64,000 nt of DNA from contig NZ_PYOC01000001.1 in assembly GCF_003026215.1 (NCBI RefSeq), forward strand, positions 992,001-1,056,000. Reading direction: 5' to 3'. This DNA is from Photobacterium indicum. Its GTDB lineage: Bacteria; Pseudomonadota; Gammaproteobacteria; Enterobacterales; Vibrionaceae. Made by a program: the position numbers and the translations under genes. Below the pieces are notes generated by a model. That model did no database searches, was not told where the DNA came from, and saw nothing but the letters and a program-made list of their open reading frames with translations. Below are positions 1 to 64,000 of this stretch, piece after piece; position 1 is the stretch's first letter; the number at the start of each line of letters is the position of its first letter.

Positions 1-260
1 ACAGTGCTATAGGTACGTTAATTTACCGTTATCATTTGACTGATGTAGATTTTAAACTCTTTTCGGCACCCTTATATTTGGGAGGCTCAGCTGAACGTGG
101 TGGCGTTTGGCTAGATGAAGACGATATTAGTTGGGATTCCTCAATCACTGCCGGTAGTTTGTACATCGCGCTTGATACCTTATTGGGGCCTGTCGTTTTA
201 GCATACGGGAAATCAGAAGATGACAATGGGTCGTTGTATTTTGCGTTTGGTAGCCAGTAA
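1..260 (+). CDS. Patatin-like/BamA-barrel outer-membrane protein, C-terminal fragment
   Basis: The frame is open from the left edge and ends at a TAA; about 86 residues are visible and the start lies outside the window. The fragment shows alternating hydrophobic and polar strands, and ends with the pattern 'DTLLGPVVLAYG' followed by 'GSLYFAFGSQ'. This resembles the last strands of the surface-antigen (D15/BamA-type) barrel that follows a patatin phospholipase domain in PlpD/RssA-like proteins. The patatin domain itself is not visible, so the family call rests only on the barrel end. Any outer-membrane Omp85-like barrel could look similar. Confidence 0.6.
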   Translation, partial: SAIGTLIYRYHLTDVDFKLFSAPLYLGGSAERGGVWLDEDDISWDSSITAGSLYIALDTLLGPVVLAYGKSEDDNGSLYFAFGSQ

Positions 261-282
261 ATTCAACACCTATTCTCGTACT

Positions 283-1230
283 TTACCGAGCTAGGTGTCG
301 TTGGCTGCGTTTTTCTAAACGACTAAATAATAGTGATAGCCCCAAACATAACACCAGATACCCTGCACCCACTAGTAGCCAAATCTCGAAGATCAGCCCT
401 GATGAATTAGCCATTTCACTGCCAACAAAGGTCATTTCTTGAATTGAGATGAGTGAGATGATCGAAGAATCTTTCACCAACGAGATAAACTGACCCGCTA
501 ACGGTGGCACTATGCCCGCAAAAGCTTGTGGAAATATCACATCACGAAAGCGGTTCCATCGTGAAAGGCCTAAAGAATCGGCAGCTTCCCATTGCCCTTT
601 TGCAATCGCATCAAGCCCTGAACGTACAATCTCAGCAATGTAAGCGGCAGATATTAAGCCAACACAGAGTACGCCTGAAAATAGGTTTTCCCATAATTTG
701 GACGAACCAAATAAGAAGTGCTGTAAGCCATTAGTATCGCTAGTATGGTAGCGAAGTGTATCTGCAAGCCCAATCGCAGGAACCAATTGGCTTGAAATAA
801 AAAAGTAGAAGATAAAAACAAAAACAAGCGGTGGAATATTCCGAACAAGTTGAATGTAAGCTTGTGCCGGTAGCCGTAAAATCATCAATGATGAACGACG
901 AGCAAGGCCGAGAAATAAACCGAGTAAACCCGCAAATATCATTCCCCATAAACTTAGGCGAATAGTGGTCACAAATCCTTGAAAGAAGTAGGGGAGCTCG
1001 CCTGGTTTGCCTGCCGAGAATATCAGCTCTATAGCTTTATGCCAGCGCCATTGATAATGAATGCCAGCAGAAGATTGAACATAAATCCAACCAATAAATA
1101 CGCTGATAATAGCAAGTAACATCCAATCAAGTTTATTGAGTTTAATTCTTGAAAAGAATGGCAGCAGCGCCGAGATATTGCTTCTCGGCGTGCTTTTTTT
1201 GAATGTGTTTTTAATGTTGCTTTGCGACAA
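283..1230 (-). CDS. Polar amino acid ABC transporter permease (HisM/GlnP family)
   Basis: Inner-membrane subunit of a polar amino acid importer, 315 residues. An N-terminal transmembrane segment lies around residues 38-52. After it come the family's conserved 'TTIRLSLWGMI' entry helix, 'QLVRNIPPLV' and the cytoplasmic EAA loop 'GLDAIAKGQWEAADSLGLS', which docks on the ATPase. The start is a TTG two bases after the stop of the binding-protein gene; a GAGGG Shine-Dalgarno lies inside that gene's end. It is the last gene of a four-gene minus-strand operon (ATPase, permease, binding protein, this permease). Two different permeases imply a heterodimeric channel. The substrate cannot be read from sequence. 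Confidence 0.9.
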   Translation of the reverse strand: MSQSNIKNTFKKSTPRSNISALLPFFSRIKLNKLDWMLLAIISVFIGWIYVQSSAGIHYQWRWHKAIELIFSAGKPGELPYFFQGFVTTIRLSLWGMIFAGLLGLFLGLARRSSLMILRLPAQAYIQLVRNIPPLVFVFIFYFFISSQLVPAIGLADTLRYHTSDTNGLQHFLFGSSKLWENLFSGVLCVGLISAAYIAEIVRSGLDAIAKGQWEAADSLGLSRWNRFRDVIFPQAFAGIVPPLAGQFISLVKDSSIISLISIQEMTFVGSEMANSSGLIFEIWLLVGAGYLVLCLGLSLLFSRLEKRSQRHLAR

Positions 1231-1232
1231 AG

Positions 1233-2042
1233 TTATTGTCCCTCAGAGATCTGGTTTTGCCAATCAAGTGTTGTGAACCAGTAATCGTGACGCTCTTTTA
1301 ACCAGCCATCTTCGGTACGAAGTAAAATCCAGTTGTTGAAGAAATTAAGTAGGTCAAATTCACCATGACGAATGGCAAATGCTTCAGAGCCACGGCTTAA
1401 ACGATCGGTTAATGGAATAAAAAGCTTTTCATTATACTGAATAGCCATTTGCTCTGGCTTAGGTGATGATGCAAGAACAGCGTGTGCGTTGCCATTAAGT
1501 ACTTCTTGGAATGCTTGTGCATCATCATCAAACTGACGAAGCTTGGCTTTTGGAAAGTATTTTTTTGCTGTTTCTACCGTGAAAGCACCACGGCGAACAG
1601 AAAGTGTAACACTGCGCTTGTTGTAATCGGCAATTGTTAATTTGTCTGCAGATTTTTCTTTATTTGCTGCTAACTGCACGCCAGAGTGTGCATAAGGCGC
1701 GGTAAATAAAACGCTCATATTACGTTGTGGTGTAATTGATAGACCACCGATGATGACATCAAACTTACCTGCAAGTAGGGCTGGAATAATACCATCCCAT
1801 GCAGTAGGGATGAACTCAACTTTTAAGCCTGCATCTTTAGCAAGGCGGCGAGCAACATCGACTTCAAAACCGACAAGTTCACCTTGTTTATCACGCATGG
1901 CCCAAGGAACGAATGTTGAAAGCCCCACACGTAATGTACCGCGCTCCTTTATATCAATGAGTGTACTTTTTTCTGCTGCAAAGGCGTTTGTGCCCATCAT
2001 TAATGTTATTACCGCAAGACAAGCGGCGAGTAATTTTTTCAT
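1233..2042 (-). CDS. Periplasmic amino acid-binding protein of ABC importer (SBP family 3)
   Basis: Captures an amino acid in the periplasm for the adjacent permeases; 269 residues. A clear Sec signal peptide ends near 'GTNAFAA'. The mature protein has the family-3 solute-binding hallmarks: 'GTLRVGLSTFVPWAM', 'GELVGFEVDVARRLAKDAG', 'AWDGIIPALLAGKFDVIIGGLSIT' and a hinge Arg region 'NMSVLFTAPY'. It lies between the two permease genes, 51 bases after one and 2 bases before the next. An AGGAG-like ribosome site sits just upstream. Ligand specificity is unknown; polar or acidic amino acids are plausible for the family. Confidence 0.92.
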   Translation of the reverse strand: MKKLLAACLAVITLMMGTNAFAAEKSTLIDIKERGTLRVGLSTFVPWAMRDKQGELVGFEVDVARRLAKDAGLKVEFIPTAWDGIIPALLAGKFDVIIGGLSITPQRNMSVLFTAPYAHSGVQLAANKEKSADKLTIADYNKRSVTLSVRRGAFTVETAKKYFPKAKLRQFDDDAQAFQEVLNGNAHAVLASSPKPEQMAIQYNEKLFIPLTDRLSRGSEAFAIRHGEFDLLNFFNNWILLRTEDGWLKERHDYWFTTLDWQNQISEGQ

Positions 2043-2093
2043 GCTTCCTTTCTCCTTTAAATACGATGCTACATCATGTGCTCGGATATATTC

Positions 2094-2921
2094 TTATTGT
2101 GTTGGTACGTTCATTTTATGTTCTAACCAAGCCGCAAACCCTGATAGCATTAAAGTAATGCATAAATAAATGCCAGCAACGGTAAACCAAACTTCAAATG
2201 GCATTGCGGTATCAGCAACAATATTACGACCTTCCGTTGTTAAATCAAAGATAGCCATGATACTGACAATTGAGGAATTTTTTACTAAAGAGACGGTTTC
2301 ATTTGTGAGTGGTGGCAATATTCGACGGATCATTTGCGGTAGTATAACGAAACGATACCCGTCTATTGCTGATAATCCTAAACTACTACAAGCTTCAAAT
2401 TGTCCTCTGGGAATGTTGTTTAAGCCAGCCCGAAAAATTTCGGCAGTATAAGCACCTTGAAACAGCGAAAGGGCTAAAACTGCAGTGGTAAATCGCTCTA
2501 ATCCCAATACAGGACCAAAGACAAAGTATAAAAGGTAAATTTGTACGAGCAATGGTGTATTGCGGATCAGTTCAATATAGCCTCGTGCTAAACCTCGTCC
2601 TACTATTGAGTCAGATAAGCGTAATAGTGCCGTTACCAGCCCAATGAGCAAGGTGAAAATAAGGCTAACAGCTGATATTTTTAAGGTAACGAATAAACCT
2701 TCGAGCAATTCAGCTGGAAACCATTCGCCATCTTCTATAAACCAGAGATATTGTGGAATGCGATACCACTGCCATCTATAATTCATCGCTTCAGCGCCAG
2801 CGTTTAATAGCCATATTAAGCCAAGTGTTACTACCGCTATTTGCAAGAAACCAGAGAGTACAGGCTTTAGAATCCTATAGCCTACTGAGGGGGTTGCTGT
2901 AGAGAACATCTTATTTAACAT
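2094..2921 (-). CDS. Polar amino acid ABC transporter permease (HisQ/GlnP family)
   Basis: Second inner-membrane permease of the importer, about 275 residues. It shows 'FVTLKISAVSLIFTLLIGLV', 'YIELIRNTPLLVQIYLLYF' and the EAA loop 'GLNNIPRGQFEACSSLGLS', all typical of the HisMQ family. A TTG lies one codon upstream of the chosen ATG; neither has a strong ribosome site. The gene lies 40 bases after the ATPase gene in the same transcript. The N terminus has one extra membrane span before the conserved core, as in the partner permease. Confidence 0.9.
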   Translation of the reverse strand: MLNKMFSTATPSVGYRILKPVLSGFLQIAVVTLGLIWLLNAGAEAMNYRWQWYRIPQYLWFIEDGEWFPAELLEGLFVTLKISAVSLIFTLLIGLVTALLRLSDSIVGRGLARGYIELIRNTPLLVQIYLLYFVFGPVLGLERFTTAVLALSLFQGAYTAEIFRAGLNNIPRGQFEACSSLGLSAIDGYRFVILPQMIRRILPPLTNETVSLVKNSSIVSIMAIFDLTTEGRNIVADTAMPFEVWFTVAGIYLCITLMLSGFAAWLEHKMNVPTQ

Positions 2922-2960
2922 CAAATAAATAATATCTAGTATAGAGAATCGACTAACGAG

Positions 2961-3722
2961 TTAGTAACTTAGTATCTGTTCTAAGAACTGCTTGGTTCGT
3001 TGTTGTTTGGGGTTATCAAATAACGTTGCTGGTGGCGCAATTTCAACTATTTCACCTTCATCCATGAATACCACACGATCAGCGACTTGACGTGCAAATC
3101 CCATTTCATGAGTCACGCACACCATAGTAATCCCTTCATTAACAAGTTCTTTCATAACATCGAGCACTTCCCTTATCATTTCGGGGTCAAGCGCAGAAGT
3201 CGGCTCATCAAACAGCAGAATGTCGGGTTTCATGCATAACGAACGGGCAATAGCGACACGTTGTTGTTGTCCACCAGACAGTTGTGCAGGGTATTTATCC
3301 GCTTGGTGACCGATATGTACTCGCTCTAGGTAATCGCGAGCTAACTTTTCTGCTTCAATTTTCGACATTTTTAATGTTCGACGTGGAGCGAGCATTAAGT
3401 TTTCTAGCACGGTCATATGCGGGAAAAGATTAAAGTGTTGAAACACCATACCGACTTTGCCACGAATAGCTTTTAAATGTTTACCATCAAGAGATTGGCC
3501 CACAACATTCAATTGACCTGAATTATATTTCTCCAGACCATTTATACAGCGAATGAGTGTTGATTTACCAGAGCCAGACGGACCACAAATGACTAAACGT
3601 TCGCCACGGTTAATCGTTAAGCATATGTCTTTCAAGGCGTGAAAATCGCCATACCACTTATCAACGTGTAAAAAAGAAATAATGGGATCATCTCTTAAGG
3701 TTTCAGATTCTTCAGCTAACAA
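2961..3722 (-). CDS. Polar amino acid ABC transporter ATP-binding protein (GlnQ/HisP family)
   Basis: ATPase that powers the amino acid importer; 253 residues, usual for GlnQ/HisP. Walker A 'GPSGSGKST' is near residues 48-56, then the Q-loop '[16 protein letters not shown]', the signature '[15 protein letters not shown]', Walker B '[12 protein letters not shown]' and the switch His in '[10 protein letters not shown]'. The start must be the TTG at the upstream end, because no Met occurs before the first conserved strand. It is the promoter-proximal gene of the four-gene operon. A perfect 20-bp palindrome about 120 bases upstream is a candidate operator. Confidence 0.93.
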
Positions 3723-4172
3723 GGGAGATCTCTGTAAACTAGAATGTTGTCACCATGTTATTGCTTTAAGGTGTATTATTCAAAGAAATAGCTCCTAAAT
3801 ACTGAATAAAAAAGTAGAAAACATTTAAGCAGCCATGATTGTACAATAAATGTTGTACAGTATTTATACAGTACTTTAGAAAGGCGATCTAATGAGGCTT
3901 CCAGCTAAGGATAATAACATTTGGGTTATATCTTATGGCTTGAGATACCTGGTTAATATTTGATCTGCTTGTTAGCAGTATTATGAGGTTTTGTAAGCAG
4001 ATTTGGTCTAATTAGGTATTAATGCGGAAACAATGTGTAATTTTATTTCAAATAGCGTTTGCACATGCGGAGTGAAGGCGATAAGTTAGTTTAATGTTTA
4101 TTGGAGTATGAAAACACTATGGGTATTGACCGATACTTATCATAGTGTTGTAACGCGGGAAGATGAGAAACA
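3723..4172. other. Divergent intergenic region between ABC operon and aroG
   Basis: About 450 bp with no convincing gene. It must hold the promoters of the leftward ABC operon and of rightward aroG. The only strong structure is the inverted repeat listed at 3840-3859 and the following direct repeat of TACAGTA. No TyrR box (TGTAAA-N6-TTTACA) matching the consensus was found near aroG. Confidence 0.5.
3840..3859. promoter_or_regulatory. Perfect 7-6-7 palindrome, candidate operator
   Basis: TGTACAA-TAAATG-TTGTACA is a perfect inverted repeat. It is followed at once by two TACAGTA repeats (3854-3871). It sits 120 bp from the ABC operon start and about 310 bp from aroG, so control of the ABC operon is more likely. 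The regulator is unknown. Confidence 0.4.
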
Positions 4173-5225
4173 ATGCAAAAAACAGATGACGTACGCATTA
4201 GCGAGATCAAAGAACTTTTACCACCAGTTGCTGTATTGGAAAGATTTCCAGCCACTGAACTGGCGGCTGAAACTGTATATCAGTCACGTAAATCGATTCA
4301 CAACATTCTGAACGATGAAGATGATCGTTTGTTGGTTGTTGTTGGGCCTTGTTCAATTCATGACACTGAAGCTGCTATCGAATACGGTAAAAAGCTGAAA
4401 GTATTACGTGAAGAATTAAAAGGTGACCTTGAAATCGTAATGCGTGTTTACTTTGAAAAACCACGCACCACAGTAGGTTGGAAAGGGTTAATTAACGACC
4501 CGTATATGGACAATAGCTTTCAGTTAAATGATGGTTTACGTATTGGCCGTAAGTTGCTACTTGATTTGACCGATATGGGCTTACCAACAGCGGGTGAGTT
4601 CCTTGATATGATTACCCCACAATACATGGGTGATTTGATCAGCTGGGGCGCAATTGGTGCTCGTACGACAGAATCGCAAGTTCACCGTGAGCTATCTTCA
4701 GGACTATCTTGCCCTGTTGGGTTTAAAAACGGTACAGATGGCAATATTAAGATCGCGACCGATGCGATTGGATCGGCAAGTGCACCTCACCACTTTTTAT
4801 CAGTAACTAAGTATGGTCATTCAGCCATTGTTTCTACTTTGGGTAATGAAGACTGTCATATCATTCTTCGTGGCGGTAAAGAGCCTAATTACAGCTCAGA
4901 ACACGTTAACGCGGTGACATCACAGCTGGGTAATGCTGGTCAGCGTAAGAAAGTAATGATTGATTTTAGTCATGCTAATAGTTCGAAGAAGTTTGAACGT
5001 CAGATTATTGTTTCTGAAGATGTCGGTCAGCAAGTTGCTGGCGGTAACAAAGATATTTTTGGTGTTATGGTTGAAAGCCACCTTGTTGAAGGTCGTCAAG
5101 ATATCGTAGAAGGCACAGAGCCAACGTATGGTCAAAGTATTACCGATGCATGTATTGGTTGGGCAGATACAGAAACAGTACTTCGTCAATTAGCACGTGA
5201 TGTTGCTAAGCGTCGTCAAGCATAG
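4173..5225 (+). CDS. aroG: 3-deoxy-7-phosphoheptulonate (DAHP) synthase, AroG type
   Basis: Condenses phosphoenolpyruvate and erythrose 4-phosphate, the first step of the shikimate pathway in the cytoplasm. The 350 residues match the E. coli AroG length and align from end to end. Key elements are 'GPCSIHD' with the metal ligand Cys60, the substrate-binding run 'RVYFEKPRTTVGWKG', 'GARTTESQVHRE', 'IDFSHANSSK' with the metal His, 'VMVESHL' with the metal Glu and 'SITDACIGW' with the metal Asp. It looks most like the Phe-inhibited isozyme rather than AroF or AroH. The ATG is preceded by a GGGAAG-type ribosome site. A strong terminator follows. Confidence 0.95.
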   Translation: MQKTDDVRISEIKELLPPVAVLERFPATELAAETVYQSRKSIHNILNDEDDRLLVVVGPCSIHDTEAAIEYGKKLKVLREELKGDLEIVMRVYFEKPRTTVGWKGLINDPYMDNSFQLNDGLRIGRKLLLDLTDMGLPTAGEFLDMITPQYMGDLISWGAIGARTTESQVHRELSSGLSCPVGFKNGTDGNIKIATDAIGSASAPHHFLSVTKYGHSAIVSTLGNEDCHIILRGGKEPNYSSEHVNAVTSQLGNAGQRKKVMIDFSHANSSKKFERQIIVSEDVGQQVAGGNKDIFGVMVESHLVEGRQDIVEGTEPTYGQSITDACIGWADTETVLRQLARDVAKRRQA

Positions 5226-5248
5226 ACTGACTCTTTGAGATACTAGAT

Positions 5249-5275
5249 AGCCCAGTTAATTTACTGGGCTTTTTT
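5249..5275 (+). terminator. Intrinsic terminator after aroG
   Basis: An 8-bp perfect stem (AGCCCAGT / ACTGGGCT), 6-base loop and a run of six T, 23 bases after the aroG stop. Confidence 0.9.
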
Positions 5276-5444
5276 ATATGGTTAGTATTCAAATTGTTTA
5301 GTTCCGATTGAAAAGTTGTCGTTATTTTATTTACAGTAACAAAGTGTAATATCCAAATAAGGCAATGAGAGCTAAGAAAAGAACGAACTACATAGTATAA
5401 GCCCTGATTTTTCAATGAGCTAACGGCATAATGAATCCCTTGTT

Positions 5445-5618
5445 TTAACTGTGTTCATTGAGTAATTGTTTGTACGAAGAACTGAAAAGCAACCTTTTCC
5501 CTTCAGGTGAAAGGTCATTTAATTCAAAACCAGTAGTCTTTAAACGACGATCACATTCTTCTAAAATATCAGTGATAAACATTTGTTGTGCAGTGGGGGA
5601 AAGTTTTTGTTCCATCAT
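5445..5618 (-). CDS. Small hypothetical protein, 57 residues
   Basis: A short minus-strand frame starting with two adjacent ATG codons encodes a charged, probably helical protein beginning MMEQKLSPTAQQMF and ending LLNEHS. Composition (many E, K, R, L and few rare residues) and the lack of rare-codon clusters make it look like a real small protein. It lies downstream of, and in the same direction as, the zinc-ribbon gene at 5678-5881, only 59 bases away, so the two may be co-transcribed. I do not recognise a family. Confidence 0.5.
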   Translation of the reverse strand: MMEQKLSPTAQQMFITDILEECDRRLKTTGFELNDLSPEGKRLLFSSSYKQLLNEHS

Positions 5619-5677
5619 TAATACTCTACTTTTAAAAATTCAAATAGCTGCTTATTCTAGTAAGAAATACATTCATT

Positions 5678-5881
5678 TTATTCAGTAGGAACTTGTTTAC
5701 TTTTAGTAATCAGTTCTAAGTCTTGCGCTTTAGTGCAATGTGCAAATACCTCTGCGCCACAATTACAGCATTCATACTTTACCCAAAGCTTTCTTGTCAT
5801 GTATCTTTCTACAAATGTTCTATGCACCTGTTTTAGATTAACGTTTGTTTTACAAGAAGGACAAAACCGATTAAACATCAT
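5678..5881 (-). CDS. Small zinc-ribbon-like protein
   Basis: About 67 residues with two Cys pairs, 'FCPSCK' near the N terminus and 'ECCNCG' near residue 44, plus a further Cys. This is the pattern of a single zinc ribbon. I chose the second of the possible starts (ATGATG), because AAAGGAG lies nine bases before it; the upstream in-frame ATG overlaps that ribosome site. No other domain is visible. A nucleic-acid-binding or regulatory role is common for such proteins but is not shown here. Confidence 0.6.
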   Translation of the reverse strand: MMFNRFCPSCKTNVNLKQVHRTFVERYMTRKLWVKYECCNCGAEVFAHCTKAQDLELITKSKQVPTE

Positions 5882-6052
5882 GTTGCAATACTCCTTTTGC
5901 ATATAAAGCCATGAGCATATTAACGCACATCCGACCAGTTGCTATTGGGATTGGTGTCACACATATGATGAGTGATGAATATGTAGAGTAAGCGGGTAGT
6001 CTTATTAATAGCATGGTTAAATTGTTAACAGTGGAACAACTTAAATCGAAGG

Positions 6053-6586
6053 TTACTGTGGTGGGTAAGTTTTAAACATTTCACTAATCTGCTCATCAAT
6101 AAAGGTTATTCGTGACTGTGGTGTCATTTCATCCGTCAATTTACGTTGAGAAGTTGAACGCCATATAACCTGATTTGATGTGTTTTGGATTAATTCTACA
6201 ATCAATTTGCCATATCTAGTTTCTTTATATCGTGTTGGTGATCTGAAGCCTACACCGACGTTGCTAGCGCCGTAACCAAAACCAACACTCGTCCCGTAAG
6301 ACTGTAACTCTGATTCTGCTTGTATATAATATTTAACCGTTAGATCTGTTTTTTTATCTGTGCCCAGTTTTAGCCCTTTATTTGTTAATTGGTAATTTAA
6401 AGCATCTTTAACTCGAGCTGCATCTAGGCTTGTTGCTGTTTTATTCGCATTTTCTGCAAATTCGTAAGTATGAAATTGGCTGTAATTTACATTTTCTTTA
6501 AAATCGGTTGAGACATCAGAGCTACATCCTACAAGGAGTAAGCTAAAAAATGGCATACCTATGAACATCTTAATAAAGCGCGGCAT
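6053..6586 (-). CDS. DUF4136-type lipoprotein
   Basis: Predicted outer-membrane lipoprotein of about 177 residues. The chosen ATG has AAGGA seven bases upstream and opens directly into a signal peptide with lipobox 'LLVGC'. An upstream in-frame ATG would put a charged stretch before the signal. The mature part has 'YSQFHTYEF', 'LDAARVKDALNYQLTNKGLKL', 'DLTVKYYIQAES', a Gly-rich middle and 'GKLIVELIQNTSNQVIWRS', which is the DUF4136 layout. The family's function is unknown. Its 5' end faces the ArsR gene, so the two have divergent promoters. Confidence 0.75.
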   Translation of the reverse strand: MPRFIKMFIGMPFFSLLLVGCSSDVSTDFKENVNYSQFHTYEFAENANKTATSLDAARVKDALNYQLTNKGLKLGTDKKTDLTVKYYIQAESELQSYGTSVGFGYGASNVGVGFRSPTRYKETRYGKLIVELIQNTSNQVIWRSTSQRKLTDEMTPQSRITFIDEQISEMFKTYPPQ

Positions 6587-6703
6587 AGAATGATCCTTAA
6601 GGTGTCTGATTACAGTATAGCCATGCTTTTTGATTTTAACGTTGAAGTTCATGGTCAGTCTGATTCCTTTTAATCATTGACTCATATTAAGTTAATACAT
6701 ATT

Positions 6704-6719
6704 ATCGTTAATCGACGAT
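6704..6719. promoter_or_regulatory. Short palindrome upstream of ArsR gene
   Basis: ATCGT-N6-ACGAT inverted repeat 20 bases before the ArsR-family start codon. ArsR/SmtB repressors bind imperfect palindromes at their own promoters, so this is a candidate auto-operator. The repeat is short and could be chance. Confidence 0.3.
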
Positions 6720-6738
6720 TTGTAGATGAAGTACTCTG

Positions 6739-7098
6739 ATGAATAAAGAAAAGCAGGCATCAAAGCAAGAAGAGTTGAACTGTGAAGATGCAGGCTGTAT
6801 CACTGTTTTGAATGACATCGTCATTGATGAAGCAAAAGAACAAGCGATTGCAACGGCTGCTAAAGCGATATCTCACCCGGCACGAGTTAGAATTTTGCGT
6901 ATATTAGCTCGCCAGCAAGGTTGTCTTAATAGTGATCTGGTTGGTGAACTTGGCTTAGCTCAGTCGACGGTTTCAGAACATTTACGCATTTTACGGGAAG
7001 CTGGTTTCGTTATTGCTGAACCTAAACCACCTAGAACATGTTTCACTCTAAATAGAGTAAAACTTGATGAATTTGGTGCATTACTCAGCTACCTATAA
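6739..7098 (+). CDS. ArsR/SmtB-family transcriptional regulator
   Basis: Winged-helix repressor, 119 residues. After a 35-residue N-terminal extension with two Cys (CEDAGC) come 'KAISHPARVRILRILA', the recognition helix region 'LVGELGLAQSTVSEHLRILREAGFV' and the wing 'EPKPPRTCFTLNR'. The N-terminal Cys pair and Cys in 'QQGCLN' could form a metal or redox sensor, but the classic ELCVCDL motif is absent. It stands alone, with no metal exporter next to it, so its target is unclear. Confidence 0.8.
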   Translation: MNKEKQASKQEELNCEDAGCITVLNDIVIDEAKEQAIATAAKAISHPARVRILRILARQQGCLNSDLVGELGLAQSTVSEHLRILREAGFVIAEPKPPRTCFTLNRVKLDEFGALLSYL

Positions 7099-7126
7099 AT
7101 TATCTAACTCACATATCTTATAGCTA

Positions 7127-7180
7127 TATACCTAAGCCACCTCAAGATGCAGGATTCTCGCTGAAACGAGAATCTTGAGT
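7127..7180. repeat. Compact palindromic copy of the MITE-like repeat family
   Basis: The sequence starts as the right-hand terminal repeat of the element at 61923-62187 (TATACCTAAGCCACCTCAAG) and runs through its GCAGGATTC. It then joins directly to the TCTCGCTGAAACGAGA and ATCTTGAG of the other end. It forms a stem of CTCAAGAT with ATCTTGAG and an inner TCTCG/CGAGA. It looks like a deletion derivative and may act as a terminator for the ArsR gene. Confidence 0.6.
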
Positions 7181-7193
7181 ATGAAGCGTTGGG

Positions 7194-7379
7194 CTATTGG
7201 TTTCCACATCGATACCCATCGTTAAATTCAATGTATTTAGCTTCGTTCAGCTCAAAATCGTAAAGCTTTTGACTATAGTGCGGGAATTGACAGTAGATGG
7301 CATACTCCCTGTGTAAACCGTTATCGAGAAATGCCTCAAAAACATCTTTAGTATCAGCAATCAGTGTTTTATTTACCAT
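7194..7379 (-). CDS. Small hypothetical protein, 61 residues
   Basis: A short acidic protein-like frame with a balanced composition (many D, E, Y, F). An ATG is preceded by a weak GAG ribosome site. No family was recognised. It is isolated, between a repeat remnant and an AT-rich gap. Coding status is uncertain. Confidence 0.35.
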   Translation of the reverse strand: MVNKTLIADTKDVFEAFLDNGLHREYAIYCQFPHYSQKLYDFELNEAKYIEFNDGYRCGNQ

Positions 7380-7802
7380 CTTTGCTCATTAATAGTAATG
7401 CAGTGAACTTGATCTTATTAAAGCTATTGAGCGTAAATTTGAATGTCTTATTTTTAAGATTTTAAAATTATAATTGTTATCGTCAGCACTAATTAGCTTA
7501 GTCTAAATAAAATAAAGGACAAACACTCCTGTTTATGTAAGGATATTTAGATATTACCCTATAGTGATTTCGTGACTGTTTTTTATTATTAACAACTAAA
7601 TATCATTAAAATCAAAAATATATTTAGAATATCTCTGCATATTGGTAAATTTTATCTAAACCTATTTCCTCTATATTTAGCTAACATCGTGCTTTGAATC
7701 TATGCTTATAACAATTAATTATTGGATGCATTATGTTTGGTTTTAAAACCAACATAATGATTTGATAGTGTTGTTGTTATCGATACAGTGAAGAGAGGTA
7801 TT
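7380..7802. other. AT-rich intergenic region
   Basis: About 420 bp, very A+T rich, with no credible gene on either strand. It should contain the promoter of the lipoprotein gene that follows. No clear operator or terminator was seen. Confidence 0.5.
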
Positions 7803-8288
7803 ATGAACGGTTCGCATTTATTGATAGTGCTGTCGAGCATAATGACAACTGCGTGTATTAGCGACTTGTATTCAAAACCTATAGCAAAACGAAATGTTGA
7901 TATATCAACCATTTCAGAAGAATATGTAAAAGCGACCCGTGGTGGTATCTTAGATTTTACCGCGGCAATACCGGGTAAAGTTTATCATCCACGTGATGGT
8001 TATATTGCCTATGAGCGCTTCTGGTGTTTAGACGAAGAGAAAGGCTCTGTTGATGATTATCAATTACTCATCAATGAAGTATGCGAACTCAAAGGTGGTG
8101 ATATGAGGGGGAGTTGGTGTAGTGACAAGCAGAGCCAGCGAGCTCTATTCAGCGCAACAATAGAGCAGAACCAAACAACCTGTACCGGTGGTTACAACAC
8201 GACTATTATTCATACCCTCGAACCGATATCTTCATCGATTGCATCGGAGTGGATTGCGGCATCAGAAATGTTGGGGTATGAACGTTAG
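7803..8288 (+). CDS. Putative lipoprotein of unknown function
   Basis: About 161 residues. The chosen ATG has GAGAGG four bases upstream; an in-frame GTG 15 bases earlier has no ribosome site. The N terminus is a signal peptide with lipobox-like 'MTTAC'. The mature part has at least four Cys residues (WCLDE, VCELKGG, SWCSDK, TCTGGY), which could form disulfides in the periplasm. No family was recognised. It converges on the long lipoprotein gene on the other strand, leaving only 6 bases between stops. Confidence 0.6.
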   Translation: MNGSHLLIVLSSIMTTACISDLYSKPIAKRNVDISTISEEYVKATRGGILDFTAAIPGKVYHPRDGYIAYERFWCLDEEKGSVDDYQLLINEVCELKGGDMRGSWCSDKQSQRALFSATIEQNQTTCTGGYNTTIIHTLEPISSSIASEWIAASEMLGYER

Positions 8289-8294
8289 GAGCCG

Positions 8295-9722
8295 CTAAAC
8301 TTTACTCCACTGTTCACGTAACCTTCCATTTAGCTTTTCTGTTAGCGATTTACCACGGCGCAATATTACGTTTGAATCGCCTGCTTTAATCACCACTGGG
8401 AACGATGTTGTGAGTATACCTTGAAAAGCGAGATACTGTTGATTGTGATGAAAATCAAACACAAGCTCTTGAGTTCTATAGCTAAAAGGTAGGCTAAAAG
8501 CGCCAGTATGAGAAACAGTAAATATTAACTCAGAAGGATAACATTGAATTGTTTTTTTAGCATAAGCCCGAATAAAGGCGTTTGATAAATTAGGATCATG
8601 GAACTTTTGTGCAAACGGTTTAATTGGGTTCTTCACATTCGTTTGTAATCTTTGGAAGCTTTGAACAAAACTGCTTTGATTTATATCGATTTTTCTATCA
8701 TGTGTCAGCAATGGGTTATCAAGAATATTTTGACGCTGATTTTCTAGCAAAGAGATTTGCGTTTGATAATTCTCAACAAGCTTTGCAATATCAATATGTT
8801 GAATGTTTTGTTTATCTCGCAGATCTTTTCGTGCTGTTGAAAGCTGTTGGCGTAAACTATTTTCAAAATACTGGACGTTATTATTTGTATCAAAGAAGCC
8901 GTTTAAAGATATCAGTTGATTCCAAAGTCGAGGAGCAAAGTTATCAATATGACTTGATACCTTGATACGATCTTCTTCATTAAACCCAGAGAGTATTTGC
9001 TCTTTGTTGATATAAACACAATTTTCTAATACTTTGTTCAGTAGTTCATCCATACCTTTATAACGGCTACACAAAGTATGAGGGCCTTCTACAAAGCTGA
9101 ATCTCAAATCATATAAATCGGAAGATGATGTAATATCGTTATTAATTATCGTCGTGAGTGATTTATTGTATTTATTGCTTAATTGGCTGTATTTTTTTGT
9201 TGCCTGCTTTATATCATTAATTAAATGTTTAATGTTGTCTTGATACGTTTTTTCGGGTGTTTCAAGTAGCGTAAGCTCACGAGTCAGAACCTGGATAGCC
9301 TGGTCATAATCATTTAAAGTGTTGTCGAGATCTTGCTGCATAAAACGTGCTTGCGATCGAACGGCGACCATATTTTTCAGATAACGTTTTTGTGCTATTT
9401 CTAAAGTGGTTATATAAGTGTTTGCTTCAACGATGTTAGTTGATTTGAGAAGCATTTTTAAATCAGTTATTTGAAGAATGAAGTTAGGATTTTCTAACCA
9501 GTGCTGATTGATCAACTTAGCAGACAATGATTGGATTTTAAGAAATTTTTCTGGCACATCCAAGGGGTTGTGACTATTTGTAATAATAAAGCCGTTAATT
9601 GCGTCTGTTTTTTTTACAGGGCTGTCTATATCAAAAGATGATAAATCAAGATGACTTTCTGAGTTACAAGAAACCAGCATATAGATGGTAGATAGTAGGG
9701 CAAATTTATATGTGAATTTCAT
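8295..9722 (-). CDS. Large coiled-coil lipoprotein of unknown function
   Basis: About 475 residues. The ATG chosen opens directly on a signal peptide ending in lipobox 'LVSCNS'. An upstream in-frame start would add 22 residues ahead of the signal and is unlikely. The mature region is rich in long helices with heptad-like spacing (roughly residues 70-200 and 290-370). It ends in a more beta-like segment with 'ELIFTVSHTGAFSLPFSY'. No known domain was recognised. It is probably anchored to the outer membrane. Confidence 0.6.
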   Translation of the reverse strand: MKFTYKFALLSTIYMLVSCNSESHLDLSSFDIDSPVKKTDAINGFIITNSHNPLDVPEKFLKIQSLSAKLINQHWLENPNFILQITDLKMLLKSTNIVEANTYITTLEIAQKRYLKNMVAVRSQARFMQQDLDNTLNDYDQAIQVLTRELTLLETPEKTYQDNIKHLINDIKQATKKYSQLSNKYNKSLTTIINNDITSSSDLYDLRFSFVEGPHTLCSRYKGMDELLNKVLENCVYINKEQILSGFNEEDRIKVSSHIDNFAPRLWNQLISLNGFFDTNNNVQYFENSLRQQLSTARKDLRDKQNIQHIDIAKLVENYQTQISLLENQRQNILDNPLLTHDRKIDINQSSFVQSFQRLQTNVKNPIKPFAQKFHDPNLSNAFIRAYAKKTIQCYPSELIFTVSHTGAFSLPFSYRTQELVFDFHHNQQYLAFQGILTTSFPVVIKAGDSNVILRRGKSLTEKLNGRLREQWSKV

Positions 9723-9953
9723 GACTATTTCTTTTGTTTCAACTTTAAAACTTACCGATGAGTGTACTAACAATCGACCTCTATGCAACTGGTTTCTCTG
9801 CTTGTGTGGCGCTATATAGCAAAATTGGTGTCTATTTATATAAAATTTGAACGATTACGCTAAATTTCACACTATACAAAAACAACTCTGTAAGTGTTTT
9901 TGTAGAAAAATACTTATCAAATTGAGCTGTTTTGTTGAATCTGTGTTAAGTTT

Positions 9954-9970
9954 TACTGGACTGACCAGAT
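9954..9970 (+). promoter_or_regulatory. FadR-like operator upstream of crotonase
   Basis: TACTGGACTGACCAGAT matches the E. coli fadB FadR operator (ATCTGGTACGACCAGAT) at 12 of 17 positions, including the full GACCAGAT half. It ends 13 bases before the start codon, where a bound repressor would block transcription or its start. This fits control by fatty acids. Confidence 0.55.
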
Positions 9971-9983
9971 AAGGATTACCGTC

Positions 9984-10790
9984 ATGACGTGGAATAAGTT
10001 GGACGTAACAGAGCACAAAGGAGTTGTTACTGTCGCTTTAAATCGACCTGAAAAGTTGAATGCGATCGATAAAGAAATGTTCGATGAATTAGATACGATA
10101 AGTAAACAGCTGCGTAAACGAAAAGATATTCGAGCCGTTATTTTGACTGGAAATGGCGGAACATTTAGCAGTGGAATTGATATCAAGAGTATTGTTTCTG
10201 ATAAATCGAAGGTATTGAACTTATTAGCTAAGCTTTTACCCGGCAATGCGAATTTAGCACAACGCGTATCTCGCAACTGGCGGATGATCCCCGTACCTGT
10301 AATTGCCGTTATTGAAGGCCGTTGCTACGGTGGTGGGCTTCAAATTGTTATGGGGGCAGATATTCGCATAGTCGCCCCTAGTACTGAATTGTCGATAATG
10401 GAGGTACGATGGGGATTAGTACCTGATATGGGCGGCTTATTGGCGCTACGCGAGGTGGTGTCGAAAGATGTTGCATTAAAGCTAACCTTAACCGGTGATA
10501 TTATCACTGCAGAAAAAGCACTAGAATTTGGTGTAGTCACAGAGGTTAGTGAACAACCGATGCAAGCAGCGCAAGCTTTATGCGATAAAATTACGAAAGC
10601 TTCCCCCGATGCGATTGCCGCCATTAAGCACACTACAAACCGGTGCTGGGTAAGCAGCGAGCGTAGCTTATTAGCAAAAGAAACGTTTAGCCAAATCCGT
10701 TTATTGCTAGGTAAGAACTTTTCTATTGCTGTAAAGCGTCAGCGTACTTCAACTGACATTGAATATAAAGACCGCCAATCTTTTTGGTAA
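9984..10790 (+). CDS. Enoyl-CoA hydratase/isomerase (crotonase) family, dienoyl-CoA isomerase-like
   Basis: Crotonase-fold acyl-CoA enzyme of fatty acid oxidation, 268 residues. Oxyanion-hole segments are 'GTFSSGIDIKS' (residues about 54-64) and 'GRCYGGGLQIVMGADIRI'. In 'MEVRWGLVPDMGG' a Glu and an Asp are eight residues apart. This spacing matches the two catalytic acids (E196 and D204) of delta3,5-delta2,4-dienoyl-CoA isomerase. Plain enoyl-CoA hydratases have a Gly-rich run at the second site. It may therefore help break down polyunsaturated acyl chains. It is a single gene with a FadR-like operator overlapping its start region. Substrate is inferred. Confidence 0.8.
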   Translation: MTWNKLDVTEHKGVVTVALNRPEKLNAIDKEMFDELDTISKQLRKRKDIRAVILTGNGGTFSSGIDIKSIVSDKSKVLNLLAKLLPGNANLAQRVSRNWRMIPVPVIAVIEGRCYGGGLQIVMGADIRIVAPSTELSIMEVRWGLVPDMGGLLALREVVSKDVALKLTLTGDIITAEKALEFGVVTEVSEQPMQAAQALCDKITKASPDAIAAIKHTTNRCWVSSERSLLAKETFSQIRLLLGKNFSIAVKRQRTSTDIEYKDRQSFW

Positions 10791-11201
10791 TGAGTCTCTT
10801 ATTTTTGTTCGATGTAGTCTGAATTAAATAAAAAGGTGTTAAAGGCGCCTTACCCGATAACTTGTCGGGTATTCAGGCTGCTTTGTTTGAGAATGTACAC
10901 AGGCAGAGGGGGGCGGAATAAGCGAAAGTTGGGTGGGGTGGAGAATTGCCAAGGAAAACTTAATTTCACCTAATGGATTAAGTATATCTTCGAACAAAGT
11001 ATTAACTGGTACAGCCATTTTAGAGATAGGTGCGGTGCAGGATAGCCAGAATCTATCTCTAATCATTAAAACAGCAAGGTCGCTTAGAAAAACATTAAAG
11101 AGCTAATAATTAATACTGAGTACGCTAACAGCCCTTAAAGTGAAGTCTGTTAGTGAACCTCATACCAAAACTGCCGAATGTAACGCATCACCTTGATTGT
11201 T
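10791..11201. other. Intergenic region with gene-remnant-like sequence
   Basis: About 410 bp. It holds a short hairpin (ACCCGA/TCGGGT at 10852-10870) and the 16-bp sequence GATAACTTGTCGGGTA, which recurs with one change at 13052. It also has an inverted repeat CTAACAG/CTGTTAG at 11125-11153. A minus-strand open frame at 10839-11066 has a biased composition and is not supported as a gene. Confidence 0.4.
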
Positions 11202-11621
11202 TTATAACACGCCACCTAGCGCTGAAATTATTATCGCCAAGACAGCTAACGTTGTGGTTAAACGAAAATTTAGAGTGCTTTCTACTTCCGTGATATCTTT
11301 CTCAAAAGATGAGAGACTTTGAATGAACATTTCCCTCGCCTTTGATACAACAGTGATTTCAGCTGCTTGTCTTTCCATTTCTGTAGGCCCAGCGGCAGGA
11401 GAATAGGTTACTCGTTTAATAACTAAATGTTTTAAATATTTATCATCAGCTTCATTCAACCACTTGTAATAGGTAGTTATCTTTTCTTGAGTTTGTTTAA
11501 CTTGTTGTTTAGTAAAAATATCTTTAAATGTTCGCTCAGTTGAAGTTAACCTCTCAGTGGCAGATTTAATTTCTCTAGCTTTATCAAAATAAAAAGATAC
11601 AAGTTCATTTAACTCATTCAT
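11202..11621 (-). CDS. Tail-anchored coiled-coil protein of unknown function
   Basis: 139 residues. A soluble helical region (about 1-118, many K and E) is followed by one hydrophobic helix at the very C terminus (TTLAVLAIIISALGGVL), as in tail-anchored or C-terminally membrane-anchored proteins. The start has AAAGG seven bases upstream. It is the last gene of a three-gene minus-strand block (12755 to 11202) with no recognisable housekeeping role. A similar architecture, helix plus terminal span, occurs at 44433-44762. Confidence 0.55.
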   Translation of the reverse strand: MNELNELVSFYFDKAREIKSATERLTSTERTFKDIFTKQQVKQTQEKITTYYKWLNEADDKYLKHLVIKRVTYSPAAGPTEMERQAAEITVVSKAREMFIQSLSSFEKDITEVESTLNFRLTTTLAVLAIIISALGGVL

Positions 11622-11765
11622 ATGAGACCTTTTAGTGTTATAACATTATACTCAACGAACATAGCTCGCATATCTCACCGTAATAGCGTAATCACTTAAC
11701 TCTAAGTAGTAGGGTACATACCAAACCTTTCCCCTTATTACTAGACGGGGGTGTATCTACGGCAT

Positions 11766-12296
11766 CTAATTTTCAATGCTGACACCTTGTTGCTTAAGCA
11801 TTGAAATAAATGGAGGGAACTTTGTATTTACAACTGCACCATCGTTGGCTGGGCCAAATGAAGATACTGTATATGTGTCAATTTGATAAACTTTCATTTT
11901 TACATCTTTCCCTTCAGCTACTTTAATAAAGTCACTTATAGGCATAATTAAACGTCTTGTTGACCAATCGCCATACTTTGTTAATGTGCTTGCAGCCTTT
12001 ATGTTTTCTATGACTTCACCATCCACATTAAAAGCAACACCCATTACATTAGTGATGCCGTTAACACCGACCTCTAAGAATACGACGTCTGGATATTTTT
12101 CATTCCAATCAAAACCTAAAGTATTCCAACCTTCAGAAAGACTTGAAGCTGCACTCACCGGTGATTGAGTCAGTAAAGTTGAACCATCAAATGAGTCCTT
12201 GGTCACGGATAAAGATGGTGTTAATGAATCGTTTATGCCTGCACAGCCAGCTAGTAGCATTACAGTAAATAAGCTAGAAATTAGTTTTTTCTTCAT
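11766..12296 (-). CDS. Putative lipoprotein of unknown function
   Basis: About 176 residues. The chosen ATG opens on a signal peptide with lipobox 'LLAGC'; an upstream frame extension is not needed. The mature protein is beta-rich ('WNTLGFDWNEKYPDVVFLEVGVNGITNVMGVAF' region, around residues 55-85). No known family was recognised. It follows the DUF2513-like gene by about 60 bases and probably shares its transcript. Confidence 0.6.
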   Translation of the reverse strand: MKKKLISSLFTVMLLAGCAGINDSLTPSLSVTKDSFDGSTLLTQSPVSAASSLSEGWNTLGFDWNEKYPDVVFLEVGVNGITNVMGVAFNVDGEVIENIKAASTLTKYGDWSTRRLIMPISDFIKVAEGKDVKMKVYQIDTYTVSSFGPANDGAVVNTKFPPFISMLKQQGVSIEN

Positions 12297-12359
12297 TGTT
12301 TTCTCTACTTCTTTATAAACAACGCCAATGATATTTAAAGCATTCACTTGTTAATCTTG

Positions 12360-12755
12360 TTATAGGTCTATTTCGTCAAAAATCTTTTCAGCACGCTTCG
12401 TCAGTACTTTTTTCGATATATCAATAACAGCAGAAATACCTTCTTTCTTAATGCGATTATTTATCTTTAATATAAGCCCTGGGTCATTTAAAGCGCATGA
12501 AAAGTCATGTCCATCACTAGTAAGGCGCCAAGGCTTTAAATCAACCAAATAATTATCTGATAACCCACGAACACCATAACTGTGGTTTGATAGTGATGTT
12601 GCTATAAACTGCTTATCTATTAAAATTTCAAAGTGGAAGATAAAGTTTTCCTCATTTTCACGAAGATGTTTAAAATCATTCCATGTTACAGTTGCTTTCT
12701 CACTGTCTAAGAAAACGTCTAAAAATTCTTTTAAGTAGCCATAATCAATACGCAT
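12360..12755 (-). CDS. DUF2513-like protein
   Basis: 131 residues from the ATG that has AGAGG six bases upstream; an upstream in-frame start lacks a ribosome site. It opens 'MRIDYGYLKEFLDVFLDSE'. It then has 'YLVDLKPWRLTSDGHDFSCALNDPGLILKINN' in the middle and a basic helical C terminus. This follows the DUF2513 layout ('..LTWAGHEFLD..' core). DUF2513 proteins are frequent in prophages and mobile islands; no function is known. It is the first gene of the three-gene minus-strand block. Confidence 0.6.
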   Translation of the reverse strand: MRIDYGYLKEFLDVFLDSEKATVTWNDFKHLRENEENFIFHFEILIDKQFIATSLSNHSYGVRGLSDNYLVDLKPWRLTSDGHDFSCALNDPGLILKINNRIKKEGISAVIDISKKVLTKRAEKIFDEIDL

Positions 12756-12792
12756 TAATACCTCTAACACAAACATCATAAATATAAGTACG

Positions 12793-12860
12793 TAAAATAG
12801 CCGACTAAGCAGGGTAAAACACCACGCTAAGCCCCTTAACGCTTACTGCCTGCTATTTTA
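12793..12860. repeat. Nested inverted repeat upstream of the DUF2513-like gene
   Basis: TAAAATAGC (12793-12801) pairs with GCTATTTTA (12852-12860). AGG/CCT extend the stem across a 9-base bulge, and TAAGC/GCTTA (12828-12845) form an inner stem. The bulged, cruciform-like form recalls attC sites, but no proper core GTTRRRY/RYYYAAC pair is visible, so I leave it as a structured repeat. Confidence 0.45.
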
Positions 12861-12964
12861 GCTTGTTATGTATGGTAAATAATACAAAATGTGTCTGAAA
12901 GTTTGTGACAGCTTTAGCATATATTGTTGATGTAAATTTCTAGGGTCTAGCTTGAGGGAGAAAA

Positions 12965-13093
12965 GTGAATGAAAGTGAGATTAGTGATACTTTTTATTTA
13001 GCATATTCAATGCATTATTATTCTTTTGAAGGCGCTAAAAACGACTTGCTCGATTACTTGTCGGGTAAGCCAGCTTTGCATAGTCCAGTTTAA
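12965..13093 (+). CDS. Small hypothetical protein, 42 residues
   Basis: A GTG start with GGGAG four bases upstream opens a 42-codon frame ending '...LLDYLSGKPALHSPV'. The good ribosome site and balanced composition support it. Part of its 3' half (GATTACTTGTCGGGTA) recurs at 10856 in a non-coding context, so one of the two may be a remnant copy. No family was recognised. Confidence 0.4.
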   Translation: MNESEISDTFYLAYSMHYYSFEGAKNDLLDYLSGKPALHSPV

Positions 13094-13192
13094 CGGCGCT
13101 TCATGCCTATACATTTGCATGTGTGCAATGTATTAGTCATAGTATTTCCTAATCTGAAATTGCCAACAAAAATGTTTGAAGAGGTTGATAAA

Positions 13193-13669
13193 ATGGAAGA
13201 GTTGTATTTTGCGGGGGGGTGTCTTTGGGGCGTTCAGGAATTTATGAAGACGCTGCCAGGTGTTGTTTCGACAGAGGCTGGACGCGCGAATGGTTCTACC
13301 TACAATACCTCTGGTGAGTATGATGGCTATGCCGAGTGCGTTTGTACTCAATTTGATCCAACTGCCGTTTCTGTTGAGCAGCTAATGGATTATTTCTTTG
13401 AGATTATTGATCCTTATAGCGTTAATAAGCAAGGGGAAGATGTAGGAGAAAAGTATCGAACCGGTATTTACAGCAAGAACCCAAAACATCTGGTTCTAGT
13501 GACTTGCTATCTTCAAGCGAGAGAAGATGCTGACAAGGTTGCTATTGAGGTTCTGCCGTTATCTAACTATGTAAAAAGTGATGATGAGCATCAAGATAGG
13601 CTAACTTTGCATCCTAATGATTACTGTCATATTCCGAAAAATATCTTGTACAAATACAAAGATGAGTAA
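13193..13669 (+). CDS. msrA: Peptide methionine sulfoxide reductase A (MsrA family)
   Basis: Reduces Met-S-sulfoxide in proteins or free Met; 158 residues. The catalytic Cys is in 'AGGCLWGVQEF' near residue 10, where classic MsrA has GCFWG. Other family segments are 'DPYSVNKQGEDVGEKYRTGIY' and 'DEHQDRLTLHPNDYC'. The usual GYAGG is replaced by 'GRANG', so it is a divergent form. It lacks the N-terminal extension of E. coli MsrA. The start chosen has GAAGAGG eight bases upstream; earlier in-frame codons lack a ribosome site. It stands alone, with no msrB beside it. Confidence 0.78.
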   Translation: MEELYFAGGCLWGVQEFMKTLPGVVSTEAGRANGSTYNTSGEYDGYAECVCTQFDPTAVSVEQLMDYFFEIIDPYSVNKQGEDVGEKYRTGIYSKNPKHLVLVTCYLQAREDADKVAIEVLPLSNYVKSDDEHQDRLTLHPNDYCHIPKNILYKYKDE

Positions 13670-13681
13670 ATGCATTAGGTA

Positions 13682-13711
13682 TAAAAAAACCGACATACAA
13701 GGCGTCGGTTT
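13682..13711 (-). terminator. Intrinsic terminator for the Bcr/CflA gene
   Basis: Stem AACCGAC/GTCGGTT with a 9-base loop. Read on the minus strand, it is followed by seven T. On the plus strand the tail is weaker, so it may also stop msrA transcripts. Confidence 0.75.
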
Positions 13712-13718
13712 AATATTA

Positions 13719-13758
13719 TTTCAAGGTTTCAAGGTTTCAAGGTTTCAAGGTTTCAAGG
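13719..13758. repeat. Tandem octamer repeat, five copies of TTTCAAGG
   Basis: Five perfect head-to-tail copies of TTTCAAGG lie between the terminator and the stop codon of the minus-strand transporter gene, so within its 3' untranslated region. Such simple repeats can change copy number by slippage. Confidence 0.95.
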
Positions 13759-13768
13759 TTTCGTGCGA

Positions 13769-14968
13769 TTAGTTAACCAATTTTTCGGTGACAAACGAGC
13801 GATTTTTTGCCAGTAACCATAAGAACCCACCAGTGATACCAACAAAAAGTTGAATTGCACCGAGATTTTCGATCAAAGATTCGGGGCGAACGGACACCAA
13901 TACCATCCCTAACGAACCACAGATCATACTGCAAAATTGAATCAATGCCACGGCAGAACCCGTGTCATTATCTTGTTGGTCAAGCATTAAGTTAGTACCC
14001 GGTACACGCATCGTGATAACCATTAAGGTCGCGGGTGCTGCAATGCACGCAAAAACCCAAGGCGACATGTGGCCAATTGTAATGGTCAACATACCTGCTA
14101 TGGCGAGTAGCAAGAAACAAAGCGTTATGATTTTTTGAACCGGAATGTAGCGAGATAGCTTCATGTAAATCGTTGGGCCAAATGAGGCACACAACGCATT
14201 AAAAGCAAAGGCATAGCTAAACTGCTGTTCGGTGAGCCCAAACCCATTAATATAGATGTATGAACCTGCTGCAAGAAATGCCATCAACGCCATTGGTGTA
14301 ATGGAAAAAATCATCAGTAATGCGACAAATCTTGGATTTTTTAAAACTACCCCGAGTCTTCCCCAAGAATGCAGTATTGAGCCGTCGTATTTTGTTTCGA
14401 GCGTTTCTTCATAGCAGAATGCCAATACTGAGGCGAAGGCACCAAAAATTGCAAGCGTTACGAACATCATTCTCCATGACGCGATCTGAAGCAAAAATGC
14501 GCCAAGAACAGGGGCGACCATAGGGGCAATGATGACCAATGACATAATTGTTGCCATGATTTTTTGGCGCTCTCGACCATCATAGAGATCTTTGACAATA
14601 GCGGTTGCGACTACCGTGATGGCACTTCCAGCAAATGCTTGAAGTATTCGGGCGCCAATGAGTTGTTCGATATTTCCTGCTAATGCGCAAAAGATACTGG
14701 CTAGCATATAGCCGCCAATGCCAGCTAATAAGATAGGTTTTCTACCAAACTTTTCACTTAATGGTCCCCAAAATAGGAGGCCTACGGCGTAAGTGACGAA
14801 ATAGCTGCTGAGCGTTAAGTTCACCATTGCCTGATCGGTGTTGAATACGTTGACCATTTGTGGAAGTGCAGGCAAATACAGATCTATAGTAAGCGGTGGA
14901 AAGGCACTGATGATGACTAAGAAAAATAACATACCGGTTTTACCCAATACTGATTGTGGTTTTTTCAA
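13769..14968 (-). CDS. Bcr/CflA-family MFS drug exporter
   Basis: Proton-driven multidrug efflux protein of the inner membrane, 399 residues with about 12 hydrophobic helices. The first helix carries 'PPLTIDLYLPALPQM', a Bcr/CflA hallmark. The loop 2-3 motif is 'GPLSEKFGRKPILLAG', and motif C-like 'MVAPVLGAFLL' follows 'VATAIVKDLYDGRERQ'. Its 5' end is about 110 bases from the start of the DUF3861 gene on the same strand. Substrates cannot be predicted. Confidence 0.88.
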   Translation of the reverse strand: MKKPQSVLGKTGMLFFLVIISAFPPLTIDLYLPALPQMVNVFNTDQAMVNLTLSSYFVTYAVGLLFWGPLSEKFGRKPILLAGIGGYMLASIFCALAGNIEQLIGARILQAFAGSAITVVATAIVKDLYDGRERQKIMATIMSLVIIAPMVAPVLGAFLLQIASWRMMFVTLAIFGAFASVLAFCYEETLETKYDGSILHSWGRLGVVLKNPRFVALLMIFSITPMALMAFLAAGSYIYINGFGLTEQQFSYAFAFNALCASFGPTIYMKLSRYIPVQKIITLCFLLLAIAGMLTITIGHMSPWVFACIAAPATLMVITMRVPGTNLMLDQQDNDTGSAVALIQFCSMICGSLGMVLVSVRPESLIENLGAIQLFVGITGGFLWLLAKNRSFVTEKLVN

Positions 14969-15077
14969 ATGGATACTCTCAATGGTTTGCTGATGATGGT
15001 TCGAGTCAGGGGCGTGTATTTAACAGGCTAACTACTTTTTTAACCTCACAATATGAATGTATATTAGCGACATGAAA

Positions 15078-15392
15078 CTATTTATCTTTTACTGCATTTT
15101 TCACTGTGCTTTTTAAATTATGCATAAATGCCTTAAAATGAGGCATAAAATCGACAAACAGTGCATGTTTGCGATTTGCCATCATTACAGGACCCAACAG
15201 ACGCAATGCAACACCTACTTTGGTTGCGAGAGACTCTTCTAAGCCACTGCCTTGCTTTAAATTTTCTACAATCTTGAACAAATCTTCTCTGTCTTGAAAT
15301 TCAAACTGTAGTGTTTTTCCAGTATCTTGTTCCGAGTTAACGTCTTCAATGGTGATACGATAACAATTTTCTTTTCTAGTTTTAGGGGGCAT
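15078..15392 (-). CDS. DUF3861 family protein
   Basis: 104 residues, one compact domain. The pattern 'CYRITIEDV...TLQFEFQDREDLFKIVENL', then 'LATKVGVALRLLGPVMMANRKHALFVDFMPHFKAFMHNLK', matches DUF3861, whose role is unknown. The gene is divergent from the MarR regulator, and two identical-type palindromes fill the space between. It is probably repressed by that MarR protein. The exporter downstream on the same strand may be in the same regulon. Confidence 0.75.
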   Translation of the reverse strand: MPPKTRKENCYRITIEDVNSEQDTGKTLQFEFQDREDLFKIVENLKQGSGLEESLATKVGVALRLLGPVMMANRKHALFVDFMPHFKAFMHNLKSTVKNAVKDK

Positions 15393-15427
15393 TGTTGCTC
15401 TCCTGACTTGAAATATCGTTGAATTAA

Positions 15428-15442
15428 GTTGATAATGTCAAC
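15428..15442. promoter_or_regulatory. MarR-type operator palindrome 1
   Basis: GTTGATAATGTCAAC, a perfect 5-5-5 inverted repeat in the divergent promoter region. Its 13-bp core differs from the second site by a single central base. Confidence 0.65.
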
Positions 15443-15457
15443 TATAAATTATAATGG

Positions 15458-15470
15458 TTGATATTGTCAA
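15458..15470. promoter_or_regulatory. MarR-type operator palindrome 2
   Basis: TTGATATTGTCAA, near-identical to the site at 15429-15441. Centre-to-centre spacing is 29 bp, about three helical turns, so two dimers would bind on the same face of the DNA. It lies 26 bp before the MarR start codon. Confidence 0.65.
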
Positions 15471-15495
15471 TCACTTTCGCATAAAGAGAATATCA

Positions 15496-15930
15496 ATGTC
15501 TGACTACAAATCATTAGAAAGCTTGTTTAACTTAGTCCATGTACTAAAGCGTCAGCTGCATGATCAAATAGAACAACTCGATTTGGGTATGGCCCCAATG
15601 CATGTTCGAGTGATGAAGATAATTGATAAGAAAAAGCCTTGTACTGCAATTGATATCGCAAGCTTTTTAGATCGGGATAAGGCTCAGGTAACACGTTTAG
15701 TGAGTACGTTGATTGAGAACGGCTTGATTACTAAAACGCCAAATCCAAACGACAAACGCAGTCATTACTTGTCTATCACAGATACAGGCATGGATATTAT
15801 CAAGACAATTTCAAAGGTTGATACCGAAACACGTCAAATAATGATGGAAGATCTCAGTCCTGAAGAAATTACTGAATTTCAACGAATTGCAGATATAATG
15901 GCTAAAAACCTTCGCTCGCGCCGAACTTGA
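15496..15930 (+). CDS. MarR-family transcriptional regulator
   Basis: Winged-helix dimeric repressor, 144 residues. It shows the MarR core 'TAIDIASFLDRDKAQVTRLVSTLIENGLITKTPNPNDKRSHYLSITDTG'; the DxRs wing is 'NDKRSH'. The ATG chosen has an AAAGAGAA ribosome site; an in-frame start 42 bases upstream would run through the operator. Two matching palindromes just upstream suggest it represses itself and the divergent DUF3861 gene. The ligand is unknown. Confidence 0.88.
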   Translation: MSDYKSLESLFNLVHVLKRQLHDQIEQLDLGMAPMHVRVMKIIDKKKPCTAIDIASFLDRDKAQVTRLVSTLIENGLITKTPNPNDKRSHYLSITDTGMDIIKTISKVDTETRQIMMEDLSPEEITEFQRIADIMAKNLRSRRT

Positions 15931-15991
15931 TAAAATATGTGGCTAAGTGTAGCGCTGGCATAACAAGTGGTACTGTTAATATGAATTAAAA

Positions 15992-16015
15992 GAGACCACA
16001 ACAGTGGCCTTTTTT
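15992..16015 (+). terminator. Intrinsic terminator after the MarR gene
   Basis: Stem GACCAC/GTGGCC with one G-U pair, 3-base loop and a T-run. It lies between the convergent MarR and DoxX genes. Confidence 0.7.
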
Positions 16016-16048
16016 ATTCTTACTGAAAGCGTGAATGCATGTTATCTA

Positions 16049-16453
16049 TTACCAGTGCTTATTCAACTTAGCATCGATGCTGAGTTTTCCAGGGCCAATA
16101 GCAACAAGTGCTAAGAAGCCACCTGCGATTGAAATGTTCTTCATAAAGTTAATCATTTGACCGCTGTTTGATGGGTCGTAATGAAAAAGAAAGGCTGAAA
16201 TAACAGAAAATACTGCAATTGATAGGGCACTAAAGCGTGTTAATAAGCCAAATAAGATTGCTAAGCCCCCGCCTAATTCAAGTAAGATCACCAGTGGCAA
16301 CATTGCGCCCGGTACACCCATTGAGTCCATATATGCTTGGGTGCCTGCATACCCACCAATTTTGCCCCAACCAGCATTGATAAAAATGGCAGCAAGCAGA
16401 AAACGAGAAATAAGTAATATGTACGGCTGTAAGGTATTAATCATCTTTTCCAT
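16049..16453 (-). CDS. DoxX family membrane protein
   Basis: About 134 residues with four hydrophobic helices, the usual DoxX size. It shows 'LLISRFLLAAIFINAGWGKIGGYAGTQAYMDSMGVP' and 'VILLELGGGLAILFGLLTR', the conserved core of the family. DoxX-like proteins are linked to redox and stress roles, but the activity here is unknown. The start is uncertain: three closely spaced codons (a TTG and two ATG) are possible, and the second has a weak GGA site. Confidence 0.82.
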   Translation of the reverse strand: MEKMINTLQPYILLISRFLLAAIFINAGWGKIGGYAGTQAYMDSMGVPGAMLPLVILLELGGGLAILFGLLTRFSALSIAVFSVISAFLFHYDPSNSGQMINFMKNISIAGGFLALVAIGPGKLSIDAKLNKHW

Positions 16454-16727
16454 TAGGGAGTCCAAACTGTTTATCGAGAGTGAGTGAATGATAAAGAAGA
16501 GCTCGGATCTTGAACACGTTAAAGATTAGGACAAGTTGTTCAAGAAATTAGATGAAACTAATATTTTGTTACTTAGAGTGGGTTAACATTTAGTATAAGT
16601 ATTTATAATAATTGAACTTACCTATTAATCGTTTGTTCAGGTACAGTAGCGAGTAATGAGCGTAAGCTAGCTATACTTAGCAATGCCGTTTGGGTATGTT
16701 GTTGTTTTTTAAATGGGGAGAATTCTA

Positions 16728-17309
16728 TTGAACCAACAAGATAAAGATGCATTGAAAGTCATTGGCTTCATTGGTTTGTTCTGTATTTGCGTACATATCA
16801 TAAATGTATTCTTGAATGGTAGCCTGAACAGTTACGGTTTATTGCCTCGGCACATTACGCACCTTACTGGCTTAGTCGCTTATCCGTTCATACATGGCTC
16901 TTGGTCTCATTTAATAGGTAATCTATTTTCTTTTTCTGTATTAGGCTTACTAGTATCTCGATCGGGTGTGTCGCGCTTAATCGTGGTGTTTATTGTAAGT
17001 TGGGCGATCAGTAGTATTGGCGTCTGGTTTTTTGGACGAGCCAGTTACCATATTGGTTTAAGCGGCATTATCTATGGCTTATGGGCATATTTATTGGTTT
17101 ATGCGTTCATGTACCGAAGCCTTAAGTCTATCGCGATTGCTGTTATTGTAATGTTTTTCTATGGGTCCATGGTATGGGGGGTATTTCCGATTCATCGATG
17201 GATGAGTTTTGAAAGCCATTTATTTGGTGGCTTTGCTGGGGCTATTGCTGGCTACTGGTTAGCCAAGCGAGATAAAGCGAGAGAAAAAGACATAGCAACG
17301 TTATCTTAA
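16728..17309 (+). CDS. Rhomboid-family intramembrane serine protease
   Basis: Cleaves membrane proteins within the bilayer; about 193 residues with six hydrophobic helices. The three signature elements are present: 'HGSWSHLIGN' in helix 2 (HxxxN), the nucleophile Ser in 'HIGLSGIIYG' (GxSG) and the catalytic His in 'SFESHLFGGFAGAIAG'. I prefer the TTG start because GGGGAG sits eight bases before it. The ATG 15 bases upstream contains that ribosome site and has none of its own. It is shorter than GlpG and lacks its cytoplasmic domain. The DUF1840 gene follows closely. Confidence 0.85.
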   Translation: MNQQDKDALKVIGFIGLFCICVHIINVFLNGSLNSYGLLPRHITHLTGLVAYPFIHGSWSHLIGNLFSFSVLGLLVSRSGVSRLIVVFIVSWAISSIGVWFFGRASYHIGLSGIIYGLWAYLLVYAFMYRSLKSIAIAVIVMFFYGSMVWGVFPIHRWMSFESHLFGGFAGAIAGYWLAKRDKAREKDIATLS

Positions 17310-17365
17310 AAATACGTAATTGTATTAAATACGTGTTTGTATTATATGCGGCAGGGGGAATAATT

Positions 17366-17704
17366 ATGTTGATCACTTTTAGCTGTAAAGCGAGCGGGAA
17401 TGTCACAATGTTTGGTGATATTGCGACTCAACTAATCAAGATGATGGGGTATTGTGACAACGTTCCTGGTGCAATTGACGCCAAAGATGTACCAACAGCT
17501 TTAGATAATTTAGAACAGGCAATTCAAGCAATCAAGCAACAGCAAATCGAAGCCAAAAAAGCCGGAACTCTAGAAGAAAAAAACGAAGATGAGCTGGATG
17601 ATGCCGATTATGAGCCAGAGATAAGTATTTCTATGCGCGCAATGCCTTTAATTGATTTCTTGAAAGCAGCAGTGAAAGGGCAGTGTCATGTTATGTGGCA
17701 GTAA
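17366..17704 (+). CDS. DUF1840 family protein
   Basis: 112 residues. It begins 'MLITFSCKASGNVTMFGDIATQLIKMMG', has 'VPGAIDAKDVPTALDNLEQAI', an acidic linker and ends 'MRAMPLIDFLKAAVKGQCHVMWQ', the complete DUF1840 pattern. Function is unknown. AGGGGGA seven bases before the chosen ATG fixes the start. It is 56 bases after the rhomboid gene and likely co-transcribed. Confidence 0.85.
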   Translation: MLITFSCKASGNVTMFGDIATQLIKMMGYCDNVPGAIDAKDVPTALDNLEQAIQAIKQQQIEAKKAGTLEEKNEDELDDADYEPEISISMRAMPLIDFLKAAVKGQCHVMWQ

Positions 17705-17730
17705 AACATTATTCAATACGTTATAAATGT

Positions 17731-18348
17731 TTAACGTACAATATGAAGAGGCGCAAAAGGGTCATCATTCGGGTCATTTTGCCATAAATATTCTGCGTGA
17801 ATGGCTACTTTTCTCGCGACTTCTTCGCTGTACTGTTCGGCGATTAATGCCAAGCTCATATCGATGCCTGCTGCTGTGCCTGATGATGTAAAGACAGTAC
17901 CATCTTGCACCCAACGCGCAACGGGCTGCCAGTCAATATCTTTTCCGTAGCGGGTAACCCAGTGGTAGTGTTTCTTATTTGTGGTTGCTTTGCAGTCTTC
18001 TAATAATCCTGCGTTTGCAAGTATTACGGCGCCAGTACACACTGAGCAGATATACTGTATGTTAGGTGCTGTTTTATTTAGCCATGCCAATAAATTCGAG
18101 TTATTGACTTCATTTTTTATGCCTTCTCCACCGGGAATAATAAGTATATCCGTTAAAAAAATATCTTGAAAAGAGTAATCAGTCAGTACTTTTATACCTT
18201 GTGAACTGCTTATAGCTCCTCCTTGCTCAGAGACTAGCTTGAGCTGATATTTGTCAGGTAACAAGCCAAACATCTCTAAAGGTCCAAATACATCCAGTAA
18301 CTCAAACTGTTCAAATAATAGGGTAGTTACAGTCAGTTTTAATGGCAT
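17731..18348 (-). CDS. DJ-1/PfpI family protein (isonitrile hydratase-like)
   Basis: About 205 residues with the class I glutamine amidotransferase-like fold. 'FEQFELLDVFGPLEMF' near the N terminus and the nucleophile elbow 'ICSVCTGAVILANAGLLEDCKATTNK' are typical of the branch that includes isonitrile hydratases and the sensor half of AraC-type GlxA regulators. Here there is no AraC DNA-binding domain. The start was chosen because GAGG lies six bases before the ATG. The substrate is not predictable. Confidence 0.8.
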   Translation of the reverse strand: MPLKLTVTTLLFEQFELLDVFGPLEMFGLLPDKYQLKLVSEQGGAISSSQGIKVLTDYSFQDIFLTDILIIPGGEGIKNEVNNSNLLAWLNKTAPNIQYICSVCTGAVILANAGLLEDCKATTNKKHYHWVTRYGKDIDWQPVARWVQDGTVFTSSGTAAGIDMSLALIAEQYSEEVARKVAIHAEYLWQNDPNDDPFAPLHIVR

Positions 18349-18616
18349 AGTCATCCTCAGGTCTGCACGTCGATTGTTCACTCGCATAGCTCATGTTATT
18401 GATAATCGAATGTTCTTAATTAATAAAGACATAACGCGGTTTACTCTTCCTAAGCATAGTTAATTAAAACTAAAAAGAGGTAATGTAATTAAGAATAGAG
18501 AGCAATACTGCGTAGAGTAACGGTATATGCTTACTCAACGTACCCATTTCAATGTCAAAACCGAATTGAATACGCTGAGCCCACTTTATGTACTTAAGCT
18601 ATTTGCTTTTTAAGCT

Positions 18617-19846
18617 TTAAAAATTAGCAAGAAAGTACGGAATGATTAATGCGTTAGCTAAGTCGATAAAGAACGCACACACCAAAGGCACAATAATAAA
18701 AGCTTGATGTGAATTACCATAACGTTGAGATACCGCAGACATATTCGCCATGGCTGTTGGTGTTGAACCTAGCGAGATACCACCGAAACCTGAACAGACT
18801 ACTGCTGCATCGTAGGTTTTACCCATTGCAGGGAAAACAATAAAGAGATTCACTAGCACTGCAACAATGAATTGCGCACTTAATATGGCAAATATGGGGC
18901 CTGCGAGATCAACCAATGTCCATAACTGCATACTCATTAAAGACATTGCTAAGAATGTACCCAATGAAATATCAGCAATTAGGGCAATAGCAGGCTTTCG
19001 TGATGGCCATTTTGTGCCTGAAATACGAGGTAAAGATTTAGGAATAAGGTTAGTAATAACGATACCAGCAAATAGGCAAGTTACAAATAATGGTAATTGA
19101 AGGCCTAATTCAGAAATAGCTTCATTGAGTATGAATCCAACAATGGCACAGATGTGGATTGCAAAGATAGCATCAAGAAAATCGAAGCCTGTAATTTGCT
19201 CATTGCCTTCTGTATTTGAAATACCTATATCAAGCTGTTCGTCTTTATTGGGTTTGAGTTGATAACGGGTAATTAAGAATTTAGCAATAGGGCCACCCAT
19301 TAAGCTTGCTAAGATCAGCCCAAAGGTCGCACTTGCAATGCCAATTTCCATCGCATTTGATATACCAAACTCTTCTCCGATTCTTGGTGCCCAAGCGATT
19401 GCCGTTCCATGCCCACCAATTAACGAAACACTACCGCCAAGTAAACCGACAGCAGAATCTAAACCAAATAGCTTGGCAACGCTTATACCGGTTAAGTTTT
19501 GTAAAACCATGTAGCCAATAGTAATAGCCAGCAAGACAAGAAGAGGCTTTCCACCTTTTAGTAGATCTTTAAGGCTGGCGTTGATGCCAATCGTGGTGAA
19601 AAAGTACACCAGTAAAACATCACGAGCGGCAAGGTTAAATTCTATCTCTATAGATGTTGTTACATACACAAGGGCAATAAGCAGAGAGAAAAGAATACCA
19701 CCAGTAACGGGTTCTGGAATACTAAATTCTTGCAGTGGTTTAAAAGCTGCGTTTAATCGCCGCCCGACAAATAGCACCAAAATACCGATAGTGACGGCAA
19801 AAAAAGAATTGAAGTAAAGTACTCCGTTATTAAACACTATTTCCAT
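18617..19846 (-). CDS. gltS: Sodium/glutamate symporter GltS
   Basis: Na+-coupled glutamate uptake protein of the inner membrane, 409 residues, close to E. coli GltS (401). Conserved features are 'EPVTGGILFSLLIA', 'FFTTIGINASLKDLLKGG', the re-entrant loop 'GGSVSLIGGHGTAIAWAP' and its inverted counterpart 'VVCSGFGGISLGSTPTAMANM'. It is a single gene with about 270 bp to the next gene downstream and 350 bp upstream. Confidence 0.93.
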   Translation of the reverse strand: MEIVFNNGVLYFNSFFAVTIGILVLFVGRRLNAAFKPLQEFSIPEPVTGGILFSLLIALVYVTTSIEIEFNLAARDVLLVYFFTTIGINASLKDLLKGGKPLLVLLAITIGYMVLQNLTGISVAKLFGLDSAVGLLGGSVSLIGGHGTAIAWAPRIGEEFGISNAMEIGIASATFGLILASLMGGPIAKFLITRYQLKPNKDEQLDIGISNTEGNEQITGFDFLDAIFAIHICAIVGFILNEAISELGLQLPLFVTCLFAGIVITNLIPKSLPRISGTKWPSRKPAIALIADISLGTFLAMSLMSMQLWTLVDLAGPIFAILSAQFIVAVLVNLFIVFPAMGKTYDAAVVCSGFGGISLGSTPTAMANMSAVSQRYGNSHQAFIIVPLVCAFFIDLANALIIPYFLANF

Positions 19847-20202
19847 GTGTCCCCCTTAAGCTTTTAAATATTAAAATATGAGCGATTTGGGTAAGGTTAG
19901 CGCAACAAACTGTATTCAGGCTTAATTAAATCAATTCATGAACCTTATCTTTCTATTTTATAGAAGCAAGTCTAGACAAATTAGGACTGTTGCATAGCTT
20001 GAGAAATTACGAGGTTTTAAAAGTGTGAGTGATAGCAGTAGAGTTAGCCATAAACAACATAATTGATGTGCAGCCATTGTCATTTTTGGTATAAAGAGGG
20101 AGATGAGGTTCTGCTGTTAGCACGATAAGCGAAGGTGAAATAAAATAGTAAAAGCAGAGCAATAATGCCTTACTCTGCTTTGTTTATGTTGATAAAGTAT
20201 TG
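19847..20202. other. Intergenic region upstream of gltS
   Basis: About 355 bp without a credible gene. The right end (20146-20180) holds a minus-strand terminator for the outer-membrane protein gene. The rest presumably contains the gltS promoter; no operator was recognised. Confidence 0.5.
20146..20180 (-). terminator. Terminator after the outer-membrane protein gene at 20203
   Basis: Eight-bp stem AAGCAGAG/CTCTGCTT with a 13-base loop. On the minus strand it is followed by TTTTACTATTTT. Confidence 0.6.
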
Positions 20203-20724
20203 TTAAATACTGATAGTAAAGCCTAAGGTTGCATTCAGGGTACTATCAAGAATACGTGGCGTTGAAAACGGACCAAAGTGGTTGATTTCTACGCCGGCGC
20301 GTAATCCAAAGGTGTCAGTTGCTTGATAGATATAACTGGTCGAATAACTTATGCCGTCAGATTTATAATGTTCTTTCGATAAGTTATTGTAGTTGTAATA
20401 ACGCCCTGAATATTTAGACATACCAAGTTCTATCTGAACCTTATGCACATCTGCACGATCAAAGGCATATTGCCCCCCGATTCGATAGGTGTAAACCTTT
20501 TCTTTGCGATATGAATTGGCGTAAATACCTGCAGTTTCCCCTTCGAGCTTTCCTACGCTGATGAACACGGCATCTAGCCACATGGTGTCTTTAACGCCCA
20601 GCTGTAAACCATAGCCATCAAGTTCACCGAGCCGTATATCTGGTGAAATATGAATAGTTTTCGCTTGAACAGTGCCTGTCATTATTAATAATGTGATGGG
20701 CAGTAACAGTGCAGGTGACTTCAT
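20203..20724 (-). CDS. Outer-membrane beta-barrel-like protein of unknown function
   Basis: 173 residues with a signal peptide ending at 'TVQA'. The mature chain alternates aromatic and polar residues in short strands ('YGLQLGVKDTMWLDAVFISVG', 'VYTYRIGGQYAF', 'FGLRAGVEINHFG') and ends 'LGFTISI', so a small outer-membrane barrel is likely. It follows the next gene by 66 bases on the same strand, and the two may form an operon. No named family was recognised. Confidence 0.6.
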   Translation of the reverse strand: MKSPALLLPITLLIMTGTVQAKTIHISPDIRLGELDGYGLQLGVKDTMWLDAVFISVGKLEGETAGIYANSYRKEKVYTYRIGGQYAFDRADVHKVQIELGMSKYSGRYYNYNNLSKEHYKSDGISYSTSYIYQATDTFGLRAGVEINHFGPFSTPRILDSTLNATLGFTISI

Positions 20725-20790
20725 TTTTTTCTCAACAATTATTCGTTTCAGTCGAAAGGCTAGGTGTTAATTGTGTCGTTATGCTGCTAC

Positions 20791-21336
20791 CTAGAAGCGG
20801 TAACCGACAGTGAAGGAATATTGTTCAGTATCAACATGTTCAGTAAGTACGATGTTAGCGCGTAAATCTGCGTATAAACCAAAGTCAAAGCCCATACGAA
20901 CACCAGTTCCTAACGCGAGGGAAGTCTCTGAAGATTTATCGCTAGCGCCTGAGTTATATGTGAATTTTTCATTTATGCGAGAAAGACCGATTGCACCATA
21001 AGGTTTAATGTCGAAACCATTGAGTAAAAACGCATAACCAATATCAGAATCGATTTGGAAATTTGAGCCATCAAGCTTGCCGAAATACCAGTCTTCATTA
21101 TTCTGGGCATAAGAAACATTTAGACCAACAATACGGTTGAAATCATAGCCATATTCGACTTTGATTCCGTCACCATAATCGGTTGACAAGCGATAGTCGC
21201 TATTGCTGATTGATGAAAGTTGAGTCCATGAATAGCCGATACCTACGCGGTGACCTTGGTAATTATCATCGGCAATTGCACTTGAAGCGAATGATGAAAT
21301 AAGCAGCGCTGATGCGATAGGTAATAATTTATTCAT
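20791..21336 (-). CDS. Small outer-membrane beta-barrel protein (OmpA/Opa-like porin family)
   Basis: 181 residues. The ATG has GAGAG before it and opens on a signal peptide ending 'ASSAIA'. The mature part has 'GHRVGIGYSWTQLSS', 'GIKVEYGYDFNRIVGLNVSYAQ', 'PYGAIGLSRINEKF' and ends in Phe ('FTVGYRF'), the usual C-terminal signature for BAM-inserted barrels. Eight strands are expected from its size. Its role (adhesion, stress or transport) is unknown. Confidence 0.75.
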   Translation of the reverse strand: MNKLLPIASALLISSFASSAIADDNYQGHRVGIGYSWTQLSSISNSDYRLSTDYGDGIKVEYGYDFNRIVGLNVSYAQNNEDWYFGKLDGSNFQIDSDIGYAFLLNGFDIKPYGAIGLSRINEKFTYNSGASDKSSETSLALGTGVRMGFDFGLYADLRANIVLTEHVDTEQYSFTVGYRF

Positions 21337-21502
21337 ACGGATACTCTCTTTAATCAATGGTTTAAATACAGTGTTTTATTTGATGCGAAGAGTGTACTGA
21401 GAGCGCTTAATTACTGCTAATAGAGTCTAGTTATATCGATAATAAGCAGGGGTTATTATCGATATTATAAGTGATAGATTGTAAGGATGAGCACGATGAA
21501 AA

Positions 21503-22459
21503 CTAAATGATGTGAGGGAATCGTATTTCTGCATGTAACGTTTTTTGTTCGGTTAATAGATCAAATATAAGTGTGTGTAGCCAATTGTTCAGATCACTTT
21601 TTCGGTTCCGTTGATGTGTATAGCTATAGAGTGTCTGTTGGATAATTTCGCCATCGACCTTGACAGATATCATGCGTAGGTTTGGGTGTTGATGAATAGG
21701 GAAGTTGGTTGAACTAGGGAAATACATATCAGTATGTTGGACGACGTCAATCAGCGCCATAGGAAATTCTGAGCGAAAACCGACTTTATGTGGAATTCCC
21801 TTTTTCGCTAAAATTGCGGCAGTGTAACTTACACGATCATTCCAGCCTGGAATGAGCATCGAGGCTATTTCATACCCAGAAAAGTCTATTGGTGTGGCTT
21901 CTAAAAGTGTGATTGGGTGGTCTTTACGCACAATAACAGCGCCATCGAGCTTGATGAGTTCTTTGGAACTAACTTCTTTTGGTGCCGATGGGTAATCATA
22001 ATTAACCCCAAGATGAATAGTGCCTTTTGCAATATCTTCGAGGGTAGTACTTGTCCAATTGAGTAGATGTAGATCAGCATTGGGGGCTTCTTTTTTCAGG
22101 TGCTGAACCAAAGTGCCAGACAACGTACATAATACCTGTGCGGGTAACGCAATTTTGATGGTACGGTTTAGCTCTAAGGGATTAAAGGTGTCCTGGGTAT
22201 TGAGTGCGTGAGCCAACCCATCTAAATAGGGTGTAATTCGCTCGGCTAGATCTTCTGCATAGGGTGTGGCTTTTAATCCATTGATCGACTTTAGAAATAG
22301 CTCATCACCAAAATGGTTTCGAAGTCGTTGTAAGGCTTGGCTAATCGCTGGCTGCGAGACATAGAGACGCTCTGAGGCCTTACGCATATTCAGTTCTTGC
22401 GAAAGTACTAAGAAGGTGCGTAATAAGTTTAAATCGAGGCTATAGAAAAGATCTTTCAT
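21503..22459 (-). CDS. LysR-family transcriptional regulator (LeuO/NahR-like branch)
   Basis: 318 residues from the ATG that has AGGAAG seven bases upstream; the frame extends 40 codons further but that part is not typical. The N-terminal helix-turn-helix reads 'DLNLLRTFLVLSQELNMRKASERLYVSQPAISQALQRLRNHFGDELF', typical of the LeuO/NahR group. The C-terminal effector domain is of normal length. It lies just downstream of the 5'-nucleotidase gene on the same strand, separated by a terminator. The target genes are unknown. Confidence 0.87.
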   Translation of the reverse strand: MKDLFYSLDLNLLRTFLVLSQELNMRKASERLYVSQPAISQALQRLRNHFGDELFLKSINGLKATPYAEDLAERITPYLDGLAHALNTQDTFNPLELNRTIKIALPAQVLCTLSGTLVQHLKKEAPNADLHLLNWTSTTLEDIAKGTIHLGVNYDYPSAPKEVSSKELIKLDGAVIVRKDHPITLLEATPIDFSGYEIASMLIPGWNDRVSYTAAILAKKGIPHKVGFRSEFPMALIDVVQHTDMYFPSSTNFPIHQHPNLRMISVKVDGEIIQQTLYSYTHQRNRKSDLNNWLHTLIFDLLTEQKTLHAEIRFPHII

Positions 22460-22565
22460 GCACTTACTTCCTGAACGAGATGTTGTCATCATACACGATC
22501 TAATTGGCAAGTTTTGTTTGGGAGTATTACGGAGTTGCAAAATCTGTGGGTTGAGCGGTAAAGAA

Positions 22566-22601
22566 AAAAAAGCCCCCAAGCAAAGTGCATTGCTGGAGGC
22601 T
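22566..22601 (-). terminator. Intrinsic terminator after the 5'-nucleotidase gene
   Basis: On the minus strand a stem pairing AAGCCTCCAGCAA with the CTTTGCTTGGGGGCTT arm is followed by eight T. It separates the nucleotidase gene from the LysR gene. Confidence 0.8.
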
Positions 22602-22623
22602 TTACATTTAATGCAGTGAAATA

Positions 22624-24534
22624 TTATTTATTTAGTGCCTTGGCAATAATAATATCACGTTGAATCTGCGCTTTTTCAATGTCATCAGCCGCCACATTCA
22701 GTTTTTGTTCTTGCGCTGTGATGTACGCATTAAACGCTTCTTTATTGTTAAAGATTTTGTCTTTAACATTGATAGAGGCAACGTTTGTGTAGCGACCATC
22801 GCTGCTAGTAGGTACTGAAATCTTTCCTGAGTTGATTAGGGTTTTGATTACCGCTCTTTCTGCTTGATAGCCTTCAAGACCGCTTAGGTGCCAGCGGTTC
22901 ATCGGCTTTCCTTCGTAAGTCCCTTTTTTGACTTCTGTTAGATAGCGAACTGTAAGGTTACGGATTGTACCTTCATCTTCGCCATACTCTTCTTCAGTAT
23001 CAAAGATAACAGGGAAGCTTTGGCCTTCAAGAACGCCGCCAGCTTTGGTTAGGTGTCCCATACGGTAGCTATTCATACCCAGAGTGATTTTTGTGGCGTC
23101 AGTGACTTTTTGGCCATCAGCAAACTGCAGATCAGTAATGCGCTTGCCTGCTGGTTTTGTTAAGTCGATGGTATACGTTACACCCGCAAAGAAATCATTG
23201 GTTGAGTATTTAGACGAACGGCGTTCAGGGTTAAAGCTGTATGTTACATCACCTTCTTTAACACTGTTAAAATAGCCAGCAGACCATTCCATGTAGGTTT
23301 TTAATTCTTTACCTGTCATGGCGTATACCGTAATTTCGCCACCTGCGTATTGGTAGTTAAAGGCAATATCTTTTGCTTTAATCTGACCTACATCGAGCTC
23401 AGCTTTATCGTTATCTATTTGAAGAGCAATAACATTCGCTTTAGGTGCGTAGTACATACTTGCTTCTTGATAAAGTGTGCTAATACCGGTGTCTTGAATA
23501 TGTACTTGCGGAATACCTTTAATTTCATTCTCAGGAACAAGATCAACACCTGTTAGCTCTGCCACCACGCGATTTGCATTTTCACGTAAACGTTTGTGAT
23601 AGGGTGCATACAGTTCTTCCATCTTTTCATCAGAAAGAGTGCCTTTGATTTTGTAGGTATAGCTGTCTTTATTGATTAGAGTGAATTCACCGTCTCGTTC
23701 TTCAAATTGAAGGTCAATACGAGATAGGGCACGACCATACTTATCTGGTTCTGTCACAATAACGCCGTTAATTACCGCTTTATCAACCAGCGTATGCATG
23801 TGACCCGCAACAATTGCATCAATCTCTGGGTTTGCTTCTGCAATATCACGCACGCCTGTGTCTTTGATGTTATTTTCATTATCAATACCCATGTGAGCAA
23901 CAAGAATTATTGCGTCGACATCGTTCTTGATTTGTTGAATAACTTTTTTCACTTCCAAAGATGGGTTGGTGAATGTCATCCCTTCAAGGCGGTTTGTGCC
24001 TTCAGCAAATACTTGTGTCATTGGTGTATCCATACCAATAACACCGATTTTTATACCATCACGCTCAATAACTGTGTGTGCCGGTAAAAAAGGATTGCCG
24101 TCGGCTCGCTTAATATTACCGCCCAAAGGTTGGCCTTCAAATTGAGTAAGTGAACGGTTGAGAACGTTTAAGCCAAAGTCGAATTCATGGTTACCTGGTA
24201 CCCATACATCGTACTTCATTTCATTGAACCCCAGCATCATAGGGTCAACGGGCTCATCTTTAAATGTTTCGACAAAGTTACCCTGAATCGTATCACCTGC
24301 GTCAACAAGAATGATGTTGTCATTGTCTTTACGAATGTCTTTTACCTTAGATGCGATTTGGCTCAGGCTACCCTTCATGTTTGCTTTATCACTGGCATAA
24401 TCCCATGGCATAAAATGCCCGTGAATATCGGATGTGCCTAAAATTGTAACGTCGGTAATGTCGCCATCTGCAGAAAATACAGGGCTGCTTATTAGGGAAA
24501 AGAGAATAGCAGAGGCTAATAAATGCTTTTTCAT
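22624..24534 (-). CDS. Periplasmic 5'-nucleotidase / 2',3'-cyclic phosphodiesterase family metallophosphatase
   Basis: Hydrolyses extracellular nucleotides so the cell can take up nucleosides and phosphate. The 636 residues begin with a signal peptide ending 'SSPVFSA'. The metallophosphatase domain follows, with 'LGTSDIHGHF', 'VDAGDTIQGN', 'GNHEFDFG', 'VAHMGID' and 'AGHMHT' supplying the two-metal site. The C-terminal 5'-nucleotidase domain spans roughly residues 340-560. It is longer than UshA, and the tail past residue 565 is helical. Whether the preferred substrate is 5'-nucleotides (UshA-like) or cyclic nucleotides (CpdB-like) cannot be decided by eye. Confidence 0.88.
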   Translation of the reverse strand: MKKHLLASAILFSLISSPVFSADGDITDVTILGTSDIHGHFMPWDYASDKANMKGSLSQIASKVKDIRKDNDNIILVDAGDTIQGNFVETFKDEPVDPMMLGFNEMKYDVWVPGNHEFDFGLNVLNRSLTQFEGQPLGGNIKRADGNPFLPAHTVIERDGIKIGVIGMDTPMTQVFAEGTNRLEGMTFTNPSLEVKKVIQQIKNDVDAIILVAHMGIDNENNIKDTGVRDIAEANPEIDAIVAGHMHTLVDKAVINGVIVTEPDKYGRALSRIDLQFEERDGEFTLINKDSYTYKIKGTLSDEKMEELYAPYHKRLRENANRVVAELTGVDLVPENEIKGIPQVHIQDTGISTLYQEASMYYAPKANVIALQIDNDKAELDVGQIKAKDIAFNYQYAGGEITVYAMTGKELKTYMEWSAGYFNSVKEGDVTYSFNPERRSSKYSTNDFFAGVTYTIDLTKPAGKRITDLQFADGQKVTDATKITLGMNSYRMGHLTKAGGVLEGQSFPVIFDTEEEYGEDEGTIRNLTVRYLTEVKKGTYEGKPMNRWHLSGLEGYQAERAVIKTLINSGKISVPTSSDGRYTNVASINVKDKIFNNKEAFNAYITAQEQKLNVAADDIEKAQIQRDIIIAKALNK

Positions 24535-24973
24535 TGTGAACTCTCATTATTATTTATGGGGATGCGAGGGCATAGTAGGCGTTAAACAAGGGTGAGTGCG
24601 AGAAGTTTGTCACAAAATTTATGATGCAATTAATCACTGTACATAATTTTGTGAGGCATTACGCAGTACTTGCGTGTGGTGTAAACAGAATAATAACTAA
24701 ATAATTGTTTAACAATGAGTAATTATCGAACGTTAGCTATTTCAAACGATGCATTTTCAATCAGTACATGTTGTTTCATTCGTTAAATGGATGTTCGTTT
24801 TAAGCCAATGTGTTGATCGTTTATAAAAGCAACAATGCAGAGGCGAGCGCTTATACGAAAATCTATTCTTAGAAGAATGTGAAATCTTACTTGTTATTAG
24901 GCTAAGAGCCTATACAATCTGCGCATTGAAATTTGTTCGTTATGAACCTTTAGAATGTGACCGACAGAATACG
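24535..24973. other. Divergent intergenic region
   Basis: About 440 bp between the nucleotidase gene (leftward) and the DUF2986 gene (rightward). It must contain both promoters. I saw no convincing operator, RNA gene or repeat. Confidence 0.5.
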
Positions 24974-25195
24974 ATGAATAGAAAGAAAAAAGTAAACCAG
25001 ATACTAAAGAAGCGATTAAAGCAGGCGAATGCGAAATTACAAACAAGTAATAAGCCGCGTTACATTTCTAAAGCTGATCGAGCAAAAATGGAATTAGAAG
25101 CTGCACAACAAGTGCCAGAAGGTGTTGCTGCAGAAGCGCAAGCTGTTGATACAGAAAACACAGATGAGACTGCGAAAGAGCCTGAAACTAAATAG
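24974..25195 (+). CDS. DUF2986 family small basic protein
   Basis: 73 residues. The first 45 are strongly basic ('MNRKKKVNQILKKRLKQANAK', then 'SNKPRYISKADRAKMELEAA'), the DUF2986 signature seen in Vibrio and Shewanella. The tail is acidic. The ATG was chosen at the start of the conserved domain; an in-frame start 16 codons upstream gives an atypical extension. Function is unknown; the charge suggests nucleic acid binding. A terminator follows. Confidence 0.75.
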   Translation: MNRKKKVNQILKKRLKQANAKLQTSNKPRYISKADRAKMELEAAQQVPEGVAAEAQAVDTENTDETAKEPETK

Positions 25196-25267
25196 TCAGG
25201 TTTTACATTACCTACCTTTAGGTAGAGCATGCATTCCAATGTGAGAACATGTTCAAAAACACCATAA

Positions 25268-25293
25268 AAAGGCGTTAGATAACGCCTTTTTTT
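25268..25293 (+). terminator. Intrinsic terminator after the DUF2986 gene
   Basis: Nine-bp stem AAAGGCGTT/AACGCCTTT with a 4-base loop and T-run. Confidence 0.9.
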
Positions 25294-25425
25294 ATGGGTT
25301 TTCAGTAGCTTTCATGACGGTAAACTGAGTATTAATGGTACTTGGTCGCGATATCCTGTAGGCTACACGCCCCCCCGTCCTCAAGACGGTCTAAACTATG
25401 AAAAATAATGACAAGAGATGATCTT

Positions 25426-26820
25426 ATGAGCTTTGCCTCCCTGGGCCTATCTGCCCCAATCCTTGAAGCTGTAGCTAAACAAGGCTACGAGACACCTTCG
25501 CCAATTCAGGCTCAAGCAATTCCAGCTGTGATTGAAGGTAAGGATGTAATGGCAGCGGCCCAAACAGGCACTGGTAAGACAGCAGGTTTCACACTTCCTG
25601 TCTTAGAGCGTTTATCTAATGGTCCACGTGTTAAGCCTAATCAAGTGCGTGCGCTTGTTCTTACGCCTACGCGTGAATTGGCGGCACAGGTTGCTGAAAG
25701 TGTTGCGTTATACGCTAAAAATCTTCCATTGAGTTCGGCTGTAGTATTTGGTGGCGTTAAAATTAACCCACAAATGATGCGATTACGTCAAGGTGCTGAT
25801 GTTTTGGTTGCAACGCCAGGTCGACTACTTGACCTTTATAACCAAAGAGCAGTTCGTTTTGACCAGCTAGAAGTATTGGTTTTAGATGAAGCAGACCGCA
25901 TGTTAGACATGGGTTTTATTCGTGATATCCGTAAATTATTGGCTGTAATGCCAAAGCAACGCCAGAACTTACTTTTCTCTGCAACGTTTTCTGATGAAAT
26001 TCGTCAGCTTGCAAAAGGTCTGGTTCATAATCCGGTAGAAATTTCTGTTACGCCACGTAATGCAACGGCGCCAACAGTTAAACAGTGGATTTGTCCGGTA
26101 GATAAAAGCCGTAAAGCGAACCTATTAACCAAGTTATTGAAAGAAAATAACTGGGGTCAGGTATTGGTATTTACGAAGACAAAGCACGGTGCGAACCGTT
26201 TAACTACGCATCTTGAAGGTCGTGGTATTAAAGCTGCTGCGATTCATGGTAACAAGAGTCAAGGTGCACGAACTAAGGCACTGGCGAACTTCAAGAGCAA
26301 CGAAATTCAAGTACTTGTTGCGACAGATATCGCCGCACGTGGCCTTGATATTGAGCAATTACCACAAGTGGTTAACTTTGAATTACCGCACGTTGCTGAA
26401 GATTATGTTCACCGTATTGGTCGTACAGGCCGTGCTGGTTGTGAAGGGCAGGCCATTTCATTAGTTTGTGCTGATGAATACAAAGACCTTGCGGCTATCG
26501 AACGTTTAATTAAGCAAGTATTACCACGCGAACAGGTTAGTGGTTTTGAAGCGGTGAATAAGCTGCCTGAGTCTCGTTTAGATACGCGTCCGATTAAACC
26601 AAAGAAGCCAAAGAAAGATCACCGTGACGGTCAACGTTCTGGTGAGAATGCTAAAGGCCATAAGCCACAAGGCAAGAATAAGCGTCATGTTGGTGGTCAA
26701 GGTAAAAGCCAAAACGAAAGCGCGGGTAAACCGTCAAATCGTTCAGGTGCTGGTACTGGCGCACCTAAAGCAAAACCTGCAAAGCGTCGTGCTCCTCGCC
26801 CTGCGAGCGTTACACGATAA
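25426..26820 (+). CDS. rhlE: DEAD-box ATP-dependent RNA helicase, RhlE type
   Basis: Unwinds RNA duplexes in ribosome assembly and RNA decay, often important in the cold. 464 residues. All motifs are visible: Q motif '[10 protein letters not shown]', I 'AQTGTGKT', Ia 'PTRELAAQ', Ib 'TPGR', II 'DEAD', III 'SAT', V '[10 protein letters not shown]' and VI '[10 protein letters not shown]'. After residue about 380 comes a basic, low-complexity tail rich in K, R, G, N and P, typical of RhlE. The ATG has a GAGA ribosome site; an upstream in-frame codon adds only six residues. Confidence 0.92.
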
Positions 26821-26845
26821 GCATGCAATAACGTAAAGTATAACA

Positions 26846-26885
26846 AAAGCCCTGATCTTCTATTTTGAAGGTCAGGGCTTTTTTG
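26846..26885 (+). terminator. Intrinsic terminator after rhlE
   Basis: Long stem AAAGCCCTGA-TCTTC paired with GAAG-GTCAGGGCTTT, followed by T-run. Confidence 0.9.
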
Positions 26886-26941
26886 ATCCGCTTTATTTAC
26901 TTTTTGCAGAAGTAGGGGATGTAAGCTTCTATACAGCTGTG

Positions 26942-27063
26942 AAAGTGTAATCTGAATGGGCTAAAACGCTTCTTAGACATTTTCGCTAAATGTCGTCGAT
27001 TGTTTGTCATCAATATCGACAAACCGCTTTATTTTTGCCAGTCATATTTTGACTGGCTTTTTT
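26942..27063 (+). ncRNA. Candidate small RNA between rhlE and the EEP gene
   Basis: A second, orphan rightward terminator (stem GCCAGTCA/TGACTGGC at 27037-27057, then six T) lies about 180 bases after the rhlE terminator, with no gene between. Upstream, GTCGAT/ATCGAC can form another stem, and a TATACA hexamer at 26930-26935 could be a -10 box. The expected product would be about 120 nt. The -35 is poor, so this is tentative. Confidence 0.3.
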
Positions 27064-27081
27064 ATGTATAAAAGGTAGTCA

Positions 27082-28155
27082 TTAGGCACGCAAGGCGAGT
27101 GTGATACACACTATGCCATGATCGGTACTTTGACTATCACGCTCAAAAGAGGGGTTGATCAAGTGTCTGTCGTAGGTGTCATGCTCACTGACTTCGAAGA
27201 GACTAGAATGGTACTGAGCATCGAACTCACAAGATAATAAAATATAATCTAATACCGATTTTTTCACCCCGTAATAATGGGTTGGTGTACGATGAGCCAT
27301 TTCAGTACAGTTATCTGTGGCTTGGTAAAGATCCCATGTATCCTTTAATCGGTATTTTGCTAGAATAACATCGCTTTCAGATTCTGAAATGAAGCGTAGT
27401 GAGCCTGTTAAGAGGTGAGCTAATACGCCATCTGATAGTGAATCGTTAAAATCACCCATAAGCATCATTGGCAGCCCCGTTTTCTCGCGACGTTCAATGA
27501 TACTCATTAATAGCAGTGCAGCTTCCGAACCGCGTTGAATCGACGATCCCCAACTACCCGTTACTTCTGCTTTTAATGTTTGAATAATTGTTTGTGTACG
27601 TGATTCATCATTATCATTGTTTTCATGCTCTATCATCGGACGTTTTGACTTGAAGTGCACGACATAGCAATCGCATTCGCCAATATGAGGGAGTTCAATA
27701 GTGGCGCGAAGAGGCTGGCGACTGAATGTAAAATCATCTTTCAACCCCATAGCAACCGCCAGCTCTTTATCGGGTACAACGGCTTCTATGTGAGTGATTG
27801 GGTAGCGCGATGCAATTGCCACAACTGGGCTACGGCAAATAAAATCATCAATGACTTCTGCTTCATCAACCACCTCAAAATAGCCATAACCTTGTGCAGC
27901 GACTAAGATTTTAAGCGATTCAGGGCTAAATACTTCTTGAAAACCAATAACATCAGGCTTGTATTCTATAAGGTATTCTGCAATCCAATTCTGTTTCTTT
28001 TGCCATTGCTCAGCAGTATAAATACGCTCGAAATCATAAAAGGCGAAAGGAGGTTCAAGATAATTGAAAAGATTGAATGTCGCGATTTTAATCGTATCAG
28101 ACAGAATTAGGGGGATAGCATCTTGTTCTATAGCGAGCAGATTATCTTGTGACAA
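27082..28155 (-). CDS. Endonuclease/exonuclease/phosphatase (EEP) family protein
   Basis: 357 residues of the DNase I/Mg-dependent phosphohydrolase fold. Visible motifs are 'KIATFNLFNYLEP' (Asn), 'VIGFQEVFSPESL' (metal Glu), 'MMLMGDFNDSLSD' (Asp/Asn), 'SVLDYILLSCEF' and the terminal 'STDHGIVCITL' (Asp-His). No signal peptide is present, so the protein is probably cytoplasmic. Substrates in this family range from DNA to phosphoesters and lipids; the sequence alone does not decide. It follows the exonuclease gene on the same strand with a palindromic hairpin between. Confidence 0.82.
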   Translation of the reverse strand: MSQDNLLAIEQDAIPLILSDTIKIATFNLFNYLEPPFAFYDFERIYTAEQWQKKQNWIAEYLIEYKPDVIGFQEVFSPESLKILVAAQGYGYFEVVDEAEVIDDFICRSPVVAIASRYPITHIEAVVPDKELAVAMGLKDDFTFSRQPLRATIELPHIGECDCYVVHFKSKRPMIEHENNDNDESRTQTIIQTLKAEVTGSWGSSIQRGSEAALLLMSIIERREKTGLPMMLMGDFNDSLSDGVLAHLLTGSLRFISESESDVILAKYRLKDTWDLYQATDNCTEMAHRTPTHYYGVKKSVLDYILLSCEFDAQYHSSLFEVSEHDTYDRHLINPSFERDSQSTDHGIVCITLALRA

Positions 28156-28204
28156 ATTAGGCGTCTCGAATGATGTTTGACGTAGGCAGTATAACGGAAA
28201 TCAT

Positions 28205-28230
28205 GTTTGATGAGCGGTAACTCATCAAAC
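28205..28230. repeat. Perfect 10-bp inverted repeat hairpin
   Basis: GTTTGATGAG-CGGTAA-CTCATCAAAC between two minus-strand genes. It has no T-run on either strand, so it is more likely an RNA-stabilising hairpin or operator than an intrinsic terminator. Confidence 0.5.
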
Positions 28231-28247
28231 ATATACTGAGTTATTTT

Positions 28248-28892
28248 TTATGCCTTTGCTATTTTATGTAAAAATGTAGGCACAGCCGCTTTCGTTTTTT
28301 TTGATACTTGCTGCATTAAAGTAAATGAAGGCTGAATTATATGGAATTGATTTCGCATATCTTCAAGCATTTGTAGCCATAGTTTAGCCGTCATTTCTGA
28401 ATCGGCTAATGCACGGTGAAATACGCCATCGTGATCAATGTTTTTATAGGCAACTAAGCTGCCCAATTTATGATTTGGTGCATTTTGATATAAACGACGC
28501 GCAATAAGCATAGAACAGGCGAATTCTCCGCCATAGCCTCGATTAATGATGTCTAGTTCAGCATCTAGAAATCGTTTGTCAAACGATGCATTGTGAGCAA
28601 CAAGGTTATAATCGCCGATAAAATCGGTAAATTGATCCATTACTTCATCGCAGGGGGCTGCAGTGCGAAGCATATTATTAGTGATACCAGTATAACTTTC
28701 GATAAAGCTGCTCACTCTAAACCCCGGATTCATTAACTTTTGAAAGCGATCAACCACTTCGCCATTTTCCATTAATACTGCACCGATCTCAATTGCACGG
28801 TCACCTTGGGTTGGTGATAAACCCGTGGTTTCGAAATCGAGAACGATAACAGTGTTTGCATTATCAGAGTGTTGAGTCGAACCAGTTTTCAC
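28248..28892 (-). CDS. DEDDh 3'-5' exonuclease (DnaQ-like)
   Basis: 214 residues. ExoI motif 'VIVLDFETTGLSP' gives the first Asp and Glu, ExoII 'YNLVAHNASFDKRFLD' the second Asp, and ExoIII 'FHRALADSEMTAKLW' the His and last Asp. The set is complete, so an active exonuclease is expected. It is shorter and more divergent than the DnaQ proofreading subunit and resembles free-standing PolC/DnaQ-like exonucleases of vibrios. The substrate (DNA or RNA ends) is uncertain. Confidence 0.88.
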   Translation of the reverse strand: MKTGSTQHSDNANTVIVLDFETTGLSPTQGDRAIEIGAVLMENGEVVDRFQKLMNPGFRVSSFIESYTGITNNMLRTAAPCDEVMDQFTDFIGDYNLVAHNASFDKRFLDAELDIINRGYGGEFACSMLIARRLYQNAPNHKLGSLVAYKNIDHDGVFHRALADSEMTAKLWLQMLEDMRNQFHIIQPSFTLMQQVSKKTKAAVPTFLHKIAKA

Positions 28893-29031
28893 TATTATTG
28901 CCTATTGTTGTACGTCATTTTATCGCCCATTGTAGCCTTGATAGCATTTTTATAAAATAACCTGTTTGGCCACGTATTTAAAATACAGCTAGGCGCGTCA
29001 CGTATATTGACCTTTTTGTGGTTTTAAACAA

Positions 29032-29071
29032 ATTCTCGCTGAAACGAGCATCTTGAGGTAACTTGGGTATA
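29032..29071 (-). repeat. Solo 40-bp end of the MITE-like repeat
   Basis: Its reverse complement is identical over 40 bp to the left end of the element at 61923-61962 (terminal repeat plus the small CTCG/CGAG hairpin). Only this end is present. Confidence 0.85.
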
Positions 29072-29096
29072 CATATTTAATGCTTAGTGAGAAACG

Positions 29097-29645
29097 ATGA
29101 ACGTTTATAAGATAAATAACGCGCATTCAAGTTTACTTCAAACCTATGTGAAAGAGTTAACCGTCGCTTCTAAGCATGGGCCGATACTCGACTTAGCATG
29201 TGGAAGTGGTCGAAATGGACTGTATCTTGCTCGCTTAGGTCTTCCTGTTATTTTTGCTGATCAAGATAAAGAAAAGTTACAGAATATTGAACGTATAATA
29301 AAGGAAGAAAAGCTTACATCAACAACATGGTTGGTTGATCTTGAGTCTGGTGACGATCACCTAATCGACAATCAATACGGCGCTATTATTGTTTTCCGTT
29401 ATTTACACCGTCCATTATTTAATTCACTTAAACGTAGCGTTAAGCCTTCTGGCGTTGTGATTTATGAAACATTTAATGAAGCCCAACGAAAATTTGGCCG
29501 TCCACAAAATCCAGACTTTTTATTACAAGAAAACGAATTAATTGATACTTTTAGTCATTGGTATATTTTGCATCAGTTTGAAGGTGAAGTTGGGGATCCT
29601 ACTTGTTCAATTTCTCAGGTTGTTGCTCAGCGTAACGCTGAATAA
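29097..29645 (+). CDS. Class I SAM-dependent methyltransferase
   Basis: 182 residues. Motif I 'GPILDLACGSGRNGLYLARLG', then 'VIFADQDKEKLQNIE' (acidic residue binding the SAM ribose) and 'YGAIIVFRYLHRPLF'. This resembles TehB-like or small-molecule methyltransferases. Length is normal for the Rossmann core without extra domains. The substrate is unknown. It converges on the PH-domain gene, with a shared terminator hairpin, and the pair is bracketed by two fragments of the repeat family. Confidence 0.83.
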   Translation: MNVYKINNAHSSLLQTYVKELTVASKHGPILDLACGSGRNGLYLARLGLPVIFADQDKEKLQNIERIIKEEKLTSTTWLVDLESGDDHLIDNQYGAIIVFRYLHRPLFNSLKRSVKPSGVVIYETFNEAQRKFGRPQNPDFLLQENELIDTFSHWYILHQFEGEVGDPTCSISQVVAQRNAE

Positions 29646-29652
29646 TTGATAT

Positions 29653-29690
29653 AGAAGCCATTAACATTAAGATGTTAGTGGCTTCTACTT
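29653..29690. terminator. Bidirectional terminator hairpin
   Basis: A 15-bp stem (AGAAGCCATTAACAT with ATGTTAGTGGCTTCT, one G-U) between convergent genes, followed by ACTTTT on the plus strand. Confidence 0.75.
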
Positions 29691-29696
29691 TTATCG

Positions 29697-30077
29697 CTAC
29701 TTACCTGCGATTTTAGCTGTGAGTACACCTTGCATCGCGTAGATATTGGTTTTGCCATTAAACTCAAGGCTAATGGGCTCTGATTGCCCTGAAACCCATA
29801 CTTTTAATTCTGCATCTAAATCGAAGTGACCAGTAGACTCAACGGTATACATGGTGATCGCTTTATAAGGAATCGAGCGATATTCAACTTTTTTCCCGGT
29901 TAATCCTTGTTTGTCGATAAGCAGTAAACGCTGGTCGGTTAGCACAATCATATCGCGAACTAATTTGTATGCGATCTCTATGTGTTCGTTAGGCCCTAGA
30001 ATGGTAGAAAGCTCTTCTGTTGCATCTGCGATGCTCATTTCACCAGCATTACCTAAAATAGCGTCAAATAGTCCCAT
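29697..30077 (-). CDS. Bacterial PH-domain protein (YvbH/DUF1696-like)
   Basis: 126 residues. 'AYKLVRDMIVLTDQRLLLIDKQGLTGKKVEYRSIPYKAITMYTVESTG' and 'LDAELKVWVSG' follow the bacterial PH-domain pattern (bPH). These proteins form homo-oligomeric rings in known structures; the function is unknown. It is a single gene with a good GGATCA ribosome site, near a truncated repeat element at its 5' side. Confidence 0.82.
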   Translation of the reverse strand: MGLFDAILGNAGEMSIADATEELSTILGPNEHIEIAYKLVRDMIVLTDQRLLLIDKQGLTGKKVEYRSIPYKAITMYTVESTGHFDLDAELKVWVSGQSEPISLEFNGKTNIYAMQGVLTAKIAGK

Positions 30078-30106
30078 TACGTGATCCTTTATCTTTTGTA
30101 TTGTTG

Positions 30107-30213
30107 TACCTAAGTTACCTCAAGATACTCGTTTCAGCGAGAATTTGTTGGGCTCTATGCAAGGCACTTATTTATTGACCTAGTGGTTCTACGTTTTAAA
30201 TAAGTAACCACTC
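30107..30213 (+). repeat. Truncated copy of the MITE-like repeat
   Basis: Starts with TACCTAAGTTACCTCAAGAT and follows the left half of the 61923-62187 element through CGTTTCAGCGAGAAT, TTGGGCTCTA and GGTTCTACGTT. It then diverges. It lacks the right half and right terminal repeat. It lies in the promoter region of the PH-domain gene. Confidence 0.8.
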
Positions 30214-30307
30214 ATTTCTAGTTAAAGGTAGCGTTGGATATATTGATGCAGTAACCTTTCTGTTTACTTAAATAAAGTTCTTTCATGTCTAGAAGCCAAC
30301 ATTTACT

Positions 30308-30526
30308 TTGCCTCCGTTGATGTTTTCAATGGAAGAGTTAGAAGTTCTTTTGTTGGGGGCTGAGCATGGTGCGAAGCGCAATGAAGATGTCATGCGTGTC
30401 GCTTCTATTATTGAAGTGCCAGAATTAACGACAGGGTTATCTGATATTCGACATGCCATTAAACAACAATATAAAGCTGAGAGATCATATTTGATCGGGA
30501 TTATTTGGGCGCTACGTAATTCGTAG
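30308..30526 (+). pseudogene. Remnant of a YafY-type WYL transcriptional regulator
   Basis: A 72-codon frame starting 'LPPLMFSMEELEVLLLGAEHGAK', which matches the segment joining the HTH and WYL domains in YafY-type regulators. The N-terminal HTH and the WYL domain are both missing, and no ATG with a ribosome site exists. The 3' end lies inside a 16-bp perfect hairpin (30501-30537). A second, more decayed copy of the same segment occurs at 34612-34670. Confidence 0.5.
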
Positions 30527-30543
30527 TGCCCAAATAAATGAAA

Positions 30544-31725
30544 TTACGGACGTGTCGGTGAGATAGTTAATGGCTCTAACGTTACGACGGCATTACCAGA
30601 TGCCGCCGGGTGGTCAACATAAGAAGTATCTTGCAATAGTGTATAGTAAACATCGACAAAATCATCATCATTAACTAGCACTCCATCAGGGATTGCTTCA
30701 ATGATTTTTCCTGTAATTTGTGGAATCACAGCGTAAGCTTGAACTTCTGGATCCGGGATCATTTTCAATACTTCTTCTGCGACTTGTACTAAAAGTTTGG
30801 CCAGTTCTTTGTAATCAGTGCCGTCATCTTGTTCCATCAAGATCATATCGGCAGCCCCCCAGCGATAACGAGACCAATGAATAACAACCTGGTTAGGGTA
30901 GTAATCTTTATTATCATAATCTAGGTAGGGCATTTCTACTAAGTCGATAGTTGGTTCGTCTCGGCTCGGATTAACTCCGGTTACGATTGCGTACACTTCG
31001 GCTTTACCAGAAATCCACGGTTCTTCATCATCAGATAAACGAATCTTCTTAATGACAGTGGTTGAGATAGGAGCTGCTGAAAGGCTGCGAGTACTGCTCT
31101 TCAATTGAGCTTGTTGTGTGTTTTCATCATAGCTATGCAATGCAGCAGGTTGCCCTAATTTGTTCATTTCAGCCTGCATTGCTTGCAGCCCAGCTTTGAG
31201 CTCCTTAGCGCTATTGTTGTCAACTACAAACACTGGTACTTCTGGTATTTGGTATACATCAAGTTGGTGAAGCTGACCATAGACATCATAGGCTTCAATG
31301 TACTGCCATGACTCGTCATCCCCTGTAGGCTCAAAAGCAAACAAAGGACTTTGGCCTTCCTTCCATTCCTGTACCATGGATGTGTCAGCAAGTCTCAGCT
31401 CAAGCAGTTCATTAGTGAAATTCGACACCCCTTTTACTGTTCGAATATTGGTGTCGGTTTTTTGCATTTGCTGCGTAAATGGCGATTGTGGTTCTTCCGC
31501 CAGCAGCGTTGATAGTGAAATAGTTAATTTCTGATCGGATATTTGTGATTTGAGAGTTTGCTCAATATCCGTGTAATTTTCACTTAGCTGTTTGGCTAAT
31601 TTTTGTTTTTGCTGTGTAATCGTATCGGCATTTTGACTAGGTGATTGATGGGAGGTTGTGTCATCAGACTGACATCCAGCAAGCACTAAACTTAATAATA
31701 AGCATGTTGGTGTTATTTTATTCAT
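30544..31725 (-). CDS. Large lipoprotein, DUF3103-like
   Basis: 393 residues with a lipoprotein signal (lipobox 'VLAGC'). The mature chain has a coiled helical N-terminal part (about 40-110), then a beta-rich C-terminal half with 'GKAEVYAIVTGVNPSRDEPTIDLVEMPYLDYDNKDYYPNQVVIHWSRYRWGAADMILMEQDDG'. This region recalls DUF3103 proteins of vibrios, but I cannot confirm the family. It is probably exported and anchored in the outer membrane. It is a single gene. Confidence 0.65.
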   Translation of the reverse strand: MNKITPTCLLLSLVLAGCQSDDTTSHQSPSQNADTITQQKQKLAKQLSENYTDIEQTLKSQISDQKLTISLSTLLAEEPQSPFTQQMQKTDTNIRTVKGVSNFTNELLELRLADTSMVQEWKEGQSPLFAFEPTGDDESWQYIEAYDVYGQLHQLDVYQIPEVPVFVVDNNSAKELKAGLQAMQAEMNKLGQPAALHSYDENTQQAQLKSSTRSLSAAPISTTVIKKIRLSDDEEPWISGKAEVYAIVTGVNPSRDEPTIDLVEMPYLDYDNKDYYPNQVVIHWSRYRWGAADMILMEQDDGTDYKELAKLLVQVAEEVLKMIPDPEVQAYAVIPQITGKIIEAIPDGVLVNDDDFVDVYYTLLQDTSYVDHPAASGNAVVTLEPLTISPTRP

Positions 31726-31981
31726 TGTATACCCCTAAGGTATTTTAATAATAATGATATTAAAGTTAAAGCTCTAATATGATTAGACTATCACGACATA
31801 AGTCATAATTTATATGAATACTTTCGCGAAAATAAATATCGCAGGGGTATCAAATGAATACTATTCATTAAAAATGGGAGGAACATCATAAACGTTTTTT
31901 GATGCGAATGAACATATCGATTGTGAGTAGAAGAGAATTGAGCCACTTGGTAATAAATATATCTGTAAATATATATTCATA

Positions 31982-32475
31982 CTAAGTGATAGTTAATAAA
32001 CACATTAACGTATGCCACCAACAAGAATGCACAGCGATAACAGCTCCTGTATGATCTAAGAACTGAATCAAGCGTTGAACACTGCTCTTGTCTAGCTTAA
32101 TCGCTTCAAATTTTCTCTCATTGTATTGTTGAAAATTGTACTGCCTTAAATATTCGTTATTGAGTATTAGTACATCTTCGATATTGATGAACAGTACGCA
32201 TTTTTGTTCGATATGTAGGTTTATAGAAAAGAAGCCAAAATCATCGCTGTTGGGATCATAGTGTGTAGTGGTACGGTGAATATGTAAGTTAAGTAATCTT
32301 CTATCGAAAGAGGCATTCTCATGCGATCACCATCTTGAGTTAATTTCCCTAACGCCATTTTGGGAATGCTGTCTGGATGCTTGGTGTCTCTTGCATGCGA
32401 TATGCCATCGGCTCAAATTGGTTAAGAGCCTGTTGAGTTAGGTAAAGGTAACCATTGGTCTGTATCCTGTACTTT
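31982..32475 (-). pseudogene. Decayed gene of unknown family
   Basis: Two protein-like stretches on the minus strand lie in different frames. The upstream one reads 'NGYLYLTQQALNQFEPMAYR...TAFPKWR' and is closed by a TAG. The downstream one (32326 to 31982) reads 'HENASFDRRLLNLHIH...' to '...QRLIQFLDHTGAVIAVHSCWWH' and has no start codon. Together they look like one gene broken by a frameshift and stops. The family was not recognised. Confidence 0.45.
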
Positions 32476-32567
32476 ATATGTCATTGAATTTCAGCTTATA
32501 ATTTATTACTTAGTTCCCATACTAAATCGAGTCTTTGCTTGGAAAAATAAATAATAATCAAAAAATT

Positions 32568-32596
32568 TGCATCCTTTTGGCATCTCATACGTGTTG
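32568..32596 (+). promoter_or_regulatory. Candidate ECF-type promoter before the permease gene
   Basis: TGCATCC (32568-32574) and CGTGTTG (32590-32596) are separated by 15 bp, about 30 bp before the start codon. The pair resembles ECF promoters with an ATCC-type -35 and CGT-type -10. A SigZ-like sigma factor is encoded three genes on, so self-recognition is possible but unproven. Confidence 0.3.
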
Positions 32597-32627
32597 ATAG
32601 TAGTGAACACGTTTTAAGGGTGCAGTA

Positions 32628-33614
32628 ATGTTTGAATTTTTCACTCAGTTAGCGGATTGGCTAACCTATACAATTATTGGGCTCGACCCCAATACCGCTA
32701 TGGGTATCGGCCTACATTTTTTTATTGAAGATACCAGTAAGATCTTAGTTTTATTAGTGTGTTTAATCTATGGTATTTCATATCTGCGTGCGAGCCTTAG
32801 CGTAGACAAGGTTCGTGATTATCTACAGGGTAAGAATAGGGGAGTTGGGTATTTTTTAGGATCTCTTTTTGGTGCGATTACGCCCTTTTGTTCTTGCAGT
32901 TCTATTCCTCTATTTATGGGTTTTGTGTCGGCACGTATTCCTATTGGTGTAACTATCGCCTTTCTTATTACCTCACCGCTTATTAATGAGGTAGTGGTGA
33001 TTATGTTGGGCAGTATCCTTGGGTTTAAGTTTACTCTTATGTACATAATCATAGGTATGTTATTGGGTATATTAGCTGGTGTGATCCTAGATATGTGCAA
33101 GGCACACCGTTGGTTGCAACCCTTTCTTGCCAAGGCTTATCAACAAGATGAAAACACTAGCACCCAAGTAACTCATGACATCCAAACTATCGCTATGACC
33201 TATAAGGAACGTCACGAGTTTGCCGTCAACGAGACTAGCGCCATTGTTAAACGTATTTGGAAATGGGTAATTATTGGGGTGGGCTTAGGTGCATTTATCC
33301 ATGGCTTTGTTCCGGCGCAATGGTTTGAGCAAAATCTAGCGAATGGAGAGTGGTGGACAGTGCCATTAGCGACATTGAGTGCGATCCCTATCTACACCAA
33401 TGCATCTGGGGTTGTTCCTATCATGGCCTCTCTTATTGATAAAGGAATGCCTTTGGGCACTACACTCGCTTTCTGTATGGGGGCGGTGGCGGTTAGCCTG
33501 CCCGAATTTATGATGCTAAAGCAGGTAATGCAGTACCGTTTATTGGGGGTGATTGCAGGATATTTATTCGTTGCCATCTCCATTACTGGGTGGCTGTTTA
33601 ACGCTTATTACTAA
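32628..33614 (+). CDS. Permease of the DUF318/ArsP (YraQ) family
   Basis: 328 residues, about eight to ten membrane spans. The diagnostic 'GAITPFCSCSSIPLFMGFVSARIPIG' segment is present (cysteines CSC) with its partner repeat 'YTNASGVVPIMASLIDKGMPLG'. 'AIPIYTNASG' replaces the second Cys motif. Family members export organoarsenicals or other soft metal or thiol compounds. The gene is 21 bases before a mini-thioredoxin and precedes a sigma factor gene, an arrangement that suggests a redox or metal-stress unit. Confidence 0.82.
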   Translation: MFEFFTQLADWLTYTIIGLDPNTAMGIGLHFFIEDTSKILVLLVCLIYGISYLRASLSVDKVRDYLQGKNRGVGYFLGSLFGAITPFCSCSSIPLFMGFVSARIPIGVTIAFLITSPLINEVVVIMLGSILGFKFTLMYIIIGMLLGILAGVILDMCKAHRWLQPFLAKAYQQDENTSTQVTHDIQTIAMTYKERHEFAVNETSAIVKRIWKWVIIGVGLGAFIHGFVPAQWFEQNLANGEWWTVPLATLSAIPIYTNASGVVPIMASLIDKGMPLGTTLAFCMGAVAVSLPEFMMLKQVMQYRLLGVIAGYLFVAISITGWLFNAYY

Positions 33615-33635
33615 ATTAAACTAACGGAGTATATT

Positions 33636-33869
33636 ATGAAAATTGTTCAGGTTTACGGTTCTGGTTGTAAGAACTGCACAGTGACAGCAGAGCGTATTGA
33701 AGAGGTAGCGAAAGAGCTTGGTCAAGAAATTCAGCTTCAAAAGGTAACGACCCTAGAAGAGATCATGAAGGCAGGTATCATGAGCACCCCTGGCGTTAGT
33801 ATCGATGGTTTTGTTAAGCACACAGGCTCTGTGCCTAGTATTGTCCAAGTTCGTGAACTTCTTGCTTAA
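33636..33869 (+). CDS. Thioredoxin-like small redox protein (TM0996/MTH895 family)
   Basis: 77 residues. The CxxC site 'GSGCKNC' is near residues 9-15, followed by 'TTLEEIMKAGIMSTPGVSIDG', with the cis-Pro in 'STPGV' as in thioredoxin folds. These redox-active disulfide proteins usually sit next to DUF318 permeases, as here, and probably reduce or hand over its substrate. The ribosome site is AACGGAG. A terminator follows before the sigma factor gene. Confidence 0.88.
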   Translation: MKIVQVYGSGCKNCTVTAERIEEVAKELGQEIQLQKVTTLEEIMKAGIMSTPGVSIDGFVKHTGSVPSIVQVRELLA

Positions 33870-33917
33870 GATATAGTAACTTACGCGCATTAGAGCCTAT
33901 ACTCAGCTATAATGAGT

Positions 33918-33960
33918 AAAGTCGCGCACCCTTGTTTGCGGTGTCGCGACTTTTGTTGTT
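33918..33960 (+). terminator. Terminator/attenuator between thioredoxin and sigma factor genes
   Basis: Nine-bp GC-rich stem AAAGTCGCG/CGCGACTTT, followed by TGTTGTTTT. The sigma factor start lies just 20 bases beyond, so sigma expression may depend on read-through. Confidence 0.7.
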
Positions 33961-33979
33961 TTGTAAAAGGATAAAGGCA

Positions 33980-34501
33980 GTGAAGTGTTTGATGAAGGCA
34001 TGGGACGAGACTGAATCCGTGCTTTATGGATGGTTAATGAAGCAAACTCAAAGCCAACATGAAACAGAAGATATCATGCAAGAGGTGTTTTTGAAGGCAA
34101 TGAGTAATCGTGAGCGCTTTTGCACCTTAGACGATAGCAGGTCTTGGCTTTTTAAGATCACTAAGAATCACTTCATCGATTATTTACGCCGTAAGGTTGA
34201 TTGTAAGGACATTGGTGAGTTTGTTGCTCCGGATAATGTTCTACCCGTAATGACACAGTTGCAAACTTGTCTTCCTCGTCTTTTACCTAAGTTGTCAGCA
34301 AAAGACAGGCATATTATCGAAGAGTGTGATCTTAATGGATTAACTCAGCTTGAGTACGCTAAACGTAATGAGTTGAGTCTTCCTGCTACCAAGGCGCGCC
34401 TGCGTCGAGCGCGTTTAGAGTTAAAAGATAAATTGATTAATGAGTGCATGGTGAAACAAGATCACACTGGCGTGTGTTGCTTTAAACGAATTCAAGCATA
34501 A
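33980..34501 (+). CDS. ECF RNA polymerase sigma factor, SigZ-like
   Basis: About 173 residues. Region 2 is 'QSQHETEDIMQEVFLKAM...SWLFKITKNHFIDYLRRK'. Region 4 is 'LSAKDRHIIEECDLNGLTQLEYAKRNELSLPATKARLRRARLELKD'. The C terminus carries a Cys pair ('VCCFKR'), as in SigZ proteins, which may sense thiols or metals. The start is unsure: GTG after AAAGGATAAAGGCA is given here, with an ATG four codons later as alternative. No anti-sigma gene is adjacent; the C-terminal tail may serve that role. Confidence 0.8.
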   Translation: MKCLMKAWDETESVLYGWLMKQTQSQHETEDIMQEVFLKAMSNRERFCTLDDSRSWLFKITKNHFIDYLRRKVDCKDIGEFVAPDNVLPVMTQLQTCLPRLLPKLSAKDRHIIEECDLNGLTQLEYAKRNELSLPATKARLRRARLELKDKLINECMVKQDHTGVCCFKRIQA

Positions 34502-34611
34502 TAAGTTGGAATCTGTCAGATCAAGCTCCAAAACGTTTTTCCTTGATTGAGTCAGCAATATTTTCACTGACTCACCTTTAAACGCTATCGCTAAAATCTC
34601 AGCTGTATTGC

Positions 34612-34670
34612 CTGCTGACCACGGTGCGAAGTGCAATGAAGAAAGTCATGAGCGTATTGTTACTGTTGAA
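34612..34670 (+). pseudogene. Short remnant of the same YafY-type regulator segment
   Basis: The DNA GCTGACCACGGTGCGAAGTG and following bases match 30358-30415 closely, and read 'ADHGAKCNEE' against 'AEHGAKRNED'. It overlaps the 3' end of the minus-strand cysteinyl-tRNA synthetase gene, so the synthetase gene ends within, or was joined to, an older broken gene. Confidence 0.4.
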
Positions 34671-36019
34671 CCATCGCCTGAATCATTAACCTGATAACCT
34701 AAGTCATGTATTTGATTACGAATCGCATCGGCTTTTTTAAAATTTCCTTGCCGTTTCACCTGTGTTCTTAACTCCACCAGTCTTGAAATATGTTCTGGTA
34801 TTTCAACCGTTTCGATTTTATGAATATCCAACCCTAAAATACGGTCGAAGAATAAAGCTGTCGCTCTCTTGTTTTCTGGAAGTAGTTCGCTATTCAAAAT
34901 GTCCCAAACTAAAGCAAGTGCTTGAGGCATATTGAGGTCTCGGTTAATGTGCCTCATAAATAATTCGCGGTAACTTTCATCGACGTTGCCGTTACTTGGT
35001 AACAATGCCACTTTGTTACGTAACCTGTGCAAAGCTTTCTGTGCTCCACTTAACCCTTCCCACGTGAAGCTCAGATGGCTGCGATAATGACTAGTCAAAG
35101 TAAGATAACGATACGCCATTGGTTCATAACCTTTTGCGACCAAAGCGTCCAACCGTAGTGAAGTACCTGATTTAGAAATCTTCTCTTTCTTCAATTGTAG
35201 GAAGTATCCATGCAGCCAATAATTGGCTTGAACATGACCATTTTTCGCTTGGCACTGCGCTATTTCATTAGTGTGATGAACTGGGATGTGGTCTTCACCG
35301 CCAACGTGAATATCGAATACATCTCCTAGGTATTTTTCTGCCATGGCGGAACACTCAATGTGCCAACCAGGGAAACCAATACCCCAAGGGCTTTGCCACT
35401 CCATCTGTCGTGGCTTATCACCGCTGAATTTCCATAAAGCAAAATCGGTAGGGTGTCTCTTTTCTGCCATTTCGACTCGAATCCCTGCTTCCAATCCCTG
35501 TTTATCAAGTCTGGCGAGTTTGCCATAGTCGGCTAATCTGTCGGTGTTGAAGTAAACACCATCAGAGGTTTGATAGGTAAAGCCTTTGGTTTCTAACTCT
35601 TGGATAAATTTAATTTGTTCTTGAATATGCTCCGTCGCACGGCAAGTAACAGAAGGCGTTGAGATATTCAGCAGCTTGAGATCATCGAAGAAGGCTTGTT
35701 CAAAAAATTGAGCTATTTCCCAGGCCGATTTATTCTGTTTTCGAGCCCCTTTCTCCATCTTGTCTTCACCGGTGTCGGCATCAGATACCAAGTGTCCAAC
35801 ATCGGTGATGTTCATAACGTGATTCACTTCATAGCCATTTATCTCAAGTGTGCGCCGTAATACATCCACAAAAAGATAGGTTCGCAAATTGCCTGCGTGA
35901 GCATAGTCATAAACGGTCGGGCCACAAGCATACAGCCCCACTTTATTTGCCCGAATGGAATTGAATGGGCGTAGTTCGCGTGCCATCGTGTCGAATAGTA
36001 GAAGTTCTGGTTGGCTCAT
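34646..36019 (-). CDS. cysS: Cysteinyl-tRNA synthetase, divergent type
   Basis: Charges tRNA-Cys with cysteine. 457 residues. Zinc ligands and ATP motifs are present: '[19 protein letters not shown]' (Zn Cys and the HIGH-like HAGN), 'GWHIECSAM' (Zn Cys), '[10 protein letters not shown]' (His and Glu ligands, with Thr where most have Glu) and '[10 protein letters not shown]' (KMSKS). The form differs from the usual Vibrio CysS, which begins IYNTLTRQ. It is therefore probably a second or transferred copy; the main copy would lie elsewhere. AAAGGA lies eight bases before the ATG. A Cys-rich leader and attenuator precede it. Confidence 0.9.
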
Positions 36020-36035
36020 ATTTTATTCCTTTAAA

Positions 36036-36071
36036 TACAAAAAGGCCGCAGATGAAAAACATCAGCGGCCT
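36036..36071 (-). terminator. Attenuator terminator (3:4 hairpin) of cysS
   Basis: On the minus strand, AGGCCGC (36071-36065) pairs with GCGGCCT (36049-36043). GATG/CATC sit inside around a TTTTT loop, then TTTTG. The stem is 11 bp with one mismatch, and it ends only 17 bases before the cysS start codon. A terminator in this place must be bypassed for the gene to be expressed. Confidence 0.88.
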
Positions 36072-36145
36072 CGAAGTAATGTGATAATTTTTTGCTAATT
36101 AATAGCTACACACAGGCCGCCGTAAATCAAAATGATTACAGCAGC
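36065..36145 (-). promoter_or_regulatory. Alternative hairpins 1:2 and 2:3 of the cysS attenuator
   Basis: Region 1, inside the Cys codons (GCTGCTGTAA, 36145-36136), pairs with region 2 (TTACGGCGGC, 36125-36116) over 10 bp with two G-U. Region 2 (CGGCGGCCT, 36122-36114) instead pairs with region 3 (AGGCCGCTG, 36071-36063) over 9 bp with one G-U; region 3 is the 5' arm of the terminator. Regions 2 and 4 share the same GCGGCCT, so the pairings exclude each other. Confidence 0.85.
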
Positions 36146-36191
36146 AACAAACTGGGTGAGTGAACGTAGCTAAATATGTCATGTAATTCAT
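36099..36191 (-). CDS. Cys-rich leader peptide of cysS (attenuation sensor)
   Basis: A 30-codon frame, MNYMTYLATFTHPV followed by CCCC, then NHFDLRRPVCSY. It has four consecutive Cys codons (36149-36138) and a fifth near the end. Stalling at the Cys codons would cover region 1 and leave region 2 free to form the antiterminator. Translation to the stop codon would cover region 2 and let the terminator form. The ribosome site is weak (AAAGG lies 15 bases upstream), and the second ATG, three codons in, could be the start. The protein itself probably has no function. Confidence 0.8.
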   Translation of the reverse strand: MNYMTYLATFTHPVCCCCNHFDLRRPVCSY

Positions 36192-36232
36192 ACTAATAAA
36201 CAGTACCTTTCAAATCAAGCCCTACCTTAAGC

Positions 36233-36261
36233 TTTGTACATGTGTTGATACATATCGTAAA
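36233..36261 (-). promoter_or_regulatory. Candidate sigma-70 promoter of the cysS leader transcript
   Basis: On the minus strand, TTTACG (36261-36256) and TACAAA (36238-36233) are spaced by 17 bp, matching TTGACA/TATAAT at 4 of 6 positions each. Transcription would start near 36226, about 35 bases before the leader ATG. Confidence 0.45.
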
Positions 36262-36430
36262 TGATTTACACCGTTAAGACAGGGCACGCCGTTAAGCAAT
36301 TTTTCTATGCCTGAGTTAATTTATGTTGCTGTTATGCGTTTAACCAATATTAAGGGATGTGATTACGTTGGCAAAGTGTGAGGGTAGGGTTGATTATAAT
36401 GATTTAAATTCAATGATTTATAGTGGTTTT

Positions 36431-37876
36431 ATGTATCATAAATTTTTTGTGTTAATGCTCGCGACAGTCAGTTTCACTGGCTACACATCTCCACTGACTC
36501 CTTCTGGTGACGATTGGTTAAATCATGCAACTCAAGGCCTAGCACCTTATTGGATGATGGAGAGTGCACAAGGGATTCCTGTTGGAAATTTTCCGACCTT
36601 TCGTTGTGACGATGGCACCATACTGGACGCACAACATCCCTGTTCTGAATTAAATATGGGGTGGATAAGTCCGGACTTCAATCGCGAATATACACGAATG
36701 AAGTCGCGCCAAACTTACGCCTATGGAGTCCTTTTCCACCTCACTGGAGATAAGCAGGCATTAGAGCTTGCAAAGAAGGGCTCGTACTATTTGATTAACT
36801 ATCTGCAAGATAAGCAAAATGGTGGTTTTGTTAGCTATACACAAAACGGTAAGCCAGGGCTTGATTGGCAACAGCGTACCTCTCAAGATCAAGCTTATGC
36901 ATTAGTTGGTTTAGCGATGTATTACTATTTGACGCAAGACCCTAAGGTAGAACAAGTACTCATAAAACAGCAGGCATTCATTTTTGATAAATACCGCCTT
37001 AAAGATAATCGGGGGCTAGCATGGGTGTTAAAAGATGGTGATGGATACAGTACGAAACAGAGAGAACTCGTCGCTCAACTCGATCAAATTAACGGTTATT
37101 TATTACTTGTTGCCCCGTTACTTCCTGCACCCGTAGAAGCTAAATGGAAAGAGGATTTACGATGGCTAACACAGGTGTTACTAGAAGATTATCACTCCAA
37201 TGAAGAGCAGCGCTTTTATGGTGCTGTACATCATAAAGCGGTAATGATGCTGGACGCCAAACATAATGATTTTGGCCATACTATTAAGGCATACTGGATG
37301 ACGTATTTAAGTGGGCGACTGCTTGATAATTCAGACTGGGTTCAGCGTGGGTTCAAGGGTATGAAGCACACCCTAAAACAAGCGCAGTATCAACAAAATT
37401 TCGAGGTGGTACAGCACTTATTCTCTGATGAACTGAAGTATCAATGGCAAGGTTCATCAATTCCAGCATGGAAATCCAGGAAATACTCTAATGGCAGCTC
37501 TTCGTGGGAGTGGGCTGAGTTAGATCAAGCAGCGATGACGGTTTCGCTTGTTGATGGGTCGATGAAAGATACGCTTAAATATACTCTACCTACATTTATG
37601 GATGCTTGGGTGGATCATGTTTATGGTGGTGTGGGGCTCAACCCGAAATCGACTAAAGCATTCCACTGGGGTAATGGCTACCATCAATTCGAGCACGCAT
37701 TGATTGGTTACCTTTATGCCCAGCAAAGTGACGGAAAACCTGCCGAGCTTTATTACGCGAGGCCAGAGAACAGTGCCATGCCACTCAACCCCTACTATTT
37801 TCAAGCAGATAGGGCAGAAAAACTGTCAGTAGACGGCCTAATTAAAAAGGTGCGATTTACGCGTATTCAACCATGA
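36431..37876 (+). CDS. Secreted AGE-like (alpha/alpha)6-barrel protein
   Basis: About 481 residues from the ATG that opens on a signal peptide ('MYHKFFVLMLATVSFTGYTS'). The frame extends 24 codons further upstream without a signal-like start. It contains 'LTGDKQALELAKKGSYYLINYLQDKQNGGFVSY', 'DQAYALVGLAMYYYLTQDP' and 'FGHTIKAYWMTYLSGRLL', as in N-acylglucosamine 2-epimerase-like six-hairpin proteins. A sugar epimerase, isomerase or glycoside hydrolase role in the periplasm is likely. The substrate is unknown. It is divergent from the cysS leader. Confidence 0.65.
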   Translation: MYHKFFVLMLATVSFTGYTSPLTPSGDDWLNHATQGLAPYWMMESAQGIPVGNFPTFRCDDGTILDAQHPCSELNMGWISPDFNREYTRMKSRQTYAYGVLFHLTGDKQALELAKKGSYYLINYLQDKQNGGFVSYTQNGKPGLDWQQRTSQDQAYALVGLAMYYYLTQDPKVEQVLIKQQAFIFDKYRLKDNRGLAWVLKDGDGYSTKQRELVAQLDQINGYLLLVAPLLPAPVEAKWKEDLRWLTQVLLEDYHSNEEQRFYGAVHHKAVMMLDAKHNDFGHTIKAYWMTYLSGRLLDNSDWVQRGFKGMKHTLKQAQYQQNFEVVQHLFSDELKYQWQGSSIPAWKSRKYSNGSSSWEWAELDQAAMTVSLVDGSMKDTLKYTLPTFMDAWVDHVYGGVGLNPKSTKAFHWGNGYHQFEHALIGYLYAQQSDGKPAELYYARPENSAMPLNPYYFQADRAEKLSVDGLIKKVRFTRIQP

Positions 37877-38582
37877 TGCTCTTATAGTTAGAGTTTACCC
37901 AAGTAAGCCTGAGCACTAAATTGGTTTGCCCCAGAATAACTTAGCGACGCAGTTTTTTTCTGGGGTATGCTTACACTGTTTTCATATATGTTGGTTTTAG
38001 TATCTGTTAGTAATGCTATATTCTGATAAATGTAATATTTCGTTTATTGTTAAATTTAAACCCATGTGCAGTGAGTGTAATGAATTGCTGTGATTTAATT
38101 TACGTAAACTCCTGTTGGTGGTGGTTGTTAATGATTATGTATAAATATTATTGTGATTGTTATCATAAAAACAATGCGCTAGGGTTTGAGTTGAAGTTAT
38201 GAGCAACTAAAGGTGGTTGCTTTATTTAAAGGATTGCGTATTCTATAATCTTAATTTTCCATTGTAAGAGAGTCACAATACCTATTGAATTCTACTAATC
38301 TTATTGGGTTATATTTGTTTTGTTTAATTGTTTCTTTGTATCTAGCCATTAACGGTTTGTTTGTTTTATCTCTAACGTCATGAAAATAATTAGTATTCCT
38401 CTGTGTTGCTACTGTTTTTTGATTTGAATGGTTGTATGATGGTAAAATTCGCCTGTTTTATTTAAGTTGTTTTTCTGTGATGCGTGAACCAAGTTTGGTT
38501 ACGAGATGAATCATTCCGCCTATATTATTGTCGGTAAGTGATGGTAGAAAGAAACGGGTCACTTTTGAAAGATAGAATTTTA

Positions 38583-38717
38583 TTAATGTATAATATTTCT
38601 TTTGATATGTAAGTTATTATTTTGCAGCTTAACACCAATGATATATCTTGATCCTAGTGCTATCGGTTGGATATATGCCAAGTATGTACGTACCATATTA
38701 AATAATTGTGTCGACAT
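38583..38717 (-). CDS. Possible small protein, 44 residues
   Basis: An ATG with AAAGGATC about eight bases upstream opens a 44-codon frame beginning MSTQLFNMVRTYLAYIQPIA. The ribosome site is the main support. The composition is plausible, but the surrounding DNA is AT-rich and the frame could be the stub of a truncated gene. Confidence 0.3.
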   Translation of the reverse strand: MSTQLFNMVRTYLAYIQPIALGSRYIIGVKLQNNNLHIKRNIIH

Positions 38718-38782
38718 TCTATGATCCTTTTTAATTCCTGTTTGGTGATGCTTAGTAATATAGCCTATGAGCAATTATTATG

Positions 38783-38801
38783 TATAATGATAATAATTGT
38801 T
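38783..38801. promoter_or_regulatory. Fur-box-like site upstream of LysR gene
   Basis: TATAATGATAATAATTGTT matches the 19-bp Fur consensus at 15 positions. It ends 22 bp before the LysR start codon. The same 15-mer core (ATAATGATAATAATT) recurs at 40071. Confidence 0.5.
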
Positions 38802-38823
38802 TTAAGTATGAGCCAAACTAATA

Positions 38824-39744
38824 ATGAAATTACCTCCTTTGCGATCGCTACAATGCTTTGAAGCGGTGGCTCGTTTAAACAGCTTTTCAAAAGCGGCCGA
38901 TCATCTAAATGTGACTCAGAGTGCGGTTAGTCATCAGGTTAAGTTGCTGGAAGAGTATCTAGGTGAAGCTATGTTTAATCGTCAGGGGCGATCTTTCTCA
39001 TTGACCGAGGTTGGTAAGTGTTATTTTGATGAGGTCAATCAGTCATTGGGGTCTTTATCGAATGTAAGCCAACAAATCCGAGAAGGTAAATCGGGTAAAA
39101 TTCGCTTGGCGTTATACAGCTCACTGGCAGTAAAATGGTTGATCCCACGATTAGACGATTTACGTAAACAACATCCAGAAATTGAATTAACCTTGAATAT
39201 GGTAGCAGATGAGCCGGACTGCACTGATTCGGTCGCTGATTGCTTTATCACCGTGAATCCGCCGAAACGTAACTTCGTTAGCCAATTTCTATATGCTGAG
39301 CGCCTCTATCCAGTATGTGGACATAAGCTTTGGCAACAGATCAAAGATAAACCACTTCCCGATACGTTATGGCAGCATCCTTTGCTTTCGGTGCAATATT
39401 CGTCTTTTGGTGAAGATCTAGGTGAAGACTGGTTACGCTGGTCTAAGAGTGGAGGATTTGAATTACCGGAGCATGCCAAAATAAATCACTTTAGTCATAT
39501 GTTGCTGGCTGTCGAAACGGCTCGCTATGATCATGGTATTGCCTTGATTAATAATTACTTAATGACAGATCATGATCGTGAACATAATTTTGTTCGTATT
39601 CCTATGCATGAACTACTTACCGGCGATAATTTTTATTTTGTTTACAAGAAAACACGGGAAAAACAACCTGCTATTGTAAAATTAGGCCGCTGGCTCAAAC
39701 AACAGAGCTATGAGCAAGAATTTTCGATGCTACCGAGCGATTGA
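38824..39744 (+). CDS. LysR-family regulator, GcvA-like
   Basis: 306 residues. The HTH reads 'LPPLRSLQCFEAVARLNSFSKAADHLNVTQSAVSHQVKLLEEYLGEAMF', the GcvA/AmpR-type beginning. The effector domain is standard, with 'GKIRLALYSSLAVKWLIPRLDDLRKQHPEIELTL'. It has no obvious divergent target next to it, because a 950-bp region without an intact gene lies upstream. A Fur-like site overlaps the promoter region, hinting at iron control. Confidence 0.87.
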   Translation: MKLPPLRSLQCFEAVARLNSFSKAADHLNVTQSAVSHQVKLLEEYLGEAMFNRQGRSFSLTEVGKCYFDEVNQSLGSLSNVSQQIREGKSGKIRLALYSSLAVKWLIPRLDDLRKQHPEIELTLNMVADEPDCTDSVADCFITVNPPKRNFVSQFLYAERLYPVCGHKLWQQIKDKPLPDTLWQHPLLSVQYSSFGEDLGEDWLRWSKSGGFELPEHAKINHFSHMLLAVETARYDHGIALINNYLMTDHDREHNFVRIPMHELLTGDNFYFVYKKTREKQPAIVKLGRWLKQQSYEQEFSMLPSD

Positions 39745-40144
39745 GTATGGTTGCATAGTCAACTTCCTTTAGTATTTCTATATAATGGAATACATAGGGA
39801 AGTAATTATGTTCACAATTTCAGCTTCACGTCGCACTGTATAACGTGGCGTTTTACATCCCTTCTTATGGTGCTGGGGAAGAATTACCATCCCAAGTCTT
39901 CGTGCTTTTATTCTGTTGTTATACCAATAGTTTTTTATTGGTGGCAGATTCTATTTTTTGATACAGCATTAATCATTTCATCTGTGATTTCTTCTCATTT
40001 TTATACATATAAGTTTTTATGGTACGCCATTTTGTTTGGTGTATAATGTGCGTCGCATTATGTCGCATCCATAATGATAATAATTTTAGCAACCAACGAT
40101 GTAGAGTATTTCCTACTTTGTGGTGATAGGTCAGATTGAGCAGT
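39745..40144. other. Intergenic region with a short ribosome-site-led frame
   Basis: About 400 bp. GGGAAG precedes an 11-codon frame (39808-39843, MFTISASRRTV), followed by GC-richer sequence that can fold (CACGT/ACGTG). This could be a leader, but no matching gene follows closely. A Fur-like box lies at 40070. Nothing else was seen. Confidence 0.35.
40070..40088. promoter_or_regulatory. Fur-box-like site upstream of the WYL regulator
   Basis: CATAATGATAATAATTTTA matches the Fur consensus at 15 of 19 positions and shares a 15-bp core with the site at 38783. It lies about 57 bp before the start codon of the WYL gene. Confidence 0.4.
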
Positions 40145-41095
40145 ATGGCTAAAAGATCAAGTACACAGGAGTCAGTAGCATTAGCGTTTGAATTGCTAAA
40201 ACGCATACCTCGCTCCAGAAAAGTAACGGCAAGTGAATTGCGAGAACAGCTAGAAAGTATTGGTATTAAGCGAGATATAAGAACGATACAGCGCAACTTA
40301 GAAACACTGTGTGAACATTTTAATATTACTCGTGATGAACGTGGCAAGCCTTATGGCTATTCATGGAACAAAAGTGGGGAAGGTTTAGCGTTACCTAATC
40401 TTAGTTCCCATGAGGCGTTATTATTGAGTATGGCTGAGGACTACTTAGCAAATCTATTACCCTCAAGCGTAATGGCATCGTTAGATGGATTCTTCTTGGA
40501 AGCGAGGTATAAGCTCAACCCAACAGACGATAATACTAAAGATCGTGATTGGTTGAAAAAGGTAAGGGTAGTGAGTGAGACTCAGCCTTTGTTAGCACCA
40601 ACATTAGACCACGATGTGTTTAAATCGGTGAGTGAAGCTTTATACAACGATAGACTGCTTGATGTTGAATATCGAAATGCGCAGCATGCAGTACGTAGAG
40701 CAGTTGTTATGCCGTTAGGTCTTGCACAGCAAGGTTGTCGGATGTATCTGGTGTGTCGGTTTGATGGTTATGACAATGAGCGTGCTTTAGCTATTCATCG
40801 GATCACCAAGGCGACTGTATCTACTTTTTGTTTTGAGCGCCCTAAAGGTTTTCGGTTAAGCCAATATGATGCTGATGGGCGATTCGGTTTTGGTGAAGGT
40901 AAAAAGTGCAGAATTGTATTTTGTATTACTAAACAAGCAGGTTATCACTTGTTAGAAACACCGCTTGCAGAAAATCAGACAGTCGAAGAATTTGATGAAC
41001 ATTATACGATTGCTGCCACAGTCATAGACTCATTAAGATTAAAAATGTGGGTGAAAGGCTTTGGTTGCGATGTTTGGAATATAAGTTACGAATAA
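40145..41095 (+). CDS. WYL-domain transcriptional regulator
   Basis: About 316 residues. A winged HTH (about 10-65, 'KVTASELREQLESIGIKRDIRTIQRNLETLCEHF') leads into the WYL domain ('LDVEYRNAQHAVRRAVVMPLGLAQQGCRMYLVCRFDGYDNERALAIHRI', about 180-225). A C-terminal extension (WCX-like) follows, 'CRIVFCITKQAGYHLLETPLAENQTV'. This layout is shared with regulators of anti-phage loci (BrxR, CapW) and other WYL repressors. It precedes the gene cluster at 41265-45717 in the same direction and probably controls it. Ligand is unknown; nucleotide or oligonucleotide sensing is known in relatives. Confidence 0.85.
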   Translation: MAKRSSTQESVALAFELLKRIPRSRKVTASELREQLESIGIKRDIRTIQRNLETLCEHFNITRDERGKPYGYSWNKSGEGLALPNLSSHEALLLSMAEDYLANLLPSSVMASLDGFFLEARYKLNPTDDNTKDRDWLKKVRVVSETQPLLAPTLDHDVFKSVSEALYNDRLLDVEYRNAQHAVRRAVVMPLGLAQQGCRMYLVCRFDGYDNERALAIHRITKATVSTFCFERPKGFRLSQYDADGRFGFGEGKKCRIVFCITKQAGYHLLETPLAENQTVEEFDEHYTIAATVIDSLRLKMWVKGFGCDVWNISYE

Positions 41096-41264
41096 TAGAT
41101 ATAAATATAAAAAGTTAACTTAAGCAATGAATTAAATCACTTAATAATAACTGATTTATTCATTTCAAAATAACTCATACCTAAAAAGATCACTACTCTT
41201 TGCGACCTTTAAAGCAATTGGAGAGTGAACTAATAAAACTAACGTAAACAAAAAGGGACGTATT

Positions 41265-42338
41265 ATGCCACTACCATTTATTCTCGCGGGTGCAGCTGCA
41301 GCGGTTGCAAGTTATGGCGCGAAAAAAGGCTATGACGGTTATCAAGACAAATCACTAGCCAATGATATTTTAGAATCGGCAAAAAGCGATTACGAAACTG
41401 AAAAAGAACTTTTCGATAAAGTAAACGAACGTACTAGTAATAGTCTTACTCAATTGGGTGAACTTCAGCTTAAAGTCGGTGAGGATTTTAAAGAGTTTCG
41501 CACCATTGCAGATAAGTTATTAGAAAAAATCAACCAAGCTAATTCTAAAGATCTCGTGATTGATTTCCCTCAGCATAAGCTAGATAAAATAGATGGCTTG
41601 GCGTTATCAACAACCGCATATGTAAGCAAAGTAGCTGGTGCAGGTGTTGCTGGCGCTGCGGCTGCTTATGCGGTGTATGGTGGTGTAATGGCACTGGCGG
41701 CGGCTTCTACTGGTACACCCATAGCTGCATTGTCTGGTGCGGCTGCGTATAACGCGACAATGGCTGCGATTGGAGGTGGCTCACTCGCTGCTGGTGGTTT
41801 TGGTATGGCGGGTGGTGCAATGGTGCTTGGTGGTGTGGTTGCTGCTCCTATCATGGCAATTGCAGGTTGGGCATTTGCTTCGCACGCAGAAGAAGCATTG
41901 AGTGACGCTCGAAAAACACGAGATGAAGTTGAAGATGCAATTTCAAAAATGACAAAAGGTCGCAATCAGCTGAATAAAACGCGCGACTATGTTGACCAAA
42001 TTTTTACTGAGACACAACGCATTTATAAGGTATTCCTAGGTTACTTCGATAGCTTAAAAGCGATGGAACAGTTGTTAAAAATCGGTACTAATATTGAAGC
42101 ATTTGAAAATGATCTTATTCAAATCATTCAGAATGGTTACCAAGTTGCCGCAATTCTAACGGATATTATTACCACTCCGTTATTTAAGCCTAAGTTTGAT
42201 GAGAACGGTAAAGTTGTTGTAAATAAAGACAACGTTGTTGAAATTGAAACAGACAAAAATGGCATGCAAGTTATTAATGTTATAGCTATTGATGAAGTGC
42301 TAGCAAAAGCGAAATTTGATTCAAAACAATTCAAATAA
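41265..42338 (+). CDS. Gly/Ala-rich membrane protein with coiled coils, possible pore-former
   Basis: 357 residues, no recognised family. A helical, charged region (about 25-117) is followed by a long Gly/Ala-rich hydrophobic stretch (about 118-207, with repeated GxxxG-like spacing). A second coiled-coil region (210-290) and a soluble tail come last. Such Gly-zipper segments between coiled coils occur in pore-forming or membrane-inserting toxins and in dynamin-associated proteins; the role here is inferred. The ribosome site is AAGGGACG. A terminator follows, so this first gene may be made in excess over the rest. Confidence 0.6.
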   Translation: MPLPFILAGAAAAVASYGAKKGYDGYQDKSLANDILESAKSDYETEKELFDKVNERTSNSLTQLGELQLKVGEDFKEFRTIADKLLEKINQANSKDLVIDFPQHKLDKIDGLALSTTAYVSKVAGAGVAGAAAAYAVYGGVMALAAASTGTPIAALSGAAAYNATMAAIGGGSLAAGGFGMAGGAMVLGGVVAAPIMAIAGWAFASHAEEALSDARKTRDEVEDAISKMTKGRNQLNKTRDYVDQIFTETQRIYKVFLGYFDSLKAMEQLLKIGTNIEAFENDLIQIIQNGYQVAAILTDIITTPLFKPKFDENGKVVVNKDNVVEIETDKNGMQVINVIAIDEVLAKAKFDSKQFK

Positions 42339-42344
42339 AAATTT

Positions 42345-42371
42345 AAAGGTGGCTATACACGCCACCTTTTT
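42345..42371 (+). terminator. Terminator inside the WYL-associated cluster
   Basis: Nine-bp stem AAAGGTGGC/GCCACCTTT with a 7-base loop and T-run, between the Gly/Ala-rich gene and the HNH-like gene. Confidence 0.85.
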
Positions 42372-42391
42372 AGTTCTGGAGTATTTTATTC

Positions 42392-44110
42392 ATGTCTGCA
42401 ACATCTGCATCTGTTCGTACCGACTTTCATTTAACAGAAGAGCTCAATAAAACCGTCATACAAAGTTTAGTGAGCTCTTTTGGACTCGATTTCTTACTGT
42501 TTGAAGATAAAAAAGGGGGTGACGTTGCTACCGTCCATAATGTGCGTAAGCACCACAAAGGTGAATCCGATATTTACCTTTCTGAACAGGTAAGACAGGA
42601 ATACGAAAACCGAGGTGCGTATAAACCGACGAAAGTGGGGACTGATGGAAATCAGGTGTTCAATAGTAAAGGCAAAGCGATAAAAATCGATAATTACCAT
42701 TCAGATGCGGGCTACAAAAGCAGAGGTGCAGAAGATAAAAAGCGGCAACAAGAAGGCAATCTTTACGATGCGTATCGTGATCAAAATATGGCGATAAATG
42801 AAAACCGTCAACTTGATCATATTATCGCATCGCATGAAGTACACAATGACGCTGGGCGAGTATTAGCTGGTCTAGATGGGGTTGAACTTGCTAACCAAAG
42901 CTCAAACTTTCAATCCACTCATTCGTACATCAATAATCTTAAATCTGCGCATTCCATGGATGATTTTTTAGGGGATGTATTACCGCGCACTGTTGAAACA
43001 AAAAAAGAGCGGATCAAACAGAGCCAAGAAAAGCTTGTGATGATGCCAACATCAACGCCAGAACAGCGCCATGAAAAGCGCAAAGTTGAAGATAAAATCG
43101 CTAAAGATAAAGAGCACATTGAAGTACTAGAAAATCTTGAACATGACAAGATGCGCGAAGCAGATAAGCAAGCTCGCCAACAATATGATGGTCAAATCAA
43201 TGCCAAGTATTACACCAGTAGTAAGTTTCTTAAAAGCACAGCCTTAGAATCTGCTAAATCAGGTTTAAAAATGGGTATGCGCCAAGTATTGGGCATGATT
43301 TTGGCCGAAGTGTGGTTTGAACTGAAAGAACACATTCCATCGCTCTATAAAGATTCACAAGGTAACTTTACGTTAGAGCGTTTTCTCGAACGCCTCAAAA
43401 CCATGGCAACGGATATCTGGAAGCGCATTAAAGCCAGGTTTAAAGATATTCTTACCGAATTTAAAGATGGTGCGATTGGTGGCGTATTATCTAGTTTAAC
43501 TACCACAGTAATGAACATCTTTTTTACCACTCAGAAATTGGTTGGTAAGCTGATCCGTGAAATGTGGACTAGCCTAGTATCAGCAGCAAAAATGGTGTTC
43601 TTTAATCCAAGCCAATTATCTGCTGGTGACTTGGCACGTGAAGTCACTCGTATTCTGTCGACAGGTGTTGCTGTAGCCATGGGCGTTTTCTTAAACCAAC
43701 ACCTTGCTACCATAATGACATTCCCATTGGGCTCAGAACTCGCGGCATTTGTTAGTGCGATTGCGACGGGCTTAATGACGTTAGGTATCACGTACTTTTT
43801 AGATCATAGTGAAATGATGCAAAAGGTATGGAACTTCCTCGATCAATTCAAAAGTGAAGCGCGTAGAACATTGGAATACTTTCAAAAAGTAAACGCAGAA
43901 TTAGATCGTTATTTGATAGAGTTAGCAGCGCTGGAATTTAACTTAGCGCCACAAGAAATGACGCGTTTCACGGACAGCTTAGTTGCGGTAAACAGCGAAT
44001 ATGAAAAGGGATTGATCCTCACACAAGAAGTCGAAAGACGTGGCATTGAGTTACCATTTGAAGCGGGTAATTTAGATAGTACCCGAAGCTGGTTGAAGAG
44101 CTTATGCTAA
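42392..44110 (+). CDS. HNH-like nuclease domain protein with C-terminal membrane region
   Basis: 572 residues. Around residues 138-190, 'NRQLDHIIASHEVHNDAGR', 'LDGVELANQSSNFQ' and 'SYINNLKSAHSMDDFL' follow the HNH/LHH layout (Asp-His, then Asn, then NxxK-like). A charged coiled coil (200-275) follows. After residue 285 there are several hydrophobic helices, for example 'VGMFLNQ'-type stretches near 415-465, and a helical tail. A nuclease joined to a membrane region is unusual and would suit a membrane-tethered effector. The HNH call is by pattern only. It overlaps the YkgJ gene by 7 bases. Confidence 0.55.
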   Translation: MSATSASVRTDFHLTEELNKTVIQSLVSSFGLDFLLFEDKKGGDVATVHNVRKHHKGESDIYLSEQVRQEYENRGAYKPTKVGTDGNQVFNSKGKAIKIDNYHSDAGYKSRGAEDKKRQQEGNLYDAYRDQNMAINENRQLDHIIASHEVHNDAGRVLAGLDGVELANQSSNFQSTHSYINNLKSAHSMDDFLGDVLPRTVETKKERIKQSQEKLVMMPTSTPEQRHEKRKVEDKIAKDKEHIEVLENLEHDKMREADKQARQQYDGQINAKYYTSSKFLKSTALESAKSGLKMGMRQVLGMILAEVWFELKEHIPSLYKDSQGNFTLERFLERLKTMATDIWKRIKARFKDILTEFKDGAIGGVLSSLTTTVMNIFFTTQKLVGKLIREMWTSLVSAAKMVFFNPSQLSAGDLAREVTRILSTGVAVAMGVFLNQHLATIMTFPLGSELAAFVSAIATGLMTLGITYFLDHSEMMQKVWNFLDQFKSEARRTLEYFQKVNAELDRYLIELAALEFNLAPQEMTRFTDSLVAVNSEYEKGLILTQEVERRGIELPFEAGNLDSTRSWLKSLC

Positions 44111-44433
44111 ATGTAAGTGAGAGCCGTAATGACTCACAGAATTTAAAACCGTTCCCGTGCAATGCGTGCGGGAAATGCTGTGCCAATGTTCACCTGTCGG
44201 AGATTACTCAACCACTAGATAGAGGTGATGGTATTTGCCGTCACCTTGATAACGATACCAAACGTTGTCAAATTTATGATCAAAGACCCGACATTTGCCG
44301 TGTTGAGTTGCAATATCGAACTCACTACTCTCACCAGTTTTCGTGGGATGAGTTCATTACTATCAACTTAACAATTTGCGAAAGCTTACCCGATAGGAAA
44401 GGTGCATTTGTTAATGAACCCGAGAGTAAATAA
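44104..44433 (+). CDS. YkgJ-family cysteine-cluster protein
   Basis: 109 residues. 'FPCNACGKCCANV' plus 'GICRHLDNDTKRCQIYDQRPDICRVE' is the full YkgJ (zinc- or iron-chelating) Cys pattern with eight Cys. Members bind a metal or an Fe-S cluster; their activity is mostly unknown. The ATG lies inside the 3' end of the upstream gene (ATGCTAA), and the stop overlaps the next ATG (TAATG), so translation is coupled in this cluster. Confidence 0.85.
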   Translation: MLNVSESRNDSQNLKPFPCNACGKCCANVHLSEITQPLDRGDGICRHLDNDTKRCQIYDQRPDICRVELQYRTHYSHQFSWDEFITINLTICESLPDRKGAFVNEPESK

Positions 44434-44762
44434 TGTTAGATAAAATTGAATCAGCCCTCGATAAATTTAATGCATCCGCGACTGAAGCTAAAGCTGTAGT
44501 GGAAAAGACACAGAGTTTAGATTTAAGTACTAAGCAGCTAGAGCCCATGCTAGACCTACTTGATGAAAGAATTGAAAATGCATCAAGAAAATTAAAAAGA
44601 GAGATACTTGTAACCATAGACGAAGCACATGCTAAACAGAAAAAAGAAATGGAACTGAGATTTAAAGCCGAACGAAGCCATGAAAAGAAAGTGCTATTAA
44701 TTAATGTTGGTATAGCATCGATGGCAGTTGTTACCTTTATCTTTCAACGCGTTTTAGGTTAG
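44433..44762 (+). CDS. Coiled-coil protein with C-terminal membrane anchor
   Basis: 109 residues. The first 80 form charged amphipathic helices ('IESALDKFNASATEAKAVVEKTQSLDL...'). The last 20 ('VLLINVGIASMAVVTFIFQRVLG') are one membrane span, giving a tail-anchored layout. No known family. The start overlaps the YkgJ stop by one base and the stop overlaps the ribosome site of the next tiny gene. Confidence 0.6.
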   Translation: MLDKIESALDKFNASATEAKAVVEKTQSLDLSTKQLEPMLDLLDERIENASRKLKREILVTIDEAHAKQKKEMELRFKAERSHEKKVLLINVGIASMAVVTFIFQRVLG

Positions 44763-44766
44763 GAGT

Positions 44767-44868
44767 ATGTTCAAGGTTATTGGATTGTTTATCTTCCTAA
44801 TATTTTTAGTCTGTGTTATCTCAACCATATTCAAAATTAGAAGCACATTTTCAGATAAAGAGAAATAG
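44767..44868 (+). CDS. 33-residue single-span membrane peptide
   Basis: Begins MFKVIGLFIFLIFLVCVIS, one hydrophobic helix, then a basic and charged tail (FKIRSTFSDKEK). AGGAG overlaps the upstream stop codon, one base before the ATG, a very short spacing. Its TAG abuts the ATG of the hydrolase gene. The exact packing between two genes, with no spare bases, argues that it is translated. Small membrane peptides of this kind can be toxins or subunits of membrane complexes; the role is unknown. Confidence 0.5.
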   Translation: MFKVIGLFIFLIFLVCVISTIFKIRSTFSDKEK

Positions 44869-45717
44869 ATGGTTTTTCAAAAGATTAAGACATTAAAAGC
44901 GTCGCTTTACCAGACTGATTTGATCGGGAAAAATACCGAATTGAAAAATAATGACTCTAATAAGATGACTGGTAATGCTGTAAAATTACATACCATTCGA
45001 GAAGGAAATAGCCCAGCAGTATTCGTTATTAATGGCTTCCTATCAGGAAAGGGTAATGATGTATCGGATTGGCTTGAAGTTGTTGATGAGCTTTACCCAT
45101 TGAACAAGGTTATCCATGTTCAATGGAGAGCTGGCAATATTAGTGATCTTGTTTTTGATGAGGGTTTAATTAAGGCTGCACCAAGTATTAATAATCAAAA
45201 CTCAATGCTAAAAAAATTAGGAGCAGTAAGCTTAGTTGCGGCCAATAAAGTATCAGGACACTGGCGAAAAGCATTTACTGAAACAGCGATTGTAGGAACT
45301 GAACTCGCAGCAATGTTAGATGTAGAAAAAGGCTATGACGGATGTATTCTTATGGGCCACTCCTTAGGTGCACGGATTATTCATCATACACTTGATAAGC
45401 TACCAGCAAATAAAGTGAGCCAATGTTACTTACTCGCTGGGGCTGTGTCATCTGGCTCAAAATTGTGGAATACGATATTTGAACTCCATCCACATACACA
45501 GTTCATTAATTGTATGAGTAAAACTGATTCTGTACTGAAGTATGCTTATAAAGTGGGAACCCTTTTACGCGAAACACCAATTGGATTGCACCCACTTGGT
45601 CATAAATCGCACCCTTTAATTATCAATCAAGATGTAACGGAAGTCGCTCAAAAACACACTAAGTTTAAACACAAAGCGCTAGGGCTTTTATTGCAGAATA
45701 TTGTGCGTGCTAAATAA
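44869..45717 (+). CDS. DUF726-like alpha/beta hydrolase
   Basis: 282 residues. 'AVFVINGFLSGKGNDVSDWLEVV' near residues 56-78 is an oxyanion-type loop. 'GCILMGHSLGARIIHHTLDKL' carries the nucleophile Ser in GHSLG. 'FINCMSKTDSVLKYAYKVG' and 'LHPLGHKSHPL' could supply the Asp and His. The set matches DUF726 (TMCO4-like) hydrolases, whose substrates are unknown; esters or lipids are plausible. It is the last gene of the cluster. About 580 bp without a gene follows. Confidence 0.75.
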   Translation: MVFQKIKTLKASLYQTDLIGKNTELKNNDSNKMTGNAVKLHTIREGNSPAVFVINGFLSGKGNDVSDWLEVVDELYPLNKVIHVQWRAGNISDLVFDEGLIKAAPSINNQNSMLKKLGAVSLVAANKVSGHWRKAFTETAIVGTELAAMLDVEKGYDGCILMGHSLGARIIHHTLDKLPANKVSQCYLLAGAVSSGSKLWNTIFELHPHTQFINCMSKTDSVLKYAYKVGTLLRETPIGLHPLGHKSHPLIINQDVTEVAQKHTKFKHKALGLLLQNIVRAK

Positions 45718-46296
45718 GTATTTTCCCATGTGAAACTATCGCTGAATTTTAGTTCAAAGCGAGAGTATTCACTATTTACCAAGATGGAGTTTAGTCGAGT
45801 GACTAATGAAATGTGTCTGATAGTTAGCTGAAAGTTAGTATTAGTATGAAGCTGTACTGGTAGAGTGAAATTGGCCACAAAAAGGAAGGCGTATCATATT
45901 CAGATTTGTCTTCCGTGAAGGTGTCTTCACCATACCTGAGTTAATTCCTGTATTGCTAAATTAGCAAAATCGCTTACTCATTTTTGCCTTATTACAAGTT
46001 AATGCAAAAATTCATTATTAGTTTATTAGTTTATTAGTTTATTAGTTTATTAGTTTATTAGTTTGAGTTTGCCTTAACATAAGTTATCCAAAGTTGCGTG
46101 CAAATGTGAAAAGTAAAGCTATCTCTAATGGCGCGGAAGGCTCGCATCGAGGAAAAATGTACTATGGCAGAACGCAAATGGAGACAATAGAAGATGGGAC
46201 ATAAATCTGGATTGAAAAGAATCTAGCCCAGACTCAATCTGACAGGCACCAAGCACAAAGTGGGTAGCTGTCAGATCAGGTATAAATTAGTACACT
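45718..46296. other. Intergenic region with simple repeat and element-like ends
   Basis: About 580 bp. It contains the TTTATTAG tandem repeat. A short stretch at 46128-46157 reads 'MARKARIEEK', which recalls the beginning of REP-associated (Y1) transposases but is closed soon after. An inverted repeat CTGACAG/CTGTCAG lies at 46240-46276. CTGTCAGATCA also occurs at 34513. These may be remains of a mobile element. Confidence 0.35.
46022..46061. repeat. Tandem octamer repeat, five copies of TTTATTAG
   Basis: Five perfect copies plus a degenerate one on the left (ATTATTAG). Same unit length and copy number as the repeat at 13719, but a different sequence. Confidence 0.95.
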
Positions 46297-47142
46297 TTAA
46301 AATAACTCTACTGACGAGCGTTGCTTATGGTATTCCTGAAGAAGAATATAAGCATTTTGTGGTGGTGTAGCTGCTTGTAAGTTAGCAAGGTACTGTTTAG
46401 GTTGAGCTATTTCATCGGCTTCATACTGAAAGTAAGTATCTTGAAGGCCGAATGTAAACCAACTTACTATATATTTTCCGCTTTTATTGTTACACACTTT
46501 GAAACCAACCTGCTTACTATACTTTTTGGAACCTTGCTCTACACATTCACCAATTGGTAGTGCTGAATAATCTTTGCTGATCATTCTCTCTAAGCCGCTG
46601 ACTTGTTTAGTAAGTAATTCTATAACATCAGCACGGTCATCATCATCAAGCGTGATGCCATTGATATCCCAGTACTCGCCAATACTTCCATCTTCGTACA
46701 TAGCAAGGTAGCTTTTAACGCCGTTCTTGGAGTAGAAAGTTACCATTTTTACGTCCACTCGTTGACCTGGGAGTAATTCAATTCTAGTGGATTTAATTTC
46801 TAGTTTATCCAAATGTCCGCTCATTGGATCTGCAGCTTTAGTTGCTTCAATATCCTTTTGTTCTTTTCTGCGTGCAGTTTCAATGGCCTTCTGTTTATTC
46901 ATATGATCTTCATACTCTTGAGCCGTTGCGAATCCCGCCTCAGTTGCAAGTTCTTCTTGGGTAGGCTTGGTTACCACTACAATAATTGCAATCAGAGCAA
47001 CTAACACGCTGCCACCGATCATCGCTTTCTTACGAACTTCAGGGCTTAATTTCTTCATACCCCAAAGCATAATCATCAATATACCAAGTGGTGGAAATGC
47101 AATACCAACAATTACTTTTACAATGTTTTTTAGCTTTGACAT
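46297..47142 (-). CDS. Membrane protein of unknown function with coiled coil
   Basis: 281 residues. Two hydrophobic spans near the N terminus ('IVKVIVGIAFPPLGILMIMLWG' and 'AMIGGSVLVALIAIIVVV', about 7-28 and 41-58) are followed by a charged coiled coil (65-105) and a mixed soluble domain with three Cys. No family was recognised. It stands alone on the minus strand between the WYL cluster and the TonB locus, divergent from the receptor gene. Confidence 0.55.
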   Translation of the reverse strand: MSKLKNIVKVIVGIAFPPLGILMIMLWGMKKLSPEVRKKAMIGGSVLVALIAIIVVVTKPTQEELATEAGFATAQEYEDHMNKQKAIETARRKEQKDIEATKAADPMSGHLDKLEIKSTRIELLPGQRVDVKMVTFYSKNGVKSYLAMYEDGSIGEYWDINGITLDDDDRADVIELLTKQVSGLERMISKDYSALPIGECVEQGSKKYSKQVGFKVCNNKSGKYIVSWFTFGLQDTYFQYEADEIAQPKQYLANLQAATPPQNAYILLQEYHKQRSSVELF

Positions 47143-47706
47143 TTTTGTTTCCTGGATAGAAAGTACTAAGAGCTTATCTTGTTAACGGTATGTTGCTCCA
47201 TTAAATGGGCGTCATTCCTTTTTTTGCGTCGAACGTTGTGTTGCTCTGTAAGCTCCTTTCAATTTCACTGCAGTTTTTAAAGTATTTAGCATCAAAATTT
47301 AAAATTCCGCCTTTCTCCGTCCAGTTTTGCGCAAGATTAATGATAATTAGCACTCCTTTCACTTTTCGAATAATAATCGATATTTTCAAGCTTTTGTTTT
47401 AAAAGAACTTACTTAATATGAGTTTGGCTTTATAGCCATTTAGACGTCTTTCCGCGCTTCCAATCACTTTTCCGCTCTTATGCCTTCCTAGCCAAAAATA
47501 TGGCATTTACATAACTTTACGAATGCAAAGAATGTAAATTAAATGCAAATGCTAACAATTATCACTTATATTCCATCCCGAATTTAGCAGTGGTCGCCGG
47601 TAACGGCAGTAATGGGTCATTCGTTTAGTTTCTCAATAAATATAACGAACTTAAGTTCACTAAGAGAAATTGAATACCTCATTGAAATATTTGGAGATAA
47701 CGGAAT
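47143..47706. other. Intergenic region upstream of the TonB-dependent receptor
   Basis: About 560 bp. It holds a Fur-like box at 47545 and presumably the receptor promoter. A 62-codon minus-strand frame (47201-47389) has a plausible composition ('WTEKGGILNFDAKYFKNC') but only a poor start, so it is not called. Confidence 0.45.
47545..47563. promoter_or_regulatory. Fur-box-like site upstream of the receptor gene
   Basis: GCAAATGCTAACAATTATC; its reverse complement matches the 19-bp Fur consensus at 13 positions. It lies about 145 bp before the receptor start. The iron-uptake context raises its credibility. Confidence 0.5.
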
Positions 47707-49803
47707 ATGTTTTTTAAAAGTCACCTGACTTTATTGATTGGCGCAATTCTAGCTGCGCCAGTTGTTCAAGCACAAAACGAAGTTCAAAACACAGCCTCAG
47801 AAACAGATGAGCACATGGTTGTTACAGGCCGAGATTATGGCTTTAAAGTTGATACCAACTCGACAGCAATGCGAGTAGAAGCAACACAACTAGAAACTCC
47901 GGGACAAGTTACTGTTATCGATGAGCAGCTTATCGATGAACAACGTGCAAGCACATTAGGTGACGTACTGAAGAATGATTCCAGTATTTCAGCTGGCGGC
48001 GTAAGCCGAAACCGCGAGAGCTTCTCGTTACGTGGCTTCTCTCTAGACAGCGGCAGCGGCTTCTTACGAGATGGTAAGCAGCATTGGTCTCATTATCGCC
48101 AACCAATTGAATTATTAGAACGCGTTGAAGTATTAAAAGGCCCTGCTGGTTTGCTTTACGGTAAATCTGCACCAGGCGGCCTTGTGAACATGGTGTCTAA
48201 AAAACCGACCTACGAAACACAAGTACGCGTAAGCCAAGATATTGGTTCAAATAATGAATCTCGCACTATTGCGGATGTGAGTGGTTCATTAAACGATGCA
48301 CAAACATTACGTGCACGTGCCGTTGTTTCTAAGCAAAGTTATGACTCATGGCGTTCATACAGCGATGGCAGTACGCCTTCGACTGAACGTTTTGTGGGTG
48401 GTCTATTTGTTGATTACGATATAAACGACGATGTAACTGTGTCTTTCCATTACGACAAAACGAATGACAACGGCAGCGTTGATTCTGGTGCTTACATTGT
48501 TGACGGTAAGCCAGTACTTGGCCGTGATTTCATTTGGGATGCGCAATGGTCAAACATTGAAAACGATGTAGAAAATGTTGGGTTCGATGTTGCTGCAATA
48601 CTATCAAGCGTATGGAGCATTAAAGGTGGTTACAACCATCAAGACTTCGAACGTCATGATACCGAAAGCTTCTCTAAACCCGATACGTATAACGCGGCAA
48701 CGGGTACTTATGAGTACCAAGGTTACGATCGTTGGGATAACTGGCAGTTTGATACCGCTTACATCGATTTAGTGGGTGAGTTTGATGCACTGGGTGTAAG
48801 CCACCAAATGCTGATAGGTGCAAACTGGTTAGGTTACTACTATTCAAGTCAGCGCGATTCAATCAGAGGGCAAACAGCGACAGTAGGGCAGCCGCTTGAA
48901 AAACCATCTGGGTTAGATTACCACAATGGTAAAAAAGGCGATGCGACCGAGCGTGATTCATACGGTATCTACGTACAAGATATGATTACGTTCAACGACC
49001 AATGGCAAGTACTTGCTGGTTTACGTTTCGACCGTGAAGAAAATGATACAGATACGTACAACAATGTTTTACCTAAAGCTGGTGTGATTTATCACCCAGC
49101 CTCGAACGGTTCGATTTACGTTACGTACTCTGAAAGCTTTGAGCCAAAAGATCCGATTGATGATGATCAAGATATCAACAATGGTAAAGCATTAGACCCT
49201 GTTAAAGGCCGTTTATACGAGCTAGGTTCTAAGTGGGAATTGATGGACAACCAGCTGTTCGTATCGGGCGCAGTGTTTGAAATTACTCAAGAAAACAAAG
49301 TGATCTCTCAAGATATCACTAACCCTGATTTCGAATCTGAAACAACGCAGGCGGGTAAACAAGTTCACCGTGGTGCTGAATTAAGCACTATGGGTTATGT
49401 AACAGAGGCCTTTTCGTTAAGCGGTTCAATGACTTACTTAGACGCTGAAATCCAAGACGAATTTGATGCTTCTATTGATGGTAACCGTCCTGCTGATGTT
49501 CCTGAGTTCTCTGCTAACGTGTGGACGCGTTACTCGTTTGAAAATAACACAGACGTAAACCTAGGTGCTATCTACGTGGGTGAGCGCTTTGGTGATGAGA
49601 AGAACACATACAAAAAAGATGCTTACACACGTTTCGATGCAGGTGTTGCACATACCGTTAAGTATGATGAGAATCTAGACATTATTGCTCGATTCAATGT
49701 TGAAAACATATTCGACAAAGAATACCTAGCGGGTGGCAGTCAAACAAAGACCGTGCTTGGCGAAGGTCGTAACTACATGGCAACGCTTCAGTTCCGTTAC
49801 TAG
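47707..49803 (+). CDS. TonB-dependent siderophore-type outer-membrane receptor
   Basis: 698 residues. A signal peptide ends 'APVVQAQ'. A TonB-box-like 'DEHMVVTG' follows, then a plug domain ('GQVTVIDEQLIDEQRASTLGDVLKNDSSIS', 'ERVEVLKGPAGLLYGKSAPGGLVNMVSKKP') and a 22-strand barrel ending in Tyr ('YMATLQFRY'). The plug pattern 'VLKGPAGLLYG..PGGLVN' is that of the FhuA/FpvA siderophore receptor group. A terminator separates it from the TonB system genes, which would energise it. The ligand is unknown; ferric siderophore or another metal chelate is likely. Confidence 0.92.
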   Translation: MFFKSHLTLLIGAILAAPVVQAQNEVQNTASETDEHMVVTGRDYGFKVDTNSTAMRVEATQLETPGQVTVIDEQLIDEQRASTLGDVLKNDSSISAGGVSRNRESFSLRGFSLDSGSGFLRDGKQHWSHYRQPIELLERVEVLKGPAGLLYGKSAPGGLVNMVSKKPTYETQVRVSQDIGSNNESRTIADVSGSLNDAQTLRARAVVSKQSYDSWRSYSDGSTPSTERFVGGLFVDYDINDDVTVSFHYDKTNDNGSVDSGAYIVDGKPVLGRDFIWDAQWSNIENDVENVGFDVAAILSSVWSIKGGYNHQDFERHDTESFSKPDTYNAATGTYEYQGYDRWDNWQFDTAYIDLVGEFDALGVSHQMLIGANWLGYYYSSQRDSIRGQTATVGQPLEKPSGLDYHNGKKGDATERDSYGIYVQDMITFNDQWQVLAGLRFDREENDTDTYNNVLPKAGVIYHPASNGSIYVTYSESFEPKDPIDDDQDINNGKALDPVKGRLYELGSKWELMDNQLFVSGAVFEITQENKVISQDITNPDFESETTQAGKQVHRGAELSTMGYVTEAFSLSGSMTYLDAEIQDEFDASIDGNRPADVPEFSANVWTRYSFENNTDVNLGAIYVGERFGDEKNTYKKDAYTRFDAGVAHTVKYDENLDIIARFNVENIFDKEYLAGGSQTKTVLGEGRNYMATLQFRY

Positions 49804-49815
49804 TTAAATGATATG

Positions 49816-49842
49816 GGGGAAAGTTAACGCTTTCCCCTTTTT
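49816..49842 (+). terminator. Intrinsic terminator after the receptor gene
   Basis: Eight-bp stem GGGGAAAG/CTTTCCCC, 6-base loop, five T. A second terminator-like hairpin follows at 49864. Confidence 0.9.
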
Positions 49843-49863
49843 CCGTTTTTTCTTATTAATACT

Positions 49864-49886
49864 CACTCTACTTAGAGTGCTTTTTT
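49864..49886 (+). terminator. Second terminator-like hairpin before the TonB system operon
   Basis: CACTCT/AGAGTG stem, 4-base loop, C, then six T. Two terminators in tandem imply the TonB system genes have their own promoter or are made only by read-through. Confidence 0.75.
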
Positions 49887-49911
49887 ATTTTTACTCTTTA
49901 TACAATGATTG

Positions 49912-50703
49912 ATGAACGCTATGAACATAATAAAACCTACTTTGGCATTCTTAGCACTCAGCATTACAGCGGGTGTTCATGCTAATAGCCTTGATGCCGC
50001 TCGTGCAATTGAAAGCAAAACAAACTTAACCTCTTCTTATAGCCAGCAAAAAGTCGATCGCAGCGCTGAAGCTGCACTCACGATGAAAGCTGAAATAGAG
50101 CAGTTACAGGAAGAGGTCAAAAATCTGGCTGTTTATCGTGATCATTTAGCGCGTTTGGTTGATAACCAAAACCAAGAAACAGCAAGTTTAAACCAGCAAA
50201 TTCACGGTATAAAAGAAACACGTCAGGGTGTTGTACCGCTGATGTATAACATGATCGAAGGATTAAAGACGATTGTTGCCCAAGATAAACCCATTAAACA
50301 TCAGCAACGTTTAGCGCGTATCGAAAAGTTAGAATTGATGATGGGTAAAGCTGATATTAGTGATGCTGAAAAATACCGCCGTATTTTAGAAGCGTATCAA
50401 ATCGAGATGGATTACGGCACTAAGTTGGGCGTGTATCAAGGTCAAATTGCTTTGCCGGATCAGCAAAACATTGAAGCTGATTTACTTCACCTTGGTCGAA
50501 TTTCATTGGTTGCACGTAGCCTTGATGGAACGCATTACTGGGCATGGAATGAACAGCAACGCCAGTGGCAGGGGTTAAGTAATAGTGATTCCTCTTCAAT
50601 AGATAAAGCCTTCGCAATCGCAAGTAAGCAAACAGCGCCAAGCCTTATTACGTTACCTGTTTCTGTAAAGCTTGCCGCATCAACTAACGAAGAGAGTAAG
50701 TAA
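49912..50703 (+). CDS. DUF3450-like periplasmic coiled-coil protein of the TonB system
   Basis: About 263 residues with a signal peptide ending 'GVHA'. A long coiled coil (about 30-115) is followed by a region with 'LHLGRISLVARSLDGTHYWAWNEQQRQW'. This matches the DUF3450 protein found in front of ttpC in vibrio TonB2 operons. A similar 'RLG.MGLI...YLAWN' segment occurs in the next gene's periplasmic part, so the two look related. It may help TtpC contact the outer membrane. Two nearby ATGs could start it; neither has a good ribosome site. Confidence 0.75.
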   Translation: MNAMNIIKPTLAFLALSITAGVHANSLDAARAIESKTNLTSSYSQQKVDRSAEAALTMKAEIEQLQEEVKNLAVYRDHLARLVDNQNQETASLNQQIHGIKETRQGVVPLMYNMIEGLKTIVAQDKPIKHQQRLARIEKLELMMGKADISDAEKYRRILEAYQIEMDYGTKLGVYQGQIALPDQQNIEADLLHLGRISLVARSLDGTHYWAWNEQQRQWQGLSNSDSSSIDKAFAIASKQTAPSLITLPVSVKLAASTNEESK

Positions 50704-50705
50704 AA

Positions 50706-52070
50706 ATGAAAATGAAAACGTTAGTTGCTGCATTATGTTTATTCAGCTTGCCTTTTACGGCATCTGCTACCTCAACATTAGTGGATGCAACGCAAGAAGC
50801 CCAACGTATTCAAGGTGCGCATAATGTGCAACGGGAATCGGGTTTTAAGCAAACAGAACAATCTATTCGCGCCCAGCGTGATGCTTTGATCAAACAGCGT
50901 GTTCAGTTGCAAACTGAAACCGACCAACTAAGCCAAACATTCAGTAAGAATGAAAATAACCTAGCGATATTAGAAGAACAATTGCGTTTAGAAACGGGCA
51001 GTTTAGGCGAACTGTTCGGTGTGGTTCGACAAGCCGCTAAAGATTTACATCAAGAGCTTGAGGCATCGGTAACCGTGGTGGATCGTGCGAAATACGCCCC
51101 TGTTATTGATCAAATAGTCGATGCAAAAGCACTGCCATCGATGGTTCAGCTTAACGGTTTATGGTTAGGCATGGTTGAACAAATTGAGGCAAGCGCACAG
51201 CTGGCATCCGTTTCTGTTCCGTTCATTAATGCTGATGGTCATCAAGCTAACATCAATGCCTATCGTCTAGGTAGCATGGGTCTGATTGGTGAACAAGGTT
51301 ATCTAGCATGGAATGGTGATCGCATTGTCGCTAAACCGTATTTGAAACAGCCTGTAAATGGTCCGGTTTTATCGGGTTTAGCATCGATGTCGCAAGTGGG
51401 CATTATGTCTGTGGTGGTCGATCCTTCACGTGGCGTCATGCTTGAACAGTTAGCGAATGCGCCAGAATTGAAAGATCGTTTAGAACACGGTGGGGTTGTG
51501 GGTAAAGTGATTTTAGGGTTACTTGCGATTGGTGCCATTATCACCTTATTCCGCGGATCGAAACTCTTCATTATTCGCCAGAAAATAAAAGCACAGCTTA
51601 AAAGACCCAATGAGCCGGGTAATAACCCACTAGGCCGCATATTGAACGTGTATAGCCTTGGCGTAAACCAAGCTGACTTAAATATAAAAGAACAGCCACG
51701 TAGTGTCGAAGCATTAGAATTACGTCTTCTTGAAGCTATTGTTGATGAACAACAAGAGCTCGAAAAAGGGCTGTCTATGTTAAAGCTATTGGCGGCATTG
51801 GCACCAATGTTAGGTTTGTTAGGTACAGTTACTGGCATGATTGAAACATTCCAAGTTATTACTCAATTTGGTAATGGTGACCCGAAAGTGATGGCTGGTG
51901 GTATTTCAACGGCATTAGTTACAACGGTGCTTGGTCTTATTTCTGCTATGCCATTGTTGCTTGCACACAATATTCTGAGCACTCAGGCAGATGCTGTACG
52001 CAATATTCTTGAAAAACAGGGTATTAGTTTAGTTGCAGAGCAAGCTGAAAAAGTAGGAAGCGCAGCGTAA
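50706..52070 (+). CDS. ttpC: TtpC-like MotA/TolQ/ExbB protein with periplasmic domain
   Basis: 454 residues. A signal peptide (ending 'TASA') and a periplasmic coiled-coil region (about 25-250) are joined to a three-span MotA/TolQ/ExbB proton-channel domain (from about 265). The channel part has 'LSMLKLLAALAPMLGLLGTVTGMIETFQVI' and 'ISTALVTTVLGLISAMPLLLAHN'. This fusion is the hallmark of TtpC, the extra component that vibrio TonB2 systems need. It ends with a one-base overlap (TAATG) on exbB. Confidence 0.88.
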   Translation: MKMKTLVAALCLFSLPFTASATSTLVDATQEAQRIQGAHNVQRESGFKQTEQSIRAQRDALIKQRVQLQTETDQLSQTFSKNENNLAILEEQLRLETGSLGELFGVVRQAAKDLHQELEASVTVVDRAKYAPVIDQIVDAKALPSMVQLNGLWLGMVEQIEASAQLASVSVPFINADGHQANINAYRLGSMGLIGEQGYLAWNGDRIVAKPYLKQPVNGPVLSGLASMSQVGIMSVVVDPSRGVMLEQLANAPELKDRLEHGGVVGKVILGLLAIGAIITLFRGSKLFIIRQKIKAQLKRPNEPGNNPLGRILNVYSLGVNQADLNIKEQPRSVEALELRLLEAIVDEQQELEKGLSMLKLLAALAPMLGLLGTVTGMIETFQVITQFGNGDPKVMAGGISTALVTTVLGLISAMPLLLAHNILSTQADAVRNILEKQGISLVAEQAEKVGSAA

Positions 52071-52603
52071 TGGAATCGAGTCTTTTTGAAGCGTGGTGGT
52101 TTTCGCTATCACACTTCATGGATCAAGGTGGCCCCATTTTATTATGGTTAGCTGCCACTGTTGTACTGTGCTGGTTGTTAGTTGTCGAGCGAGTCATATT
52201 CCTATATTGCTATTACCCTAAACAGAAAAGGGTGTGGCTAGAAAAATGGCAGCAGCGTGACGATCAAACCTCTTGGTATGCCCATGCAATTCGCAGTGGT
52301 TGGTTGAATGAAGCACGTACTGCACTGAATCAAAATTTGAACTTGATAAAAGTGCTGGTGGCGATTTGTCCAATGCTTGGTTTGTTAGGCACGGTAACAG
52401 GTATGATTTCAGTCTTTGATGTAATGGCAACACAGGGCAGCAGCCAACCACGTTTAATGGCATCGGGTATTTCACTAGCTACTTTGCCGACAATGGCGGG
52501 AATGGTAGCGGCACTAGCGGGGATGTTTGTTCATGCGCGTTTGGCAAAAGCCTGTTATTGGCGTGAATTGAAGTTAGAAAAATTATTAAGGAGTCAGCAA
52601 TGA
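52070..52603 (+). CDS. exbB: ExbB proton channel subunit (TonB2 type)
   Basis: 177 residues, three membrane spans. 'GGPILLWLAATVVLCWLLVVERVIFLY' is the first span; 'VLVAICPMLGLLGTVTGMISVFDVMA' and 'ISLATLPTMAGMVAALAGMFVHARL' are the conserved later spans. With ExbD it passes the proton motive force to TonB. It overlaps ttpC by one base and exbD by four, so the operon is tightly coupled. Confidence 0.9.
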   Translation: MESSLFEAWWFSLSHFMDQGGPILLWLAATVVLCWLLVVERVIFLYCYYPKQKRVWLEKWQQRDDQTSWYAHAIRSGWLNEARTALNQNLNLIKVLVAICPMLGLLGTVTGMISVFDVMATQGSSQPRLMASGISLATLPTMAGMVAALAGMFVHARLAKACYWRELKLEKLLRSQQ

Positions 52604-53004
52604 GATTAAGCCGTCCATCTTCAGCCCGTGAAGAAGCACAAATTGATATGACTTCAATGCTCGATATTGTTTTCATCATGCTTATATTCTTTATTGTAAC
52701 GAGTTCATTTGTGCGCGAATCAGGCGTAGAAGTGAACCGTCCGCAAGCCAGTAATGTGGTAAGCCAGAAAGATGCGGGTATTTTTGTTGCGGTTACATCT
52801 GCGAATGACATTTTTATTGATAAGCGTGTAGTTGATGCTGAACGCGTACAAGCAGTACTAGAGCATTTGTTACTTGAACAACCAGACGCTTCATTAGTGA
52901 TTCAAGCCGATGAACATGCGTATAACGGTACTGTGGTTAAAGTAATGGATGCGGCAAAAGGGGCGGGTGTGAAGAATATTGCACTGGCTGCGGAGAAGCG
53001 TTAA
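52600..53004 (+). CDS. exbD: ExbD biopolymer transport protein (TonB2 type)
   Basis: 134 residues. 'AQIDMTSMLDIVFIMLIFFIVTSSF' carries the functional Asp in the single membrane span, and 'ASLVIQADEHAYNGTVVKVMDAAKGAGVKNIALAAE' is the periplasmic domain. Start overlaps the exbB stop (ATGA) and its stop overlaps the tonB start (TAATG). Confidence 0.92.
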   Translation: MRLSRPSSAREEAQIDMTSMLDIVFIMLIFFIVTSSFVRESGVEVNRPQASNVVSQKDAGIFVAVTSANDIFIDKRVVDAERVQAVLEHLLLEQPDASLVIQADEHAYNGTVVKVMDAAKGAGVKNIALAAEKR

Positions 53005-53687
53005 TGGCATCAGATTCAGTATCAGCTAGAACATCTGTTTCGGTATTTCAAACCGGAGTATCTCAAACACCGGTATTTCGCTTAGTGTTAGCGTTGCCTA
53101 TTTCGATATTTGTCGCGTTAGGTTTGTTTACGTTTATGGCATGGATGGTCGATAACGGCCACCAAGGTTCACCAGAACAAAGCCAGAACCTCGCGTTTGA
53201 TATGGTGATGGTTGAACAAGAACAAGATGCGCAGCGCCGTCAGCGAACAGTGCCAGAAAAGCCTGAAACCCCAGAACCGCCACCTGAAGCTGTACCTAAA
53301 AGTTCACAATCTGCGACTTCAACCCCTGTGCCATCAATGCCGAATTTAGGATTAGACACTGCGGTTACGGGGCTAGCCATTAATTTACCGACCTTTTCTG
53401 ACTTTGGTGCAAATCAACAAGCGATGCTTTTATACCGTGTTGAACCGCGTTATCCTGCACGGGCTATGAAGCAAAAAGCAGAAGGTTATGTTGTTTTGTC
53501 GTTTACGATTGATCCGCAGGGGCGTCCTACAACAATTGATGTAATTGATGCTAAACCGCGAAGGTTGTTTGAAAAAGAAGCTGTTCGAGCCCTGCGTAAA
53601 TGGAAATATCAACCAAAAGTCGTTGATGGTAAATCAATCGCACAAGTCGGTCAGACGGTTAGATTGGAGTTTAAGATAAGCCAATGA
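53004..53687 (+). CDS. tonB: TonB energy transducer (TonB2 type)
   Basis: 227 residues. A membrane anchor (about 27-50) is followed by a Pro/Glu-rich linker ('PEKPETPEPPPEAVPK') and the C-terminal TonB domain, 'YPARAMKQKAEGYVVLSFTIDPQGRPTTIDVIDAKPRRLFEKEAVRALRKWKYQP'. It spans the periplasm and opens the outer-membrane receptor. It overlaps the TPR gene by four bases. Confidence 0.92.
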   Translation: MASDSVSARTSVSVFQTGVSQTPVFRLVLALPISIFVALGLFTFMAWMVDNGHQGSPEQSQNLAFDMVMVEQEQDAQRRQRTVPEKPETPEPPPEAVPKSSQSATSTPVPSMPNLGLDTAVTGLAINLPTFSDFGANQQAMLLYRVEPRYPARAMKQKAEGYVVLSFTIDPQGRPTTIDVIDAKPRRLFEKEAVRALRKWKYQPKVVDGKSIAQVGQTVRLEFKISQ

Positions 53688-54859
53688 TCAATATGAAGAA
53701 AGTCGTTATTGCCCTCACTTTAATGCTGTGCATGCAAGTTAATGCCAGTGCTGAAGAGTTGTCTCAATTTACAGCCGGCAAGGTGCAGCGTGCACATAAT
53801 TTACAGCAAGAAGAAAAACTGAATGAAGCCATCGCTGTATTGGCTGATTTAAACCCGAGCCGATCTTATGACAAAGCGTTTGTTAATCGAATGCTGGGTA
53901 TTTTCTATTGGCAGAAAGGTAATACAAACAAAGCCATTCAGAATCTTACATTGGCCGTCAACAGTAACCTATTAGTCGATGAGCAAGCATGGGTAACTCA
54001 ACGCATGCTTGCCGATATTTTATTATCAGAAGAGGCGTTTAAAGCCGCCTTACCGCATTATTACGCGCTCACTCATGCGATACCTGAATTTCAAAAAGCG
54101 GATGAATTGTGGCTTCGTATTGCGCAAACACATTATCAAATTGAGCAATGGCCTAAAGTACTAACTGCATTGAAACGCCATGGCGTATTCAGTAAAAAAG
54201 CAGAAATTCAGCCATTGACGATTAAGCTTGGAGCTCAGTTACAGCTCAAAAAGTGGAAAGCGTCGATTCCGACTTTAAATGCTTTGATTTTACTTGAGCC
54301 CAATAAAACCGTTTGGTGGCAGCAGTTAGCGGGAATTCAATTGCGTATTGGGTGCTCTAACGATGCATTAGATACATTGGCATTAGCGAAACATCAAGGC
54401 GTGGCGTTACGTCAGCAAGATTTGAAAACATTGGCTCAGCTTTATGCCCAACGAGGCATTCCAGAACGTGCCGCACAGATCATCAATGAACTAGAAAATG
54501 CGTACAGTGATGCCAAATTATTATCTGACCAAGCAATGTATTGGCAGGTAGCAAAGGAGTGGGATAAGGCGATAGCGGTGTGGTCGAAAGCAGCACAGCT
54601 AAACGCTAAATACCGTTGGGAACTCGCGCAGTTGTTATTACAAGAAGGGCATTACCATAAAGCCTTAACAGAATTAGAACGGGTTAAACGTAAAGATAAA
54701 CAAGCAGATGTTGAATTGGCAAAAGTTCGGGCTTATTACAAGTTAGAGAACTTTGATAAGGCGATTATTCATGCGAAACAAGCGAATAATATCACCCCAT
54801 CTTCGGCATCGAAAAGTTGGGTTAAGTACCTAAGTCAGATCCGTAACATGCAAAGCTAA
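53684..54859 (+). CDS. TPR-repeat protein of the TonB2 operon
   Basis: 391 residues with a signal peptide ('VVIALTLMLCMQVNASA'). Repeated helix pairs of tetratricopeptide type run through the protein, for example 'LGIFYWQKGNTNKAIQNLTLAVN', 'LAQLYAQRGIPERAAQIINELENA' and 'YKLENFDKAIIHAKQANN'. A TPR gene closes vibrio TonB2 operons in the same way. Its role is probably scaffolding in the periplasm. The ATG overlapping the tonB stop is used; a second ATG three codons on is possible. A terminator follows. Confidence 0.85.
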   Translation: MINMKKVVIALTLMLCMQVNASAEELSQFTAGKVQRAHNLQQEEKLNEAIAVLADLNPSRSYDKAFVNRMLGIFYWQKGNTNKAIQNLTLAVNSNLLVDEQAWVTQRMLADILLSEEAFKAALPHYYALTHAIPEFQKADELWLRIAQTHYQIEQWPKVLTALKRHGVFSKKAEIQPLTIKLGAQLQLKKWKASIPTLNALILLEPNKTVWWQQLAGIQLRIGCSNDALDTLALAKHQGVALRQQDLKTLAQLYAQRGIPERAAQIINELENAYSDAKLLSDQAMYWQVAKEWDKAIAVWSKAAQLNAKYRWELAQLLLQEGHYHKALTELERVKRKDKQADVELAKVRAYYKLENFDKAIIHAKQANNITPSSASKSWVKYLSQIRNMQS

Positions 54860-54894
54860 GCGTTAACGCGACGCTTGGGTAAGATGAAAATAAG

Positions 54895-54921
54895 AACGGC
54901 AGCCTTAGGGTTGCCGTTTTA
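54895..54921 (+). terminator. Intrinsic terminator after the TonB operon
   Basis: Stem AACGGCA/TGCCGTT, extended by GCC..GGT inside, followed by TTAGTTT. Confidence 0.75.
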
Positions 54922-54985
54922 GTTTGCTTTTTATTCGTTACAAGTTGGAGGGAAACGCCGCCAAAGTAAATAATGTAAATTGAAT

Positions 54986-55004
54986 GCCAATGAAAACGAT
55001 TATC
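54986..55004. promoter_or_regulatory. Fur-box-like site before the second half of the locus
   Basis: GCCAATGAAAACGATTATC matches the Fur consensus at 14 of 19 positions, with the ATTATC half intact. It lies about 50 bp before the PepSY-TM gene. Confidence 0.55.
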
Positions 55005-55053
55005 AATTAAGTTGTGTGCACTCAATATACAACGTCACGATGCAGCTGTTTAC

Positions 55054-55701
55054 ATGTCATCAAATAATAAAACGATGTTAAAAAATAAAGCCGTTCAGGT
55101 TTGGGCTCGTCGCCTACATATTTACATTTCGATGGCTTTGCTATTAGTTGTGCTGTTTTTCTCTGTGACAGGAATAACGCTAAATCGCCCTGAAATTTTC
55201 GTGAAAAGTGAACCTGATAGTCGTGAACAGGTACTTTCATTGCCTGCTGATTTATTCCAGTCCGTAAAAGGTCCATTTGTACCTAATGAACCTGCGATTG
55301 TTGACTACCTAACTAAGCATGCTCAGCTATCTGGTAAGCCCTCTGCGCTACAAGTTTTCACTGAAATAGAAGATGGAGAGCTGATCGAAGGTGAGATCTC
55401 TATGGACTATAAAGGACCAGGTTATAACGTTGCTGTATTTATCGACATGTTAGCAAGAGAGGCGGTTGTCGAGAAATCACATTATGGATTGGTTGCCGTT
55501 CTTAACGATCTTCATAAGGGGCGAAATAGCGGTGATGTGTGGAAGTGGTTCATCGATATTACTGCGTTATTGATGGTGCTTTTTGTGCTCACCGGCGTGT
55601 GCTTACTTGTACCAAAGAAGAAGACGTTCAATACCGCAATTAAATGGACGTTGTTTGGCTCAATTATATCGTTGCTGATTTTCTTTGTTGCTGTTCCTTA
55701 A
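55054..55701 (+). CDS. PepSY-associated membrane protein
   Basis: About 215 residues. A first span ('LHIYISMALLLVVLFFSVTGITLNRPEIF') is followed by a periplasmic loop, and two C-terminal spans start from 'LNDLHKGRNSGDVWKWFIDITALLMVLFVLTGVCLLV'. The 'LNDLHKGR.SG..W.W.ID' segment is typical of the PepSY-associated TM family. These often sit with TonB receptors and may take part in reducing imported metal chelates. A TTG 14 codons upstream is an alternative start. Confidence 0.8.
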   Translation: MSSNNKTMLKNKAVQVWARRLHIYISMALLLVVLFFSVTGITLNRPEIFVKSEPDSREQVLSLPADLFQSVKGPFVPNEPAIVDYLTKHAQLSGKPSALQVFTEIEDGELIEGEISMDYKGPGYNVAVFIDMLAREAVVEKSHYGLVAVLNDLHKGRNSGDVWKWFIDITALLMVLFVLTGVCLLVPKKKTFNTAIKWTLFGSIISLLIFFVAVP

Positions 55702-55743
55702 TATCAAAAAACGTAATTTGGTAATGATTTTAAAAGGTTTGTT

Positions 55744-56280
55744 ATGTCATCTGTTTTTTCTCAAAGAATTAAAAAAAGTCGGCTTATAGCTGCATTTGCT
55801 TTGGTATTCCCCCTTGTTATACAAGCTGCCCCTATTCCTGAAAATGCAAAGATAGAGGTTGAGTTTGAGCTTCCTAAAATAGATACCGCCATGTACGCCC
55901 GACCATATGTTGCTGTATGGATTGAAGATGCGAACCGTAAATCAGTACGAACCGTTGAGTTATGGGTGGGTAAAGACGAGTGGCTAAAAGATTTACGCAG
56001 CTGGTGGCGAAAAGTGGGTCGTTATGATCGTGAACTGGTTGATGCAGTTACATCGGCAACCCGCCCGGCTGGTGAATATCGCTTTGTATGGGATGGTTTA
56101 GATGACCAAGGTAACCGTGTAGAGCAGGGTGACTATACCTTTTATGCTGAAGTTGTTCGTGAACATGGTGGTCGAAATTATTTACGTCAGAAGCTGCAAT
56201 TAAGCAATACCGCATTTGTTCATAAGATTGCGCCAACAGAAGAAACTGGCGATGTCTCGATTAGTTATAAAGTGCGTTAA
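55744..56280 (+). CDS. DUF2271 family periplasmic protein
   Basis: 178 residues with a signal peptide ending 'VIQAA'. 'YVAVWIEDANRKSVRTVELWVGKDEWLKDLRSWWRK' and 'VDAVTSATRPAGEYRFVWDGLDDQGNRVEQGDYTFYAEVVREHGGRN' define DUF2271. Family members cluster with PepSY and flavin-type reductase genes of iron uptake. The catalytic role is unknown. AAAGG seven bases upstream fixes the start. Confidence 0.85.
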   Translation: MSSVFSQRIKKSRLIAAFALVFPLVIQAAPIPENAKIEVEFELPKIDTAMYARPYVAVWIEDANRKSVRTVELWVGKDEWLKDLRSWWRKVGRYDRELVDAVTSATRPAGEYRFVWDGLDDQGNRVEQGDYTFYAEVVREHGGRNYLRQKLQLSNTAFVHKIAPTEETGDVSISYKVR

Positions 56281-56386
56281 CTCATTTTTTATTTACCGTA
56301 CTCAAAATTTCCGTAACAAGCAATTTAAGTAAGGGACTCGATAAAAGTTGCTTACGTGATTATCAAATTAATGAATTAGAGAAAAC

Positions 56387-57226
56387 ATGATGCTTACTAA
56401 TAAAAAGCTTAAAGCGTTAACCATGGCTTGTACTGTTGTTGCAGGTTTAGCGGCTACTGCAACTGCGAATGCACACCCTCGCTGGGTATTACCTTCACAC
56501 TTTACAGTGTCGAAAGAAGGTGGTGATTGGCTAACGTTTGACGTTACAGCGTCACACGGCACGTTTGTGTTTGATAAGCCTGCAGGTAGTGAATCAGCGC
56601 AAGTAGTAATGCCAGATGGTCGTAAAGAGCGTCCTAACTTTGTTATTCGCGGAAAACGTCGTTCAATCTTTGATTTCTATTTTGAAGAAGAAGGCACACA
56701 CAAAGTTCAAATTAACAATGTGCCAAGTTACTACACACAATACAAAGCAGGTCGCCGCGATACAGTGAAATGGGCACCAGCCAATAAAGCAGAGCGCGAT
56801 ACATTATTGCCAGAAAAATCACGTGATGTTGTTACCCAACTTAGCTTTACGCGTGCCGAAAGTTACATAACTGTAGGTAAGCCAACTGACAAAGCATTAG
56901 AAATGGATGGTAAGTACCTTGAATTACTGCCTATTACACACCCTTCAGATATTGTTGAAGGTGAAGAGGTTAGCTTCCAGTTTTACTTCAATGGTGAACC
57001 TCAGCAGGGTGTAACAGCAGAAATTACACGTGAAGGTACGTTATACCGTAATCAACAAGAACAGATCGATGTGATCAGCGACAACGAAGGCAAAGTAACC
57101 TTTACACCAGACGTTGCAGGTCGCTATTTGATGAAAGCGAACTATAAAGGTGAGTTGAAAAACAACCCATTAGCAGATACTGCAAGCGTGAATGTTCACT
57201 TTACGTTCGAAGCCATGCTGAAGTAA
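56387..57226 (+). CDS. DUF4198-type periplasmic protein
   Basis: 279 residues. Signal peptide ends 'TATANA', and the mature protein begins with His ('HPRWVLPSHFTVS'), a common metal-binding start in this family. Later parts are 'WLTFDVTASHGTFVFDKP' and 'GVTAEITREGTLYRNQQEQIDVISDNEGKVTFTPDVAGRYLMKANY', an Ig-like domain. DUF4198 proteins are related to metal-uptake accessory factors such as NikM/CbiK-like components. A periplasmic metal chaperone is a reasonable guess. Confidence 0.8.
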   Translation: MMLTNKKLKALTMACTVVAGLAATATANAHPRWVLPSHFTVSKEGGDWLTFDVTASHGTFVFDKPAGSESAQVVMPDGRKERPNFVIRGKRRSIFDFYFEEEGTHKVQINNVPSYYTQYKAGRRDTVKWAPANKAERDTLLPEKSRDVVTQLSFTRAESYITVGKPTDKALEMDGKYLELLPITHPSDIVEGEEVSFQFYFNGEPQQGVTAEITREGTLYRNQQEQIDVISDNEGKVTFTPDVAGRYLMKANYKGELKNNPLADTASVNVHFTFEAMLK

Positions 57227-57240
57227 TTCTGTTTATTGAT

Positions 57241-57286
57241 AACCTAGCTAGCGTACAGATGCGCCAAGCTAGGTTATATATTTTTT
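57241..57286 (+). terminator. Terminator after the DUF4198 gene
   Basis: AACCTAGCT/AGCTAGGTT 9-bp stem with a 17-base loop, then ATATATTTTTT. It divides the locus into two transcripts unless read through. Confidence 0.65.
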
Positions 57287-57310
57287 ATCAAAGTTATTTA
57301 TAAAACGTAT

Positions 57311-57349
57311 TTATAACAATCGTTATAGCGATTAATAGATTGTTTATAA
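57311..57349. promoter_or_regulatory. Palindromic operator candidate before the DUF6162-ABC genes
   Basis: TATAAC-AATC-GTTATA (57312-57327) is a perfect 6-4-6 palindrome. A larger pair TATAACAATC / GATTGTTTATAA spans 57312-57349. It lies just before the 110-residue protein gene and after a terminator, where a metal-responsive promoter would be expected. It is not a standard Fur or Zur box. Confidence 0.4.
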
Positions 57350-57365
57350 CGTTGTTGAGGTTTTC

Positions 57366-57698
57366 ATGAAAAAACACATCGGTCTGTCACTTTTATCTTT
57401 CTCTGCACTGTCTTTATCTGTCCTTTTTTCGTCTGCGGCAAGTGCCCATTTCCCTTTAATGACATGTTGGTTTGAAGGCGACAAAGTCGCTTGTGAGGCG
57501 GGCTATAGTGACGGGAGTAAAGCAATCGATTATGACGTCAACATGTATGATTACGATGATAACTTGGTCGCGAAAGTGACGACAGATAAGCGTTCAATTG
57601 CTGAATTTACCAAGCCAGAGTCAGATTTCTATTTAGTTTTTGATGCTGGGCACGAAAACCCTGTTGAAGTGGATGTTGTCGAGATCTCAGAAAAATGA
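57366..57698 (+). CDS. Small periplasmic protein of the metal-uptake locus
   Basis: 110 residues. The signal peptide ends 'SAASA' and the mature chain starts 'HFPLMTCWFEGDKVACEAGYSDGSKAIDYDVNMYDYDDN'. It has an N-terminal His, two Cys and many acidic residues, suiting metal binding. Family was not recognised. GAGG precedes the ATG. It overlaps the next gene by four bases. Confidence 0.7.
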   Translation: MKKHIGLSLLSFSALSLSVLFSSAASAHFPLMTCWFEGDKVACEAGYSDGSKAIDYDVNMYDYDDNLVAKVTTDKRSIAEFTKPESDFYLVFDAGHENPVEVDVVEISEK

Positions 57699-58279
57699 TC
57701 ATTCAAATGGTACGCAGTGACGATGGTGGTCGAGAGGGTAAATGGATAGCGTTATCCATTGCATTGATCCTCGCTGTTGCGACTTTATTGTTACCTTATC
57801 ATCAGGCTGCAATAGCGCAACAAGCCGTAAAAAGTTATCAAATTTCGATTAAAGATCTTGATACCGAATCATTAGCGATGATCGCTGAACTACGGTTAGC
57901 ACATGAAGAAATTCGCAACATTTACCAAGACGGTGTTGATTTTGAAAACCGTGAAATATGGGCTGACATTTCAGAACTTGAAGCCTTGTGGATTGCGCCC
58001 TTTATTCAAGATAAAAGCTGGGAACGTAAAGGTAAACATGCGTGGAGCAAAGTAGCACCTGCATTCTATCAAGGTATTCCTGAACTGGATTCTGGCACGG
58101 TATCGACCATTCTACATACTGCTCAGGCAGATCCTGATATTTGGCTGAATCTTTCAGGAACAGCGAAGCCTTTCATGTCTGCTGGTAGTCAATTAGACAA
58201 AGCGTGGTTAATGAATGCTGGTTGGAAGCAGGTCGTTTTTGCAAATGCAGCTAGCCATCAAGATGAACAAGCGCATTAA
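57695..58279 (+). CDS. Single-span membrane protein (DUF6162-like)
   Basis: 194 residues. One membrane span (about 18-38, 'ALSIALILAVATLLLPYHQA') is followed by a periplasmic domain with 'SLAMIAELRLAHEEIRNIYQD', 'WADISELEALWIAPFIQDKSWERKGKHAWSKV' and 'DPDIWLNL'. This recalls DUF6162 proteins that accompany ZnuABC-like transporters. It starts inside the end of the preceding gene (ATGA). Confidence 0.65.
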   Translation: MIIQMVRSDDGGREGKWIALSIALILAVATLLLPYHQAAIAQQAVKSYQISIKDLDTESLAMIAELRLAHEEIRNIYQDGVDFENREIWADISELEALWIAPFIQDKSWERKGKHAWSKVAPAFYQGIPELDSGTVSTILHTAQADPDIWLNLSGTAKPFMSAGSQLDKAWLMNAGWKQVVFANAASHQDEQAH

Positions 58280-58346
58280 CAACATGCATTTTGTTTTCAG
58301 TTAATCACATATGTTCTTTTCTTTTTAAGAAACACGGTAGTGACTC

Positions 58347-59306
58347 ATGATTTCCAAATTTATTAAAGCGGCAACGACCGTTATTTTCGTTTTAGGTGCA
58401 AGCCTAGTACATGCGCAAGATTCTACTCAGAATGCTATTCCGGATTTTTCGAATAACCAAGGCAACGATAAGCTGACCATTGGTATTACACTTCAACCTT
58501 ACTATAGCTACGTTAAAGCGGTTGTGGGTGATAAAGCGAATGTGCTGCCATTAGTTGATGCTGGTTTTAACCCTCATAACTATTTACCACAGCCGAATGA
58601 CCTGCGCCGTTTAAAGCAGATGGATGTGATTGTCGTTAACGGCATTGGTCATGATGATTTTGCTCTTAAAGTGATAAAAGCAGCCAATCGTGATGATCTT
58701 ATCGTAATCGAAGCCAATAAAGATGTACCGCTATTGCCTGCACTGGGTGAATCGGTGGGAGACGGCGCTGTAAATCCCCATACGTTTGTTGGCCTTTCGA
58801 CAACCATTCAAAAGGTTTACACCATTGCCAGTGAACTGGCGAAAATTGACCCAGATAATGCACGTACATATCGTAAAAATGCCCGCACTTATGCAACGCA
58901 ATTTCGCATGATGAAACGTGAAGCGATGTTGACCTTGGGTGATCTTGATACTGCAGGTATGAAAGTAGCCACAACACATAATGCCTATGGTTATATTCTG
59001 CAAGAATTTGGTGTCGATGTCGCGACAGTGATTGAACCTGCGCATGGTGTCGAGCCGAGTGCAAGCCAGCTGCAAGGTACTATTGAGAAAATTCGCGCAT
59101 CCGGTATCGATGTTCTTTTCTATGAATTGAATATGCCTAATCGATACGTAGAAACCATTGAAGAGGCAACGGGTGTTCAGCTATATCGTTTTTCTCACAT
59201 GACGCATGGAGAATATGAAAACGATAAAGTTGCCATTGAAATGAAAGAGAATTTAACAACATTGGTTGAAGCAATGAAATTTGCCGCAACGAAGCAAGGA
59301 AACTGA
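58347..59306 (+). CDS. Metal-binding protein of ABC importer (ZnuA/TroA family)
   Basis: 319 residues, signal peptide ending 'LVHAQ'. The TroA-fold metal ligands can be traced: His in 'FNPHNYLPQP', His in 'VNPHTFVGL', His in 'TTHNAYGYILQEFG' and an acidic residue in the C-terminal domain near 'LFYELNMP'. The His-rich acidic loop of zinc-specific ZnuA is missing, so manganese, iron or another metal is possible. It precedes the ATPase and permease genes in one operon. Confidence 0.88.
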   Translation: MISKFIKAATTVIFVLGASLVHAQDSTQNAIPDFSNNQGNDKLTIGITLQPYYSYVKAVVGDKANVLPLVDAGFNPHNYLPQPNDLRRLKQMDVIVVNGIGHDDFALKVIKAANRDDLIVIEANKDVPLLPALGESVGDGAVNPHTFVGLSTTIQKVYTIASELAKIDPDNARTYRKNARTYATQFRMMKREAMLTLGDLDTAGMKVATTHNAYGYILQEFGVDVATVIEPAHGVEPSASQLQGTIEKIRASGIDVLFYELNMPNRYVETIEEATGVQLYRFSHMTHGEYENDKVAIEMKENLTTLVEAMKFAATKQGN

Positions 59307-59308
59307 TT

Positions 59309-60067
59309 GTGGGTCCAAGTATTCGTTTAAACAATGTTGGTCTGAAATATGGCGATAATGTGATTTTGCAGGGAATTACCCATCAGCTTAAAGCGGGTCA
59401 GTGCCATGTTGTAATGGGGCCTAATGGTGGTGGCAAAACATCATTATTACGCTCTATTCTTGGTCTAACCCCGTTTAGTGGTGATATTCAAATTGAATGG
59501 CCAAAACAAAAAGGCACGATTGGGTATGTTCCGCAAAAAGCGACGTTTGAATCAAGTTTACCTTTTACGGTAATGGATTTTATTCTGCTTAACCAAAGTC
59601 GTAACCCTCTGTTTTGGCGTAAACGTAAGAAAGAACAAGATTATGCCTTAGTGCAACTTGATCGCGTGGGCATGGCAAGCCGTGCAGAGCGTCGCATGGG
59701 GCAACTTTCGGGTGGTGAGCAACAACGTGTGCTATTTGCCCAAGCATTATTAGATAACCCTGATTTACTGGTTTTAGATGAACCAACAACTGGTATGGAT
59801 GAACAAGGTGTGCGTTACCTTGAAGGTTTGATCCATGAATTAGTGCAAGAGAACAAAACAATTCTAGCAGTGCATCATGATGTAAGCGCTGTTCGTCGCT
59901 TAGATGGACATGTGCATGTTGTGAATCGCCACCTAGTTGATAGCGGTTCGGTTGCTGAAGTATTAGTACCAGAGAAAATCGAGCGTTTGTTCAACCATTA
60001 CAGTATTCAGCCAGCACCAATGGTTGAATCTGAATCAGTTAAAGAAAACCAGAAGGAGGTCGCGTAA
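59309..60067 (+). CDS. Metal ABC transporter ATP-binding protein (ZnuC-like)
   Basis: 252 residues. Walker A 'GPNGGGKTS' (about 37-45), signature 'QLSGGEQQRVLFAQALL', Walker B 'LLVLDEPTTGMD' and H-loop 'ILAVHHDVSAV'. A GTG start with AAGGA eight bases upstream follows the binding protein gene by two bases. It overlaps the permease gene by one base (TAATG). Confidence 0.92.
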   Translation: MGPSIRLNNVGLKYGDNVILQGITHQLKAGQCHVVMGPNGGGKTSLLRSILGLTPFSGDIQIEWPKQKGTIGYVPQKATFESSLPFTVMDFILLNQSRNPLFWRKRKKEQDYALVQLDRVGMASRAERRMGQLSGGEQQRVLFAQALLDNPDLLVLDEPTTGMDEQGVRYLEGLIHELVQENKTILAVHHDVSAVRRLDGHVHVVNRHLVDSGSVAEVLVPEKIERLFNHYSIQPAPMVESESVKENQKEVA

Positions 60068-60942
60068 TGGAATATATCCGTTTATGGGCTCAACTGGGTG
60101 TTGATGCGGGCTGGCTTAGCGACAGCTTTTCCTATTCATTCATGGTGAATGCTGTTGTTGCCGCTTTATTGTTGGGCCCGCTGCTTGGTGGGTTAGGCAC
60201 TCTTGTTATCGCCAAGCGTTTAGCCTTCTTTTCAGAAGCAGTAGGGCATGCGGCATTAACTGGTATTGCATTGGGTGTATTACTGGGTGAGCCACCTGAA
60301 AATCCTATTATTGGCTTGTTTTGCTTTTGTATGATCTTCGCTCTGTTACTGCATTTCGTACGAAATCGTACCAATGTGCCATACGATACTCTGGTTGGTG
60401 TGTTTTTGGCATTGGCGCTAGCAGTTGGTGCTGCATTACTGATGTATGTGGCACGCAAGATTAATATCCATATGCTTGAGAATGTACTGTTTGGCTCAAT
60501 ACTTACTGTGACTGATTATGACTTATTGATATTAGCCGTAAGTTGCGCGCTAATCGTCTTGGTGTTAATTCCAACCTTCAACCGCATTTTACTGACTTGT
60601 ATTAGCCCTGATATTGCCCGAGTACGTGGATATGCCACTAACTTTTATGACTATCTGTTTGTGATGATGATTACATTAGTAACCATTGCGTCAGTAAAAA
60701 TTGTGGGTGCTGTATTAGTGGGTGCTCTGCTATTGATCCCCGGAGCAACAGCACGATTGTTAACGAAAAATATGGGCAGTTTTGTATTGATGTCTGCCTT
60801 ATTGGCCACGATAAGTTGCTTAATCGGTACTGTATTACCAATGGAATTAAAACTGCCTGTTCCTTCTGGTGCGGCAATTATTATTGTGTCGGCTTTCTTC
60901 TTTTTAATTGCAACCTGTTACCGTATCGTTCGCAAGGGATAA
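60067..60942 (+). CDS. Metal ABC transporter permease (ZnuB-like)
   Basis: 291 residues with eight or nine membrane spans. 'LGPLLGGLGTLVIAKRLAFFSEAVGHAALTGIALG' and 'KIVGAVLVGALLLIPGATARLL' are the conserved ABC-3 permease segments. It forms the membrane pore with the ATPase just upstream. Confidence 0.92.
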   Translation: MEYIRLWAQLGVDAGWLSDSFSYSFMVNAVVAALLLGPLLGGLGTLVIAKRLAFFSEAVGHAALTGIALGVLLGEPPENPIIGLFCFCMIFALLLHFVRNRTNVPYDTLVGVFLALALAVGAALLMYVARKINIHMLENVLFGSILTVTDYDLLILAVSCALIVLVLIPTFNRILLTCISPDIARVRGYATNFYDYLFVMMITLVTIASVKIVGAVLVGALLLIPGATARLLTKNMGSFVLMSALLATISCLIGTVLPMELKLPVPSGAAIIIVSAFFFLIATCYRIVRKG

Positions 60943-60948
60943 CTTAAC

Positions 60949-61848
60949 GTGTTTTACATTCCAATGAAAAATCGTCTAATTAAAACAACTGTCTCGCTTT
61001 TAGCACTCAGTACTCTTTTAACTTCTACGATTGTGAAAGCAGACGATATATTAACGGCAACGCCCGTTACGTATATGTTGGCGACTGAATTAACCAAAGG
61101 CACTGAAATAACCACGCGTTATTTACCGCCAAAACGTTATGGTGTTTCTCGCTTACCTAATTGGTTTAGTGGCAAAGGTGCAGCATCAACAGTGAAAGCA
61201 GGTGAAAAAGCCACTGTGGCAATAACTCTAGGGGCTATTTGGCCACAAGATGCATTGTATGTTCATGCGAGGCAAGGCAACATCGGGCTAATTGAGATCG
61301 ATGCATCACAAGCTATTTCGCCAAGGGCGCAGGGTGTTGCTGCATTACGTCTTGATGATGGGCGTATGTCATTATTTGCATGGTTGAACCCAGCTAACCT
61401 AACGAGAATGACCGCGATTGTAAGCCAAGACTTACAACGTGTTTGGCCACAGCAAGCTAAAATAATCGAGAAAAATCAGCAGCAGTTAATGATTGCTGTT
61501 CGTCAGTTAATCAACAAGCAGCAGCAAGTACTTATCGAAAAAGAAATCGATTCTGTTGTTTTATTGTCTGAAGAGCTAGAAGATTTTGCATCGGGTAATC
61601 AGTTGTTTGTTGTTGAGCGCCTTACAAAGCCAGAGCTTGAATGGACTGAAAATGATAAGCAAACACTTATCAGGTTAATGAATGAAGATGAAACCTTATG
61701 GTTGTTAACCTCTAAAAAGGTGAGTAAGCAACTGCAAACAATCGCCCCGAACCCAGAGCGAATCATGGTCATTGATAGCGTAGATCGTTGGGGAGGAAAG
61801 GGCATTACACCTAGCAACCCACTTGAGCGCTGGGAGCTAAAGCTGTAG
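60949..61848 (+). CDS. TroA-like second binding protein lacking metal ligands
   Basis: 299 residues. After a signal peptide (ending 'IVKA'), 'ILTATPVTYMLATELTKGTEITTRYLPPKRYG' resembles the start of ZnuA/TroA binding proteins, and the overall helix pattern with a long backbone helix is similar. The ligand His residues are not in the expected places, for example 'LPPKRYG' stands where NPHxY would be. It may be an accessory or decoy protein. The GTG start has AAGGGA nine bases upstream; an ATG five codons on is also possible. A terminator follows. Confidence 0.6.
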   Translation: MFYIPMKNRLIKTTVSLLALSTLLTSTIVKADDILTATPVTYMLATELTKGTEITTRYLPPKRYGVSRLPNWFSGKGAASTVKAGEKATVAITLGAIWPQDALYVHARQGNIGLIEIDASQAISPRAQGVAALRLDDGRMSLFAWLNPANLTRMTAIVSQDLQRVWPQQAKIIEKNQQQLMIAVRQLINKQQQVLIEKEIDSVVLLSEELEDFASGNQLFVVERLTKPELEWTENDKQTLIRLMNEDETLWLLTSKKVSKQLQTIAPNPERIMVIDSVDRWGGKGITPSNPLERWELKL

Positions 61849-61875
61849 CCCATTAGTCAAAACACTGCGTATTTA

Positions 61876-61918
61876 AAGCCCATTATCAATGTTAACGCAT
61901 TTAGATAATGGGCTTTTT
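61876..61918 (+). terminator. Terminator closing the metal-uptake locus
   Basis: AAGCCCATTATC/GATAATGGGCTT 12-bp stem with a 16-base loop and TTTTT. Confidence 0.9.
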
Positions 61919-61922
61919 GGTT

Positions 61923-62187
61923 TATACCCAAGTTACCTCAAGATGCTCGTTTCAGCGAGAATTTATTGGGCTCTAGGCAAGACGCTCATTTATAGACCTA
62001 GGGTTCTACGTTGAAAATGAGCAACGTCGTATAGAGCCCAACAAAACTCGCCCTTCGGGAGTGATTCAGCGTATCTACTTCTGTGTCAAATGTGTTTGAA
62101 AGGGAATGCCATTCCTACACACATTTTCCTTGAATTAAATACGCTGAGATCACTCTGAATCCTGCATCTTGAGGTAGCTTGGGTATA
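61923..62187. mobile_element. MITE-like element, full copy, 265 bp
   Basis: 24-bp terminal inverted repeats (61923-61946 and 62164-62187, one mismatch), beginning TATACCCAAG and ending CTTGGGTATA. Inside are two long hairpins: TTGGGCTCTA/TAGAGCCCAA (about 61966-62042) and CAGCGTAT/ATACGCTG (about 62068-62148). No coding capacity. The flanking TA/TATA could be a target duplication. Parts of it recur at 7127, 29032 and 30107. Confidence 0.8.
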
Positions 62188-62363
62188 TATATCATCAAAA
62201 ATGTGCGCTGTTATAACCAATACATTGATCTACTTAATGATTTTTGCTGTTTACCATAATGTTTGATAGGTCGTTACATACATATTTGTTATGGTATGTG
62301 AAATTGTGCAACTAAACGTGATGAGTCTGGTTTTCTATACTTTATGGGCGGTAGCATGGAAAA

Positions 62364-63344
62364 TTATCGGTCTAATGGGCTGATTACACCGCTATGATGT
62401 ACACCCGCTACATGGGTATAAATTTGCGTTGTTTTTATATCGGTATGCCCGAGTAATTCCTGAATATTTCGAAGGTCGGTTCCTGCTTCAAGTAATCGTG
62501 TCGCGAAAGAATGCCTGAAAGTATGGCATCCTGCTTTTTTGACGATGCTTGTTTGCAGTAGCGCTTTTCGTACATAGCCTTGAAGTGTTCTATCCATCAC
62601 GTGGTGTCGCATTTTTCTATCGGAACGAGGATCAATGCTTAGCTTGTTAGCCGGAAATAAATATTGCCATCCTAGACTTTTACTCCGTGCAGGGTATTTA
62701 CGCGCAATAGCATTTGGCATGTATACATTGCCAAAACCATTATTTAAATCTTCATTATGAAGAAGCTGCACCTTATTGATTTGAACTTTCAGCGCATCAT
62801 GCAATGATCGAGGAAGTAAACTTTGTCGATCTTTATCGCCTTTACCACTTCTTACCGTTAATGCACTATTTTCGAGGTCGAGATCTTCAACCCTTAATCT
62901 AAGGGCTTCATTTAAGCGCAACCCACTGCCATACATTAATTGCGTTGCAAGCTTAAAAGGGTAGGGAATATGATTAATAACATCAGTAGCTTCTTGATGA
63001 GTAAATACGGTGGGTAATTTAGATGGCTTTTTTGAACGTTTAAATTTCAACTGAGCAGTATCTTGCTGTAAATATTCACGGCAAAGAAAGACTAATGCAT
63101 TAAGCGCAGTTTTTTGTGTATTGACCGTAACATCAAGCTTCAACGTAAGGTGTTCGAGAAAACTGGCGATATCGTTAGTACTGATTTCATCCATCGAACG
63201 GTATTGATTAAATAAGATGAATCGCTTCACCCAGTGTAGGTACGTTTTTTCTGTAGCATAGCTAAGCCCTCGCACTCGTATGAAAGCGGTAAATTTTTGT
63301 AAGAACTGGCTAGATGTTGAATTCAGCGGTTTAGGTATGTCCAT
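62364..63344 (-). CDS. intIA: Integron integrase (IntI tyrosine recombinase)
   Basis: Catalyses cassette insertion and excision at attI/attC sites. 326 residues. The tyrosine recombinase catalytic set is visible: Arg in '[13 protein letters not shown]', Lys region '[15 protein letters not shown]', '[15 protein letters not shown]' (His, Arg), '[16 protein letters not shown]' (His, Tyr). The IntI-specific extra segment, about '[27 protein letters not shown]', separates it from phage and XerCD integrases. It resembles the chromosomal IntIA type of vibrios. Its promoter carries a LexA box. It looks intact. Confidence 0.93.
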
Positions 63345-63349
63345 AATGC

Positions 63350-63365
63350 CTGTCTTTTTATACAG
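63350..63365. promoter_or_regulatory. LexA box at the integron integrase start
   Basis: CTGT-CTTTTTAT-ACAG is a perfect CTGT-N8-ACAG LexA operator five bases from the intI start codon. SOS control of intI through such a box is known in other vibrio and mobile integrons. Confidence 0.85.
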
Positions 63366-63659
63366 TAATGGAATTAGAGTAGAAGTTACTTTTCACTTAT
63401 TCGAATACACGCCTTTAGCAATGTACTGATTTTTGAGGTAAATCTTATTGTGAAAAAACATTGGATAAATCAATTACATAATTACGTGATAAAAATCATG
63501 ATATGCGATGCTTGATCGTATATTTATTACTCTTTATCGGATGAAATGTGAAAGTTGTTTTTGTTTAGATGTACATAGGTAAGAAAGTTCAAGAAGGAAT
63601 ATACGAGCAAGATACACGCGATCTTTGTTCGTTGAATAAAATGTTAACTGCTTCTCGGT
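63366..63659. other. Integron attI/leader region
   Basis: About 290 bp between intI and the next gene. It should contain the intI promoter, the cassette promoter and attI. GTTAACT near 63642 is a possible attI core, but it does not fit GTTRRRY exactly, so I do not mark a site. No gene was seen. Confidence 0.4.
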
Positions 63660-64000
63660 TTAAATTAGTTCACCGATACTAGCTCTAATGTCTGCAATTG
63701 TAATAAACAGTTTGTTATCAGCGTCTTTGAATGCGGTAAAACCGTATTTTTCATAGAAATATTCAGCGCCATCTTTTGCATCAACAATAACAACAGGGAA
63801 GGCCACTGTTTCACTTGCCATTAATAGTTTTCTAAGCGCATCAATCAAAAGCCACTCACCGAAACCTTGACCTTTGTATCTATGGTCAACGGCTAAGCGG
63901 GCAATCAAACCACCAGAAGTTACACTGTGATGTTTCTTTTGTAATTTAGAAGGTAAAGCCTGAATATCAATAGGTGTCATGGTTAATGTGTAATAACCAA
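63660..64000 (-). CDS. GNAT acetyltransferase, toxin-like (TacT/AtaT type), partial
   Basis: About 113 C-terminal residues; the frame runs off the right edge, continuing in frame as 'GYYTLT' before the first ATG. 'GLIARLAVDHRYKGQGFGEWLLIDALRKLLMASE' contains the acetyl-CoA loop (QGFGEW, close to Q/RxxGxG/A), and 'VVIVDAKDGAEYFYEKYGFTAF' is the typical end of toxin GNATs that acetylate charged tRNAs. An antitoxin (DUF1778-like) would be expected just beyond 64000. Toxin-antitoxin pairs of this type are common as integron cassettes. Confidence 0.8.
   Translation of the reverse strand, partial: GYYTLTMTPIDIQALPSKLQKKHHSVTSGGLIARLAVDHRYKGQGFGEWLLIDALRKLLMASETVAFPVVIVDAKDGAEYFYEKYGFTAFKDADNKLFITIADIRASIGELI

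Follow-up and report, generated by a model that had tools for sequence, protein, structure and literature searches.

The closest described counterpart of the switch that we report here is the uORFC-8-2 motif, which precedes cysS in Rhodobacterales and has been predicted from sequence to be a ribosome-mediated attenuator. By its description, as given in the accessible part of the source, the motif consists of a short ORF with tandem Cys codons (two of them, in alpha-proteobacteria), two prominent stems and a terminator, with a CysRS gene downstream, and in its general plan our locus is like it (PMC8632094). In mycobacteria, leaderless polycysteine short ORFs respond to cysteine and control the genes downstream of them (Canestrari et al. 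2020, as related in the accessible text of PMC9031893), and the available part of PMC13236596 cites these ORFs as well. PMC4787780, in its accessible part, cites work on the attenuation of a TrpRS that is auxiliary and resistant. Moreover, the accessible text on Cupriavidus metallidurans describes a CysS2 that is encoded in an operon with folE and other genes under the zinc repressor Zur (PMC10882993).

Here we analyse a stretch of 64,000 nucleotides of Photobacterium indicum, which we call the window, in which a second CysRS gene, cysS2, is preceded by a short frame with four consecutive Cys codons and by RNA regions that can pair in mutually exclusive ways (Table 1). Our analysis makes it highly probable that a ribosome-mediated transcription attenuator controls a spare, fail-safe CysRS, which would be induced when the charging of Cys-tRNA collapses.

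Results

Table 1. Positions in the window of the features of the cysS2 locus, with the basis for each.
Feature	Position	Strand	Basis and remarks
-35 box TTGATT	36213..36218	-	promoter pattern in 36/36 related leaders
-10 box TAGTAT	36190..36195	-	7 bases before leader ATG; overlaps first ATG of 30-codon frame
leader peptide	36099..36182	-	probable start 36182; MTYLATFTHPVCCCCNHFDLRRPVCSY, 27 aa; probably leaderless translation
Cys codon run TGT TGC TGC TGT	36138..36149	-	proposed sensor; 3' part inside region 1; 3-5 Cys in 36/36 related leaders
hairpin 1:2 over Cys codons	36116..36145	-	RNA fold; three pairs changed on both sides
region 2 core GCGGCCT	36114..36120	-	predicted antiterminator partner of region 3; 2:3 in 35/35 distinct leaders (stalled-ribosome fold)
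region 3 AGGCCGCTGATG	36060..36071	-	terminator 5' arm and region 2 partner; alignment, covariation, folds
region 4	36043..36054	-	terminator 3' arm; covariation
terminator T run	36039..36043	-	sequence and alignment of relatives
cysS2, second divergent cysteinyl-tRNA synthetase, 457 aa	34646..36019	-	TIGR00435 and Pfam PF01406

A second cysteinyl-tRNA synthetase

By its profile match and motifs, the product of cysS2 is a full-length CysRS. It is not the housekeeping one. It scores 399.8 bits against TIGR00435, for which the cut-off is 340, the HxGx and KISKS motifs are in place, and the nearest solved sequence is 3sp1, over residues 8-453. The housekeeping cysS lies elsewhere in the P. indicum genome, on contig C12, and is 38% identical to CysS2; such a gene is also present in all 34 Vibrionaceae genomes that carry cysS2. 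In genome G123 the housekeeping match (G123:C1:207887-209271) comes in two pieces with one stop, and the cysS2 frame is open. In a tree of 146 CysRS sequences, CysS2 falls in a set of 37 rows with local support of 100, separate from 24 housekeeping genes, and the groups neighbouring this set are beta-proteobacterial copies and genes from MAGs; the tree was made with FastTree only and carries long-branch warnings, and the duplicates L032-L036 and L187 as well as L029, which has no start, were omitted from it. Photobacterium genes appear in two places among the Vibrio genes of this tree, which suggests that cysS2 has been transferred between genera. A cysS gene on a Paracoccus plasmid (Rhodobacterales), 33% identical to CysS2, was considered as a stand-in for uORFC-8-2 and rejected, there being no Cys-pair frame upstream of it.

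Since the cell already has a housekeeping CysRS, a fail-safe purpose for cysS2 is likely: a CysRS of another lineage would take over when the housekeeping enzyme is inhibited or damaged, be it by an inhibitor, by a thiol poison or by loss of zinc. The zinc ligands of the E. coli enzyme, which we take to be C28, C209, H234 and E238, have all four of their positions kept in CysS2 and in 6/6 aligned relatives, and on that account we rejected the idea of a zinc-free CysRS paralogue. Thus CysS2 is not obviously zinc-free, which counts against seeing in cysS2 a zinc-starvation back-up like that of C. metallidurans, triggered by a drop in Cys-tRNA once the zinc enzyme gives out. Zinc control of a second CysRS is nevertheless on record for that beta-proteobacterium (accessible part of PMC10882993), and the fail-safe logic would be identical. 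We consider the back-up reading unlikely as the main explanation, while the published Zur-controlled gene makes zinc starvation a further possible occasion on which the fail-safe enzyme would be called upon.

Leader peptide and promoter

A preliminary description of the locus had reported a 30-codon frame that contains a run of four Cys codons and a fifth later, and the sequence bears this out: the frame MNYMTYLATFTHPVCCCCNHFDLRRPVCSY (36191-36099, minus strand) stands before cysS2 with its four consecutive Cys codons, and the fifth lies at 36110-36108 (minus strand). The frame thus exists as described, but its likely start is the second ATG, at 36182, which gives 27 codons. This start is the likelier one because the first ATG overlaps the -10 box, the position of which is kept in relatives; moreover, ATG 36182 is aligned with the ATG of most relatives' leaders.

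A sigma-70-type pattern of the form TTGNNN-N16-18-TANNNT-N6-9-ATG is found at 36/36 related leaders, compared with 93/7200 shuffled upstream regions, or 99/7200 when the control is matched for the number of ATGs tried. The gap from the -10 box to the leader ATG is 6 bases in 23 leaders, 7 in 11 and 9 in 2 (n = 36), the spacer between the -35 and -10 boxes is 17 in 32/36, and six rows have another ATG in the frame ahead of the one that fits. A wider rule (gap 5-9, spacer 16-19) also takes in L045, L048, L052, L188 and L193-L197; L039, a beta-proteobacterial copy, is without a -35 box even under this rule. Because the ATG sits 6-9 bases past the -10 box in all 36 leaders, the leader mRNA is probably leaderless, beginning at the second ATG, and from this promoter spacing we infer that transcription starts at or adjoining the leader AUG.

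Alternative RNA structures

The whole-leader RNA is predicted to fold into the hairpin over the Cys codons and the terminator, at -49.4 kcal/mol (z = -2.87), and 0/200 dinucleotide shuffles fold as well. The motif GCGGCCT occurs at 36120-36114 in region 2 and at 36049-36043 in region 4, and AGGCCGC at 36071-36065 in region 3. Because each GCGGCCT can pair with the same AGGCCGC, the structures 2:3 and 3:4 are mutually exclusive; this is what the preliminary description had proposed from the shared motif, and both copies are indeed present and able to pair with region 3. Its layout of four regions also stands, with the correction that region 2 pairs with region 3 through 36120-36114 and not through 36125-36116. 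The terminator that it named is present too, with a T run that ends 19 bases before cysS2 (the earlier figure of 17 is reached by counting the GT that follows). A simple terminator scan found none at the leader, but the fold and the comparison with relatives do show one.

As a stand-in for a ribosome that stalls before region 4 has been made, we folded only the segment that lies between the Cys run and region 4. Region 2 then pairs with region 3 by at least five pairs in 35/35 distinct leaders; the mean of the shuffled control is 0.33, which is not low, and the leader rows are related, so that the 35 are not independent events. In the whole fold, all 35 distinct leaders form the terminator core, with all six core bases of region 3 paired with region 4.

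The pairing can also be followed through an alignment of 29/36 leaders (set A1; a further set, A2, holds 25/36), in which near-copies, long inserts and L172 were omitted. In these 29 leaders, 91.3% of the pairs in helices 1:2 and 3:4 are standard, compared with 86.2% in shuffles and 33-64% when the helices are slid. Six pairs in the two helices have changed on both sides, a number reached by 19/500 shuffles, whereas none of 500 shuffles reaches either the 32 cells changed on both sides (8.3 in shuffles) or the covariation of 0.179 (0.097 in shuffles). Further pair types show no excess over shuffles (15 vs 14.1). Moreover, the base that closes the core of region 3 and the region 4 base that it pairs with vary in step with the type of region 2 in 26/29 rows, which are related to one another: C/G goes with CGGCGG in 12 rows and T/A or T/G with CGGCC in 14, with 3/29 exceptions. 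Rfam has no family at gathering score within the 64-kb window, the sole weak match at the leader being the trpB motif, at 22.6 vs 59 bits.

A model for the switch

Ribosome-mediated attenuation at cysS2 is well supported by these comparisons, and so is the trp/phe-type design that had been put forward at the outset, given 2:3 and 3:4 in 35/35 leaders and the compensatory changes in 1:2 and 3:4. Transcription would begin at or next to the leader AUG, and the leader peptide would be translated from a leaderless mRNA. When Cys-tRNA is plentiful, the ribosome would pass the Cys codons and reach the stop just past region 2, region 3 would pair with region 4, and transcription would end before cysS2. 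When Cys-tRNA is short, the ribosome would stall on the Cys codons and cover region 1; 2:3 would then form, no terminator would appear, and cysS2 would be made. The leader stop lies 14-28 bases past the start of region 2 in 31/35 distinct leaders and 55-58 bases past it in the other four (L142, L146, L148 and L149), in which release would therefore act differently. With the enteric trp, phe and his attenuators the cysS2 leader shares an alternation of four RNA regions, control codons that lie in region 1 and, in most rows, a leader stop near region 2. The enteric leaders have a 5' UTR with a Shine-Dalgarno sequence and control biosynthesis operons or pheST.

Could the leader work by other means? 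On the 3' side of the Cys run there are two groups of leaders, which use different reading frames on the same RNA (DLRRL vs IYGRF), and thus the Cys run and the RNA are conserved while most of the peptide is free. Residues outside the Cys run that are so poorly conserved, and even shift frame, argue against an arrest peptide. Short ORFs can also act by translation coupling instead of terminator control, and the accessible text of a review allows that mycobacterial polycysteine ORFs could control downstream translation by attenuation (PMC9031893). However, a terminator with a T run is present in every aligned leader, and 79 bases separate the leader stop from the cysS2 start; we regard an action through arrest or coupling as very unlikely.

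Nor do we give much credence to the thought that the hairpin is a mere terminator of upstream transcription with incidental Cys codons, although T-run hairpins such as GGCCGCTGAT...ATCAGCGGCC are common in Vibrionaceae and those weak matches to our covariance model (see below) that were read are of the same kind. The gene upstream of the leader (36359-37876) is divergent to cysS2, and the Cys run, the promoter and the 2:3 pairing are conserved together in related leaders; this conservation argues strongly against a mere terminator, which has next to no chance of being the whole story.

Distribution of gene and leader

To return to the attenuator, how widely is it found? At E <= 1e-120, a cysS2 match is present in 34/329 Vibrionaceae genomes, in 4/295 genomes of the order sample (our own, G057, G581 and G565) and in 4/369 of the class sample, and at E <= 1e-110 in 5/398 of the phylum sample, the P. 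indicum genome being included in each count. In a further genome of the family, G109, the leader is present but the contig breaks off about 400 bases into cysS2; this genome stands outside the count of 34. A leader with 3-5 consecutive Cys is present in 36/36 rows (34/34 Vibrionaceae carriers, G057 and G581), with four Cys in 28/36. The Cys codons swap TGT and TGC synonymously among related leaders, and the Cys run, the promoter spacing and the terminator are kept in all 36, the terminator standing 12-20 bases before cysS2 in 31/36 and 44-93 bases before it in 5/36. Conservation in relatives had been suggested as a check together with the preliminary description, and no refutation came of it: the Cys run and the stems are kept, with compensatory changes, in 34/34 Vibrionaceae carriers. 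By way of control, 0/25 housekeeping cysS genes have four consecutive Cys among the short frames listed upstream of them, at most three for each gene; within these frames, L016 shows CCC, in one of 60 residues, and three other genes show CC.

GTDB places the beta-proteobacteria inside the same class as P. indicum. The beta-proteobacterial copies, on megaplasmids and in genomes (L039, L045, L048, L052, L193-L197), have leaders with 2-3 consecutive Cys and, judged by eye, a terminator-like hairpin, and the same is true of G1121, a complete genome of this class that clusters with the beta copies. The leader rule also flagged L095 and L189, where Cys pairs lie at or near the frame end; these count among the 50 rows marked 'LEADER' in the tree and are not convincing. 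The leader was not recognised at L174, at the plasmid locus L192, at the second Terrisporobacter copy, at the sole-copy genes of G942 and G825, or at MAG genes such as L037, L051 and L107, and L098 is without an ATG-started Cys-pair frame that fits the rule. In Clostridia (Peptostreptococcaceae), the leaders of L102 and L089 carry CCCCC or CYCCC, but a strong Shine-Dalgarno sequence precedes them, and T-tailed hairpin-like stretches lie on the 3' side; these extra CysRS genes of the same wider lineage perhaps represent an independent origin of the same switch.

The number of cysS copies is 2 in Paraburkholderia bryophila, 2 in Peptostreptococcaceae VA2 and 3 in Terrisporobacter, all of them leader-bearing isolates, and 2 each in G057, G581 and G1121, again with leader. 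Undibacterium has two copies and no leader by the ATG rule, and G565 two copies and no leader. Four MAGs without leader have one cysS, and in three beta MAGs we found the leader together with one cysS, so that an auxiliary role may not be universal. These three MAGs, like the predicted Rhodobacterales attenuator, fit ordinary control, in which the leader would sense low Cys-tRNA during cysteine starvation or other stress and CysS2 would just add charging capacity or affinity, with no inhibitor involved. The leader anatomy would be identical under plain homeostasis of this kind; however, a scattered extra copy of another CysRS lineage (34/329 Vibrionaceae) looks more like an accessory trait than like core homeostasis, and we find no common neighbour gene that would link cysS2 to cysteine metabolism. 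We hold plain homeostasis to be possible rather than probable.

A covariance model built from 25 leaders has one strong site in our own genome, at 111 bits, the next match being at 26 (150/1967 candidates scored). Across 150 family genomes it gives nine matches of at least 75 bits, all of them at cysS2, with the next at 43 bits (25 candidates scored per genome), and 56/150 genomes have some match at E <= 0.01. Odd but real leaders score 44-58 bits, and a weak real leader could therefore be missed by the model. Because all matches of at least 75 bits are at cysS2, and the weaker ones that were read are terminator-like, the attenuator seems tied to the cysS2 gene. The same switch before other genes was considered for weak matches below 44 bits (L220-L225, and L208 and L209 in our own genome) and rejected, these being apparent ordinary terminators.

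Genomic neighbourhood

No gene neighbour is common to all carriers: when 609 ORFs from 44 loci were clustered, the groups covered at most 8 loci, and the groups with shared neighbours mostly came from closely related carriers or were widespread families, for example LysR (the plasmid loci L192-L198 stand outside this set). In the window, past the 3' end of cysS2 and on the other strand, 32628-34501 holds genes for an ArsP_1 permease, a thioredoxin_3 protein and a sigma-70 family factor; together they have the look of a metalloid or redox module.

A copy on a plasmid of Vibrio coralliilyticus OCN014, with 72% identity to CysS2, ends 55 bases from an NRPS/PKS cluster that comprises a PPTase, a serine acetyltransferase, a SufS-like enzyme, an adenylating enzyme, a TauD-type oxygenase, three NRPS or NRPS/PKS proteins and an MFS pump. 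A Cys run was looked for upstream of this copy and none was found; by eye, the short upstream frame MKPITHIQSG resembles the start of leaders such as MTPITTSTQ. A plasmid copy so placed, and without the Cys run, would fit a reading in which cysS2 is an inducible resistance gene: a natural CysRS inhibitor would empty Cys-tRNA and stall the leader ribosome, thereby inducing an insensitive CysRS, and the producer of the inhibitor may hold an unregulated copy beside its cluster. Such a role would also suit a copy that is auxiliary and accessory, belongs to a foreign lineage and has a leader that would sense failed charging. On the other hand, where the same cluster occurs on two Klebsiella plasmids and in Nonomuraea gerenzanensis, the stretches read contain no cysS2, so that the link between cysS2 and the cluster may be chance and self-resistance is weakened as an explanation. 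Moreover, the fetched stretches around the other carriers, some of them short, contain no NRPS or PKS gene, we know of no natural CysRS inhibitor, and our literature search gave no report of one. We treat inducible resistance as a tentative reading with the balance somewhat against it; that leader and cysS2 form a transferable cassette which induces itself and confers resistance to a natural CysRS inhibitor yet to be described is a rather doubtful proposition.

Apart from this, the only matches were to an MFS pump (25%), within the window, and, in L158, to a DUF6817-like stretch (31%), and a link of all carriers to biosynthetic clusters was rejected, as there is no NRPS/PKS match around the others in the stretches examined. 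The PCL-family protein of the cluster has no homologue in 324 family genomes by a search that was run without a known positive, so that its empty answer alone shows nothing. An NRPS/PKS cluster with a SufS-like enzyme, a PCL-family adenylating enzyme, a TauD oxygenase and DUF6817 is common to the Vibrio plasmid (NZ_CP009266.1, 16454-40086; L199), the two Klebsiella plasmids (CP067531.1, L200; NZ_CP026396.1, L201, L204 and L205) and the Nonomuraea genome (NZ_LT559118.1, L202); between Vibrio and Klebsiella, identity is 52-67% for the SufS-like, PCL-family, TauD, DUF6817 and serine acetyltransferase proteins and 32% for the PPTase. On NZ_CP026396.1, at 31675-35571 (L205 11676-15572), a KamA radical SAM gene and an MFS transporter flank a class I tRNA ligase gene, which is possibly another synthetase-linked cluster. 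Extra cysS-like genes on Klebsiella plasmids are common: 503 plasmid records have a CysRS-like stretch, with about 34-35% identity to CysS2 among the matches listed.

Discussion

The auxiliary indolmycin-resistant TrpRS of Streptomyces coelicolor is reportedly under ribosome-mediated attenuation, a finding associated with the names of Vecchione and Sello (2010) and Kitabatake et al. (2002). In our analysis the cysS2 system is best read as working like that enzyme, each being a second aminoacyl-tRNA synthetase with ribosome-mediated attenuation (predicted in the case of cysS2). The two differ in that the Streptomyces system concerns tryptophan, belongs to Actinobacteria and has a known inhibitor, whereas cysS2 concerns cysteine, belongs to Proteobacteria and has no known inhibitor. 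For cysS2 itself a fail-safe purpose is likely; what speaks for a purpose is the logic together with a single genomic association, which the homologues of the cluster concerned do not share.

How does the leader compare with the other systems known? Mycobacterial polycysteine ORFs belong to Actinobacteria and precede other genes. The cysS2 leader resembles them, as far as their accessible descriptions go, in its contiguous Cys codons, which are observed, and in its leaderless start, which is probable; unlike them, it targets an extra CysRS and has an intrinsic terminator. It differs from uORFC-8-2 in occurring in gamma- and beta-proteobacteria, in having 3-5 (Vibrionaceae) or 2-3 (beta) Cys, in preceding what is mostly an extra CysRS and in being probably leaderless. 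With the CysS2 of C. metallidurans, by what is accessible of its description, the shared point is a second CysRS that would be expressed only under a special condition; there the means are the Zur repressor and an operon, whereas here we predict a leader that counts Cys-tRNA, with no shared neighbours.

Our literature search, which had most subscription journals outside its reach, gave no paper on an extra cysS under attenuation, and the terms cysS, cysteinyl and attenuat are absent from the main text of a Photobacterium transcriptome paper (PMC3505737). There are precedents for the single elements, and in that search we found none for their combination. New here are a spare CysRS as the target, a start outside Actinobacteria that is probably leaderless, and a leader and gene that stay together while their neighbours change. 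In the literature searched, and as far as its accessible texts go, a cysteine attenuator before cysS had appeared previously only as the Rhodobacterales prediction.

Two questions thus become testable now. Do bacteria other than Actinobacteria use leaderless short ORFs to sense the supply of amino acids? And does nature make CysRS inhibitors? According to the accessible texts there is a precedent in which a second synthetase with its own charging sensor is tied to an antibiotic, namely indolmycin and TrpRS, and if leader and cysS2 were indeed a resistance cassette, the NRPS/PKS cluster of the V. coralliilyticus plasmid would be a candidate source of a CysRS inhibitor. More generally, the unit of leader and cysS2 recurs in scattered marine and soil bacteria.
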